This document shows positions 1 to 45,571 of a stretch of 45,571 nt of DNA, one piece after another. The notes under the pieces were generated by a model. That model did no database searches, was not told where the DNA came from, and saw nothing but the letters and a program-made list of their open reading frames with translations. Every line of letters starts with the position of its first letter. Position 1 is the first letter of the stretch. The DNA lies in NCBI RefSeq assembly GCF_002286985.1, contig NZ_NSKC01000016.1:1-45571 (forward strand), written 5' to 3'. The DNA is from Halorubrum salipaludis. GTDB taxonomy: Archaea > Halobacteriota > Halobacteria > Halobacteriales > Haloferacaceae. The translations under genes and the position numbers were made by a program.

Positions 1-83
1 TTCTCTTCCAGCTCGTTGATTCGCTCCTCCATCTGGAGAAAGCGTGAGAGGAGTTCGTCCTTGGTGAGATCGTCCTCGTTCAC
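1..83 (-). CDS. N-terminus of a probable IS66-family transposase (partial)
   Basis: A GTG start at 81-83 opens a frame of 27 codons that runs off the window. The peptide begins VNEDDLTKDELLSRF and continues as a heptad-like acidic helix (MEERINELEE). From memory, haloarchaeal IS66 transposases often start with a 'LTKxELLxRF..LE' segment followed by a coiled coil, and this matches. Only the N-terminus is visible, so no catalytic residue can be checked. It could instead be another small coiled-coil protein. Confidence 0.45.
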   Translation of the reverse strand, partial: MNEDDLTKDELLSRFLQMEERINELEE

Positions 84-118
84 TACTCCCACCTCGAATT
101 GACACCAGCAGAGCCAAC

Positions 119-149
119 GGGATGGTCTCCGGTCCTCGGAGACCATCCC
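119..149. repeat. 13-bp perfect hairpin near the IS end
   Basis: Arms at 119-131 (GGGATGGTCTCCG) and 137-149 (CGGAGACCATCCC) are perfect reverse complements with a 5-nt loop (GTCCT). It lies 35 bp upstream of the minus-strand GTG start, so it would be in the promoter or leader of the transposase gene or act as a subterminal IS structure. Confidence 0.8.
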
Positions 150-173
150 TGTGGAAACAGACTCACTCTCTGC

Positions 174-194
174 TGACAGACCATGTGTCTGTCA
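174..194. repeat. 8-bp perfect hairpin near the IS end
   Basis: TGACAGAC at 174-181 and GTCTGTCA at 187-194 are perfect reverse complements separated by 5 nt (CATGT). It has the same loop length as the hairpin at 119-149. Both lie between the transposase start and the inferred IS boundary. Confidence 0.75.
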
Positions 195-219
195 TAGGCC
201 ACCTCCTACGAGACAGTGA

Positions 220-549
220 CGAAATCAGCTGGGGCTAAACACGTACGAACAGTTAATGAACTGGTCGGTGATGGAGAAAGTGTGGCATCTAAAATCTCCA
301 GGCTCAACTATGAAGACGCTGAATCTCGGAACAATTAAAGAGCAAAAAATCCCACTTCCACCACTTGAGGAGCAGAAAGTAATTGCCAAAATACTCCGAA
401 GCCAGGATGCTGAAATCGCTAATAATGAGCGCTACAAGGAATCGCTCCAACGCCTCAAACGCGGTTTAACACAAGACCTCCTGTCGGGAACAGTCCGGAC
501 GACCAACACTAACATAGAGGTTCCTGAGGAAATCGCTAAATATGGTTAG
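220..549 (+). pseudogene. hsdS: hsdS remnant: C-terminal end of a type I restriction specificity subunit
   Basis: The open frame from 220 encodes about 109 residues ending ...EEIAKYG. It contains the hallmark of the HsdS conserved region after a target-recognition domain: GSTMKTLNLGTIKEQKIPLP, then PLEEQKVIAKIL and a helical segment (QDAEIANNERYKESLQRLKRGLTQDLLSG). HsdS proteins are normally about 400-450 residues, so roughly three quarters is missing, including the first recognition domain. The first ATG is at 256, but the coding sense extends upstream to the IS boundary, which fits disruption rather than a natural short gene. Its stop overlaps the start of hsdR by 8 nt. An intact hsdS or hsdM may lie beyond the IS, outside the window. 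Confidence 0.85.
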
Positions 550-3502
550 TATCCCATCCGAGGGCGGCGTCGAGCGGTCGCTTCTGTCGTGGCTCGACGG
601 CGTCGGATGGGAGACACACGGGTTAGACGGCGGGCGAGGTGCTGGCGTTCTCGATGATGCCTACAAACGCGACAGTCACGAAATCGCCTACTGGAACCTC
701 CTTACGGAGCAGGTCGTCGCGTTGAACGAGGACGTAACCGAGGATAACGTAGACAAATTCATCTCCTCGTTGAAGCGCGACCTCGACACGGAACACTTGA
801 TGGACGGCAATCGCGCATTCCATCAGTTACTCACTAAAGGAAAGAAGTTCAGCGTTCAACGCGAGAACGGCGCAACAGACACCGTCATTGTAGACCTCAT
901 CGACCACGAGAATCCAGAGAATAACCGCTTCCACGCGGTCAATCAGTTCTCTGTCTCTCGCGAGACGACTATTCGGCCCGACGTGAACCTATTCGTCAAC
1001 GGGATTCCACTCGTGACGATGGAGCTGAAAAGTCTCGCGCAGGATAACGACTGGCACGACGCCGTTAGCGACCTCCAAGACTACGAGGACGACGCTCCGA
1101 GGCTCTTCATTCCCGGTCTGTTCAACGTCGCCGCCGACACGATGGAGCTACGATACGGAGCTGTGGGTGCGCCTAAGGAGTTCTACGAACCGTGGAACGA
1201 CGCCCCGGAAGCGTTTGAGGACGACAATGCGATGAAGCAGGCGGTCAAGGCGCTGTGTAATCCCGACACCCTTCTCGACCTCGTCAAGCACTTCGTTTTC
1301 TACGAGCGTCGAGCCGGAGGAGACGCGAAAATTATCCCGCGCTATTCGCAGTATTACGCAGTCAATCGCATCCTCGATAGAGTCCACGAGGGCGTCCACA
1401 AACGCGGCCTCATCTGGCACACACAAGGGTCGGGGAAGTCCTTCACGATGCTGTATGCCGCCGAGAATCTTCTCTCACGACCAACAGTTGCCCGGAACCC
1501 GCAGGTCTTCGTCATCGTGGATACGGACAAGCTGAACTCGCAAATGCGCAACCAGCTCTCGAACCTCTCACTGGAGCGATGGATAGAGGCCGAGAGTATC
1601 GAGCATCTCCAGCGCCTCATCGAAGAGGGTAGCAGTCAGCTCGTCCTCACGACTATCCAGAAGTTCGAAGACGTCGACCCCGACGTACAGGGGAACGACG
1701 AGGTTATTCTGATGAGCGACGAGGCGCACCGCTTCATGGAGGCCGACCTTGGGAGCCGAATCAAGGCTGCGTTCACGAACTATTCCCACTTCGGATTCAC
1801 CGGTACTCCCGTCCGTGAGGGGGAACGGCCAGAGGACCGGAATACGTTCGACGAGTTCTCTCCCGAGGGCGAAAAGTACCTCCACCGCTACTCGGTCAAG
1901 CAGGGCATTGACGATGGCCTAATTCTCCCTGTGTACTTCACCCTCCGTCATGAGATGGAGTGGGACATCGATGAGGCCGGCCTTGACGAGGAGTTCGAGC
2001 AGGAGTTCCGCGGGATGACGACCGACGAGAAACGAGAGTTCATCAAGGAAAACGTCACCAGCCGGACTATGGCTGAACTCGAACCCCGAGTAGCCTGTGC
2101 GGTCGCTGAAATCAATACTCACTACAACGAACACCTTTCGCCGAACGGCTGGAAGGGGATGGTTGTCACCCCGAGCCGACGGTCGGCGGCGATGTACGGT
2201 GAGCGGTTACAGGAGCAGATGGGCGAGGAGGCCGTGGAAGTTCTCTACACATCTACGAAGGATGACTCCGACCTCATCAAGCAGTTTCACACAGACTCAG
2301 AGGAGCGCGATAGCATCGTCGGGGCGTTCAAAGAAGAAGAGAATCCGAAGCTCCTCGTCGTCCACAATATGCTTCTCACGGGCTTCGACGCACCGATACT
2401 CAAGACGATATATCTTGACCGAAATCTCAAGAATCACAGTCTCCTCCAAGCTATCGCTCGGACCAACCGTCCCGCCGACGGTAAGGAGAACGGCGAGATT
2501 GTAGACTTCCAAGGAGTCTTCGAGAATATTGACGAGGCGCTTGATTACGACGACGAGACGAAAGCCTACGCTGCGCGCGACAAGGACGAACTCTACGACG
2601 AACTCGTGGAGCAGGTTGAGCGGGTGATGGACATCTTCGATGGCATCGACAAGGACGACACGCAGGAAGCGACGTACCAAGCCGTCGAGCGTGTCAGTAC
2701 GCACCCCGAACGCCGCGAGTTCAAACAGAACTTCCGGCGACTCCAGAACCTCTACGAGGCTGTCGCTCCCGACGGACGACTCGTGAGTGAAGGTATTGAG
2801 CGCGACTACAAGTGGCTGAGTCGGATTCACGTCGCGTTCAAACGGACAACCTCGGGCGAGGACGACCCCGAAGAGGAAATGCGTGAGAAGACACGCGAGA
2901 TAATCAACGACCACGTCGAAATCGGGGACATCAAGCGCGACTTCCCCACGTACAAGCTCGGGGAAGAGTACCTCGAAGACGTTGAGGGGCTGGATAACCC
3001 CGGTGTCAAAGCGTCACAGATTGCTCACGCAACTCGTGAACACCTCCATCCGCGGGAGAATCAGAACCCGCGCTACAAACGTCTGAGTGAGCGGGTAACA
3101 GACATCGTCGAGCGCTGGCAAGGAGAGGAGATTGGTGACCCCGAGGCAGTTGAGGCCCTGAAATCTGTTGAAAAGGAGGCACTGAATGTTGAGCGCGAAG
3201 CCGATGAGGAGGGGATGGGTGCTGCCGAGTTTGCTATCTACACTCACCTAACCGAGGAGGTCCCCGACGCCATTGAGTCCGATGAGCAGGCCGAGGCTGT
3301 CGCAGAGGCGATTGTATCACGGTTCGGAGAGCGTGTCGACCGGAGCTACAACGGTTGGAAAACGAACCAGCAGACCATCGCGGAAATCGAACGAATACTG
3401 TTGGATGTACTGGTAGTCGAACACGACCTCGGTCATCTCATTCAGGATGACGACGACTTCGTAGACGAAGTTCGGAACTACCTCATCCAGAACAATGGCT
3501 GA
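542..3502 (+). CDS. hsdR: Type I restriction endonuclease R subunit (HsdR)
   Basis: The 986-residue protein is the motor and nuclease subunit of a type I restriction-modification complex, cutting DNA after ATP-driven translocation. The N-terminal PD-(D/E)XK nuclease is visible as RPDVNLF (Asp147) and MELKS (Glu161, Lys163). The SF2 motor follows, with Walker A TQGSGKS at about 294-300, DEAH at 393-396 and FTGTP at 419-423. Later motor motifs include LLTGFDAP and QAIARTNRP. The length matches the family, and the start overlaps the hsdS stop by 8 nt, showing the original operon order S-R. The gene looks intact, but with hsdS interrupted the complex cannot be targeted unless another S subunit exists. 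Base composition is less GC-rich than genes to the right of 7073. Confidence 0.95.
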   Translation: MVSIPSEGGVERSLLSWLDGVGWETHGLDGGRGAGVLDDAYKRDSHEIAYWNLLTEQVVALNEDVTEDNVDKFISSLKRDLDTEHLMDGNRAFHQLLTKGKKFSVQRENGATDTVIVDLIDHENPENNRFHAVNQFSVSRETTIRPDVNLFVNGIPLVTMELKSLAQDNDWHDAVSDLQDYEDDAPRLFIPGLFNVAADTMELRYGAVGAPKEFYEPWNDAPEAFEDDNAMKQAVKALCNPDTLLDLVKHFVFYERRAGGDAKIIPRYSQYYAVNRILDRVHEGVHKRGLIWHTQGSGKSFTMLYAAENLLSRPTVARNPQVFVIVDTDKLNSQMRNQLSNLSLERWIEAESIEHLQRLIEEGSSQLVLTTIQKFEDVDPDVQGNDEVILMSDEAHRFMEADLGSRIKAAFTNYSHFGFTGTPVREGERPEDRNTFDEFSPEGEKYLHRYSVKQGIDDGLILPVYFTLRHEMEWDIDEAGLDEEFEQEFRGMTTDEKREFIKENVTSRTMAELEPRVACAVAEINTHYNEHLSPNGWKGMVVTPSRRSAAMYGERLQEQMGEEAVEVLYTSTKDDSDLIKQFHTDSEERDSIVGAFKEEENPKLLVVHNMLLTGFDAPILKTIYLDRNLKNHSLLQAIARTNRPADGKENGEIVDFQGVFENIDEALDYDDETKAYAARDKDELYDELVEQVERVMDIFDGIDKDDTQEATYQAVERVSTHPERREFKQNFRRLQNLYEAVAPDGRLVSEGIERDYKWLSRIHVAFKRTTSGEDDPEEEMREKTREIINDHVEIGDIKRDFPTYKLGEEYLEDVEGLDNPGVKASQIAHATREHLHPRENQNPRYKRLSERVTDIVERWQGEEIGDPEAVEALKSVEKEALNVEREADEEGMGAAEFAIYTHLTEEVPDAIESDEQAEAVAEAIVSRFGERVDRSYNGWKTNQQTIAEIERILLDVLVVEHDLGHLIQDDDDFVDEVRNYLIQNNG

Positions 3503-4217
3503 GACCCAACGACGGCAAGTTGACCTATTAGGTGAATCCGTTCGGTATGACGTTCGACGGAGTGACGGCGCAGCAGAGCCGCGTATCGATGTGGATATTC
3601 ATGGGGTAACAGTCGTCATCCCTAAGTTCGACCAAACCTCGCCTGAAGACCTGCTGAGAGAGAACGCCGTGTGGGTGGTTGAGAGCAAGCAGAAGTACGA
3701 CGCATACCGGGAGGAAATTCCCGAGCGAAACTACGAGGAGGGTGAAACATTCCCGTATCTCGGTTCAGAGTATGAAGTCACTATTGAACGCCGCCCCTCA
3801 TCGTGTGTCGACGAAGGGATGTTTCGCTTGGCCCGTCATCATGTAGAGAAGACATCGGTGAAGCGGGCACTCGAAACGCTGTATAGACGGAAAGCACGAG
3901 AGCGCTTTGAGGAACGGGCTAATTACTTTGCTGAGGAAATGGGCGTAGAGTACGACAAAATTGAGGTCCGAAACCAGCGTACGAAGTGGGGTTCTTGTTC
4001 GACAACTGGTACACTTGGGCTGAACTGGCGACTGATGATGGCACCGCCTGAAGTCATAAACTACGTTATCATTCATGAACTGGTTCATCTACTTGAGCAG
4101 AATCACGGACAAGAGTTCTGGAATCATGTTCGAGAATATTGTCCAGACTATCAAGAACACATTCAGTGGCTTGAGAAGAACAGTACCAAACTCACATTTA
4201 GCCACGAAGATATATGA
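3495..4217 (+). CDS. SprT/YgjP-like (DUF45) metal-dependent hydrolase in the hsd operon
   Basis: The 240-residue protein carries the DUF45/YgjP signature: a WGSCS box at about 165-169 (KWGSCSTTGTLGLNWRL) and a zinc site HELVH at 194-198 with a third ligand His204 (HGQEFW). The family is a predicted zincin metallopeptidase. It is repeatedly found beside type I hsdR genes in bacteria and archaea, though its role there is not established to my knowledge. It overlaps the hsdR stop by 8 nt, so the two are translationally coupled. The C-terminal ~20 residues contain the usual CPDY motif (Tyr-Cys-Pro-Asp-Tyr). All predicted metal ligands are present, so the enzyme should be active. Confidence 0.9.
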   Translation: MAETQRRQVDLLGESVRYDVRRSDGAAEPRIDVDIHGVTVVIPKFDQTSPEDLLRENAVWVVESKQKYDAYREEIPERNYEEGETFPYLGSEYEVTIERRPSSCVDEGMFRLARHHVEKTSVKRALETLYRRKARERFEERANYFAEEMGVEYDKIEVRNQRTKWGSCSTTGTLGLNWRLMMAPPEVINYVIIHELVHLLEQNHGQEFWNHVREYCPDYQEHIQWLEKNSTKLTFSHEDI

Positions 4218-4670
4218 CAGTTGGCAGGATATATTCGATTCTGGATTGGTCTCCTTCTACTGATTTGCCTTTGTGAGGGTGTGTAAAGGGTAGATGATTT
4301 GGCCCCGAGGAAAGACGTTGACAGAATAAAAATGAACAAATGTTGATATATTGGACCCAGTAGACATGGCGGACAGCAAATAAAATAATGTATATGACAT
4401 TATGCTCTCAGCAGAGTCACTAATCGATAGCAGGTACGCTTACAGACTTTTTTCAGGCAAGATAATGGAAACCATTCCCAGCTCTTTCAAATGGCTTCTG
4501 GCGCTTGCTGTTGCCTCTCAGAGCGTCTCACTGGGTGGGGCGGACCCGGAATTCGGGTGGACGCACTCGAACGCCGTCCACAACAGATACCCATGAACGG
4601 ATACCCCTCTAAACCCAACGCATTAGTCTTGAACGCTTAAGCCTAAACGGTTCCATTACTCGATGACGCC

Positions 4671-4700
4671 GCGGGTTTTAGCGGGGTTTTAGCGGGTTTA
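4671..4700 (+). repeat. Three tandem GCGGG(G)TTTTA repeats
   Basis: Units GCGGGTTTTA (4671-4680), GCGGGGTTTTA (4681-4691) and GCGGGTTTA (4692-4700) follow each other without spacers, and a fourth G-tract (GGG) follows at about 4708-4710. Four G-tracts with loops of about 7, 7 and 10 nt could form a G-quadruplex on the plus strand. Confidence 0.75.
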
Positions 4701-4772
4701 GTATAGAGGGTTACTACACTATTCGGAGAATCATCAGGCAAAAACCCACTGAGTAGCCACTCAATTGGATTT

Positions 4773-4826
4773 CCCCTCCAAATGGCAACCCCTTATGTTG
4801 TAGCCCCCCTTTTGTATTTTCCCCCC
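4773..4826 (-). other. Four C-tracts: possible G-quadruplex on the minus strand
   Basis: C-tracts lie at 4773-4776, 4789-4792, 4804-4809 and 4821-4826, separated by 11-12 nt. Read on the minus strand they are G4-G6 tracts, a loose G-quadruplex pattern. They lie about 70 bp from the plus-strand G-tract repeats. Confidence 0.5.
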
Positions 4827-5181
4827 TTACTGAATGGCCGCCCACTGGGTATCCCCTTGAATGGGAGACCACTGTTCGGTCACTTTCGCCCAAGCCGCCC
4901 GCGTGCTGGGGTTGCGCCGGCTCATCGGTCCCAACTACTCATCAGTTCAGCTGAACCGACTGTATAGTCGACTTGGGTCATCTAGGTATTTTATAAAAGT
5001 GATATAAATCGCTAAGTATAATTTATCTTCAATATTGCGGAGTTGAGAATGTATCAACGGTCCTACCCTCCATGCTCACACGCTTTTCAAATTAGTTCAG
5101 GCTGTAATTTGAGCGCCAGCCAACTCGCTAAAAATTCTGACTTACTTAGAGTAATTTCGCGCACCGGGTTACCAACAGTTC

Positions 5182-5196
5182 ACCCCCACCGGGGGT
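5182..5196 (-). terminator. GC hairpin downstream of the winged-helix gene
   Basis: ACCCCC (5182-5187) and GGGGGT (5191-5196) form a 6-bp stem with a 3-nt loop. It starts 12 nt beyond the minus-strand stop codon at 5208. It is a plausible 3'-end structure for that gene; no U-tract follows. Confidence 0.45.
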
Positions 5197-5207
5197 TCGC
5201 TCATGTA

Positions 5208-5450
5208 CTAACTGTCCACGGGGTCATCGGGAATCCACCAGATTGTATTTCGCCCGCCGATTTCCTTTCCGATGAGCCGGCCGTCTTCGCGGAGTGCGTC
5301 CAGTCGCTTGTAGGTAGCACTGCGCTTAATTGGAATTTGTTCGGTGATTTCGGCGGTCGAAAGGGCGGGGTCATCCGAACCACGAACCACGTCCAGAAGT
5401 TCATCGTCGGTCACACGCGGCTTCCGTCCGGGCGTTGAGTTATCGCTCAT
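5208..5450 (-). CDS. Small winged-helix DNA-binding regulator
   Basis: The 80-residue protein starts MSDNSTPGRKPRVTDDELL and contains a compact winged helix: VTDDELLDVVR / LSTAEITEQIPIKRSATYKRL / LREDGRLIGKEIGGRNTIWW. This is the small wHTH type common beside mobile DNA in haloarchaea. An ATG also occurs at 5454-5456. I prefer the ATG at 5450 because the TATA-like TTTTTATCT (5471-5480, minus) is about 26 nt upstream of it, as expected for a leaderless gene. It is divergent from the SWIM gene, and two matching dyad sites lie between them, so it probably controls both promoters including its own (inference). Confidence 0.8.
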   Translation of the reverse strand: MSDNSTPGRKPRVTDDELLDVVRGSDDPALSTAEITEQIPIKRSATYKRLDALREDGRLIGKEIGGRNTIWWIPDDPVDS

Positions 5451-5470
5451 TACCATCTGCTACGAGAGGG

Positions 5471-5480
5471 AGATAAAAAT
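5471..5480 (-). promoter_or_regulatory. TATA box of the winged-helix gene
   Basis: On the minus strand the sequence reads ATTTTTATCT, an archaeal TATA-like element whose centre is about 26 nt before the ATG at 5450. Operator copy 1 abuts its upstream side. Confidence 0.6.
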
Positions 5481-5482
5481 CA

Positions 5483-5500
5483 ATTACCCTCTAAGGTAGT
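5483..5500. promoter_or_regulatory. Dyad operator, copy 1
   Basis: ATTACCCTCTAAGGTAGT holds the dyad TACC-N6-GGTA. It matches copy 2 at 5550-5567 in 14 of 18 positions and in the same orientation. It lies just upstream of the winged-helix TATA box. Confidence 0.6.
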
Positions 5501-5538
5501 GACTAAATCTGTACGAACTTTTGAGACTTCTATCGTCA

Positions 5539-5548
5539 CTTTTATCTT
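5539..5548 (+). promoter_or_regulatory. TATA box of the SWIM gene
   Basis: CTTTTATCTT is a TATA-like element on the plus strand directly before operator copy 2. Transcription would begin near 5570, giving a leader of about 90 nt before the ATG at 5662. Confidence 0.5.
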
Positions 5549-5549
5549 T

Positions 5550-5567
5550 AATACCGCTCAAGGTAGT
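5550..5567. promoter_or_regulatory. Dyad operator, copy 2
   Basis: AATACCGCTCAAGGTAGT repeats the TACC-N6-GGTA dyad of copy 1, exactly 67 bp away. It sits between the plus-strand TATA box and the expected transcription start, where a bound protein would block initiation. Confidence 0.6.
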
Positions 5568-5662
5568 AATACGAAGACGGCCCGTCCCGTCGGGGCGTAG
5601 TTCGGTGAAAACGCCCGGTGCTGCCACACCGGACGGGTGGTCTTCGGTGGAGCCAAAGACCA
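5568..5662 (+). promoter_or_regulatory. Hairpin-rich 5' leader of the SWIM gene
   Basis: The ~95-nt leader contains a hairpin CCGGTG/CACCGG (5615-5620 with 5627-5632, 6-nt loop). A second stem, TGGTCTT/AAGACCA (5638-5644 with 5656-5662), pairs with the A of the start codon. A long structured leader is unusual where most genes are leaderless, so translation control is plausible. Confidence 0.5.
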
Positions 5663-6183
5663 TGACAGCGAACGAATCTGGCGCTGAAAAGCGTGTCGTC
5701 ACACAGTTGGATTTCACCTCAAAAACTGCCAAGCGTGTCGCGTGGGAAGCATGGGAGTTCAGCGTAGCAGGCCCGTATCAAGTTCGAGTGACCAACGCCG
5801 CTTACGGCGTTGAGAAGTCCGCGCACTCGTACGTAGTTGGGATAGAGCAGTGGGACGGTCTTCCCGTCCCTGCGGAGTGTGAGTGTCCGGCGGATGTCCA
5901 CCGAGAACCGGACTGTAAACACAAGGTTGCGCTGGCGACAGTCGGTGGACGAGCTGTTCTCGACGCCGCCACGTCGCACGAGCCCACTTCGCCGGCCTCA
6001 TCGAGTGATGGCACCGCCGGACGGACGACCGCCGCAGATGTTCTTCAGACGGACGGTGGTGTCGTCGCCGAGGACTTCACCGAGAACGAGAACACGCGCT
6101 GCTTAGGTGGTACCGAGTGGTGTCCGGGACCAGACGCGGAGGCACTTCCGTGTTTCAGTTGCTACCGAGGTGACGACCGATGA
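5662..6183 (+). CDS. SWIM zinc-finger protein
   Basis: The 173-residue protein begins MTANESGAEKRVVTQLDF. It has a SWIM finger, CECPADVHREPDCKH (CxC...CxH), near residues 74-88, preceded by the typical small beta region (YQVRVTNAAYGVEKSAHSYVVG). A Ser/Thr/Ala-rich linker follows, then a C-terminal Cys-rich tail (CLGGTEWCPGP...LPCFSCYRGDDR) that could bind a second zinc. SWIM domains bind DNA or proteins. This form recurs in haloarchaeal plasmids and islands with no assigned role. The frame is open upstream to 5521, but the ATG at 5662 is the first reasonable start. Its stop overlaps the next gene (ATGA). Confidence 0.8.
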   Translation: MTANESGAEKRVVTQLDFTSKTAKRVAWEAWEFSVAGPYQVRVTNAAYGVEKSAHSYVVGIEQWDGLPVPAECECPADVHREPDCKHKVALATVGGRAVLDAATSHEPTSPASSSDGTAGRTTAADVLQTDGGVVAEDFTENENTRCLGGTEWCPGPDAEALPCFSCYRGDDR

Positions 6184-6740
6184 CCGACGACGAGGGTCAT
6201 CGAAACGACGAACGGACGGTCAACTGCCCGGTGGACGGCTGCGAAGACGAGGTATTGGCTCGCGGTATTAATCTCCATGTGCGTCGCTCCGCCGGGAACG
6301 GACACGGAGAGCAGGGAGAGGTACCGGCGGGTATCTCGTTCGACGACCTCGAAACAGTCGGGTCGGAACCCGTCGAGATGAACTACCCCGAAGAGCGCGA
6401 CACCGAACGCGTGGCGCGACTCTGTCCCTATTGTGGCACGTCGTTCGTCGGCAAGCAGGGTGTTCTTATTCACCTCGGACAGGTCGCAGGTCGGAAGAAC
6501 CATCCCGAGGGTGCCGCCGACTATCACAGGCCAGAGGACTTCCCTCGTGTGCGCGTGGACGAGGAGGAGAACATCACGGCCGTCATCGAGCAGGAGCCTG
6601 TGGCTGGCCCCTCCGGTTCGGAAGTCACGATACCCGTCGCGCGGGTCTATCACTACATCGGGAAGCTCCTCTCTCAGAATCGGTCGGAAGAGGCGCAGCG
6701 CGCACGTCGGTATCTACTCCAGAACGGTGAAGTAGAGTAG
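6180..6740 (+). CDS. Zinc-finger protein of the island, unknown function
   Basis: The 186-residue protein starts in a 4-nt overlap with the SWIM gene, so both are coupled. Two C2H2-like fingers are visible: CPVDGCEDEVLARGINLHVRRSAGNGH near the N-terminus, and CPYCGTSFVGKQGVLIHLGQVAGRKNH in the middle. The C-terminus is helical (VARVYHYIGKLLSQNRSEEAQRARRYLLQ). The fingers suggest nucleic-acid binding. I do not recognise a named family. Context (wHTH regulator, SWIM partner, adjacent restriction operon, tRNA-bounded island) suggests a mobile-element or defence role, which is inference. Confidence 0.75.
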   Translation: MTDDEGHRNDERTVNCPVDGCEDEVLARGINLHVRRSAGNGHGEQGEVPAGISFDDLETVGSEPVEMNYPEERDTERVARLCPYCGTSFVGKQGVLIHLGQVAGRKNHPEGAADYHRPEDFPRVRVDEEENITAVIEQEPVAGPSGSEVTIPVARVYHYIGKLLSQNRSEEAQRARRYLLQNGEVE

Positions 6741-6974
6741 GCCTTCTCTGACTTTCTCGACCGGCTATTTCTAACGATTCGAGTCCGTTGGTTGTGGTTC
6801 ATATCGGCAGACGTGAGGCCGACGCTATGGGTGAGTACCCGAAAGTTTCTACTGACTGGCACCTGTCCTTTCACGTGAACCCTCGCAGTACCGGAGTTTG
6901 GACACAAACGACAGGGGAGCATACGCCGGAAGGAGATTGAAAATCAAAATCGCATGAGGGCGTAGGGGTCCCTC
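6741..6974. other. Spacer between the island genes and the tRNA, possibly holding a gene remnant
   Basis: No intact gene is supported. A plus-strand frame at 6827-6940 would encode 37 residues (MGEYPKVSTDWHLSFHVNP...). Coding sense seems to extend upstream without a start, which could be the tail of a degraded gene such as an integrase. I could not recognise it. This is where an integrase or attachment remnant would be expected in a tRNA-associated island. Confidence 0.35.
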
Positions 6975-6995
6975 CTGAAGATTAATAACCTTCAG
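6975..6995 (-). terminator. AT-rich hairpin in the tRNA 3' trailer
   Basis: CTGAAG (6975-6980) and CTTCAG (6990-6995) form a 6-bp stem with a 9-nt AT-rich loop. It lies 3 nt beyond the discriminator base of the minus-strand tRNA. It probably ends tRNA transcription or marks the island junction. Confidence 0.45.
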
Positions 6996-6998
6996 TAA

Positions 6999-7073
6999 TG
7001 GGTTGGGGCGGATTCGAACCGCCGACCTGCTCCGTGTGAAGGAGCCGTCATAACCTGGCTAGACCACCAACCC
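6999..7073 (-). tRNA. tRNA-Val, anticodon CAC
   Basis: On the minus strand the 75-nt cloverleaf starts GGGTTGG and ends CCAACCC plus discriminator A. The anticodon arm is GCTCC-TTCACAC-GGAGC, giving anticodon CAC, which reads GUG valine codons. The T-arm is GGCGG-TTCGAAT-CCGCC. No intron is present and no CCA is encoded. A TATA-like CTTAAG lies about 40 nt upstream. The 3' end borders the lower-GC accessory region, the usual geometry for element integration at a tRNA gene. Confidence 0.96.
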
Positions 7074-7175
7074 GCGCGTGTCGACGTATCCGACCTCCGG
7101 ACTTAAGGGTTACTTTACGAGAGGCGGGTAGCGGGTCGGCCGTACGAATCGGTGGCCCCGCTCGGATCGGGTTCG

Positions 7176-7454
7176 CTACTCCGCCTTCGCGGCGTCGCGG
7201 CCGCGGTATTCGGCGACGCGCTCTCGCGCCGACGCCACCGCCTCGCGGGCCTCGCCCTCCGCGCGCTCCTCGAGCTCCTTCAAGTCCGCTTGGAGCTTGT
7301 CCAGCCGCGAGGGTTCGGGCTCCTCGTCTTCGCCGCGGCCGACGATGTCTTTCACTCGCGCTTCGACCGGCTCCAGCTCCTCTTTCACGCCCGCCTTCGC
7401 GTGTTCCGCCGCGCGACCGAGGTAGTACCGTGCGTCTTCGAAGTGTTTGCTCAT
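7176..7454 (-). CDS. DUF7553-like haloarchaeal helical protein
   Basis: The 92-residue acidic protein starts MSKHFEDARYYLGRAAEHA and is almost entirely helical, ending in a charged coiled-coil-like segment (LDKLQADLKELEERAEGEAREAVASARERVAEYR). It resembles a short conserved haloarchaeal family of unknown function (DUF7553, recalled). There is no signal peptide or membrane segment. A TATA-like GATATATCC lies about 27-35 nt before the ATG, so the gene is probably monocistronic and leaderless. Confidence 0.75.
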   Translation of the reverse strand: MSKHFEDARYYLGRAAEHAKAGVKEELEPVEARVKDIVGRGEDEEPEPSRLDKLQADLKELEERAEGEAREAVASARERVAEYRGRDAAKAE

Positions 7455-7767
7455 ATCTGTCCTTTGGTATGCGACGGATATATCCTTTGTGGCTGTGAGG
7501 CGGGGACAGATTGGCCTGGCCGCGCAGTTACCGGTTCGACGCCACGGCTGCGCACCGCGAGAGCCGGCAGAGAGGAGAGAACGTCGGCCCTGTTGAAATT
7601 CTCTTCTTCAGATATAAACCACCCTGAAACAGCCGGGCGCTGAAGAGTGCCCATCGATCGACGGCGGGAGTGAATCTCGCAGATCGTCGGTAGTGAAACG
7701 GGATTTAAACCGATCGTGAGCGACAGCGACGATCGCTTATAAATCCGGTGCGGTGACGCGCCTCCGA
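7455..7767. other. Intergenic flank of repeat element copy 1
   Basis: No gene is visible. It contains GATCGACGGCGGGAGT (7656-7671), which recurs with one change at 28414-28429 beside copy 2. It also holds two boxes, TTTAAA (7704-7709) and TTATAA (7737-7742), 33 bp apart. Confidence 0.5.
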
Positions 7768-8065
7768 ACGGTCGCCGCCGGCGACCGTGAGGAGCCCGCG
7801 AGGGAGTCGGCGCGGCGCTTATAAGCGCCGCGCCGACGAGGGTGGGGAGGCGTGAGGTGCGGTGCTGTGCGGGGCTGGGTGGGACTCAAAGGGGCAGCCG
7901 CGAGGGCGAAGCACGGCGCAATAAGCACCGCAGCGAAGGAGCAACGCGACTGAGCGAGGAGCACAGCAAGCCGCGCGAGTCGTCGCGGCTGGGGCTTTGG
8001 AGGCGTTCACCGCACTGTCTAGAACTTATAAACAGCCGCCAGCAACACCCCAATCCGGCTTATAA
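7768..8065 (+). repeat. Structured dispersed element, copy 1
   Basis: In order it has hairpin A (ACGGTCGCC/GGCGACCGT, 7768-7788) and hairpin B, a perfect 32-bp palindrome centred on TTATAA (7806-7837). The conserved block follows (7834-7865: GAGG.TGGGGAGGCGTGAGG then TGCGGTGC). Hairpin C has outer arms at 7887-7903 and 7983-7999. Two TTATAA boxes lie at 8026 and 8060. The distal part of stem C has decayed compared with copies 2 and 3. It lies between genes and is convergent with the cobalamin adenosyltransferase gene. Confidence 0.85.
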
Positions 8066-8150
8066 ACAACCACTCGATCAACGTGCAATACTCAGTCCCG
8101 AGATTGCTCACAGCTGCGCCGATAGTGACCCCAACCGGGTCAAACGCTGT

Positions 8151-8198
8151 CACGTACTGAGAATTTCGACGAAATCGAAACGCCGGGATCAGTACGTG
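8151..8198 (-). terminator. Nested hairpin over the 3' end of the adenosyltransferase gene
   Basis: CACGTACTGA (8151-8160) and TCAGTACGTG (8189-8198) are perfect 10-bp reverse complements. The second arm includes the last codons and TGA stop of the minus-strand gene. Between them ATTTCG-A-CGAAAT (8163-8175) forms an inner hairpin. This probably protects or ends the transcript. Confidence 0.55.
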
Positions 8199-8722
8199 GG
8201 CGACTCCTCGGGCTCGCCGTCGCGCGCGTTCGCGACGCGACCGAGCGTGAACAGGAGGTCGGAGAGCCGGTTGAGGTAGGTGACGACCGTCTCGTTGATC
8301 GGCTCCGACCGAGCCAGTTCGACGACCCGCCGTTCCGCGCGTCGGGTCACCGTGCGGGCGTGGTGGAGTCTGGCGCCCGACTCGCCCCCGCCGGGGAGGA
8401 TGAACGACCGCAACGGCTCCAGTTCGTCGTCGAGCGCGTCGATCTGTTCCTCGAGCGTCTCGACGTGTGCGGTCTCGACCGCGGGGTCCTCCGGATCGGG
8501 GTCCGGATTCGCGAGGTCCGCCTGCACGACGTGGAGGTGATTCTGAACCGTCTCTAAGAGGTCGTCGAGATCGTCGTGGCCGGTCGGGCGCACCGTCCCG
8601 ATCAGCGCGTTCGCCTCGTCGACCGTCCCGTACGCCTCGATCCGGGGGCTCGCCTTCGACACCCGGCTCATGTCCCGGAGGTCGGTGTCGCCCTCGTCGC
8701 CGCGGCCGGTGTAGATGGTCAT
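8189..8722 (-). CDS. pduO: Cob(I)alamin adenosyltransferase, PduO type
   Basis: The 177-residue enzyme transfers the adenosyl group of ATP to cob(I)alamin or a cobinamide precursor, completing the coenzyme B12 upper ligand. The N-terminal ATP-binding signature TGRGDEGDTDL (residues 5-15) is present, as are YGTVDEANALIG, RSFILPGGGESGA and RRAERRVVELA. Together these define the PduO trimer family at normal length. It starts in a 4-nt overlap (ATGA) with the glutaredoxin gene upstream, so they are co-transcribed. No other cobalamin genes are in the window. Confidence 0.93.
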   Translation of the reverse strand: MTIYTGRGDEGDTDLRDMSRVSKASPRIEAYGTVDEANALIGTVRPTGHDDLDDLLETVQNHLHVVQADLANPDPDPEDPAVETAHVETLEEQIDALDDELEPLRSFILPGGGESGARLHHARTVTRRAERRVVELARSEPINETVVTYLNRLSDLLFTLGRVANARDGEPEESPTY

Positions 8723-8958
8723 GCGAGGCTCTTCTCCACGTACTCGACGATGTTCGCGCTCTCAGCCATCGTCACGCCGCGTTCCTCGTCCACGAGGACG
8801 GGCACGCCGCGCTGGCCGCTGACTCGCTTGACCTCGTTGCGGTCGGAGTGTAACGCGTCGACCCACTCGGTCTCGTACTCCACGCCGGCGTCGTCCAACG
8901 CCTCTGCCGCCTTCTCGCACCACGGACACCCGTCGAGGGCGTACAGTCGAACGCTCAT
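8719..8958 (-). CDS. Glutaredoxin-like protein
   Basis: The 79-residue protein has a glutaredoxin fold with an N-terminal CPWC redox motif (LYALDGCPWCEKAAEAL, Cys11 and Cys14). It also has the cis-Pro GVPVLVD and a C-terminal ESANIVEYVEKSL helix. Family members reduce disulfides or act in thiol relay. It overlaps the adenosyltransferase start, a coupling that could supply reductant, though this is inference. Confidence 0.9.
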   Translation of the reverse strand: MSVRLYALDGCPWCEKAAEALDDAGVEYETEWVDALHSDRNEVKRVSGQRGVPVLVDEERGVTMAESANIVEYVEKSLA

Positions 8959-9053
8959 ACCGATCGATCCGGCCCCGGCGTCAAGAAGGTGTGCGTCCGG
9001 CAGTCGACGCCCCGTCCGCTCCGCCTCGCTCCGCCCCCGCTCCGCGAAGCCGC

Positions 9054-9452
9054 TCAGAGATCGTGATACGACGCCATCTCGGACCGGTACGCGTCCGGGA
9101 TCGGAGCCGGTTCGCCGGAGTCGGGATCGAGCGACACCAGCGTCGCCTCGGCCTCCGCGACGATGTCGTCCCCGGTCCGGACCTCGTGGGTCATCGTCGT
9201 GCTCGACCGACCGATCTCCGCCACGTCGACCGTGACGGTGACGCTGCCGTCGACCAGCTCGACCGGTCGGCGGAAGTCGAGCGACAGCGACGCCAGCACG
9301 GTCGACGCCCGCGAGATGTCGGCGTCGAGCACGTCGCGGAAGTACGCCGTGCGGGCCTGCTCGATGTAGGTGGCGTAGACGGCGTTGTTGACGTGGCCCA
9401 TCGCGTCGATGTCGCGGAACCGAACGTCGATCTCGGTGGTGTAGGTGGTCAC
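9054..9452 (-). CDS. Acyl-CoA thioesterase, 4HBT/YbgC-like hotdog family
   Basis: The 132-residue protein shows the 4-hydroxybenzoyl-CoA thioesterase signature VRFRDIDAMGHVNNAVYATYIEQAR near the N-terminus, with the catalytic Asp in DIDAMGHVNN. Hotdog strands with SLSLDFRRPVELVDGSVTVTVDV follow. It should hydrolyse acyl-CoA thioesters in the cytoplasm; the substrate cannot be told from sequence. The gene follows phoU on the same strand after only 9 bp, so the two may share a transcript. Confidence 0.88.
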   Translation of the reverse strand: MTTYTTEIDVRFRDIDAMGHVNNAVYATYIEQARTAYFRDVLDADISRASTVLASLSLDFRRPVELVDGSVTVTVDVAEIGRSSTTMTHEVRTGDDIVAEAEATLVSLDPDSGEPAPIPDAYRSEMASYHDL

Positions 9453-9461
9453 GAGGGGGGC

Positions 9462-10136
9462 TCAGTACAACAGCTCGTCGTCGTTCTCGATCATGTACAG
9501 CGAGCGCGCCGCGATGTTGACGGCGTGGTCGCCGACGCGTTCGAGGTCGCGGATCGTGAGCAGGAGCCGCGAGACGTTCTGCATCGTCCCCTCCACGTCC
9601 TCATCGTCGCGCAGCTCGTCGCGCTCGATCAGGTCGCGCACGACGAGGTCGCTCGCCGCCTCGCAGGCCGCGTCGACCTCGTCGTCCGCCTCCGCGACCG
9701 CGAAACAGCGCTCCGGATCCGACTCGGCGTAGGCCGCCATCGCGTCGTCGAGCATCGCCAGCGTGTCGTCGCCGATGCGCTGGACGTCCACGTCGGGGAA
9801 CACCTCCCGGTCGGCCCGCTTGGCGTACCCGCCGAGGTTCGTCGCGAGGTCGGCGATCCGCTCGAGGTCGGTGATGATCTTGAACGACGCCGCGATGAAC
9901 CGCAGGTCGCCCGCGACCGGCTGCTGAAGGGCGATGAGGTCCGTGCACTTCCCCTCCAGTTCGAGGTACAGGTCGTTGATCTCGGCGTCGCCGGTGATGA
10001 CCTCATCGCCCAGCTCGGCGTCCTGCCGCTCTAAGGCGTCGAGGCCCATCCGGAGCCGTTCCGCGACGAGCTCGCTCATGTAGAGCACGTCGTCGCGGAG
10101 CCCCTCCAGTTTCGTTTGGTACTGTTCGCGTGGCAT
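9462..10136 (-). CDS. phoU: PhoU phosphate-signalling protein
   Basis: The 224-residue protein is built of two PhoU three-helix repeats. The conserved metal-binding E/D motifs are seen in the first repeat (FKIITDLERIADLATNLGGYA) and the second (LLTIRDLERVGDHAVNIAAR). PhoU modulates phosphate transporters. Unusually no pst transporter or phosphate regulator adjoins it here. A TATA-like TTTTTATA lies about 30 nt upstream of the ATG, supporting this start. Confidence 0.93.
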   Translation of the reverse strand: MPREQYQTKLEGLRDDVLYMSELVAERLRMGLDALERQDAELGDEVITGDAEINDLYLELEGKCTDLIALQQPVAGDLRFIAASFKIITDLERIADLATNLGGYAKRADREVFPDVDVQRIGDDTLAMLDDAMAAYAESDPERCFAVAEADDEVDAACEAASDLVVRDLIERDELRDDEDVEGTMQNVSRLLLTIRDLERVGDHAVNIAARSLYMIENDDELLY

Positions 10137-10229
10137 CGTGTTGCCGTATCACCCTCACCCGACGTATAAAAACACGTCGCCGATCGGGGCGCTCCCCGCC
10201 GATCGAACGTCCGGGAGAGAACGGCGCGA

Positions 10230-11072
10230 CTACCGACCCCGCAACCCCAACAGCTCCCGCGTCTCCCCGGGCGTCGCCACCGGTCGGCCCAGCTCCTCGG
10301 CGAGCCGCGCGGCCCGCGCGACGAGCCGCTCGTTGGTCGCCAGCTCCCCCTTCTCGTAGTACCTGTTGTCCTCCAGTCCGACCCGGACGTGTCCGCCGAG
10401 AAGTAGCGACTGCGTCGTCATCGGGAGCTGGTGGGGCCCGAACCCGATCACGTTGAACTCGACGCCCTCGGGGAGCGCCTCGACCCGGTTGAGCAGGTTC
10501 CGCGGGTGCGGCGGCGACGTTGTGCCGCCGCCGAACAGGAAGTTCAGGTACGGCGGATCCTCCAGGTCCTCCAGGATCGCGAGCGACTCGTTGAGGTGCC
10601 CGTCGTTGAACACCTCCAGTTCGGGCTTGATCGACCGCTCCCGCATCTCCGCGTGCAGCGACGCCACCAGCCCGCGGGTGTTCTCCGAGGTGAGCCGTTC
10701 GTACCGGTTGAGCGGCCCCATGTCGAGCGACGCCATCTCCGGGGCGGGGTCGGTCCGCAGGGGCTCGTGCCGGAGGGCGTCGGGCGCCGCGGTTCCGCCG
10801 GTCGAATGCTGGAGCACCGCCTCGTCGGTCGCCTCGCGGACCGCGTCGGCGACCGCCTGGAAGCGCTCGACCGAGAAGGCGCGCTCGCCGTTGTCGCGGC
10901 GCGCGTGCAGGTGGAGAACGCTCGCGCCCGCGTCCTCGCAGGCGGCCGCGGCGGCGGCGATCTCCTCGGGGGTCTCCGGGAGGTCCGGATGGGCCTCCTT
11001 CCCGTGGACGCCCCCGGTCAGCGCCGCGGTGATGATCGCCGGCTTCCCGTCGAGGTAGTCGTCGTAGGTCAT
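10230..11072 (-). CDS. BKACE family enzyme (DUF849, beta-keto acid cleavage)
   Basis: The 280-residue TIM-barrel protein matches the 3-keto-5-aminohexanoate cleavage enzyme family. These zinc enzymes condense a beta-keto acid with acetyl-CoA and release acetoacetate and a new CoA ester. Signs include AIITAALTGG at the N-terminus, the metal pair in LHLHARRDNG (HxH near 54-56), and LEVFNDGHL. FLFGGGTTSPPHP and HVRVGLEDNRYYEKGELATNERLV near the C-terminus complete the pattern. The substrate cannot be assigned; lysine fermentation is unlikely in a haloarchaeon. It overlaps the preceding 70-residue Cys-rich gene by 4 nt. Confidence 0.9.
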   Translation of the reverse strand: MTYDDYLDGKPAIITAALTGGVHGKEAHPDLPETPEEIAAAAAACEDAGASVLHLHARRDNGERAFSVERFQAVADAVREATDEAVLQHSTGGTAAPDALRHEPLRTDPAPEMASLDMGPLNRYERLTSENTRGLVASLHAEMRERSIKPELEVFNDGHLNESLAILEDLEDPPYLNFLFGGGTTSPPHPRNLLNRVEALPEGVEFNVIGFGPHQLPMTTQSLLLGGHVRVGLEDNRYYEKGELATNERLVARAARLAEELGRPVATPGETRELLGLRGR

Positions 11073-11281
11073 CGGTCGGCGGTCTCGCTCCCGTCGGACG
11101 CACCCGGATCGACGTAGAACTCGCAGTCCGCCGCCGGATCGAGCCCGTACCGCGCGTTACAGACGTCGGCGCGCATGGGCTGGACGAACGACTCCGTTAC
11201 GGTACAGAACGCGCGGGCGGTGTCGAACGACTTCCCGTCGCCCTCGGTCCGATACGCCAGGTGCGGACACGTTTCGGCCAT
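11069..11281 (-). CDS. Small Cys-containing haloarchaeal protein
   Basis: The 70-residue protein (MAETCPHLAYRTEGDG...) has Cys residues in CPH, FCTV, VCNARYG and CEFYVD. The spacing would suit binding one zinc. I do not recognise a named family. Its stop overlaps the start of the BKACE gene (ATGA), so the two are translationally coupled and it may serve that enzyme. The strong acidic bias and clean frame support it as real. Confidence 0.75.
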   Translation of the reverse strand: MAETCPHLAYRTEGDGKSFDTARAFCTVTESFVQPMRADVCNARYGLDPAADCEFYVDPGASDGSETADR

Positions 11282-11420
11282 AGCTCGTCGACGGGGCGAG
11301 GCGGCTTGAAACCACGCCCCGAAAGCTCTCCCGGAAGTCCTCCCGAAAGCCCACGAGACGCCCCGCGGTCGGTCCGGGGTGACCGACGGGATTTAACCGA
11401 CCGCCCGAGAACGTGCCCGC

Positions 11421-11768
11421 ATGGAGCCGGTCGACGACTGGCGGGCGGCGATCGCGGAGGCCGGGGAGCTCACCGGCCCGATCGCCGCGGCCGTCGTCGA
11501 CGAGCACGGCGACCGCGGGAAGCGCGCCATCGAGGCGGTCGGGGAGGGACGCGTGAAGCGCTACCGGGACTTCACCGTCGTCGTCGGCCACGACGACGAG
11601 TACGTGGTCGAAGACGGGGAGTGCAACTGCGCCGACGCGACCTACAACCTCGACGCCGAGGACCCCTCCGAGCGCTGCTGGCACGCGATTGCGGTCGATG
11701 TCGCGGACGCGGTCGGCGCGGTCGACCACCACGACATGTGGTACTCGGAGGTCCGGGAGTTCCTGTGA
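11421..11768 (+). CDS. Short SWIM-like zinc-finger protein
   Basis: The 115-residue protein has a SWIM-type ligand set CNCADATYNLDAEDPSERCWH (CxC...CxH) near residues 75-95, after a beta segment (RVKRYRDFTVVVGHDDEYVVEDGE). It is a compact stand-alone form of the domain seen in the island gene at 5662. It sits in core DNA with normal GC content. A TATA-like GATTTAACC precedes the ATG by about 25-30 nt. It probably binds DNA or protein; the precise role is unknown. Confidence 0.8.
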   Translation: MEPVDDWRAAIAEAGELTGPIAAAVVDEHGDRGKRAIEAVGEGRVKRYRDFTVVVGHDDEYVVEDGECNCADATYNLDAEDPSERCWHAIAVDVADAVGAVDHHDMWYSEVREFL

Positions 11769-11893
11769 TCCGGCGCTGATCGGAGCGCGGAGAGCCGAAC
11801 CAGCCGCCGTTCACCCGGATGAGACGCCGATACGCCAAAATTTCGCCCGGCCAGTCGAAAACGTTTACAACGGCGGCCGGTCTCCCCTACGGT

Positions 11894-12391
11894 ATGGCGG
11901 ACTGTCCACTCGCCGACGACTGCCCCAGTTTCGACGAACGAATCGAGGGGATGGGGTGTCAACACTACGGCAACAAGGGCGGCGCGGAGTGGTGTAACCA
12001 CTACGACATGCCCATCTACGAGCTGAAACAGCAGCCGGTCCAGCCCGGCGAGGAGGTCGTCGTCGAGGTCGACGACATCCACGAGAGCGGCGCCGGCGTC
12101 GGTCGCACCGACGACGGGTTCATCGTCCTCGTCGACGGCCTACTCCCGCCGGCGCGCGCGGAGGTGCGGATCCACCGGGTGAAGTCGAGCCACGCGACCG
12201 CGCAGGACGTCGTCGAGCGCCTCCCCGACGATCCGGAGGAAGAAGCGGACGACGACGGCGACGACGCCGGCGGCTCCGACGGGGAAGGCGGCGAAGACGA
12301 CGAGGACGACGAGGACGGCGAGGGCGACCGGCGCCGCGACCGCCCCGACCGCGAGCGGCTCGGCAGCCGCGAGAACTTCTGGGGCAAGTAG
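11894..12391 (+). CDS. TRAM-domain protein with Cys-rich N-terminus and acidic tail
   Basis: The ATG at 11894 gives a 165-residue protein. The N-terminus has possible zinc ligands (CPLADDCPSF...CQHYGNKGGAEWCNHY). It is followed by a TRAM RNA-binding barrel (VVVEVDDIHESGAGVGRTDDGFIVLVDGLLPPARAEVRIHRVKSSHATAQDVVE). The last ~55 residues are a low-complexity Asp/Glu/Gly tail ending RLGSRENFWGK. Stand-alone TRAM proteins in archaea bind RNA and some act as RNA chaperones. The upstream open frame to 11819 is not needed. Acidic tails of this kind are common haloarchaeal solubility features. Confidence 0.88.
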   Translation: MADCPLADDCPSFDERIEGMGCQHYGNKGGAEWCNHYDMPIYELKQQPVQPGEEVVVEVDDIHESGAGVGRTDDGFIVLVDGLLPPARAEVRIHRVKSSHATAQDVVERLPDDPEEEADDDGDDAGGSDGEGGEDDEDDEDGEGDRRRDRPDRERLGSRENFWGK

Positions 12392-12582
12392 GTCGCGTCC
12401 CGGGGGCGGCCCCACCCCACGGACAGTCCGGACGCTACCGATCCGCCGCCGACGCCGTCCGCTCTCCCCGTTTCGCTTTCCTCGCTTCGGCCTCGTCGCT
12501 TCGCCCGCTCCGTTTCGCTCCGCTCGGCTCCGACCGTCGCCGAAACCTCCGTTTTTTGAGCGCGCACCTCCTGACGACACGT

Positions 12583-13104
12583 ATGGTCGCAGACGACGGG
12601 GGCCCTGGATCCGATTCCAATTCCGATTCCGATTCCGAGCCCGACCCCGACGACGTCGACGCCGACGCGCTGTTGGAGCGCGCGGGGTTCGACGCGGACG
12701 AGAGCGTCCTCACCCGCCGGCAGGCCGAGGTGCTCGCCCTCCGCGAGCGGGGGCTCCGGCAGTCCGACATCGCTGACCGGCTGGGCACGTCGCGCGCGAA
12801 CGTCTCCAGCGTCGAGGCCAGCGCCCGCGACAACGTGGCGAGCGCCCGCGAGACGGTCGCGTTCGCGGAGGCGCTCGCCGCCCCGGTCCGCGTCGAGATC
12901 GAGGCCGGGACCGACCTCTACGACGCGCCGAAGCGCGTGTACGACGCCTGCGACGAGGCCGGCGTGAAGGTGAACCAGACCGCGCCCGACCTGATGAAGA
13001 CGATCGGCGAGCGCGCCGGCGACGCGGTCCACGGCCGCGAGGTGCGCGACCGGCTGTTCGTCACCGTCGACGCGACGGGGACGATCCGAGTGCGACAGCC
13101 GTAG
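12583..13104 (+). CDS. Tfx family DNA-binding protein
   Basis: The chosen ATG (12583) gives 173 residues. A Ser-Asp repeat tract near residues 8-22 (from repeated GATTCC units) leads into the Tfx helix-turn-helix: LTRRQAEVLALRERGLRQSDIADRLGTSRANVSSVEASARDN. A C-terminal domain follows (TDLYDAPKRVYDACDEAGVKVNQTAPDLMKTI). The archaeal prototype, Tfx of Methanothermobacter, binds the promoter of a formylmethanofuran dehydrogenase operon; the target here is unknown. A GTTTTTTGA box about 30 nt upstream supports this leaderless start over the ATG at 12556. Confidence 0.9.
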   Translation: MVADDGGPGSDSNSDSDSEPDPDDVDADALLERAGFDADESVLTRRQAEVLALRERGLRQSDIADRLGTSRANVSSVEASARDNVASARETVAFAEALAAPVRVEIEAGTDLYDAPKRVYDACDEAGVKVNQTAPDLMKTIGERAGDAVHGREVRDRLFVTVDATGTIRVRQP

Positions 13105-13168
13105 CGCGGGCGCCGCCGCGGTCCGCCGGGTGTCTCCTTCAGTCGCGTGTCACTCCCCCAGCCGCGTG

Positions 13169-14221
13169 TCACTCCTCCAGCCGCTCTGCCACCCCCACGA
13201 GCGTCGCGCCCGCGGTGACGGTCGCCTCGCGGGCGATCGAGTAGACGATCCCGTCGCGGTCGGCCGCGGCGGTCTGGAGCGGCTCGAAGGTGGTCGGGTC
13301 GTGGACGACGCCGAGCCGGTCGCCCGCCGCGACCTCGTCGCCGACCGACAGCCCGCGCTCCGGCGTGAACAGTCCGGAGTCCGCGGCCTCGACGCGCCCG
13401 AGGTGGTTCCGCGCGACCGTCCCGCTCCACGGCGCCGGCTCGCCCGGCAGGAGCCCCTCGTGCCGGAGCACGCCGACCATTCCGTCGACGCCGGCGTCGA
13501 CCGCCTCCGGGACGACCTCGCGGCTGTGCGCGAGCTCGGGGGTGACCGTCGGGATCCCCTCGCGGGTGGCGGCGACCCGGAGCTTTCCCGCGAAGCCGCG
13601 CTCCGCCCACTCCGCGTCCGCCTCCTCGCCCGCGGCCTCCGCGAGCAGGAGGTCGGTGCCGAACGCCTCCGCGAGCCCCCGGCAGGCCGCGTCGTCGCGC
13701 ATGTACACCGTGTGGGTGAGCATCGCGGGCGACCCGGTGTGGAGGTCGACGACCGCGTCCGCCGCGCCCGCGAACCGCCACAGCCGGGCCGCCATCCGCT
13801 CGTGGAGGGTCCCGTCGGCGTCGCCGGGCCAGCAGCGGTTCATGTTCGAGTGGATCGCGTCGAGCGACTCCGGCGTGGTGTACGAGACGCGGTCGAAGGT
13901 GAGCGGGTCGGCGACGGGAACCGTCACGAGGGTGCCCGCGAGACCGCCGTCGCCGAGGTCCCCTTCGGGCCCCACATCGGTTGCGTCACCGCCGGATCCC
14001 GTGAGCCGCTCGTGGAGTCGGCGGAGCACCGCGGTCCCGTTCACCTCCCGGCCGTGTTGGGCCGCCTGCGCGTAGACGACGGGGCCGCCGTCGGCGGGCG
14101 CGTCGAGTTCGGGGCCGTCCGGCCCGTCGACGAGACGGCCCTCGCCGTAGACGTGGACGGTCGTGCGGACCGGGACCCCCGACGGGAGCCGCGCGAGGAC
14201 GAGATCGCGAGCGTCGTGCAT
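13169..14221 (-). CDS. Succinylglutamate desuccinylase/aspartoacylase family hydrolase
   Basis: The 350-residue zinc hydrolase belongs to the AstE/AspA branch of the M14 fold. Metal ligands are seen in AQHGREVNG (His near 54 and Glu near 57) and in VVDLHTGSP (second His). The catalytic Glu probably lies in TPELAHSREV. The C-terminal ~100 residues form a biotin-lipoyl-like beta domain (GLFTPERGLSVGDEVAAGDRLGVV). Family members remove acyl groups from amino acids; the exact substrate is not predictable. Convergent with the Tfx gene. Confidence 0.88.
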   Translation of the reverse strand: MHDARDLVLARLPSGVPVRTTVHVYGEGRLVDGPDGPELDAPADGGPVVYAQAAQHGREVNGTAVLRRLHERLTGSGGDATDVGPEGDLGDGGLAGTLVTVPVADPLTFDRVSYTTPESLDAIHSNMNRCWPGDADGTLHERMAARLWRFAGAADAVVDLHTGSPAMLTHTVYMRDDAACRGLAEAFGTDLLLAEAAGEEADAEWAERGFAGKLRVAATREGIPTVTPELAHSREVVPEAVDAGVDGMVGVLRHEGLLPGEPAPWSGTVARNHLGRVEAADSGLFTPERGLSVGDEVAAGDRLGVVHDPTTFEPLQTAAADRDGIVYSIAREATVTAGATLVGVAERLEE

Positions 14222-14332
14222 ACCGGGGCGTCGCGCCTGACGGGCTTATAAATCGGGGCGCGAGGAGGACGCCGCCAGAGTCCGGGGGTGACCGCGGACG
14301 CTAAGTCGGTGGGCCGTCGACCTCGAACCGAG

Positions 14333-15160
14333 ATGCGGGTCACCCTCCTCGGCACCGGCGACACCACCGGGACGCCGACGGTCGGCTGCGACTGCGACAC
14401 CTGCGCCGCGGCGCGCGAGCGCGGGGTGTCGCGCTCGCGGTTCTCGGTCCACGTCGCGAACGAGCGCACGGGCGAGTCGCTGCTCGTCGACTTCAGCCCC
14501 GACTTCCGGAGCCAGTTCCTCGACAACGACGTGTCGCTGCCGGACGCCGGGCTCGTGACGCACATCCACTTCGATCACCTCGACGGACTCGGCAACGTCT
14601 ACCGGCTGGTCGACGGGCTCCCGGTCCACGCCCCGTCGGAGACCGACCCCGCGACCGACGAGAGCGTCGCCGAGACGATCCGCGACAAGTACGACTACCT
14701 CGAAGACCGGATCGGCGTCCACTCCCGCGACCCGTTCGAGCCCTTCGAGACGTGCGGGCTACGGGTCCGGTTCGTCCCCGTCGACCACCCGCCGCTCCTG
14801 TGTTACGGCGTCGTCATCGAGGACCCGGAGACGGGCGGCAAACTGTCGCTCACGGGAGACACGAGCTACGACGTGCCGGAGCGCTCCCGGGAGGCGCTGT
14901 CCGATCCCGACCTCCTGCTCGCCGACGCCATCGTCCCCGCGTCGCTCTGCGATCACCACCCGATCGGCGGGCGCCACGAGGGGCCCGACGGCGTTCCGCG
15001 CACGTTCGGCACGAAGCACATGACCCGCGAGGGCGCGCTCGCGCTCGCCGACGAGCTCGGCGCGGACCGCACCCGGCTCGTCCACCTCGCGCACTACTAC
15101 CCGCCCGACGAGGCGTTCGAGGAGCCGCTCGCGGTCGACGGGGAAACCTACGAGCTGTAG
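14333..15160 (+). CDS. Metallo-beta-lactamase fold hydrolase, PhnP-like
   Basis: The ATG at 14333 yields a 275-residue protein beginning MRVTLLGTGDTTGTP. It carries a CDCDTC motif as in PhnP structural zinc sites, the MBL signature THIHFDHLDG, and SLTGDTSYD as a later metal ligand. A final His lies in LVHLAHYYPP. PhnP cleaves cyclic phosphodiesters in phosphonate use; related archaeal proteins have no known substrate. No phn genes adjoin it, so only the fold and hydrolase class are safe. Confidence 0.88.
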   Translation: MRVTLLGTGDTTGTPTVGCDCDTCAAARERGVSRSRFSVHVANERTGESLLVDFSPDFRSQFLDNDVSLPDAGLVTHIHFDHLDGLGNVYRLVDGLPVHAPSETDPATDESVAETIRDKYDYLEDRIGVHSRDPFEPFETCGLRVRFVPVDHPPLLCYGVVIEDPETGGKLSLTGDTSYDVPERSREALSDPDLLLADAIVPASLCDHHPIGGRHEGPDGVPRTFGTKHMTREGALALADELGADRTRLVHLAHYYPPDEAFEEPLAVDGETYEL

Positions 15161-15217
15161 CGCCGAGCGACGAACCGTGACGACGCTTTTGTCTCGCTAG
15201 CACGTAGCACGGTCGAG

Positions 15218-16351
15218 ATGGGGACGCGACCAGCACTCGGAGACCGCCTCCGCGCCGCCCTCGACCGCTTCGAGCCGCCGCCGCGAGCGGTCGACTGGTC
15301 GCTGTTCGCGTTCGTCGTCGCGGAGGCCGCGACGGGGCTCGTCTCCTTCACCGTGGGGGTTCCCGAGGGGTGGCCCCTCTTCTGGCTCCATCGAGCGCTC
15401 GGCGTCGGGATCGTCACGCTGCTCGCGTGGAAGCTCGCGCGGGTCCGCCGCCAGCTCACCGATCCCGGTCGCTGGCGGCGGTCGACCGCGCTCTCCGTCC
15501 TCACGCTCCTCGCCGCGCTGGGTGCGCTCGCGACCGGGATCGCGTGGGTGTTCGGGCTCGACGTGCGCATCTCCTACTGGACCCTGCTCTCCGTCCACGT
15601 CGGCTTCGGGCTCGCCCTGGTCCCGCTCGTGGCCGCGCACGCGACGACCCGGTTCCGGCTCCCGCGCCGCGTCGACTTCGAGCGCCGCCGGACCGCGCTC
15701 CGGTACACGGTCCTGCTGGCCGCCGGCGGCGCGGCGTACCGGCTCCAACAGGGGGTCAACGACGCCCTCGACACCGCCGGCGCCGACCGGCGGTTCACCG
15801 GCTCGCAGCCGCGAGGGGGCGAGGGGAACGCCGCCTTCCCGATCACCTCGTGGGTCGCCGACGACCCCGACCCGATCGACCGCGACGACTACCGGCTGCG
15901 GGTCGGAGGGCTCGTGCGCGACCCCGTCGAGCTGACCGCCGCCGAGCTCGCGGCGGGCCACGAGACGGAGGCCCTGCTCGACTGCACCAGCGGCTGGTAC
16001 ACGGTCCAAGAGTGGGGCGGGATCCGGGTCGGCGACTTGTTGGACGCGGCCGGCGGCGTCGAGTCCGGAGCGGGCATCGACGCCGGCCCGACCGACCGCG
16101 ACCCCGCCTACGTCCGGTTCACCTCGGTCACCGGCTACCGATGGAGCCTGCCGATCGACGAGGCCCGGGACGCGCTGCTCGCGACGCACGTCGGCGGCGA
16201 GCGGCTCTCGCACGGCCACGGCGCGCCCGCCCGGCTCGTCGCCCCCGACCGCCGCGGCTTCCAGTGGGTGAAGTGGGTGACGCGCGTGGAGGTCAGATCG
16301 GAGTACGACCTCGGGCAGTGGGTCGTGACGCTGGTGAGCGGGGTCGAGTAG
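15218..16351 (+). CDS. Membrane cytochrome b-like domain fused to a sulfite-oxidase-type molybdopterin domain
   Basis: The 377-residue protein has an N-terminal four-helix membrane part (about residues 27-175). It contains His58 (FWLHRALG), His127 (LLSVHVGF) and His141, which could bind haem. The rest (from about 205) is a sulfite-oxidase/YedY fold with PITSWVADDPDP and LLDCTSGW, whose Cys256 is the expected molybdenum ligand; WGGIRVGDLL and GFQWVKWV follow. YedZ and YedY are usually separate proteins; here both functions appear fused with the membrane part first. There is no Tat signal, so the orientation of the molybdenum domain is uncertain. Confidence 0.87.
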   Translation: MGTRPALGDRLRAALDRFEPPPRAVDWSLFAFVVAEAATGLVSFTVGVPEGWPLFWLHRALGVGIVTLLAWKLARVRRQLTDPGRWRRSTALSVLTLLAALGALATGIAWVFGLDVRISYWTLLSVHVGFGLALVPLVAAHATTRFRLPRRVDFERRRTALRYTVLLAAGGAAYRLQQGVNDALDTAGADRRFTGSQPRGGEGNAAFPITSWVADDPDPIDRDDYRLRVGGLVRDPVELTAAELAAGHETEALLDCTSGWYTVQEWGGIRVGDLLDAAGGVESGAGIDAGPTDRDPAYVRFTSVTGYRWSLPIDEARDALLATHVGGERLSHGHGAPARLVAPDRRGFQWVKWVTRVEVRSEYDLGQWVVTLVSGVE

Positions 16352-16385
16352 TCGGGCCGTGCGGCGAGTCGGCCGCAGCGGCGCG

Positions 16386-18863
16386 TCACTCGTACTCGCT
16401 CCCGACGACCTCGCGGATGCGCTCGGCGGTCACCGGGCCCACGCCGTCGACCTCCAGCAAGTCGTCCTCGGGCGCGGTCATCACCGCCTCCACGGTGCCG
16501 AAGTGTTCGAGAAGGGTGCGCGCCGTGACCGGCCCGATGTCGGCGATGGAGGAGACGACGTACTCCTGCTGTTCCGCGCGGGTCTTCGTCGTCTTCTCGC
16601 CGTGGACGCTCACCTCGCGGTCGCGCGTCTCCTGCTCGCGCTTGGCGATCGTCGCGAGCAGCTCGGTGGTGTCGTCTTCGCCCTCGGTCCGGAGGACGCT
16701 CACGTCGAAGTCGACCGCGAGCGACGCGAGCGCGCCGCGGATCGCGTTGGGGTCGATGTCGCGCTGGCCGTAGAGGTTCGTCCCCTCGACGACCATCACG
16801 GGACGGGCGTACGCCCGCGAGAGCTCGCCGATCTGCTCGAACATCGACCGGTCCGAGTCGAGCATCGAGTCGACGAAGTCCGCCGCCGACTTGCGCTCGA
16901 CCGCGACCCGGTCGGAGAGGACGTAGTCGCCGACCGCGAGCGTCTCCAGCCGGGTGACGAGCCCGTCGCGCGTCGAGAGGTCCTTCGCGATCGAGGAGTC
17001 GAGCTCGCGCTGGTCGACGACGACCTCGACGCCCTTGTCGACGCCGGCGGTGGCGACGACGGCGTCGTCGTCGGCTCTCGCACCCTCCTCGGTCGCCTCC
17101 TCCCCGTCGGTCGCCTTGCTCTCGCCGGCGCCCTCCTCGCCGGCTCGCGCTTCCTCGGCGAAGTCGGTGAGTCCGGCGTCGGCGTTCTCGCCGTCATCGA
17201 CATCGTCGTCGCTGTCGACGCGTTCGCCCGCGCCATCGTCGGCTTCCGGCTCGGAACCCTTCCCCGAAGATCCCCCCGAGAACGCGTCGAGTCCCGCCTG
17301 CCCGTCGTTGCCGACGGTCTCCTCGATGTCGTCGGTGGCCTCCTTCAGCTCGGCGAGCTGGCTGGCCATCTTCTTCTCGCGGCGCCGCGAGATCCAGAAG
17401 AACGCCTCGTCGCGGGTGTCCTCGGCCATCAGGACGACCACCTTCCCCTCGGCCTGCCGGCCGGTCCGCCCCTTACGCTGGATCGAGCGGATCGCGGTCG
17501 GGACGGGCTCGTAGAAACAGACGAGGTCGACCTCGGGCACGTCGAGCCCCTCCTCGGCGACGCTCGTGGAGACGAGCACCTCGAACTCGCCGGCCTTGAA
17601 CTCGTCGAGCGTTTCCTGCTGCTGTTTCTGCGTCATCCCGTCGGAGCCGTCCTTGTCGCCCTGCCCGACGAACTTGCGCACGTCGAAGCTGGCCGAGAGG
17701 AACTCCACGAGCGCCTCCGCGGTGTCGCGCGACTCCGTGAACAGGATGGCGCGCTCGCCCTCGTTGATTCCGAGGGTCTCCGCCAGCAGGATCCGGGCCT
17801 TCGAGAACTTCGGGTGGAGCCCGTCGAACGACTCCGCCTTCCGCATCGCCTCTCGGACTTTGGGGTCCGCGACCATCCGCTGGCTCGCCTTCGACGCGCC
17901 CGACGACCTGGCCGCCTCGCGCTGGCGCTCGAAGTAGCGCCGGACGGACTCGACCGACTGGGTCTCGACCAGCTCGGTCGCGCGCCGGAGCTTCATCACC
18001 TCGGCGTGGGTGCTCATCCCCTTGTACCCCTCCGACTGGTCGTTGTCCATCATCTGTTTCAGCTGCCCCCGCATCTTGTTGAGGTCCTTCTGCGAGAGGT
18101 CGGGGTTCGTCGTGTTCGTCACGCCCAGCGACTTCAGCTTCTCCAGCCGGTCGGTGATCACCTCGTTGAGCGCGTCGCGGATCGCCAGCACCTCGTCGGG
18201 GAGGGTGACCTGCTCCCACTGCACGTCGGTGTCGTGGGTGTACTCGTCGACGTCGGCGTCCTCCTCGGTCATCACCTCGACGTTGACCAGCCCGAGGTTC
18301 TCACAGACCGTCTCGATCTCCTCGGTGTCGCCGCCCGGCGAGGCGGACATCCCCGTGACGAGCGGGTCGGCCGCGTCGGCGTGGTAGCGCTCCGCGATGT
18401 ACACGTACGCGTAGTCGCCGGTCGCGCGGTGGCACTCGTCGAAGGTGCAGTGCGTCACGTCGCGCAGCGAGATCCGGTTGCCGACGAGGTCGTTCTCGAC
18501 GACCTGCGGGGTCGCGATCACGATCCGGGCGTCGTCCCACAGCGCGGCGCGGTCGTCCGGCTTCACGTCGCCGGTGAACACGACGATCTCGTCGTCCGGA
18601 ATCTCCAGCGCCTCGCGGTAGAAATCCGCGTGCTGCTGAACGAGGGGCTTGGTAGGGGCCAGAAAGAGGGCCTTCCCGCCCGCCTCGTGGAGCCGTTCGG
18701 CGGTGACGAGCAGGCTGACCGTCGTCTTGCCGAGGCCGGTCGGGAGACAGACGAGGGTGTGTTCGTCGGCGGCGGCGTCCGCCAGCTGGAGCTGGTAGCG
18801 ACGCTCCTGGAGGAAGTCGTCGACGAGCAGGGGTCTGTCGATACCGGCGGCCTCGGTCGCCAT
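16386..18863 (-). CDS. hef: Hef helicase-nuclease (XPF/FANCM type)
   Basis: The 825-residue archaeal repair enzyme processes stalled forks and branched DNA. The N-terminal SF2 helicase has PTGLGKTT at about 41-48 and DECH at 142-145. Further motifs are TGMSASPG and GRTGRQAEGKVVVL. An Asp/Glu/Gly-rich linker of about 80 residues separates it from the ERCC4 nuclease (VVVDQRELDSSI and the signature VAVERKSAADFVDS). Tandem helix-hairpin-helix motifs end the protein (GPVTARTLLEHFGTVEAVM, VDGVGPVTAERIREVV). All key residues are present. A CTTTAGG box about 30 nt upstream supports the start. Confidence 0.96.
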   Translation of the reverse strand: MATEAAGIDRPLLVDDFLQERRYQLQLADAAADEHTLVCLPTGLGKTTVSLLVTAERLHEAGGKALFLAPTKPLVQQHADFYREALEIPDDEIVVFTGDVKPDDRAALWDDARIVIATPQVVENDLVGNRISLRDVTHCTFDECHRATGDYAYVYIAERYHADAADPLVTGMSASPGGDTEEIETVCENLGLVNVEVMTEEDADVDEYTHDTDVQWEQVTLPDEVLAIRDALNEVITDRLEKLKSLGVTNTTNPDLSQKDLNKMRGQLKQMMDNDQSEGYKGMSTHAEVMKLRRATELVETQSVESVRRYFERQREAARSSGASKASQRMVADPKVREAMRKAESFDGLHPKFSKARILLAETLGINEGERAILFTESRDTAEALVEFLSASFDVRKFVGQGDKDGSDGMTQKQQQETLDEFKAGEFEVLVSTSVAEEGLDVPEVDLVCFYEPVPTAIRSIQRKGRTGRQAEGKVVVLMAEDTRDEAFFWISRRREKKMASQLAELKEATDDIEETVGNDGQAGLDAFSGGSSGKGSEPEADDGAGERVDSDDDVDDGENADAGLTDFAEEARAGEEGAGESKATDGEEATEEGARADDDAVVATAGVDKGVEVVVDQRELDSSIAKDLSTRDGLVTRLETLAVGDYVLSDRVAVERKSAADFVDSMLDSDRSMFEQIGELSRAYARPVMVVEGTNLYGQRDIDPNAIRGALASLAVDFDVSVLRTEGEDDTTELLATIAKREQETRDREVSVHGEKTTKTRAEQQEYVVSSIADIGPVTARTLLEHFGTVEAVMTAPEDDLLEVDGVGPVTAERIREVVGSEYE

Positions 18864-18915
18864 CGGCGGCCCTTGGCCGGCACCGGCCTAAAGCCTTCGC
18901 GAAGCGGGGTGAAAG

Positions 18916-19020
18916 TTATCGCTCGCCGGAACACTCCTCTCGGAGCTCCTCCGGCACGTCCTCGTCGACCAGCTCCGCCCACTCGGCGAGCCGGTCTCCG
19001 GATGGGGTCTGCGCACTCAT
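18916..19020 (-). CDS. 34-residue acidic micro-protein
   Basis: A frame from ATG at 19018-19020 to TAA at 18916 encodes MSAQTPSGDRLAEWAELVDE and continues to ...LREECSGER. It uses GC-rich third positions, is strongly acidic, and a TTAATAC box lies about 30 nt upstream, as for leaderless genes. It is on the same strand as hef, 52 nt upstream of it. No family is recognised. It may be a genuine micro-protein, but the shortness leaves real doubt. Confidence 0.5.
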   Translation of the reverse strand: MSAQTPSGDRLAEWAELVDEDVPEELREECSGER

Positions 19021-19148
19021 CACGCGACGGATCTCAGTGGTACGTATTAACACTTACCCCGATTCCAGCCGCGTCGGCATCGGTTGGCCGTCGACTCACC
19101 CCGGAGCCGACTCGCACGCCTTTTACCGCTCACGCGCCTCGGGCCGGC

Positions 19149-19589
19149 ATGAGCAACCTCGACGAGTTCCTCGCGGGCGAGCGGCTCGACGACGTGGTCT
19201 TCTACCTGAGCGACGCGTACCTCGACGACGACTCCCGGCTCCGCAACGTCGGCACCGAGACGGACGGCGGCGTCCGGCTGATCCTCGACGGCGAGACGGG
19301 TCGGTCCGCGTTCGAGGCCGGCACGGGCATGGGCGCCATGGAGTTCGCGAAGACGGCGATGGGCGCGGAGGGCGAGATCGCCCGCACCCTCGACGGCGGG
19401 GCCTGTCCCTTCGCCGAGGAGGCCCCCGACGACGAGCACGCGGTCCGGTTCGTCTTCGCGTTCGCGGAGGCGCAAAACGACGAGGTCGGCGGCCTCTACG
19501 CCGAGGGCGACGTGGTCCACGCGTACGCCCACTGCACCTGCGGCGAGAGCTACTCGCACAAGTGGGTCGTCGGCGACCGCGACGACTGA
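19149..19589 (+). CDS. DUF5807 family haloarchaeal protein
   Basis: The start at 19149 gives 146 residues beginning MSNLDEFLAGERLDDVVFYL. It is an acidic alpha/beta protein with a C-terminal CTCGESYSHKWV segment that, with Cys in GGACPF, could bind zinc. It resembles a conserved haloarchaeal family (DUF5807, recalled) of unknown function. A longer upstream frame opposite hef is antisense shadow and not part of the gene. It is convergent with the acyl-CoA synthetase. Confidence 0.8.
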   Translation: MSNLDEFLAGERLDDVVFYLSDAYLDDDSRLRNVGTETDGGVRLILDGETGRSAFEAGTGMGAMEFAKTAMGAEGEIARTLDGGACPFAEEAPDDEHAVRFVFAFAEAQNDEVGGLYAEGDVVHAYAHCTCGESYSHKWVVGDRDD

Positions 19590-19612
19590 GCCGCCGGTCC
19601 GGCGGCGGGCGC

Positions 19613-21274
19613 CTACTCCCCGTCTGGCGCGTCCGACTCCGGCACCGACCCCTCGACCAGCGACTGGTCGGCGTATCGCTCCCGGAGGTCCTTCTTCGAG
19701 AACTTCCCGGTGGCGGTCTTGGGCACCTCGTCGATGAACTCCACCGCGTCAGGCACCCACCACTTCGGGTACTCCTCGCGGAGCCCGGTCTCGATCCGGT
19801 CGACGAGTTCCTCGCGGTCGACCCCCTCGGCGACGACGACGAACGCCACGGGGCGTTCCTGCCAGCGCTCGTGGGGTACGCCGACCACGGCCGCCTCGCT
19901 GACGCCGTCGTAGGCCATGATCGCGTTCTCCAACTCGACGCTGGATATCCACTCGCCCCCCGATTTGATCACGTCTTTCGTCCGGTCGACGAGCTGCATG
20001 TAGCCGTCCTCGTCGACGGTGACCACGTCGCCCGTCTTCAGCCAGCCGTCGACGAACTCCCCCTCGTTGGCCTCCGGGCGCTTGAAGTACTCCTTCGTGA
20101 CCCACGGGCCGCGGACGCGGAGCTCACCGAAGTCCTCGCCGTTCCACGGCACTTCCTCGCCGTTCTCGTCGATCACCTCGAACTCCAGTCCGGGGGCGAC
20201 GAGCCCCTGTTTCGCCCGCTTGTTCACCTGCGTCTCGTAGTCGGCGTCCCGAAGGTCGCTCTTGAGGTGCGAGACGGTGCCGATCGGCGACAGCTCGGTC
20301 ATCCCCCACGCGTGGAGCACCTCGACGCCGCGGTCGTCGTACCACTCGATCAGCGCCTGCGGCGCGGCCGCGCCGCCGACGATGACGGTGTCGAGCGTCG
20401 AGAGGTCCACGTCGTTCCCCTCCTCGATGTACTCGCGCAGGCCGAGCCACACCGTCGGCACGCCCGCGGAGACCGTCACGCCCTCCTCCTCGATGAGGGC
20501 GGCGAGGTCGGCCGGCTCCGGCGATGGCCCGGGGTAGACGTGTTTCGCGCCCGCCGCGGTCGCGGTGAACGGCATCCCCCACGCGTTCACGTGGAACATG
20601 GGGACGACGGGCATGATCACGTCGGAGTCCTCCATCGGGATCCCCTGGGGCGTCTGGGAGGCCATCGTGTGGCTCCACAGCATCGAGTGGGTGTACTCGA
20701 CGCCCTTCGGCTTCCCCGTCGTGCCGGAGGTGTAACAGAGTCCGGCGGGCCGGTCGCCGTTGAGGTCGGGCCAGTCGTAGTCGGTCGGCTGTCCCGCGAC
20801 GAACTCCTCGTAGGGGGTCGCGTCGAGCGCGTCGATCTCCTCGGAGCCCATGACGACGAAGTCGACGCCCTCGAACTCCGCGGCCCCCTCGGCGGCGCCG
20901 GCGAGTTTCGGCGCCAGCGACGGGTCGACGAAGACGATTTCGTCGTCGGCGTCGTCGACGATGTACCGGATGTGCTCGTCCGGCAGGAGCGGGTTGATCG
21001 TGTGGAGCTGCGCGCCGGTGTTCGGGACGCCGAAGTACGTCTCGAAGTGCCGGGTGTGGTTCCAGCAGAACGTCGCGACCCGGTCGCCGCGCTCGATCCC
21101 GTGCTCCGCTAAGGCGTTCGCGAGCCGGGCCGTGCGGTCGGCGTACTCTGAATAGGTGTGTCGCGTGCGTCCCTCGTGAGTCCGGGAGACGATCTCGGTG
21201 TCCGGATACAGTCGTTCGGCGCGCCACAGGAACGGTCGGAGCGTCTGGGAGTGTCCGCCGGGCATACCTCTCAC
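19613..21274 (-). CDS. Acyl-CoA synthetase (AMP-forming), medium/long-chain type
   Basis: The 553-residue enzyme activates a fatty acid with ATP and CoA. ANL motifs are intact: YTSGTTGKPKGVEYTH (P-loop), HAWGMTELSPIG, GWLKTGDV, DRTKDVIKSGGEWISS, and the catalytic Lys in PKTATGKFSKKDLRERY. The LPLLP-like AlkK pattern (HTINPLLPDEHIRYIV) fits a medium-chain enzyme. Two start codons (21274, 21265) are possible. The gene stands alone, and haloarchaea use such enzymes for fatty-acid breakdown since their lipids are ethers. Confidence 0.94.
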   Translation of the reverse strand: MRGMPGGHSQTLRPFLWRAERLYPDTEIVSRTHEGRTRHTYSEYADRTARLANALAEHGIERGDRVATFCWNHTRHFETYFGVPNTGAQLHTINPLLPDEHIRYIVDDADDEIVFVDPSLAPKLAGAAEGAAEFEGVDFVVMGSEEIDALDATPYEEFVAGQPTDYDWPDLNGDRPAGLCYTSGTTGKPKGVEYTHSMLWSHTMASQTPQGIPMEDSDVIMPVVPMFHVNAWGMPFTATAAGAKHVYPGPSPEPADLAALIEEEGVTVSAGVPTVWLGLREYIEEGNDVDLSTLDTVIVGGAAAPQALIEWYDDRGVEVLHAWGMTELSPIGTVSHLKSDLRDADYETQVNKRAKQGLVAPGLEFEVIDENGEEVPWNGEDFGELRVRGPWVTKEYFKRPEANEGEFVDGWLKTGDVVTVDEDGYMQLVDRTKDVIKSGGEWISSVELENAIMAYDGVSEAAVVGVPHERWQERPVAFVVVAEGVDREELVDRIETGLREEYPKWWVPDAVEFIDEVPKTATGKFSKKDLRERYADQSLVEGSVPESDAPDGE

Positions 21275-21411
21275 ACCACGCGAGCGCGTACCATGAACGT
21301 TCTCATGGTCGATCGTGATAAATTTTGGAGAACGATCGCGGCGTTTCCGAGACGGAGAGTGGGAGTGCCTTCGGCGGAAAGCCGACGGTCAATCCTCGAA
21401 CAGCCGACGGG

Positions 21412-22710
21412 TCACCCCCGAAACAGGCTCGCGTGGACCGGCGCGTGGTCGGGTTCGGGTCGGGCGGACTCGTCGCCCCCGCCCCCGCCGTCGGAGACCG
21501 CGCGGCCGGCGGTGCCCTCCGCGAGGAAGTCGCGGAGCGGCGGGCCGACGTGCTCGGGTTCGACGAGGAACGCGTCGTGGCCGTGGTCGGAGTCGATCAC
21601 GTGGTGCGCGACCGGCGCGTCGCCGGCGCGGAACGCGTCGGCGAGCGACGACGACTGCTCGACGGTGAAGTGCCAGTCGGCGGTGAAGCTCAACAGGAGC
21701 GCCTCGCCCTCGAAGGCCGCGAGCGCGTCGGCGTCGGTGCCGTGGCCCGCGGAGAGGTCGTACTCGTCCATCGCGCGCGTGAGGTAGAGGTAGCTGTTCG
21801 CGTCGAACCGGTCGCTGAACCCCTCCGCCTGGTAGTCGAGGTACGACTCCACCTCCCGGTACGGGAAGAAGGCCGCCGTCGGCTCCGGCGGAAGCCCGAG
21901 GTCGCCCTCCTCGCGGGTCAGCGAGTCGCGGCCCGCCGAGCGCCGCCCGAACTTGCGCTCCATCGACGCCTTCGAGAGGTACATGATGTGGCCGATCTGA
22001 CGGGCCAGGGCGAGCCCCTCGTCGGGGCCGGGGCGCCCCTCGCCGTAGTAGTTCCCCCCGTTCCAGTTCGGGTCCGCGCGGATCGCCCGCCGGGCGACCG
22101 CGTCGAGCGCCAGACACTGCGCGTCGAGGCGGCCGGCCGTCGCGATGGCGACCACGCGGTCGACGTCGTCCGGGTAGCGCTTCGCCCACTCCAAGGCGTT
22201 CATCCCGCCGACGCTCCCGCCGACGACGGCGCGGAGCCGCCCCACGCCGAGGTGGTCCAGCAGGCGGCGCTGCGCGCGCGCCCAGTCCTCGACCTGCACC
22301 GGCGGGAACGCGGTCCCCCACCGGTCGTGGTCGGGGGCGTCGGGGTGATCGAGGTCGGCGGGGCGCTCGCTCGCCGGGCCCGTGGTGCCGTAACAGGAGC
22401 CGGGGACGTTCGCGCAGACGACGTAGTACTCGGTGGTGTCGATCGCCTTCCCCGGCCCGACGATGTCGTCCCACCACGCGCGGGCCTGCCCGGCCTGCCC
22501 GGCGCCGCGGGTCCCTTCCTCGCGCTCGGGCTCGGGGGACCGAGCGACGTTCTGGCTGCCGGTGAGGGCGTGACACACCAACACCACGTTGTCGCCGTCG
22601 AACTCGCCGTGGGTCTCGTAGGCGACCTCCAGGTCCGGGACCGACTGGCCGCACTCGAAGACGAACTCGCCGAGCGAGGCGACGCCGTGGTCCGCCGGGA
22701 CGGTGCTCAC
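21412..22710 (-). CDS. metX: Homoserine O-acetyltransferase
   Basis: The 432-residue alpha/beta hydrolase acetylates homoserine, entering methionine synthesis. The oxyanion segment is [13 protein letters not shown] and the nucleophile elbow [14 protein letters not shown]. The substrate loop is [13 protein letters not shown], and the C-terminal catalytic Asp and His lie in SFTADWHF and [10 protein letters not shown] Gly/Asp-rich tail of about 35 residues is extra to the family core. The start is 4 nt after the metY stop, so both are one operon and supply consecutive steps. Confidence 0.94.
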
Positions 22711-22714
22711 GGCG

Positions 22715-24058
22715 TCACACCCCCGGGTCGGTCGCGTCGGAGGCGCTCGCGGCGGGGCCGCTCCCGCCGGACTCGTCCGCGGCGCGCTCGCCGGCCGCGA
22801 GCCCCCGATCGAGGTCGGCTATCACGTCGGCGGCGTCCTCGATACCGACGGAGAGCCGGAGCATCTCCGGGTAGACGCCGGCGAGGCGCTGTTGGGTCTC
22901 GTCCATCTGCGCGTGGGTGGTCGAGGCCGGGTGGATGACCAGCGTCTTCGCGTCGCCGATGTTCGCGAGGAAGCTCGTCAGGTCGACCGCCTCGCAGAAC
23001 GTCTTGGCGGCCTCGAAGCCGCCGTCGACGCCGAACGTGACCATGCCGCCGTAGCCGTCGAGGTACTCGGCGGCGTTGTCGTGGCTCTGGTGGTCCTCGA
23101 AGCCGGGGTACGCCACCCAGTCGACGCGGTCGTCGTCCCGGAGGAACTCGGCGACGGCCCGGGCGTTCTCGCAGTGGCGCTCCATCCGGAGCGGGAGCGT
23201 GTTGAGCCCCTGGATCGTCTGCCACGCGTCGAAGGGGGACTGCTGGCCGCCGGTCGGTCGCACCCCGCGCTGGCGGGCGACGTTGGCGAAGGCGGCGTCG
23301 CCGAACTGCTCGACGAAGTCGATCGGATAGGCCGGCGACTGACCGTCGAGCTCGTCGTAGTCGGCGTCGGGGTGGTCCCACGGGAACCGCCCGCCGTCGA
23401 CGACGACGCCACCGACGGTGGTGCCGTTGCCCGTGATCCACTTCGTCGTCGACTCCCAGACGATGTCCGCGCCGTGTTCGAACGGCCGGCAGAGGTAGGG
23501 GGTCGCGAACGTGTTGTCGACCACGAGCGGGACCGCGTGCTCGTGAGCGATCTCCGCGAGCCGCTCGAAGTCGGGCGTGACGAGCGAGGGGTTCGCGACC
23601 GTCTCGACGTGGACGAACGCGGTGTCCTCGTCGATCACGTCCGCGTACGCCTCGTAGTCGAGCGTGTCGACGAGCCGCGCCTCGACCCCGCGGCGGCTCG
23701 CGATGCTCGTGAGGTACGCGGCCGTCCCGCCGTACATCTCGGAGCTGGCGACGACGTTGTCGCCCGCGCTCGCGAGCACGGTGGCGATCGCGTCGAGGGC
23801 GGCCATCCCCGAGCCGGTCGCGACGGCGTCGGAGCCGCCCGACAGGTCGGCGATGCGGTCCTCTAAGACGCTCACGGTCGGGTTGGAGAGCCGGGAGTAG
23901 ATGTGGCCCTCCGCCCGGAGCGCGTACATCTCCGCCGCCGTGTCCGCGTCGTCGAAGACGAAGGAGGTCGTCTGGTGGATCGGGGTCGCGCGCGACCCGG
24001 TCGCCGGGTCGGCCGCGGCGCCGGCGTGGAGACTCCGGGTGTTGAACCCACGTGTCAT
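22715..24058 (-). CDS. metY: O-acetylhomoserine sulfhydrylase (PLP enzyme)
   Basis: The 447-residue Cys/Met-metabolism PLP enzyme makes homocysteine from O-acetylhomoserine and sulfide. Visible are [27 protein letters not shown], the cofactor Asp in [13 protein letters not shown], and the Schiff-base Lys206 in [12 protein letters not shown]. The downstream metX supplies the substrate. The upstream region carries a tandem 10-bp AT-rich repeat at the promoter. The C-terminus has a Ser/Ala/Gly-rich extension of about 25 residues. Confidence 0.94.
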
Positions 24059-24071
24059 GTGTGTAGTGCAT

Positions 24072-24091
24072 ATATCTACAAATATCTATAA
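24072..24091 (-). promoter_or_regulatory. Promoter with tandem 10-bp repeat before metY
   Basis: ATATCTACAA (24072-24081) and ATATCTATAA (24082-24091) are adjacent direct repeats. On the minus strand they supply TATA-like sequence 15-35 nt before the metY ATG at 24058. The pairing of a core promoter with a repeat suggests a regulator site, perhaps responding to methionine (inference). Confidence 0.5.
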
Positions 24092-24211
24092 CCGTCAGTT
24101 ACGGCAAGTGATGCCCCTGCCTGTGTCGAAGCGGCGATGGCGACCCGGACGCCGTCGTCCCTGGCCGACCGAAGCGTGAGTTTATCCCCGATCGCGAGCC
24201 AACGCTCGGTA

Positions 24212-25633
24212 ATGGCTGTCGCCGATCCCCCCGTGCCGGAACTCGCCGCGCGCGCGAGCGCCTGCGCCGACCGGCTCCGCGCCGCGGACCGCGTGCTGCT
24301 CGCGTCCCACATCGACGCCGACGGACTCACCAGCGGCGCGATCGCGTCGACGGCGCTCGAACGGGCCGGGATCGACCACGAGGTCGTCTTCGAGAAACAG
24401 CTCGACGCCGAGTCGATCGCCGGGATCGCGGCCCGCGAGTTCGACGTGGTGCTGTTCACCGACTTCGGCTCCGGTCAGCTCGACGTGATCGGCGAGCACG
24501 AGGACCGGGGCGACTTCGTCCCCGTGATCGCCGACCACCACCAGCCGGCCGACCGCGAGACGGAGTTCCACCTCAACCCACTGCTGGAGGGGATAAACGG
24601 GGCGAGCGAGCTGTCCGGAGCGGGCGCGAGCTACGTCCTCGCCCGCGCGCTGGAGGGGTCGGACGGCGACAACCGCGACCTCGCCGCGCTGGCGGTCGTC
24701 GGCGCCGTCGGCGACATGCAGGACTCCGACGGCGGGCTCGTCGGCGCCAACGAGGCGGTCGTCGCCGACGGCGTCGACGCCGGCGTCATCGAGACGCGGA
24801 CGGACCTCGACCTGTACGGCAGACAGACCCGGCCTCTGCCGAAGCTGTTGGAGTATGCCTCCGACGTGAAGATCCCGGGCGTCTCGAACGACGAGGCGGG
24901 CGCGATCTCCTTTCTGTCCGACCTCGACATCGACGTGAAACGCGACGGGGAGTGGCGGCGCTGGGTCGACCTCGACGGCGAGGAGCGACAGGTCCTCGCG
25001 TCCGCGCTGATGCGCCGCGCGGTCGCCTCCGGCGTTCCCGCCGACCGGATCGAGGCGCTGGTCGGCACCTCCTACACCCTCGTCGACGAGGAGCCCGGCA
25101 CCGAGCTGCGGGACGTGAGCGAGTTCTCCACCCTCCTCAACGCCACCGCCCGGTACGAGCGGGCGGACGTGGGACTGGCGGTGTGTCTCGGCGACCGCGG
25201 CGACGCGCTCGCGGAGGCGCGCCGGCTCCTCCGCAACCACCGGAAGAACCTCTCCGAGGGGCTCCAGTGGGTGAAAACCGAGGGCGTCACCGACGAGGAG
25301 CACCTCCAGTGGTTCGACGCCGGCTCGCGGATCCGCGAGACGATCGTCGGCATCGTCGCCGGGATGGCGATCGGCTCGCCGGCGGTCGACCGCTCGAAGC
25401 CCGTGATCGCGTTCGCCGAGGAGAGCGCGGAGGAACTGAAGGTGTCCTCGCGGGGATCCCACGCCCTCGTGCGGCGGGGTCTCGACCTCTCGGCGGTGAT
25501 GCGAGAGGCGAGTCAGGCGGTCGGCGGCGACGGCGGCGGCCACGACGTGGCCGCGGGCGCGACGATCCCGGTCGGCGAGCGCGACGCGTTCCTCGCCGAG
25601 GCGGACCGGCTGGTCGGCGAACAGCTCTCGTAG
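24212..25633 (+). CDS. DHH-family single-strand exonuclease (GAN/archaeal RecJ-like)
   Basis: The ATG at 24212 (TATA-like GAGTTTATCC about 30 nt upstream) gives 473 residues. DHH-phosphoesterase motifs are SHIDADGLTSG (I), FTDFGSGQLD (II), VIADHHQP (III) and VVGAVGDMQD (IV). A DHHA1-like end has SSRGSHALVRRGLDLSAVM and GGDGGGHDVAAGATI. The overall pattern matches archaeal RecJ/GAN, which associates with GINS at the replisome in other archaea. Haloarchaea have several paralogues, so the exact ortholog is not certain. Confidence 0.9.
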   Translation: MAVADPPVPELAARASACADRLRAADRVLLASHIDADGLTSGAIASTALERAGIDHEVVFEKQLDAESIAGIAAREFDVVLFTDFGSGQLDVIGEHEDRGDFVPVIADHHQPADRETEFHLNPLLEGINGASELSGAGASYVLARALEGSDGDNRDLAALAVVGAVGDMQDSDGGLVGANEAVVADGVDAGVIETRTDLDLYGRQTRPLPKLLEYASDVKIPGVSNDEAGAISFLSDLDIDVKRDGEWRRWVDLDGEERQVLASALMRRAVASGVPADRIEALVGTSYTLVDEEPGTELRDVSEFSTLLNATARYERADVGLAVCLGDRGDALAEARRLLRNHRKNLSEGLQWVKTEGVTDEEHLQWFDAGSRIRETIVGIVAGMAIGSPAVDRSKPVIAFAEESAEELKVSSRGSHALVRRGLDLSAVMREASQAVGGDGGGHDVAAGATIPVGERDAFLAEADRLVGEQLS

Positions 25634-25671
25634 GGGACGGTCCCGGCGGCCGGCGTTTCGATCGGAGGCCG

Positions 25672-26286
25672 TCAGTCGTCGGCGTACAGCGAGCTGAGGA
25701 CGAAGTCGTCGATCGCCGCGCGGGCCTCCTCCGGTGCGTCCGTGTGCCCCAATGCCATCCGGCGGCCCCGGGCGGCGTGGATGACGTCGGTGATGAGCTG
25801 TCCCATCCGCTCGGCGTCGACGGGTTCGAACACCCCCTGTTCGATCCCGTCCTCGACGACGTCGACGATGCTCCCGCGGACGCGGTCGTAGTGCTCGTCG
25901 AAGATCTCCCGGTGGTCACCGTCGTTTTGCGCGTGCGTGTACAGCTCGTGGTACACCTTCATGCGCTCCCAGTGGCCGAACTCCTCGAACTCGGGGCCGA
26001 AGAGACACTGGTCGATCCGGGCGTCGAGCTCGGCGCGGGGGTCGTCGGTCTCGTCCACTTCCACGCTCCCCTCGTACTGATCGATGACGTACTCCAGGAA
26101 CGCGGACAGCAGGTCGTACTTGCCGTCGAAGTGGTAGTGGATCACCTGCCGCGTCAGGTCCATCTCCTCGCCGATGTCGCGCATCCGGAGGTCCGTGTAC
26201 CCGTGCTTGCTCAGCGCACGGAACGTGGCCTCCATGATCACCTCCTCGGTGTCCTTGGAGGAGACCGTCTCGCGGGATTCGCTCAT
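25672..26286 (-). CDS. TetR family transcriptional regulator
   Basis: The ATG at 26284-26286 gives 204 residues. The N-terminal TetR helix-turn-helix reads IMEATFRALSKHGYTDLRMRDIGEEMDLTRQVIHYHFDGKYDLLSAF. An all-helical ligand domain follows. The longer frame to 26370 runs through the promoter region and is not used. It is divergent from the amidohydrolase with 99 nt between, so it probably represses that gene in response to a substrate (inference). A palindrome in that gap is a likely site. Confidence 0.9.
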   Translation of the reverse strand: MSESRETVSSKDTEEVIMEATFRALSKHGYTDLRMRDIGEEMDLTRQVIHYHFDGKYDLLSAFLEYVIDQYEGSVEVDETDDPRAELDARIDQCLFGPEFEEFGHWERMKVYHELYTHAQNDGDHREIFDEHYDRVRGSIVDVVEDGIEQGVFEPVDAERMGQLITDVIHAARGRRMALGHTDAPEEARAAIDDFVLSSLYADD

Positions 26287-26335
26287 ACGGTCCCCTCCGG
26301 CGGTGAGGTACATAAGCGATCCCTCCGGACCCGAC

Positions 26336-26367
26336 TTTACCATGCAGTAAATTTTTAACCTCATGGT
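26336..26367. promoter_or_regulatory. Dyad operator and promoter between TetR and amidohydrolase genes
   Basis: TTTAC-CATGCA-GTAAA (26336-26351) is a dyad. A wider pair ACCATG (26339-26344) and CATGGT (26362-26367) encloses the TATA-like AATTTTTAA, 25-37 nt before the amidohydrolase ATG at 26386. Position and symmetry fit binding by the divergent TetR protein. Confidence 0.6.
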
Positions 26368-26385
26368 CAAACAGTACAGTCACGC

Positions 26386-27741
26386 ATGACACGAAAGATC
26401 ATACAGGACGGGACGGTTCTCTCTCTCGACCCCGACATCGGCGATCTGGAGGAGGCGGACGTGCTGATCGAGGACGGAGAGATCGTCGAGGTCGGTCACG
26501 GGCTCTCGACCGAGAACGCCGAGGTCATCGACGCGTCCGGCCAGATCGTCGTCCCCGGCTTCGTCGACTCGCACATTCACCTCGCGCAGACGCAGGTCCG
26601 GGGCATCGCCGGCGACTGGTCGCTGATGAACGAGTACTTCGACCACATGCTCGGCAACATCACCGGGCTCTACCGGCCCGAGGACATGTACCTCGGCGGC
26701 CTCTTCGGCGCCTTCGAGAAGCTCCACACGGGGACCACCACGGCCCTGGACTGGTCGTACCCCAACACGCTCGAACACGGCGAACGCGCCGTCGACGCGC
26801 TGAAAGACGCCGGACTGCGTGCGGTGTACACCTACGGGCCGCCGGGCGACGACTCGGCGAAGTGGTGGTACGAGAGCGACGTGGGGCTCCCCGAGGAGAA
26901 CATTCGCGCACTCCACGAGGGGAAGATCCGCGACGACGACCTGCTCAGCCTCGCGCTCGGCCTCCGCGGCCCGGACTTCTGTACCGACGAGACCGCCCTG
27001 GCCGACCTGGAGCTGGCGCGCGATCTGGGGGCGCTCTCGACGATCCACATGGGCGCCGCGCTGTGGCCGTCCTCGGAGTACGGCGGCGACTACCAGGGCT
27101 TCGGCTGTCTCGAATACGAACTCGGCCCCGACGTCAACGTCGCCCACGGCAACCACTTCTCACAGGAGGACATCGACCACGCCGTCGAGCAGGGGGTCTC
27201 CTTCTCGTCGACGCCGGAGGTCGAGATGCAGATGGGCCACGGCATCCCCGTCACCGGGAAGGTGCTCGAGGCGGGCGGTCGCCCGTCGTGGGGCGTCGAC
27301 GTCTGCTCGAACGTCAGCGGTGACATGGGGAGCCAGATGCGGATCGGGATGCAGCTCCAGCGCATGTTCGACAACCAGGCCGTCTTAGAGGGCCACGAGG
27401 AGGTCACCGAGGTGAGCATCGCCGCGCGCGACACCCTCGAAATGGCCACTATCGAGGGCGCGAAGGCGCTCGGACTGGCAGACGAGATCGGGACGATCAC
27501 TCCCGGGAAGCGCGCCGACCTCGTCTGCTTCGACGCGGACGACTTCCTGACGGCCCCCTCGCACTCGCCGGTCGAGACCGTCGTGTTCCAGACCGACACC
27601 TCGCACATCGACACCGTCCTCGTCGACGGCGAGGTCGTCAAGCGCGACGGCGAACTGACGAACCCGAAGGTCCGCGAGGAGTTCGACCGGTTCGTCGCCT
27701 CCGGCGAGCGCCTGATCGACGAGGCCGGGATCGACCTGTAG
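26386..27741 (+). CDS. Amidohydrolase (TRZ/ATZ-type deaminase family)
   Basis: The 451-residue metal-dependent hydrolase has the amidohydrolase signature VPGFVDSHIHLAQTQVRG (HxH near 65-67). It has LHTGTTTALDW, the third His in STIHMGAALW and a fourth His in NVAHGNHFS. The final Asp is in SWGVDVCSN, and the C-terminal ITPGKRADLVCFDADDFL composite domain closes the barrel. Relatives deaminate or dechlorinate purines, pyrimidines, triazines or SAH. The substrate cannot be told. Control by the divergent TetR suggests a catabolic role. Confidence 0.9.
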   Translation: MTRKIIQDGTVLSLDPDIGDLEEADVLIEDGEIVEVGHGLSTENAEVIDASGQIVVPGFVDSHIHLAQTQVRGIAGDWSLMNEYFDHMLGNITGLYRPEDMYLGGLFGAFEKLHTGTTTALDWSYPNTLEHGERAVDALKDAGLRAVYTYGPPGDDSAKWWYESDVGLPEENIRALHEGKIRDDDLLSLALGLRGPDFCTDETALADLELARDLGALSTIHMGAALWPSSEYGGDYQGFGCLEYELGPDVNVAHGNHFSQEDIDHAVEQGVSFSSTPEVEMQMGHGIPVTGKVLEAGGRPSWGVDVCSNVSGDMGSQMRIGMQLQRMFDNQAVLEGHEEVTEVSIAARDTLEMATIEGAKALGLADEIGTITPGKRADLVCFDADDFLTAPSHSPVETVVFQTDTSHIDTVLVDGEVVKRDGELTNPKVREEFDRFVASGERLIDEAGIDL

Positions 27742-27787
27742 GCCCGCCGATCTGAGCCGCGATCCGCGGGCGAATCGGACGACAGGC

Positions 27788-27807
27788 GTTTTACGGTCCG
27801 GTAAAAC
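27788..27807. promoter_or_regulatory. Inverted repeat overlapping the promoter of the 28-codon ORF/DoxX pair
   Basis: GTTTTAC (27788-27794) and GTAAAAC (27801-27807) are perfect reverse complements separated by GGTCCG. The right arm merges with a TATA-like AAAACTTTAG about 30 nt before the ATG at 27838. It is likely an operator; a weak terminator for the amidohydrolase is an alternative. Confidence 0.55.
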
Positions 27808-27837
27808 TTTAGCCACCTCGGGCACACGTACGGGTGT

Positions 27838-27924
27838 ATGATACTCTTAGACGGAACGGATAGCGAATCGTACCGGGGCGGGCTCGCCGCGAATCCCGAC
27901 GGCATCGAGGTGGTGTCGGCGTGA
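27838..27924 (+). CDS. 28-codon ORF translationally coupled to the DoxX gene
   Basis: ATG at 27838 opens a frame encoding MILLDGTDSESYRGGLAANP and 8 more residues, ending at TGA 27922-27924. The GTG start of the DoxX gene at 27921 overlaps that stop by 4 nt. The only TATA-like box lies about 30 nt upstream of this ATG, so ribosomes should start here in a leaderless transcript. It may be a leader peptide, a small protein, or the N-terminal part of the DoxX gene after a frameshift. Confidence 0.55.
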   Translation: MILLDGTDSESYRGGLAANPDGIEVVSA

Positions 27925-28349
27925 GCGACGTGGAGTCGGCCGACGAGCCCGAGTCGGCCGCCGACGCGACCGCGGGCGGCGATCCGCCGTCGGCGATCGG
28001 CCGCGCGCTGTACGGCGGGGTGCTCGCGTACATGGCGGTGGACGGGTTCAAGAACAACGACAAGCGGGTCGAGGTGGCCGAAGAGAAGGGCGTGCCGATG
28101 CCGGACCTGCTCGTCCCGTTCGTTACCGGGATGCTGTTCGTCGCCAACCTCGGCGTCGTGTTCTGGAAGTTGCCCCGAGTATCGGCCGGCGCGCTCGTCA
28201 CGTTCTTCCTCGGCACCACCCCCGCGATCCACGACTTCTGGACGATGGAAGGGAAAGAGCGCCACGACAACAAGATCAACTTCCTGAAAAACCTCGCGCT
28301 GCTCGGCGGCGCGATCACCTATCTCGACGCCGCCGACAGCGACGAGTAG
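27921..28349 (+). CDS. DoxX-like small membrane protein
   Basis: The 142-residue protein starts at GTG, overlapping the 28-codon ORF. After an acidic Ala/Ser-rich N-terminus (about 25 residues) it has membrane segments around IGRALYGGVLAYMAVDGF, LLVPFVTGMLFVANLGVVFW, SAGALVTFFLGTTPAIHDFW and FLKNLALLGGAITYL. The PAIHDFW and LKNLALLGGA elements are typical of DoxX/DUF4267-like membrane proteins, sometimes tied to quinone or thiosulfate metabolism. The function here is not assigned. Confidence 0.85.
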   Translation: MSDVESADEPESAADATAGGDPPSAIGRALYGGVLAYMAVDGFKNNDKRVEVAEEKGVPMPDLLVPFVTGMLFVANLGVVFWKLPRVSAGALVTFFLGTTPAIHDFWTMEGKERHDNKINFLKNLALLGGAITYLDAADSDE

Positions 28350-28457
28350 TCCGCTGAGGTCCGTCGTTCCGTCCCGATCAGTGAAATCGGGTTCTACCGG
28401 AAAGCCGGGTCTTGATCAACGGCGGGAGTAGGGATACCGAGGCGGTGGTTCGGGCGT
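28350..28457. other. Intergenic flank of repeat element copy 2
   Basis: No gene is visible. GATCAACGGCGGGAGT at 28414-28429 matches 15 of 16 bases of the box beside copy 1 (7656-7671). A TTATAA box follows about 30 nt later in both places. Confidence 0.5.
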
Positions 28458-28826
28458 TTATAAGTATCCGGGTGGCGTTGCTGTCGGGTCCTTATAACCA
28501 GTCAGTAGCGTTGCGGCGAGCACTTCCAACCCCTCAGTCGCTCGGCTGTACGATGTTGTTTATAAACAGCTGATCGACACGGACGGTTCCAAAGCCCCAG
28601 TCGCGAGGCGGGCGCACGCTCGCTGCGGTCCGCAGTCGCTCACTACGTTCGCTCCTTGCGGTCCTTACGTCACCTGCGCCCGCCTCGCGACTGCCCCTTT
28701 GAGTCCCTCCCGGCCAGCATAGCACCGCACCTCACGCCTCCCCAGCCTCGCGGCTCACGGCTCGCGGCTTCGCCGCTCGCGTTCGCCGCGTCCCTCGCGC
28801 GTGCTGACTCGCGGCCTGTCGGCCGC
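28458..28826 (-). repeat. Structured dispersed element, copy 2
   Basis: Read on the minus strand: hairpin A (GCGGCC/GGCCGC, 28811-28826) and a short hairpin in the hairpin-B position (GCGGC/GCCGC, 28764-28776). The conserved block is at 28722-28749 and hairpin C has 27-nt arms at 28675-28701 and 28590-28616. TTATAA boxes lie at 28559, 28492 and 28458. Hairpin C pairs at 24 of 27 positions. It lies between two plus-strand genes, opposite in orientation to them. Confidence 0.85.
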
Positions 28827-29085
28827 TCGCAGGCACGCGCCACTGCACTTGTTCGTTTATAAGCGATCGTTGCCGTCACTCACATTTCCTTAAATATCCT
28901 GTTGTACCCACGGCTCTGCACGGCTCACTCCCGTCATCGATCGCTTCCGCTCCCGTACTGTCTACGCCGGCTGTCACCGAGTGAGAGGGTCCGTCGTCGA
29001 CGGCGTCAGGGATCGGCGATCACGCGACCGACAACGGTTCGAAGGTGGACGCAGTACCCGGACTCAACGAATCGTCGACCTCGAT
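28827..29085. other. Upstream region of the AddAB-like operon
   Basis: It holds a TTTATAAG box (28856-28863) and an AT-rich TTAAATATCC (28890-28899), a possible promoter. That would leave a leader of about 160 nt before the ATG at 29086. In-frame GTG 28981 is an alternative start, but the sequence between 28981 and 29085 does not look conserved. Confidence 0.4.
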
Positions 29086-29952
29086 ATGGAAGGAACGCGC
29101 ACACGCGACGACGGACTCCCGGACCGGCTGACGCTTCACGTCGGCGACGAAGAACGGCTGTTCGAGCGGGCCCGAACCCGCTCGCACCCGAACGAGCTCG
29201 TCGTCTCTCCGGTCGAACTCCACCAGCGGAACGTCCAGCGCCGGCTCCGCGAGGCGCGGCTGCCGGCGGACGCGTTCCGCTTCGCGGACCCAGTCGAGAT
29301 CTGTCTCCGCGTGTTGGAGGCGGCGGGCCGCCCGACCGCGGCCGTGGACCGCGTCGATCGGCTCGCGCTGATCCGGTCGATGCTCGGGGACGAGCCGGCC
29401 GACTCGCCGGACGACCCGCCGGCCGGCCTTTCCCTCCCGACGGGGCCGTCGTCTCGCGATCCGCAGCGCGTCGAGCAGATCCGGACCGAGGCGGAGGCGA
29501 TCACCAACTTCCACCCGGAGCGGATCGCGGCGTGGAGAAAGACGGCGGGAGAGGTCGACGATCCGATCGACGACGAAGCGAGGGAGCTCCTCGACGCCGC
29601 GCTCGCGGTCGAGCGCGAGCTGCGGGACCGGACCGCGAAGGCCGTCTCCGAGACGGCGCTCCTGCGCCGCGCGACGCGGTCGATCGCCGCGACGGACGGG
29701 GCGGCGTGGGCGGAGGCGCACCCGAACGCGGAGCGGCTCACGCTCCTCGGGCTCTCCAGTTTGTCGGCCCCGCACACCGACCTCGTCAACGCGCTGTTGA
29801 CCGCCACTCCCGTCGAGGTCCACGTCCACTTCCGAGCGGGGACCGGGGAGTATCTCCGGCGCCGGGTCCCGGACCTCCTCGCCGTCGACGATCCCGGGAC
29901 GGTGGCGCTCTCGGAAGCGGAGGCGCTCTCCGGCACGGAGGCATCCGAATGA
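29086..29952 (+). CDS. AddB-like helicase-nuclease accessory subunit, N-terminal half
   Basis: The 288-residue protein (from ATG 29086) resembles the N-terminal, non-catalytic helicase portion of AddB/RexB-type recombination subunits: ELVVSPVELHQRNVQRRLREARLP, ICLRVLEAAGRPT, and LTLLGLSSLSAPHTDLVNALLTATPVEVHVHF. No Walker A motif is present. It overlaps the next gene by 4 nt (ATGA), and that gene carries what looks like the continuing domain. The pair may be one AddB-like subunit encoded as two proteins. The AddB assignment rests on domain feel and operon partner and is moderate. Confidence 0.65.
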   Translation: MEGTRTRDDGLPDRLTLHVGDEERLFERARTRSHPNELVVSPVELHQRNVQRRLREARLPADAFRFADPVEICLRVLEAAGRPTAAVDRVDRLALIRSMLGDEPADSPDDPPAGLSLPTGPSSRDPQRVEQIRTEAEAITNFHPERIAAWRKTAGEVDDPIDDEARELLDAALAVERELRDRTAKAVSETALLRRATRSIAATDGAAWAEAHPNAERLTLLGLSSLSAPHTDLVNALLTATPVEVHVHFRAGTGEYLRRRVPDLLAVDDPGTVALSEAEALSGTEASE

Positions 29953-31205
29953 CGGGCGCCGACCGGCTCGCGCTCTCGGCGACGATCGACGCGCCCGACG
30001 TACCAGTGATCGAGGTCGCCTCCCCGACCCGCCGCGACGAGGCCCGCAGTGCGATGGCGGCGGCGGCCGGGCTCCGGGACCGAGGCGTTCCGGTCCGGGA
30101 TGTCGCGGTCGCGGTCCGGGACCTCGACTCCTACGAGGAGCCGCTGTTCCGGGCGGCGATCCAGCACGAGATCGCGCCCGTGTTCTGGACGCAGCTCCGC
30201 GTGACTCGAACCCGGCCGTACGCCCTCGTCGAGTCGGTGTGCGAGGCGCTGGCCGGAGACGCCGTCGACCGCGAGACGCTCCTCCGCCCACTCGAACTCC
30301 GGTGGTCCCCGGCCGCCGCCTCCGCCGCCGATCCGGGGTCCGCGGCGTGGCCGATCGAACCCGCGGCGGTCCACCGGGCTCGGGAGGCCCTCCCGGAGGG
30401 CGCGCGGCCGGTTTCCGAGTGGACCGAGGCGATCGATTCGAGCGCCGGGGTCGACGACCGGTTCCGCCGGTTCGTCGGGTGGCTCGACGCCGCCCCGGAG
30501 CCGGAGCCGGCGTCGGTCGCCTCGGTGCTCGGCGAGGCGATCGAGGGGTACGCCGACCGCGGGCTCCCGGAGACGAAGGCCGCCGACTCGCCGGCGCTGC
30601 TCGACACCGAGACCGACGCGCGGGCTGTCGTGCGGGTCCGCACCCTCGTCCGACAGCTGCGCCACAAGTTCGCTGACCGCCTCGCGGAGGGGACGCTGGA
30701 GCGCTCGTGGGCCGACGCCGCCGACCTCGCCCGCGTCATCGCCACGCAGCGGCCCGGTCGGCGGGAGCACTCGAACGCCCGCGCGCTCGACATCTTCGAG
30801 GCGAACGATCTCTGGGCGCTCGACGTCCCGTACGTGATCGCGGTCGGGCTGACGGCCGAGGAGTGGCCGCGGCCGTCGCAGTCCGCGCTTCCCCCGGAGT
30901 TCCGAGAGGCCGTCCTCCGGGGCGAGGGCCCGACGGGAGCGCTCGCGCCGCAGCCGGCGTGGGTCGGCGGCCGCGACCGCGACCAGTTCGTCGACGCGCT
31001 CCGGACGGCGGGGGACTGCGTCGTCGTCACCCGTCACACCCGGACCCCGAGCGGCGACGACGTAGCGCGGTCCCCCCTGCTCGACCACGTCGAGACGCGG
31101 CGGGTCTCCGAGGAGTCCCGGCGGCGACTGGTCGGAACGGATCCGGAGCTTCCGCCGGAACTTCGGGCGATCGTCGACGGGGACACGGAGGGGGACGATG
31201 GCTGA
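29949..31205 (+). CDS. AddB-like helicase-nuclease accessory subunit, C-terminal half without nuclease
   Basis: From ATG 29949 the protein has 418 residues. It opens with PVIEVASPTRRDEARSAMAAAAGL and VAVAVRDLDSYEEPLFRAAI, like the second helicase-like domain of AddB. Later it has DVPYVIAVGLTAEEWPRP, the AddB-type 'Gl.dg.wP' element, and TAGDCVVVTRHTR. It ends at RAIVDGDTEGDDG, with no PD-(D/E)XK or Fe-S cysteines, unlike bacterial AddB. It overlaps the UvrD-family gene by 8 nt. Confidence 0.65.
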   Translation: MTGADRLALSATIDAPDVPVIEVASPTRRDEARSAMAAAAGLRDRGVPVRDVAVAVRDLDSYEEPLFRAAIQHEIAPVFWTQLRVTRTRPYALVESVCEALAGDAVDRETLLRPLELRWSPAAASAADPGSAAWPIEPAAVHRAREALPEGARPVSEWTEAIDSSAGVDDRFRRFVGWLDAAPEPEPASVASVLGEAIEGYADRGLPETKAADSPALLDTETDARAVVRVRTLVRQLRHKFADRLAEGTLERSWADAADLARVIATQRPGRREHSNARALDIFEANDLWALDVPYVIAVGLTAEEWPRPSQSALPPEFREAVLRGEGPTGALAPQPAWVGGRDRDQFVDALRTAGDCVVVTRHTRTPSGDDVARSPLLDHVETRRVSEESRRRLVGTDPELPPELRAIVDGDTEGDDG

Positions 31206-34200
31206 TGACGGCGAGGACGGCGACGACGGCCCCCTCAGGCTACGAGGCGCACAGCGGGAGATCCGGGACGCGTACGTCGCGTCCGACGCCGGGCTGTTCA
31301 CCCTCGACTGCGTTCCGGGCGCCGGCAAGTCGGTCGTCGCCCACCACGTCGCCGCCGAGGACCTCCTCCGCCGCTACGCGGCCGGGGATCGGACCCCCGA
31401 GCAACACGTCGCGGTCGTCTCGTTCAACCGCGACGAGGCGGCCGAGATCGTCCCGGCGATCTGCGACCGGCTGCGGGCGATCGTCGAGGGAGACCTCGTC
31501 CCCGCCGCGGCCGAGGTCAGCGAGGCGGAGCTGCGATACCTCCAGCAGCGCGTGCGACAGGCGCCCTACGCGGGCACGATAGACGGGTTCCTGCGCGGGA
31601 TATTCCGGGAGTTCGCCGCCGACATCGGCTTCGACGAGGTGCCGTCGGTCGGGAACGACGCGCTCCTGCGGCGCGTCCACCGCGACTGCTACGAGTCGCT
31701 CCGCGGCGAGTCGGACCACGCCCGGCGGCTCCGCCGCCTGGAAGACGCGTACCCCGACGGCGAGTACGACGCCGGCGTCGAGGAGATGCTCGCGGACGCG
31801 CTGCGGTACTGCCGCGACCGACGCCTCTCGACCGAGGCGTTCCGGTCGGCGCTGACGCGGACGCGCGACTCCGTGTACCCCGACGGGAAACCCGACTCGT
31901 TCGACGACATCGCGCGGTCGGTCGCGCGGTTCGTCGAGGGCGAGAGCGAGAGCGTCGAGGGCGAGGACTCCAGAGACGGGGGCGCCGCCGACCGCGTCCG
32001 CGAGGCGGTGACCGGCTCGGACCGGGAGCGCCTGCTCGCCGCCGACCGCGAGCTGTACGACGCGTGGGACGCGCGCATCGACGACTTCTGTGCCGTCCTC
32101 TCGGCGTATCGGGCTCGTTACCGCGAGGCGGTCCGCGAGCGCGGCGTCGTCTCGCACACCGACGTGGCGTACCTCGTGGACGCGTACTTCGCCGACCCGG
32201 AGGAGCGGCCGGACGTTCCGGATCCGCTCCGCGCGGTCGACGCCACGCACCGCGACCGGGTGCTCCGGACGTACCGGTCGCGGATCCGGAGCCTAGTCAT
32301 CGACGAGGCGCAGGACGTCTCGGCCGTCCAGCACGCCGCACTCTCCCACGTCGTGACCGACGACTCGCGCGTGTTCGCCTGCGGCGACGTGCGTCAGGGC
32401 ATCTACCTGTGGCGCCACGCCGACCCGCGGTGGTTCGCCGCCGCGACGACCGAGGGGACCTACCTCGGCGTGGACTGGGACGTTCACGAGAACCGGACGG
32501 CGACGGCCACGTACCGGTGCGCACCCGATGTCGCCGCGGGGATCAACGCGATCGCGGAACCGGTGTTCACCGACCCGGCCCGCGGGGGGCTCGGCGACCT
32601 CGACGCCTCGTACCCGCGGTTGGACGCGGCCCGCGAGGGGGCTCGTGATCTCGACGGCGACGCTGACTTCGACGGCGATTCCCCCGCGGTCCACGTCTCG
32701 TCGTTCGCCGGCGTCGGCCGTCCCGGCTCCGCGACGTGGGCGGATCCCGACGGAGCGACCGGGGAGGCGAACGTGCTCGCGACCCACGTCTCGCGGGGAC
32801 TCGCCGACGGGACCTTCCGCGACGCCGACGGCGACCCGCTCGGCGTCACGGTGCTGTTCCGCCGCGGGACGCGGATGCCCGAGTACGAGGCGGCGTTCGC
32901 CGCCGAGGAGCTCCGCGTCCGCACCGCGACCGACGCGTTATTCGACTCCCCCGCGGTCGAGGCTGTGCTCGCCGTCTGCGAGTGGCTGATCGCGCCCGGA
33001 TCCCCGGAGCGCACGGCGGAACTACTCACCGAGTCACCGCTGAGCGGCACCTTCGACTCGGCCCCGTTCGAGGCGGGCTCGTGGGACCTCGATCGGGCGC
33101 TCGACGACGACTCGGCCGACCTCTCGGACGCGCAGCGACGGGTCGTCCGCGGGCTCGTCCGGCTCCGCGACCGGCGCGACGCCGTCGACCGGCTTCCGGC
33201 GAGCGCGTACGTCGAGGACGTGATCGAGGCGCTCGCGCTGCGGGCCGACCCCAACGGGTGCGTCGACGAGACGGAGCCGGCCCAGCGGGTCGCGAACGTG
33301 GACGCGCTCGTCGAGACGGTCGCCGAGTGGGAGGGTGACGCCCGTCTCTCACCCGCCGAGCTGGTCGACCTCGCGGAGCCGTTTCGCGAGGACCCGAGCG
33401 TCGGCCCGGCGCAGCCGAGCGCGGCCGGCGCCGACTACGACGTCGAGTTCCGCACGGTTCACCGGGCCAAGGGGGACCAGGACGACGTGGTCGTCGTCGC
33501 CGACCCCGCCTTCGAGGTCTGGGCGCGCGGGCCCCACACTCGGCGATTCGTCGCGCAGGGGGAGATCGCAGGGCTCGCCCCGCCGACGGACACGGACGTG
33601 CCCGAGGACATCGCCGTCCCGCCGTTCGACGGCGGGCTGTACGGCGCCGGGGACGGCTGGGGCCGCGACGCCGGGCTCCGCTGGGTGACGGCCCGCTGGC
33701 GGGACTCGGTTGCCGATTCCCTTGCCGGGTCCGCCGAGTCCGCCGGTCGCGACGCCCTCGTCGGCCCGGAGCGGCTCCGCCGCGTGGCAGAGAACGAGCG
33801 CGCCGAGGCGTGGCGGCTGCTGTACGTGGCGCTGACGCGGGCCCGGGACCACCTCGTCGTGCCCCTTCCGCGCTCGGACGGGGGCGAGGACCGGCCGCGG
33901 GACCGGTGGCTCGACGCGCTCCGCGACGGGCTGGCGTTCCCCCGCGACGGCGGCGACTCCTACGAGCTGCGGCTCGACGCGGGCCAGGACCGAGACCCGA
34001 ACCGAGACGCGATCGAGATCGGCGTCAACGACGTGGACCTGTTTGCCGGCCGCGACGACCCAGCGCCTCAAACCGGGCGCGACCGCGTCGCCGTCTCCCC
34101 GCCGCGCCGCGACCGGCTCGACCCGTGGATCCCCCGGTTCCTGAGCCCCAGCACGATGTACCCGCTGACGGAGGACGCGGACCGGTACGCGCTCGCCCAC

Positions 34201-34848
34201 CTGCTGAACGAGCCGCTGCACACGACGGCGAACGATGTCGACGACGACCTCCCGCTCCGATTCGACCGGCTCGGCCCCGAGTCGGTGGGGACGTGTCTCC
34301 ACGACGCGCTCACGGAGCTGGTCGCTCGCGGCGTCGACGAGCGGGCGATCCGGACGACGGGACCGCAGGTACGCGCGGCGTTCGACGAGGCCGTGACCGC
34401 GCTCCCGAAACGCGTCGGCGAGGCCGAACGCGAGGGGATGTTCGCGTTCTTCGAGACCGTTCTCGGCGACTTTCTCGACTCCGACCTGTGGGACCGGATC
34501 GCGGACCCGGCGACCGCGGTCGCCGTCGAACGCCCGCTGGACGGCCTGGCCGAGGTCGGCGACCTCGAGGTCGAAATCCACGGCCGGGCGGACTTCGTCG
34601 TCGAGTACCCGGACGGGGACCGGTTCGTGACCGACGTGAAGATCGCCCTGGCCGAGCCGACCCGCGAGACCCGACGCCGGTACGAGCTCCAGATCGCGGC
34701 GTACGCGTTCCTCGCGGAGCAGCGCGGCGCGTCCGACGCGACGGTCCGCCGGACCGTCGAGACGTTCGGCGTCGCGCGCGAGACGACGACGAGCTCGTGG
34801 CCGGCCGACATCGTTCGCCGGCGACTGCGACGGCTCCTCGACCGATGA
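31198..34848 (+). CDS. UvrD/AddA-like helicase with C-terminal PD-(D/E)XK nuclease
   Basis: The 1216-residue SF1 helicase has Walker A CVPGAGKSVV (38-47) and DEAQD in LVIDEAQDVSAVQ. It also has GDVRQGIYLWRHADP (motif III), VEFRTVHRAKGDQ (V) and LLYVALTRARDHLVVP (VI). A RecB-type nuclease ends the protein: GTCLHDAL, GRADFVVE, TDVKIA and YELQIAAYAF (QxxxY). This layout matches AddA, the motor-nuclease of double-strand-break end resection. With the two AddB-like genes it forms a tight three-gene operon. Archaea usually resect with HerA-NurA-Mre11-Rad50, so this is a noteworthy addition. Confidence 0.9.
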   Translation: MADDGEDGDDGPLRLRGAQREIRDAYVASDAGLFTLDCVPGAGKSVVAHHVAAEDLLRRYAAGDRTPEQHVAVVSFNRDEAAEIVPAICDRLRAIVEGDLVPAAAEVSEAELRYLQQRVRQAPYAGTIDGFLRGIFREFAADIGFDEVPSVGNDALLRRVHRDCYESLRGESDHARRLRRLEDAYPDGEYDAGVEEMLADALRYCRDRRLSTEAFRSALTRTRDSVYPDGKPDSFDDIARSVARFVEGESESVEGEDSRDGGAADRVREAVTGSDRERLLAADRELYDAWDARIDDFCAVLSAYRARYREAVRERGVVSHTDVAYLVDAYFADPEERPDVPDPLRAVDATHRDRVLRTYRSRIRSLVIDEAQDVSAVQHAALSHVVTDDSRVFACGDVRQGIYLWRHADPRWFAAATTEGTYLGVDWDVHENRTATATYRCAPDVAAGINAIAEPVFTDPARGGLGDLDASYPRLDAAREGARDLDGDADFDGDSPAVHVSSFAGVGRPGSATWADPDGATGEANVLATHVSRGLADGTFRDADGDPLGVTVLFRRGTRMPEYEAAFAAEELRVRTATDALFDSPAVEAVLAVCEWLIAPGSPERTAELLTESPLSGTFDSAPFEAGSWDLDRALDDDSADLSDAQRRVVRGLVRLRDRRDAVDRLPASAYVEDVIEALALRADPNGCVDETEPAQRVANVDALVETVAEWEGDARLSPAELVDLAEPFREDPSVGPAQPSAAGADYDVEFRTVHRAKGDQDDVVVVADPAFEVWARGPHTRRFVAQGEIAGLAPPTDTDVPEDIAVPPFDGGLYGAGDGWGRDAGLRWVTARWRDSVADSLAGSAESAGRDALVGPERLRRVAENERAEAWRLLYVALTRARDHLVVPLPRSDGGEDRPRDRWLDALRDGLAFPRDGGDSYELRLDAGQDRDPNRDAIEIGVNDVDLFAGRDDPAPQTGRDRVAVSPPRRDRLDPWIPRFLSPSTMYPLTEDADRYALAHLLNEPLHTTANDVDDDLPLRFDRLGPESVGTCLHDALTELVARGVDERAIRTTGPQVRAAFDEAVTALPKRVGEAEREGMFAFFETVLGDFLDSDLWDRIADPATAVAVERPLDGLAEVGDLEVEIHGRADFVVEYPDGDRFVTDVKIALAEPTRETRRRYELQIAAYAFLAEQRGASDATVRRTVETFGVARETTTSSWPADIVRRRLRRLLDR

Positions 34849-34908
34849 GATCGCCTCCGACGCGGTTCCGACGAGAGCCTTTATCAGCGTTCGGCGGCAA
34901 TAGTGTGT

Positions 34909-35304
34909 ATGAACTCCAATACTGGATCAGAGACGCGCGGATCCGCCGGCGGTGCCTCCGAGAACGACGCCTCCGCGGACGTCCGGCGGCCGGCGTCTCT
35001 CGCTGACGAGAACGCGCTCGACGCGTTCGTCGCCGATCGTGACGCCGCCCTCGTCGAATTCTACACCGACGGCTGCGGCATCTGCGCGAGCATGGAGCCC
35101 GTCCTCGGCAACGTCGCCCGCGAACTCGACCTCGCCGCCGCCACGGTGAACCCCCGCGACGACCCGCCGCTCGTCGAGCGGTTCGACGTGCGGAGCGTCC
35201 CGCTGTTCGTGCTGTTCGTCGACGGCGAGCCGGTCGCGCGCCGCGCGGAGGGGTTCATCCCGGGCGACGACCTCGCCGCGTGGATCACTGATCGCCTCGC
35301 GTGA
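34909..35304 (+). CDS. Thioredoxin family protein
   Basis: The 131-residue protein has an ~35-residue low-complexity N-terminus and then a thioredoxin domain. The active site is CGIC (EFYTDGCGICASMEPV) rather than CGPC, followed by the cis-Pro RSVPLFVLF. The ATG at 34909 is favoured over the in-frame GTG at 34903 because CTTTATC lies about 30 nt upstream. It could serve general disulfide reduction. It is convergent with the aEF-1beta gene, with a strong hairpin between. Confidence 0.9.
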   Translation: MNSNTGSETRGSAGGASENDASADVRRPASLADENALDAFVADRDAALVEFYTDGCGICASMEPVLGNVARELDLAAATVNPRDDPPLVERFDVRSVPLFVLFVDGEPVARRAEGFIPGDDLAAWITDRLA

Positions 35305-35329
35305 GGCTCGCGTCGCGAACCAGTCCTCA

Positions 35330-35355
35330 GATCGGAGAGCCGTGGCTCTCCGATC
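35330..35355. terminator. Bidirectional terminator-like hairpin
   Basis: GATCGGAGAGC (35330-35340) and GCTCTCCGATC (35345-35355) form a perfect 11-bp stem with a 4-nt loop. It sits in the gap of the convergent thioredoxin and aEF-1beta genes, so it could mark both 3' ends. Confidence 0.6.
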
Positions 35356-35409
35356 GGGGTCGGTCGTGAAAATGCGTTTTCGCGTCGTCCGCGGGGAGAA
35401 CGAAGTCGC

Positions 35410-35676
35410 TTAGAGGCGACCGACGTTCTCGACCGCGACGGACTCGACGCCGTCGACCTCGTTGAACGCCTCCTCGACGGCCTCGGTGCCGCCCGCGCCG
35501 TCGGGAACGATGACGGTGGGCAGGAGGGCGACGAGGCCGAACGCGACGTCGTCGCGCTGGAACCCGCGGATCTTCGCGCCCTGCGGGAGCGACTCCTCCA
35601 GTCGGTCCTGCAGGTCGTCGAGGTCCACTTCGGGGCTGTCCGGCATGACCTTGATCTTGGCTGCGACGTCCCCCAT
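35410..35676 (-). CDS. ef1B: Translation elongation factor aEF-1beta
   Basis: From ATG 35674-35676 the protein has 88 residues: [20 protein letters not shown]..., [24 protein letters not shown] and the C-terminal [20 protein letters not shown]. This is the archaeal EF-1beta guanine-exchange fold that reloads EF-1A with GTP. It follows the zinc-finger micro-protein gene with only 2 nt between, a pairing known in haloarchaea. The upstream frame extension is a shadow of that gene. Confidence 0.95.
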
Positions 35677-35678
35677 GG

Positions 35679-35858
35679 TTAGGGCCCTCGGAAGCCGCAG
35701 TCGGGACACTCGTAGAGGTTGCTCTGCTTCCGGCACTTGGCGCACCGGTGGATCGTCTCCCCGCAGTCGGGGCAGGAGAACCGCGCGGCGTTCATCCCGG
35801 CCACCTGAATGCCACAGGAGACACACTGCCGGGTGCCCTGCGTTTCACTCTCGCTCAT
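35679..35858 (-). CDS. HVO_2753-type zinc-finger micro-protein
   Basis: The 59-residue protein has four CxxC pairs: CVSCGIQ, CPDCGET, CAKCRK and CPDCGFRGP. These form two zinc pockets. It matches the type of the Haloferax volcanii micro-protein HVO_2753, whose structure and role in motility and biofilm have been reported (from memory). It is in an operon with aEF-1beta. The start at 35856-35858 is chosen over an upstream ATG at 35871-35873 because it matches the family start MSES. Confidence 0.9.
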
Positions 35859-35942
35859 ACAGTAAACCACCACCGCGCGACTTTTAACCGTTGTTCTTTG
35901 CCCTCGCCCTTCGTACGGCCGATTGCGACGAGATACCGTGGC

Positions 35943-37178
35943 TCACCCGACGATGAGGGGGCCGATCAACACGCCCATCAGGTGGACCCGCCGCGCGCCG
36001 ACCCGTGGCGGAACGAGCCCCAGCGACCCGGAAACGACGAACACGCCGACGCCGAACGCCCCCGCGAACGCGTACGAGATCCCCGCGAGCAGCCCCAACA
36101 CGCCCACGGAGAGACGCGTGTAGTCCGCGTTCCCGACGATGCGGAGGTACGCGTCGCCGACCAGCAGGACGAGCGCGAACCCGCACGCCGCGGCGGTCGC
36201 GGCCGCGACGAGCAGGATCGGGAGCGCGAAGGGGACCTCGGCGCGGTCGATCGCGACGGTCACGCCCGTCCGCGGCGTCCCGAGCGCGACGAGCGCGAAC
36301 AGCGCGAAGATCGTGTTCGCCGTGTTCGCCCCGCTCGTGGCGACGACGAACCCGCGGTCGCCCTCCTCGCGCGGGACCGCCGGCAGCGCCGCGACCGCCG
36401 CGATGGCCGCGGAGACGCCCGGCACGTAGCCGACGACCGCGCCCGCCAGCGACCCGCCGCCCGCGCTGAGACCGAGTCCGCGGCGGCTCATCGCGATCCG
36501 GGCGTCGGCCTGCGGCGGCACGCCCCCGCCGCCCATCGCGTCGACGAGCACCGGGGCGCCGAACAGCCCGGCGAACAGCGGCGCGAGGACGCCGCCCGCG
36601 TCTAGCGGGGCTGACGGGTCGACATCGAAGGTCGCGAGGCCGAGCGCGGCGCTCGCGAGGAACGCGACGAGCCCGCCGAGCGCGGCCCGCCTCGACGACT
36701 CGGTGAGGACGAGGAAGGCGACGACGCCGCCCAGAAGCAGCGGGAGGTGTTGTCTGACGACGGGGTAGCCGCGGACCATGACCCACGTGATCGGCACCGC
36801 GAGGGGGACCGCGAGCGCGACCGCCAGCCCCGATCCGACCGCGGAGAGCCGGACCGCCTCGCGACCGCGCCCCGCGATCACGAGTCGATGGCCCGGGAGC
36901 GCGGCGACGGCCGTGGCGGCGTCGGGAACGCCGAGCGCGAGCGCGGGCACGATGTCGAGGAAGGAGTGGACCACGCCTGCGCCGAGCATCGCGACGCCGA
37001 CGAGCAGCGGGTCGGCCGACACCGAGGGGGCGAGCCCGGCCAGAAGCAGCGCGAAGTTGTTGGCGTGGAGCCCCGGGACGAGCCCGCTCGCGGTCCCGAG
37101 CGCGACGCCCCCGCACAAAAACGCCAGCGCCGCCGCCGCGAACCCCGGGTCGACGACCGGTCGGACCAGCGCGTCCAT
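35943..37178 (-). CDS. TctA-like membrane permease (DUF112 family)
   Basis: The 411-residue protein is almost wholly hydrophobic with about 10-12 membrane spans. The repeated family motif appears as GLVPGLHANNFALLL near the N-terminus and GYVPGVSAAIAAVAALP in the second half, which marks the two inverted repeats of TctA-type tricarboxylate transporters. The dedicated TctB and TctC partners are absent nearby, as is normal for archaeal stand-alone homologues. Substrate unknown. Confidence 0.85.
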   Translation of the reverse strand: MDALVRPVVDPGFAAAALAFLCGGVALGTASGLVPGLHANNFALLLAGLAPSVSADPLLVGVAMLGAGVVHSFLDIVPALALGVPDAATAVAALPGHRLVIAGRGREAVRLSAVGSGLAVALAVPLAVPITWVMVRGYPVVRQHLPLLLGGVVAFLVLTESSRRAALGGLVAFLASAALGLATFDVDPSAPLDAGGVLAPLFAGLFGAPVLVDAMGGGGVPPQADARIAMSRRGLGLSAGGGSLAGAVVGYVPGVSAAIAAVAALPAVPREEGDRGFVVATSGANTANTIFALFALVALGTPRTGVTVAIDRAEVPFALPILLVAAATAAACGFALVLLVGDAYLRIVGNADYTRLSVGVLGLLAGISYAFAGAFGVGVFVVSGSLGLVPPRVGARRVHLMGVLIGPLIVG

Positions 37179-37322
37179 CGCGACGAGGTGGCCGCGGCTT
37201 CGGGAATAAACGTGGGGAGGCGAACGACCGACCGGAGACGAACGGTCGACGACCGCCGACGCCGACCGCCGACGCCGCGGCTCGACGGTGACGGAGCGAA
37301 TCGGCGGAGAACTCGAACCCGC
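37179..37322. other. Short intergenic gap before S17e
   Basis: The 144-bp gap between the permease start and the S17e stop has no gene. It contains a repeat of CGACCGCCGACGCCG-like units (about 37250-37275), typical low-complexity GC sequence. Confidence 0.5.
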
Positions 37323-37517
37323 TTACGCCTTCTGTGCCGCCTGCGACTTCTTCTGCGTGACGTAGCCGGCGATCCGGTTGCGGACGCCCTTCGACTCGAC
37401 GGTCGTCAGCGCGGTGACGCTCTCCTTGTTCGTCTCGAAGTCCGTGTTGAACGAGTCGGGGTACCGCTCAAGCAGGACGTTCCCGAGCTGCTTGATGTAC
37501 TTGGGCTTGATGGCCAT
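37323..37517 (-). CDS. rps17e: Ribosomal protein S17e
   Basis: The 64-residue protein MAIKPKYIKQLGNVLLERYP... is the archaeal/eukaryal small-subunit protein S17e, with the conserved FNTDFETNKESV and KGVRNRIAGYVT segments. It binds the small ribosomal subunit. A CCCTTTTAG box lies about 30 nt before the ATG. Confidence 0.96.
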   Translation of the reverse strand: MAIKPKYIKQLGNVLLERYPDSFNTDFETNKESVTALTTVESKGVRNRIAGYVTQKKSQAAQKA

Positions 37518-37606
37518 ACCGAGCGATACCGCCGGCCCGAACTAAAAGGGTTCGTTACGCCGCGAGCGGGCCGCAGGCGCGTTCGCGTCGGGGGCGCTCG
37601 GTTTCG

Positions 37607-38242
37607 TCACCGCTCGTCCGCCCGCTCCCGCCACCCGGTCACCTCGTCGATCGCGGCGAACGCCTCGCGCTCGGCGGGGCCGCCGCACCGCTCGACCACG
37701 TCCGCGAAGTACCGCAGCCGGTCCAAGAGCTCGTCCGTGTCGAATCCGGGTACGCCCAGCCGCGAGGCGGCCACCGTCGCGTCGACGACCGCGCCGAACC
37801 CGCGGTTGACCGTCGGGACGCACTCCCTCACGACCGCGCCCTCGACCGGGTCGAGCGCCCACGTCCGGATCGTCGTGTCGTCGTCGGTCTCGCTCCCGAC
37901 CTCCTCGACGGTCACCTCGACCCACGCGTCGGCGGTCGGGAGCACCGGCTCGTCGACCTCGCGGACCGTCAGCGCGGCGTCGACGAACGTCCGTGGGTCG
38001 GTCGTGAACTGGACGACGCCGCCGCCGCGCTCGGCGAAGTTCCGCCACGTCCGAGTGCGCCCGTACGTCCGCGCGGTGACCGGCTCGTCCGGGTCGTCCG
38101 GCGCGTGGAGTCCGAGCGCCGCGACGTTCCAGCGGTCGTTCGGCCCGAGCGTCGTCACGACCGACTCGGTGACGCCGCGGAGGGCGACGGGCCACCCTTC
38201 GGGGACGGCGTCGGAACCGTCCTCGCGGTCGCTCCCGCTCAC
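37607..38242 (-). CDS. DUF447 family protein
   Basis: Translation begins at GTG 38240-38242, which overlaps the upstream stop (GTGA). The 211-residue protein contains the DUF447 pattern: VTESVVTTLGPNDRWNVAALGLH, TWRNFAERGGGVVQFTTDPRTFVDAALT, and NRGFGAVVDATVAASRLGV. The family has a flavin-binding-like beta barrel (NWNVAAMG-type). It is an unassigned member of tetrahydromethanopterin/methanofuran gene neighbourhoods in methylotrophs and methanogens (COG2457, recalled). Last gene of a four-gene overlapping operon. Confidence 0.87.
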   Translation of the reverse strand: MSGSDREDGSDAVPEGWPVALRGVTESVVTTLGPNDRWNVAALGLHAPDDPDEPVTARTYGRTRTWRNFAERGGGVVQFTTDPRTFVDAALTVREVDEPVLPTADAWVEVTVEEVGSETDDDTTIRTWALDPVEGAVVRECVPTVNRGFGAVVDATVAASRLGVPGFDTDELLDRLRYFADVVERCGGPAEREAFAAIDEVTGWRERADER

Positions 38243-39210
38243 GGCGCCCCCTCCGATTCGGCTCCCTGGCGAAGTGCCACGTACAGCGCCGCGCACGTGA
38301 GGTCGGCGGTCGTCCCGGGGTTGATCCCCTCGTCGACGAAGGCGGTCGCCAGCCCCTCGGCGTCGTCGAGGTCGGCGCCGTGGACCGCCGCGGCGTCGAT
38401 TCCGTCGAGCCCGACGAGCGCGTCGGGGTTCCCGTCAGCTCCGCCCAACACCGCGGCCGCCCGCTCGCTGGCCTCGCGGGCCGTCTCCGGGCCGTGATTC
38501 GCCGCGACAAGGGTGTCGGGCTCGGCCGCGAGCAGGCCGAGGTACGCCCGGGCCGCGCGGTCGGTCAGCGGCCCCTCGTCGCTCCGGATCCACTCGGCCG
38601 CGCGGAACGTCCGCGGGAACCCCTCGACCCACTCCCGCGCGTTGCGGTCGGGGACTCTGTCAGCGTCCTCGGAACCGCCGGCGTCCGCGGGATCCGCGGA
38701 GAGCGCCATCACGTCCCGCAGGGTCGTGCCCCGCTCGCGAAGCGCGGGGGCCGCGTCGCTCCCCCGTCGCACGTCGAGGTCGGCGGCGTCCGCCGGCGGG
38801 TCCGCCACCGCGACGTCGACGTGCTCGAAGGCGCGGTAGAACGCGACCGCGTCGTCGACGGTCGTCGCTCGGGCCGCCCGGTCGGCGGCTTCCCGAGAGA
38901 GCCCGTCATCGACTCCTCTCGCGACCGTCGCTCGGAGGAGGGGCACGAGCAGGAGCAGACAGCCGAACTGGGTGTTCGTCCCGGCCCGTTCCGCCATCCC
39001 CGCGACGCCGCGCTCGAAGGCGCGACCGATTCCGGTCACCCCGTCGGCGGCCAGCTCCAGCCCCTCGCGGGCGCCGACCGCCCCGCCGAGGAACGCTTCG
39101 AACCGGAGGTCGTCGAGGTCGCGGTGCCGGTCGACGTTCCCGGGTTTCGGGGTTCCGGCCACCTCCAGCAGGAGCGCGAGCGTCGCGTCGTCGACGGGGT
39201 TCGATTTCAC
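38239..39210 (-). CDS. CitG-like triphosphoribosyl-dephospho-CoA synthase family protein
   Basis: GTG at 39208-39210 overlaps the preceding stop by 4 nt, giving 323 residues starting [29 protein letters not shown]. The family signature TPKPGNVDRHRDLDD and the all-helical body with GTNTQFGCLLLLVPLL, and EGINPGTTADLTCAALYVAL at the end, are intact. The named reaction makes the citrate-lyase prosthetic group precursor, but no citrate lyase is nearby. In archaea and methylotrophs the family (COG1767) clusters with C1-cofactor genes, so the real substrate is likely different. Confidence 0.88.
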   Translation of the reverse strand: MKSNPVDDATLALLLEVAGTPKPGNVDRHRDLDDLRFEAFLGGAVGAREGLELAADGVTGIGRAFERGVAGMAERAGTNTQFGCLLLLVPLLRATVARGVDDGLSREAADRAARATTVDDAVAFYRAFEHVDVAVADPPADAADLDVRRGSDAAPALRERGTTLRDVMALSADPADAGGSEDADRVPDRNAREWVEGFPRTFRAAEWIRSDEGPLTDRAARAYLGLLAAEPDTLVAANHGPETAREASERAAAVLGGADGNPDALVGLDGIDAAAVHGADLDDAEGLATAFVDEGINPGTTADLTCAALYVALRQGAESEGAP

Positions 39211-40022
39211 GGCGGCGCCTCCGGCGGCTCCGCGCCGCCAGAACCGGGCAGCTCTCCCTCTCGCCACGCCGCCACCGCGTCGGCGACCCGAGAGAGGGCG
39301 GCCGGGCGCTCGCTCGGCCGCCCCACGCTCACGGCGTCCGCGCCGTACGCGGCGTACTCAGCGACGGTCGCTCTCCCCCGCACGCCGTTGTTGGCGATCA
39401 CGGTGAGACCGTCGCGGGGGCGTTCGGCCTCCCGACGCTCCCTGCCGCCGGTCAGCTCCGAGACGACCGCCTCGGAGTCCATCGCGTCGACGTGGAGCCA
39501 GTCGGCGCCCGCGTCCGCGACCGCGTCCGCGACGGCGGCGAGGTCGACGCCCGGGACCTCCGCGCGGACCTTCACGCTCGTCGTCGCGCCGGTCTCGGCG
39601 GCGGCGCTCACGTACTCGGCCAGCCGGTCGGCGTCCCGGAGGAGCGACTCGCCGCAGCCGACCGCGCGAAGCTCCGGCTGTCGGCAGTGCGCATTCACCT
39701 CGCAGACCGCGCCGCGCTCGGCGCAGACCCGCGCCGCCTCGCGAACGGGACCGACGGTCGCGCTCCGGACGTTGACGCCGGGGCGGAGAGGGGTGTCGGC
39801 GAGCCGACCGAGCTGACGGTCGATCCACGCGAGCGGGTCCGCGGGGAGGAACTCCGAGCGGTCGCGGGCGACGAGGTCGCGCGCCGCGGCCCGACTGGCC
39901 GGGTCGAGCGCGATCCCGCCGAGGACTGCGGCGTCGACGTACGGGGCTGCGGCCCGCGCCCAGTCGGCGTCGGCCGCGCCGCTGAGGCTGGCCGCGACGA
40001 GGAAGGGATCGCGCTCGCTCAT
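39207..40022 (-). CDS. DUS-like FMN TIM-barrel protein
   Basis: ATG 40020-40022 overlaps the cofD stop by 4 nt and gives 271 residues. The body resembles tRNA-dihydrouridine synthase: [25 protein letters not shown], and a DUS-like catalytic element [23 protein letters not shown] with the Cys of NxxC present. [24 protein letters not shown] and [29 protein letters not shown] at the end suit FMN binding. At 271 residues it lacks the usual C-terminal helical tRNA-binding domain. Because it sits in a cofactor operon it may reduce a pterin or flavin-like substrate instead of tRNA (inference). Confidence 0.82.
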
Positions 40023-41044
40023 CGGATCTCCTCCGGGTCCGCCACTGCCTCCACCGCCCCCAGCGCCCGCTCGCACGCCCGAGCGACGCGCTCGGCGTCG
40101 TCGGCGTCGTCGATGCGGGTGTCGGTGCGCTCGACGTGTCGGCCGGGCAGCTCGGTCGGGTCGTCGTCGTCGAGGACGAACGCGTCCGCGAACGGGTAGG
40201 CGTCGGCGACGCCCGCGGTCGAGGGCTCCTTCCCCACGCCGTCCATCAGGTCGGCGGCGGGCCCGGAGAACACCTCGTCGCCGACGAACGGCGAGACGGC
40301 GACCACGGGGGTCGACGCCAGCGCCGCCTCGACGCCCGGGAGCGCGAGCATCGGGCCGACGCTCGTCACGGGGTTAGAGGGGCCGACGACGACCGGCTCG
40401 GCGAGCGCGTCCTCGACGGCGGGCGTCGGCTCCGAGTCGTCCGCGCCCCGGAACTCCACGTCGGCGACCGCGGGCTCGCCCCGGCGCGCGATCCAGTACT
40501 CCTGGAAGTGAATCGTCTCCCCCGACTCGGTGTGGATCAGCGTCGCGACCGGGTCGTCGGACATCGGGAGGAGGTCGACGTCGAGGTCAAAGGCGTCCGC
40601 GAGCGTCCGAACGGCCTCGGTGAGGGTGTGCCCCTCGTCGAGCAGGCTCGTGCGCGTGACGTGGACCGCGCGGTCGCGGTCGCCGATCTCCATGAACTCG
40701 CCGACGCCCGAGAACCGCCGCCAGCGGGCGATCTCGCGGCCCGCCGTCTGCGCCTCGTCGTCGAGGTACCGGGGCACGGTCCCGCGTCCGACCGCCTCGG
40801 CGAGCCGGCGGAGCTCCTCGTGGGTCGCCGTCGTGTCGTCCGCGATCCCCCACCACGTCTCGCGGTCGAGGACGCCGCCGCCGGCGAACAGCACGGTGTC
40901 GACGTCGGGGCAGACGAGGTGGCCGCCGAGCTCGACGTCGTCGCCCGTGTTGGCGACGACCGCGATCTCGTCGGGGTCCCACACGCGGGTCGCCCCCTCG
41001 AGGAGCTTCGGCGTCCCCGTGCCGCCGGCGAGGAACGTGACCAT
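40019..41044 (-). CDS. cofD: 2-phospho-L-lactate transferase (coenzyme F420 synthesis)
   Basis: The start at 41042-41044 gives 341 residues with the CofD signature [43 protein letters not shown] and [19 protein letters not shown]. CofD joins the phospholactyl/PEP-derived unit to the 5-deazaflavin Fo to give F420-0. An ATACAAAT box about 30 nt upstream supports this start over an extended frame. It is the first gene of the cofD/DUS-like/CitG-like/DUF447 operon. Confidence 0.95.
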
Positions 41045-41188
41045 ACCCGAGGAAGACGGCGGGCGGATTTGTATCCTCGCCTCTGCGGGCGGTAGGGCGA
41101 AACACGGGAGACGACGAGTGACCGACCGGATCGTTTTATATCGAACGACGACGCTCGACCGATCTTTCACGTCGGCGCGTGCCGGTGA
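41045..41188. other. Promoter-side gap between cofD and repeat element copy 3
   Basis: No gene is seen. ATACAAAT (about 41072-41079 on the minus strand) is the cofD TATA candidate. A separate TTTTATAT box lies at 41135-41142. Confidence 0.5.
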
Positions 41189-41493
41189 GCGGGCCAGCGG
41201 CCCGCGAACCGCACGCGCGAGGGAGTCGGTCGGCGCTTTTTAAGCGCCGACCGACGAGGCTGGGGAGGTGTGAGGTGCGGTTGCGGGGCGGGATTCGAAG
41301 GGGCAGCCGCGAGGGCGGCGCAGGCGTTCACGAGAGCGGGGCTCTCGTGAGCCAATCAGAACGCGAAGCGTTTTGATGACGACGCAAGAACCGCAACGAG
41401 GGAGCGTTAGCGACTGAATGAGGACCGCAGCGAGCGTGCGCCGCCCTCGCGGCTGGGGCTTCGGAGGCGTTCGTGCCGATCAGCGGTTTATAA
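41189..41493 (+). repeat. Structured dispersed element, copy 3
   Basis: Hairpin A is GCGGGCC/GGCCCGC (41189-41205). Hairpin B has 14-bp arms (41225-41238 and 41242-41255, TTT loop). The conserved block follows (about 41252-41283). Hairpin C has 27-nt arms at 41296-41322 and 41437-41463, pairing at 24 positions. The TTATAA tail box is at 41488. It lies between two minus-strand genes. Confidence 0.85.
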
Positions 41494-41497
41494 GCGA

Positions 41498-41525
41498 AAT
41501 CGGAGGGTTAACCTCCCGATTTGCC
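41498..41525 (-). terminator. Terminator-like hairpin after the asparaginase gene
   Basis: AAATCGGAGG (41498-41507) pairs with CCTCCCGATTT (about 41512-41522) with one bulged base and a TTAA-containing loop. It lies about 20 nt beyond the minus-strand stop codon at 41543. Confidence 0.5.
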
Positions 41526-41542
41526 GGAAGGGATCACGCCGT

Positions 41543-42436
41543 TCACTTATAAGCGATGCTCGTCTGCATTCCGTCCGTATTGAACGCGCTCCCGGCGCCG
41601 TCCGCCCCGAGCACGATCACGCCCGCCCCCGAGCCGGTGATCGCCTCGAACTCGTCGATCGCTCGGTCGGCCGCCGCCTGCGCCTCGAGCCCGTCCTCGA
41701 GATACCCCACTGCCCGCCGCGACAGCGTCACGCGGGCGATGTCCTCGCCGGCGCCCGTCGCGCTCGCGCCGCCGGCCTCGGTACAGAAGAACCCCGACCC
41801 GACCTGCGGCACGTCGCCGACGCGCCCCGCGAGCGCGAACGAGCGCCCGCCCGTGGAGGTCGCCGCGGCGAACGTCTCGCCGTCGGTCGCGACCGCGCCG
41901 ACGGTGTCGTGGTCGGGCGCTTCACCTTCTGAGCGCTCCCCCGCCTGATCGTCGCCGGACCCGAACCGCGTCGCGAGCCAGTCGAGGTGCTCGCGGGGCC
42001 CGCCCTGCGGCGGGTCCTCGGCCTCGTAGCGCTCCCGTTTCTCGTCGGTGAGGAGGTCGACCTCCGTCTCGATCCCGAACTCGTGAGCGAGTTCGACCGC
42101 GTGCTCGCCAGAGACGAAGATGTGCGGCGTCTCGGCGTGGACGACCCGGGCGACGCTCGCCGCGTGTTCGACGCCGGGCATCGAGCAGGCCGCGCCGACC
42201 TCCCGATCCGAGGTCATCACGCCCGCGTCGGTGCGGACGACCCCGTCGGACTGCACCGCGCCGCCGACGCCGGCGTTGAACCGCGGGTCCGATTCGAGGA
42301 CGCCGAGCGCCGCCTCGACCGCGGCGAGGGGCGTCTCGGCGTCGACGCCGCGCCGGGTCGCCTCGTCGAGCGTTTCCTGTCTGGGGGCCGGCTCGTCCGG
42401 GCGCCCGCCGGCGCCGCCGTGAGCGATAACGCGCAT
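41543..42436 (-). CDS. Isoaspartyl peptidase/L-asparaginase (Ntn hydrolase)
   Basis: ATG 42434-42436 gives 297 residues, the usual length for plant-type asparaginases. These cleave themselves and then hydrolyse isoaspartyl dipeptides or asparagine. The N-terminal MRVIAHGGAG, the loop NAGVGGAVQSDGVV, and the autoproteolytic site HDTVGAVATDG with nucleophile Thr178 are present. GDVPQVGSGFF and ASATGAGEDI follow. The acidic linker just before Thr178 is typical. Confidence 0.93.
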   Translation of the reverse strand: MRVIAHGGAGGRPDEPAPRQETLDEATRRGVDAETPLAAVEAALGVLESDPRFNAGVGGAVQSDGVVRTDAGVMTSDREVGAACSMPGVEHAASVARVVHAETPHIFVSGEHAVELAHEFGIETEVDLLTDEKRERYEAEDPPQGGPREHLDWLATRFGSGDDQAGERSEGEAPDHDTVGAVATDGETFAAATSTGGRSFALAGRVGDVPQVGSGFFCTEAGGASATGAGEDIARVTLSRRAVGYLEDGLEAQAAADRAIDEFEAITGSGAGVIVLGADGAGSAFNTDGMQTSIAYK

Positions 42437-42573
42437 ACGCGAGGGTCTCGCGGCGCCCCAATAAGCGCCCGGAAAGCCGTGGCGAGGGCCTTCCCTCCGT
42501 CCTCCTCCCCGCCGCGCAACCCCGCCGCGCCGCCGCAAGACCTATCGTCGCCGCTCGGGGAGTCGTCACCATC

Positions 42574-44142
42574 GTGGCCGAACGCCGAGACGCCGCCGTC
42601 GACTCCGGGCCGGCAGTTGGCGGCCTCCCGGCCGCCGATCGCCTCCGCGCCGCGCTCCGGCCTCGGATCGGCGTCGACCCGCGCGCGCTCGCGGCGTTCC
42701 GATTCGCGCTCGGCGCCGTCCTCCTCGTCGACCTCGCGCTGCGCGCCCGGAACCTGACGGCCTTCTACACCGACGCCGGCGTACTCCCGCGGGACCTCCT
42801 CGCTGAGTCGTACCCGCTCGCGCGGTTCTCGCTGTACGCGCTCTCCGGCGAGGCGTGGGCGGCCGGGGTGCTGTTCGTCGTCGCCGCGGTCGCCGCGGTC
42901 GCGCTCGCGGTCGGCTACCGGACCCGGGTCTCGGCCGCGGTCTCGCTGGCCCTGCTCGCGTCGCTGCAGGCGCGGAACCCGTTCGTGCTCAACGCCGGCG
43001 ACACGCTGCTCTGGCAGCTGCTCGGCGCCGGCCTGCTGTGCCCGCTCGGGGCGCGCTGGTCGGCGGACGCGGTCAGGCGGCGCGGGGCGCCGCGAGACGA
43101 CGGGAGCCCGCCCAGAAACGCCCGCTTCGCCGGCCCCGCCTCGGCGCTCTTGCTGTCCGTCGTCGTCGGGGTGTACGTCTCGAACGCGGTCGTGAAGCTC
43201 CGCGGCGAGGCGTGGCCCGCGGGCGAGGCGGTCGAGCGGGTGTTCCGACTCACGTACCTCCACGGCCCACTCGGGGGGCTCATGCCGGAGAGCCCGGCCC
43301 TGATGGCGGCCGCTACCTACGGCTGGCTCGGGCTGCTCGTCGCCTCGCCGCTGCTCGTCGCGGCCGCCGGGCGGCTCCGGGCGGCGCTGGCCGGAACCCT
43401 CGTCGCCGCCCACCTCTCGATGGCGTTCACGCTCCAGATCGGCGTCTTCTCCGCGGTGTCGGCGATCGGTCTGTTACCCTTCTTCCCACCGTTCGTCTGG
43501 GACCGGACCGAGTCGTTGGCCGCGCCGACAGCCGGACGGTTCCGGTCGGCGGTCGCGGGGATCTCAGGGTCGCTGAGCGAGGGACCGGCCGCGATCGACC
43601 CGCCGTCCCGACTCCTCCCGGACCGACCGACCCGCGCCCGCGCCCTCGCCGCCGTCGCCGCGCTCCTCCTCGTCTCGCTGCTCGCGTGGAACGCGATGGG
43701 ACTCGGCGTCGTCGCCGCGCCGGAGCCCGTCGCCGCGGTGTCCGACCCGGGCGACAGCGACTGGGACATGTTCGCGCCCTCGCCGCCCTCGACCGATTCG
43801 CTCGTGCTCGCGACCGCGACGACCGCGGACGGCGACCGAGTCGACGCGCTGTACGGCGACCCGGTCGCGGCCGACCGCCCCACGTCGGACGCTCGGGGAT
43901 ACCCCACCGCCCGCTGGCGGAAACACCTCTCGCTGCTGTCGGCCGACGAGCCCGAGCGCATCGACGCCGAGCGCGTCGACGCGACGCTCGCGTATCTCTG
44001 TGACCGCGCGGCGGATCTCTCGGGCGAGGAGACGGCGTCGATGACGCTCGCGTCGGTCGAGGTCGATGTCACGGGGAGCGGCGAGGTCCGGGTCCGGGAG
44101 AAGGTCCGGGTCAGGGAGATCGGGACGCGCGAGTGCCGGTGA
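42574..44142 (+). CDS. HTTM-domain membrane protein
   Basis: A GTG start at 42574 gives 522 residues. The early segment IGVDPRALAAFRFALGAVLLVDLALRARNLTAFYTDAGVLPR matches HTTM/VKGC-like membrane proteins. These share a fold with vitamin-K gamma-glutamyl carboxylase. Several membrane spans follow to about residue 390. The remainder is a soluble domain with DSDWDMFAPSPPSTDSLVLATATTADG and VREKVRVREIGTRECR. The role in haloarchaea is unknown. It is followed after about 85 nt by a glycosyltransferase. Confidence 0.87.
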   Translation: MAERRDAAVDSGPAVGGLPAADRLRAALRPRIGVDPRALAAFRFALGAVLLVDLALRARNLTAFYTDAGVLPRDLLAESYPLARFSLYALSGEAWAAGVLFVVAAVAAVALAVGYRTRVSAAVSLALLASLQARNPFVLNAGDTLLWQLLGAGLLCPLGARWSADAVRRRGAPRDDGSPPRNARFAGPASALLLSVVVGVYVSNAVVKLRGEAWPAGEAVERVFRLTYLHGPLGGLMPESPALMAAATYGWLGLLVASPLLVAAAGRLRAALAGTLVAAHLSMAFTLQIGVFSAVSAIGLLPFFPPFVWDRTESLAAPTAGRFRSAVAGISGSLSEGPAAIDPPSRLLPDRPTRARALAAVAALLLVSLLAWNAMGLGVVAAPEPVAAVSDPGDSDWDMFAPSPPSTDSLVLATATTADGDRVDALYGDPVAADRPTSDARGYPTARWRKHLSLLSADEPERIDAERVDATLAYLCDRAADLSGEETASMTLASVEVDVTGSGEVRVREKVRVREIGTRECR

Positions 44143-44227
44143 AGATCGGGGCGTCCGACGGTCGGCGAGCGGGAGCGCTCGGACGGCCGTGTGACCACTT
44201 ATCAGTCCCGCGCGCGAACCGAGCGAC

Positions 44228-45205
44228 GTGACCAGCACGGATCAGGACCGCACGCCGACCTCCGTCCTCCTCCCGACCGTGCGCTGGGCCGACGCCTGCG
44301 ACGAGGTGGCCGGACAGCTCGGCGCCCGCGACGAGCTGCTCGTGATCTGCGACACCGCCGACGACCCGGTCGCCGACCGCCGGGGAGCGACGCCGGAGGG
44401 CGTCCGGATCGTCCCCGCCGGCGAGCCCGAGGGCTGCTCCGGGAAGGCGAACGCCATCGCCGCGGGGATGGAGGCGGCCGAACACGACCGGATCGTCTGG
44501 ACTGACGACGACTTCGCGCATCCAGACGACTGGCTCGCGACGCTCGACGCCGACTACGAGCGACAGGGACCGACGACGGAGGTTCCGGTCTTCGTCGGGG
44601 AAGACCCCCTCGCCCGCCTGTTCGAGCCCGCGTACGCGATCGGCGGGACCGCAGCGGTGTCGGCCGGGGGGATCGCCTGGGGCGGCGCGGTCGTCTTCGA
44701 GCGCGCCGACCTCGACCGCCCGGGGTCGGTCTCCGACGCCGCCGCGACCGCCGACGGCGCGGCGGCGGCGCTCCTCGCGGACCTCCGGCGGACCGTCAGC
44801 GACGACGGGACCCTCTCCGAGTACGTCGACGTGACCGCCGCGGACCGGACGCGGACCGTCCCCTGCGGCGGGTCGCTCCGCGGATCGCTGGAGCGGTTCG
44901 TCCGGTTCTTCCGGATCGTACGGTTCCACGCCCCGCGCGCGGCGGCGTTCAACGTCGCCCTGGCGGTCGCGTTCGCCGCGCTGTGCCTGTTCGCGCCGGT
45001 GGTCGGCGTGACGCTCGTCACCGCGACCTCGGCCGCGGTGTACGCCCGGTTCGGGATCCGCCGGACGACGTTCCTGCTCGCGGGACCCTCGGCGCTCGTC
45101 TCGCCGGTCTTCCTCGCGTACGCGCTGGCGCGGCGGACGTTCGTCTGGGGCGGCCGGCGCTACCGATGGCGGTCGCTGTTCGACGTGGCGGTGTGCCCCG
45201 TGTGA
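44228..45205 (+). CDS. GT2 family membrane-associated glycosyltransferase
   Basis: From GTG 44228 the protein has 325 residues. An N-terminal GT-A domain has SVLLPTVRWADACDEVAGQL and the DxD-like metal site in IVWTDDDFAHPDDW. Two membrane segments at the C-terminus (FNVALAVAFAALCLFAPVVGVTLVT and FLLAGPSALVSPVFLAYALA) anchor it. It should transfer sugar from a nucleotide donor to a lipid or glycan; neither can be specified. Confidence 0.88.
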   Translation: MTSTDQDRTPTSVLLPTVRWADACDEVAGQLGARDELLVICDTADDPVADRRGATPEGVRIVPAGEPEGCSGKANAIAAGMEAAEHDRIVWTDDDFAHPDDWLATLDADYERQGPTTEVPVFVGEDPLARLFEPAYAIGGTAAVSAGGIAWGGAVVFERADLDRPGSVSDAAATADGAAAALLADLRRTVSDDGTLSEYVDVTAADRTRTVPCGGSLRGSLERFVRFFRIVRFHAPRAAAFNVALAVAFAALCLFAPVVGVTLVTATSAAVYARFGIRRTTFLLAGPSALVSPVFLAYALARRTFVWGGRRYRWRSLFDVAVCPV

Positions 45206-45328
45206 CGGCGGGTCGCCCTCGAGGCCGGTCCCCGCGTAAGGCCGGCAAAGCCCGCCGATTCCGGCGCTCGAGCGCCAAGCGGCAAAGCGGCAGGCACTTT
45301 ACGCGGGTCCGACAACGCACGCACGTTC
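45206..45328. promoter_or_regulatory. Regulatory gap before icd with a spaced inverted repeat
   Basis: CCGCGTAA (45232-45239) and TTACGCGG (45299-45306) are reverse complements about 60 bp apart. The second overlaps the TATA-like CTTTACGCG about 25-30 nt before the icd ATG. GGCAAAGC also occurs twice between them. A regulator could bind both arms. Confidence 0.45.
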
Positions 45329-45571
45329 ATGAGCTACGAGAAGGTCGACGTCCCTGCGGACGGCGAGGCGATCGAGCTGGCGGACGAGGAGACGGGAGAG
45401 CTGACGGTGCCGGAGAACCCGATTATCCCGATCATTTACGGCGACGGGATCGGGTCGGACGTGGGACCGGCCGCCCAGAAGGTACTGGACGCGGCCGCCG
45501 AGGCCACGGGCCGGTCGATCGCGTGGATGCGCGTCTACGCGGGCGAGAGCGCCCGCGACAAGTACGGCGAG
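45329..45571 (+). CDS. icd: Isocitrate dehydrogenase (NADP), 5' part
   Basis: ATG at 45329 starts a frame of 81 codons that runs off the window. It has the haloarchaeal ICDH beginning MSYEKVDVPADGEAI and PIIPIIYGDGIGSDVGPAAQKVLDAAAE with the nucleotide-facing GDGIG motif. Further on is WMRVYAGESARDKYGE. It oxidises isocitrate to 2-oxoglutarate in the TCA cycle. Only the N-terminal quarter is visible. Confidence 0.93.
   Translation, partial: MSYEKVDVPADGEAIELADEETGELTVPENPIIPIIYGDGIGSDVGPAAQKVLDAAAEATGRSIAWMRVYAGESARDKYGE

What the first reader, a model, noticed from the sequence alone, without database searches (positions are those of the whole stretch)
37607..41044. cofD/DUS-like/CitG-like/DUF447 operon: a possible unknown cofactor step
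Four genes overlap end to end by 4 nt. CofD makes F420. The CitG-like and DUF447 families are, as I recall, conserved but unassigned members of the tetrahydromethanopterin/methanofuran C1 clusters of methanogens and methylotrophs. The DUS-like protein lacks the tRNA-binding domain, so it may reduce a cofactor. Haloarchaea do not make methane, so a shared core of C1-carrier chemistry linked to F420 may persist here.
Basis: partly seen in the sequence, partly recalled or inferred. Interest (0 to 1): 0.65.

Follow-up and report, generated by a model that had tools for sequence, protein, structure and literature searches.

The report
Haloarchaeal operon for a methyl-carrier cofactor
Salt-loving archaea carry an operon containing two enzymes of unknown function that are kept or lost together with the enzymes that start methanopterin synthesis and that make the methyl group of methionine, so these organisms probably build a methanopterin-like one-carbon carrier that textbooks say they lack.

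Summary
Confirmed: cofD, a DUS-like gene, a CitG-like gene and a DUF447 gene run head to tail on the minus strand (41044 to 37607), each overlapping the next by 4 nt. The CitG-like and DUF447 genes form one unit. Among 145 haloarchaea the CitG-like gene is missing from exactly three genomes. The same three lack the beta-RFAP synthase homologue (MptG, first step of the methanopterin side chain), DUF447, the F420-dependent methylene-pterin reductase Mer and the pterin-binding half of split methionine synthase. They keep CofD, DUS and Mch. A tree requires two independent losses, and the synteny shows a clean deletion. Outside haloarchaea, DUF447 lies between pabA and mptG in Rhodopirellula and beside dihydromethanopterin reductase in Methanosarcina-type genomes; CofE sits directly upstream of Mer in haloarchaea. 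Best reading: CitG-like and DUF447 carry out steps after MptG in making a methanopterin-like methyl carrier, reduced by F420 through Mer and used for methionine. This contradicts the published view that haloarchaea use only tetrahydrofolate. The DUS-like protein is not part of this unit by loss pattern; it is the N-terminal domain of 'methanogenesis marker 9' proteins, and its substrate remains open.

The parts
40019..41044 (-). cofD, 2-phospho-L-lactate transferase (F420 biosynthesis)
   Evidence: TIGR01819 equivalog 375 bits over cut-off 257.45; kept in all haloarchaea sampled, including those that lost CitG/DUF447
39207..40022 (-). DUS-like FMN TIM-barrel reductase, stand-alone; homologous to the N-terminal domain of methanogenesis marker 9 proteins
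   Evidence: PF01207 and TIGR00736; invariant NxHC..K..HxD catalytic positions; closest folds are tRNA Dus enzymes DusC and Thermus Dus, without the C-terminal helical domain; methanogen homologues fused to TIGR03277
38239..39210 (-). CitG-like nucleotide ribosyltransferase, proposed alpha-ribosyltransferase of the methyl-carrier side chain
   Evidence: PF01874 184 bits; fails the CitG and MdcB equivalogs; keeps PKPGxVDR and NTxxG motifs shared with E. coli CitG; co-lost with MptG
37607..38242 (-). DUF447 FMN-type split-barrel protein, proposed flavin-dependent reductase acting after beta-RFAP synthase
   Evidence: PF04289 and PF20766; PDB relatives 2iml, 2nr4, 2ptf, 3b5m; pabA-DUF447-mptG operon in Rhodopirellula europaea; beside dihydromethanopterin reductase in L037, L038, L042
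40019..40022 (-). 4-nt overlap cofD/DUS (ATGA)
   Evidence: sequence
39207..39210 (-). 4-nt overlap DUS/CitG-like (GTGA)
   Evidence: sequence
38239..38242 (-). 4-nt overlap CitG-like/DUF447 (GTGA)
   Evidence: sequence
37323..37517 (-). rps17e, conserved downstream neighbour that marks the clean deletion in the loser genomes; not itself part of the pathway
   Evidence: reading frame and tblastn across loci

Best explanation
The operon joins a late step of F420 synthesis (CofD) to two enzymes, CitG-like and DUF447, that build the side chain of a methanopterin-like one-carbon carrier. Proposed flow in haloarchaea: p-aminobenzoate plus PRPP gives beta-RFAP (MptG homologue, elsewhere in the genome); DUF447, a flavin protein, reductively opens the aryl-ribose to an aryl-pentitol; CitG-like adds an alpha-ribosyl unit taken from ATP or PRPP. 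The finished tetrahydropterin carries a methylene group, is reduced to the methyl level by Mer with F420H2 (hence the clustering with cofD and cofE), and hands the methyl to homocysteine through the pterin-binding half of split MetE. Shown here: gene structure, adjacency, co-loss in two independent lineages, and neighbourhood links to pabA, mptG, dmrX, cofE and mer. Inferred: that the product is a pterin, the individual step assignments, and the use for methionine. The DUS-like protein belongs to the F420/marker-9 neighbourhood, not to this loss unit.
For: CitG is absent in exactly G008, G060 and G119 of 145 haloarchaea; MptG is absent in the same three plus G245; Fisher p 8e-6, not corrected for phylogeny. 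DUF447 is absent in the same three of 24 haloarchaea. The Mer orthologue (284-332 bits) is present in 17 of 17 module-positive genomes and absent in the three. Split MetE occurs as an adjacent pair in 16 of 17 module-positive genomes, as the catalytic half alone in G008/G060, and not at all in G119. Two independent losses on an Mch tree, 0 of 200 bootstraps with one. In the losers the flanks cofD-DUS and rps17e-asd remain and CitG/DUF447 are cleanly gone. pabA-DUF447-mptG with 4-nt overlaps in Rhodopirellula. DUF447 is followed by dihydromethanopterin reductase (410 and 286 bits, over cut-off). cofE-mer adjacent in 6 of 6 haloarchaea examined, and mptG in the same cluster in G018. Own Mer scores 466 bits against the methylene-H4MPT reductase equivalog NF002619 (cut-off 276). 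In named controls DUF447 and MptG occur in the same four archaea, including Sulfolobus, which has no CofD, Mch or Mer match and whose order carries a folate analogue with methanopterin traits (PMC3261824). [quoted passage not shown]
Against: Mch is retained in all 145 genomes, losers included, so Mch does not need this carrier. Haloarchaea are reported to use tetrahydrofolate, and the MptG homologue was judged probably not a beta-RFAP synthase (PMC8305020). Own MptG passes the subfamily model but not the beta-RFAP equivalog NF040726 (167 against 328 bits). DmrX was not found in the haloarchaea sampled. G245 has CitG and Mer but no MptG hit (draft of 70 contigs). Only two independent losses support the pattern, and the losers have small genomes.
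Confidence: 0.6

Rival explanations
1. CitG-like and DUF447 modify F420 itself (an F420 derivative), which is why they are co-transcribed with cofD.
For: Near CofD in 19 of 21 haloarchaea with both, and in a few other lineages; cofE-cofD-citG-DUF447 in L039.
Against: CofD stays when both are lost. Sulfolobus acidocaldarius has CitG and DUF447 without a CofD match. In Rhodopirellula DUF447 is locked to pabA and mptG. In most other members of the phylum CofD is elsewhere: within 3.5 kb of CitG in only 10 of 113.
Confidence: 0.12
2. The MptG-CitG-DUF447 set makes an aryl-ribose cofactor that is not a pterin C1 carrier; Mer and split MetE were lost in the same genomes only because those lineages became methionine auxotrophs or reduced their genomes.
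For: Losers are small (2.1-2.4 Mb); Mch is retained; G119 has no methionine synthase match at all.
Against: Other small genomes (G134 1.9 Mb, G217 2.2 Mb) keep everything. G008 and G060 keep the catalytic MetE half and lost only the pterin-binding half and Mer. Neighbourhood links to pabA and dihydromethanopterin reductase elsewhere.
Confidence: 0.2
3. The CitG-like protein is a genuine triphosphoribosyl-dephospho-CoA synthase serving an acyl-carrier subunit of a lyase.
For: PF01874 184 bits; shared PKPG and NT..G motifs with E. coli CitG.
Against: 14-15 bits against CitG/MdcB equivalogs with cut-offs of 272-282; no citX or lyase genes recognised in the sampled neighbourhoods; present in 141 of 148 Halobacteriota-phylum genomes sampled, always paired with DUF447 in haloarchaea.
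Confidence: 0.05
4. On the DUS-like gene only: it is an ordinary tRNA (or rRNA) dihydrouridine synthase that merely shares the transcript.
For: Closest solved folds are tRNA Dus enzymes; catalytic Cys, Lys and His conserved; kept independently of CitG/DUF447; 'archaeal Dus' is a recognised subfamily (PMC3674756).
Against: No C-terminal tRNA-binding domain; dihydrouridine is reported absent from H. volcanii tRNA (PMC2584109); a marker-9 cysteine domain is fused in methanogens; tight link to cofD (22 of 23).
Confidence: 0.45

Closest known systems
Tetrahydromethanopterin biosynthesis (MptA/B, MptG, DmrX) of methanogens and Planctomycetes
   Same: Contains an MptG homologue, CitG-like and DUF447; DUF447 neighbours mptG or dmrX there
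   Different: Haloarchaea lack methanogenesis, and DmrX was not found; their MptG is below the equivalog cut-off; no methanopterin has been reported from them as far as I know
Modified folate of Sulfolobus (aryl-tetrahydroxypentane side chain; Zhou and White 1992, cited in PMC3261824)
   Same: Sulfolobus acidocaldarius has MptG, CitG and DUF447 family members and Meth_synt_2, and no CofD, Mch or Mer match
   Different: Haloarchaea add F420 and Mer; the chemical structure in haloarchaea is unknown
CitG/MdcB triphosphoribosyl-dephospho-CoA synthase
   Same: Pfam family and core motifs; likely ribosyl transfer
   Different: Not a member by equivalog models; different gene neighbourhood
tRNA dihydrouridine synthase (DusA/B/C)
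   Same: TIM barrel, catalytic Cys/Lys/His
   Different: No C-terminal tRNA-binding domain; HxD instead of HxR, NxHC instead of NxGC
Methanogenesis marker 9 protein (TIGR03277)
   Same: Its N-terminal DUS domain lies in the same position next to citG-DUF447
   Different: Haloarchaeal protein lacks the cysteine-rich C-terminal domain

Membership tests
CofD (F420 biosynthesis) | Scores above the TIGR01819 equivalog cut-off | tested here: met
   375.2 against 257.45 bits
CitG/MdcB | Scores above the CitG (TIGR03125) or MdcB (TIGR03132) equivalog cut-off | tested here: not met
   14-15 against 272-282 bits
CitG/MdcB | Makes 2'-(5''-triphosphoribosyl)-3'-dephospho-CoA | not testable with these tools
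   needs purified enzyme
tRNA Dus | FMN TIM barrel with catalytic Cys and Lys | tested here: met
   invariant C113, K151, R153, H177, D179 across 15 homologues; DusC top structural hit
tRNA Dus | C-terminal helical tRNA-binding domain | tested here: not met
   model ends after the barrel, 271 aa
MJ0144 family RNA dihydrouridine synthase-like (TIGR00736) | Score above cut-off | tested here: not met
   122.9 against 218.7 bits
Methanogenesis marker 9 (TIGR03277) | C-terminal cysteine domain | tested here: not met
   present in L037, L040-L043, not in the window protein
DUF447 | PF04289 and PF20766 above cut-off | tested here: met
   81.5 and 58.8 bits
beta-RFAP synthase (MptG) in this genome | Subfamily TIGR00144 above cut-off | tested here: met
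   164 against 113.5 bits
beta-RFAP synthase (MptG) in this genome | Equivalog NF040726 above cut-off | tested here: not met
   166.7 against 328 bits
Tetrahydromethanopterin pathway in haloarchaea | Dihydromethanopterin reductase DmrX present | tested here: not met
   only 21-41-bit partial hits with the related AfpA model in 20 haloarchaea, against 103-117 bits for the confirmed DmrX genes; TIGR02700 itself was not searched genome-wide
Tetrahydromethanopterin pathway in haloarchaea | Methanopterin-like compound in cells | not testable with these tools
   needs LC-MS

The most novel reading that the evidence does not exclude
Haloarchaea run two one-carbon carriers: folate for formyl and methylene transfers, and a methanopterin-like aryl-pentitol pterin for the methyl of methionine. 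DUF447 is the flavin-dependent aryl-ribose ring-opening reductase and CitG-like the alpha-ribosyltransferase, which would fill two of the unassigned steps of the methanopterin side chain in all organisms that make it.
Probability: 0.3. Interest if true: 0.85.

Novelty: new variant of a known kind. Interest (0 to 1): 0.7.

Why it matters
About seven proteins of methanopterin synthesis were listed as unknown in 2011 (PMC3087415), and published work states that it is unclear how Mer and Mch function in haloarchaea (PMC7599335) and that the role of F420 there is undetermined (PMC8498797). The co-loss pattern gives one answer to all three: CitG-like and DUF447 as carrier-building enzymes, Mer with F420 as the methyl-forming step, and split methionine synthase as the consumer. 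Haloferax volcanii is genetically tractable and grows on minimal medium, so the prediction (methionine auxotrophy of the citG-like, DUF447 and mptG-like deletions) can be tested directly. If true it revises the statement that haloarchaea use only tetrahydrofolate.

Tried and rejected
The single-protein scan gave one true locus (Rhodopirellula europaea) and one flavin reductase that is not DUF447 (L070), so proteobacterial methylotroph clusters could not be checked. The first Mch tree used wrong reading frames for four rows and was redone. A regex for S17e failed and was replaced by tblastn. Paper searches for DUF447 or CitG with methanopterin found nothing relevant. White 1988 on haloarchaeal folates and de Crecy-Lagard 2012 are not held. 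Considered and rejected: the DUS-like protein as a general dehydro-F420 reductase, since many F420 producers in the phylum have CofD without it (DUS in 93 and CofD in 142 of 148 genomes). Mch as part of the co-lost unit: it is retained everywhere.
Full report
Observation. Four minus-strand genes lie between 41044 and 37607: cofD, a DUS-like gene, a CitG-like gene and a DUF447 gene. Family assignments are firm for CofD (TIGR01819 equivalog), CitG (Pfam) and DUF447 (both Pfam halves), and weaker for the DUS-like protein, which is just over the Pfam cut-off and below the TIGR00736 cut-off. The next gene downstream, 90 nt after DUF447, is rps17e.

How conserved the arrangement is. In a sample of 148 genomes of the phylum (24 haloarchaea), the CitG-like and DUF447 genes are within 1.7 kb of each other in 119 of the 137 genomes that have both, and in 21 of 21 haloarchaea. 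CofD and DUS are adjacent in 22 of 23 haloarchaea but in only 7 of 69 other genomes. DUS and CitG are adjacent in 53 of 69 other genomes. So DUS-CitG-DUF447 is an old order shared with methanogens, and cofD is joined to it in haloarchaea and a few other lineages. In methanogens the DUS protein is about 380 aa because it carries the cysteine-rich methanogenesis marker 9 domain TIGR03277. The haloarchaeal protein is the same barrel without that domain.

The loss pattern. Three haloarchaea (G008, G060, G119) keep cofD and DUS but lack CitG and DUF447. A second survey of 145 haloarchaea found CitG missing in exactly these three and the beta-RFAP synthase homologue (TIGR00144) missing in exactly these three plus one draft genome, G245. 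The co-absence has a Fisher p of 8e-6; this treats genomes as independent, which they are not. Mch is present in all 145. In 20 chosen genomes the Mer orthologue is present in all 17 that keep the set and absent in the three: G008 and G060 have no hit, and G119 has only a 133-bit paralogue where orthologues score 284-332. Methionine synthase shows the same break. In 16 of the 17 genomes that keep the set there is an adjacent pair (the window's genome: a catalytic half and a Meth_synt_1 half); G008 and G060 keep the catalytic half only, and G119 has neither. [quoted passage not shown] A tree of Mch places G119 inside its genus beside genomes that keep everything, and G008/G060 elsewhere; 0 of 200 bootstrap trees allow one loss. 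In the losers the flanking genes cofD-DUS and rps17e-asd are still there, with only 41 nt between DUS and rps17e in G008 and G060. The losers are small genomes, but other small genomes (1.9 and 2.2 Mb) keep everything.

Neighbourhoods elsewhere. In the planctomycete Rhodopirellula europaea, DUF447 is sandwiched between a pabA-type amidotransferase gene and a beta-RFAP synthase family gene with 4-nt overlaps on both sides. Its CitG-like gene lies elsewhere in the genome. In three archaeal lineages (L037, L038, L042) the gene after DUF447 is dihydromethanopterin reductase, TIGR02700: 410 and 286 bits above the cut-off of 251, and 244 bits just below it. In L041 an mptG-family gene lies 1.6 kb from DUF447, and in L039 the order is cofE-cofD-citG-DUF447. 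In haloarchaea cofE is directly upstream of mer in all six genomes examined, including the window's own. In G018 mptG, a phosphoesterase gene, cofE and mer form one cluster. The window genome's Mer scores 466 bits against the methylene-tetrahydromethanopterin reductase equivalog NF002619 (cut-off 276), though it is below TIGR03555. Among named control genomes DUF447 and MptG occur in the same four archaea: M. jannaschii, M. acetivorans, H. volcanii and S. acidocaldarius. Sulfolobus has no CofD, Mch or Mer match, which separates the MptG-CitG-DUF447 set from F420. [quoted passage not shown]

Mechanism. The MptG reaction (p-aminobenzoate + PRPP to beta-RFAP) is established for the family. The methanopterin side chain then needs a reductive opening of the ribose to a pentitol and addition of an alpha-ribosyl phosphate; this follows from the known structure of methanopterin (my knowledge). 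DUF447 has the split-barrel fold of solved relatives such as MTH863 (that some of these bind FMN is recalled, not tested here) and is the natural candidate for the reduction. CitG transfers a ribosyl group with alpha linkage from ATP (my knowledge), and the CitG-like protein keeps the PKPGxVDR and NTxxG motifs, so it is the natural candidate for the ribosyl transfer. These two assignments are inference. What is shown is that the two genes behave as one unit with MptG, Mer and the pterin-binding half of split MetE. That unit makes sense as synthesis and use of a methyl carrier: F420H2 reduces the methylene form through Mer, and MetE passes the methyl to homocysteine. The co-transcription with cofD, and of cofE with mer, fits that use of F420. 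Methanosarcina barkeri, which uses both folate and methanopterin (PMC3261824), is a precedent for two carriers in one archaeon.

Evidence against. Retention of Mch in the losers means Mch does not need this carrier, so formyl and methenyl chemistry probably runs on tetrahydrofolate. The published view is that haloarchaea use tetrahydrofolate and that HVO_2628 is probably not a beta-RFAP synthase (PMC8305020). The haloarchaeal MptG is above the subfamily cut-off but well below the beta-RFAP equivalog. DmrX was not found in haloarchaea, so the last reduction would need another enzyme such as dihydrofolate reductase. One genome, G245, keeps CitG and Mer without a detectable MptG. Only two independent losses were seen. 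The Mer and MetE tests cover 20 chosen genomes, and the DUF447 test 24 haloarchaea.

The DUS-like protein. The model (pLDDT 91) is a TIM barrel closest to tRNA Dus enzymes, with Cys, Lys and His of the Dus active site invariant across 15 homologues and the archaeal variants NxHC and HxD described in PMC3674756. It lacks the tRNA-binding domain, and dihydrouridine is reported absent from H. volcanii tRNA (PMC2584109), so a non-tRNA substrate is possible. Its loss pattern follows CofD rather than CitG/DUF447, and G018 has lost it while keeping the rest.

Verdict. No paper found in the library connects DUF447 or the CitG-like family to methanopterin or methionine in haloarchaea.

Noticed in passing
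L057 7879-8436; L078 7819-8343; L079 8063-8551: A small metallophosphoesterase gene lies directly upstream of cofE-mer in two haloarchaea and between mptG and cofE in a third; a candidate for the missing haloarchaeal MptB-type cyclic phosphodiesterase or for a dephosphorylation step in the same pathway.
   Followed up: no
G060 and G008 (L075 6619-7704): Genomes that lost Mer and the pterin-binding MetE half keep the catalytic MetE half alone beside ATP synthase genes, suggesting a switch to another methyl donor.
   Followed up: partly
L054 3727-5445; L056 8761-10515: The MptG homologue is repeatedly next to a dihydroxy-acid dehydratase-like gene in haloarchaea (identified by eye only).
   Followed up: no
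L037, L040-L043: Methanogen DUS proteins in this cluster are fused to the cysteine-rich methanogenesis marker 9 domain; the cluster context (CitG, DUF447, sometimes DmrX) suggests a pterin or F420 role for that marker.
   Followed up: partly
window 31198-34848 (+): A 1216-aa UvrD/RecB-like helicase-nuclease reading frame elsewhere in the window; not examined.
   Followed up: no
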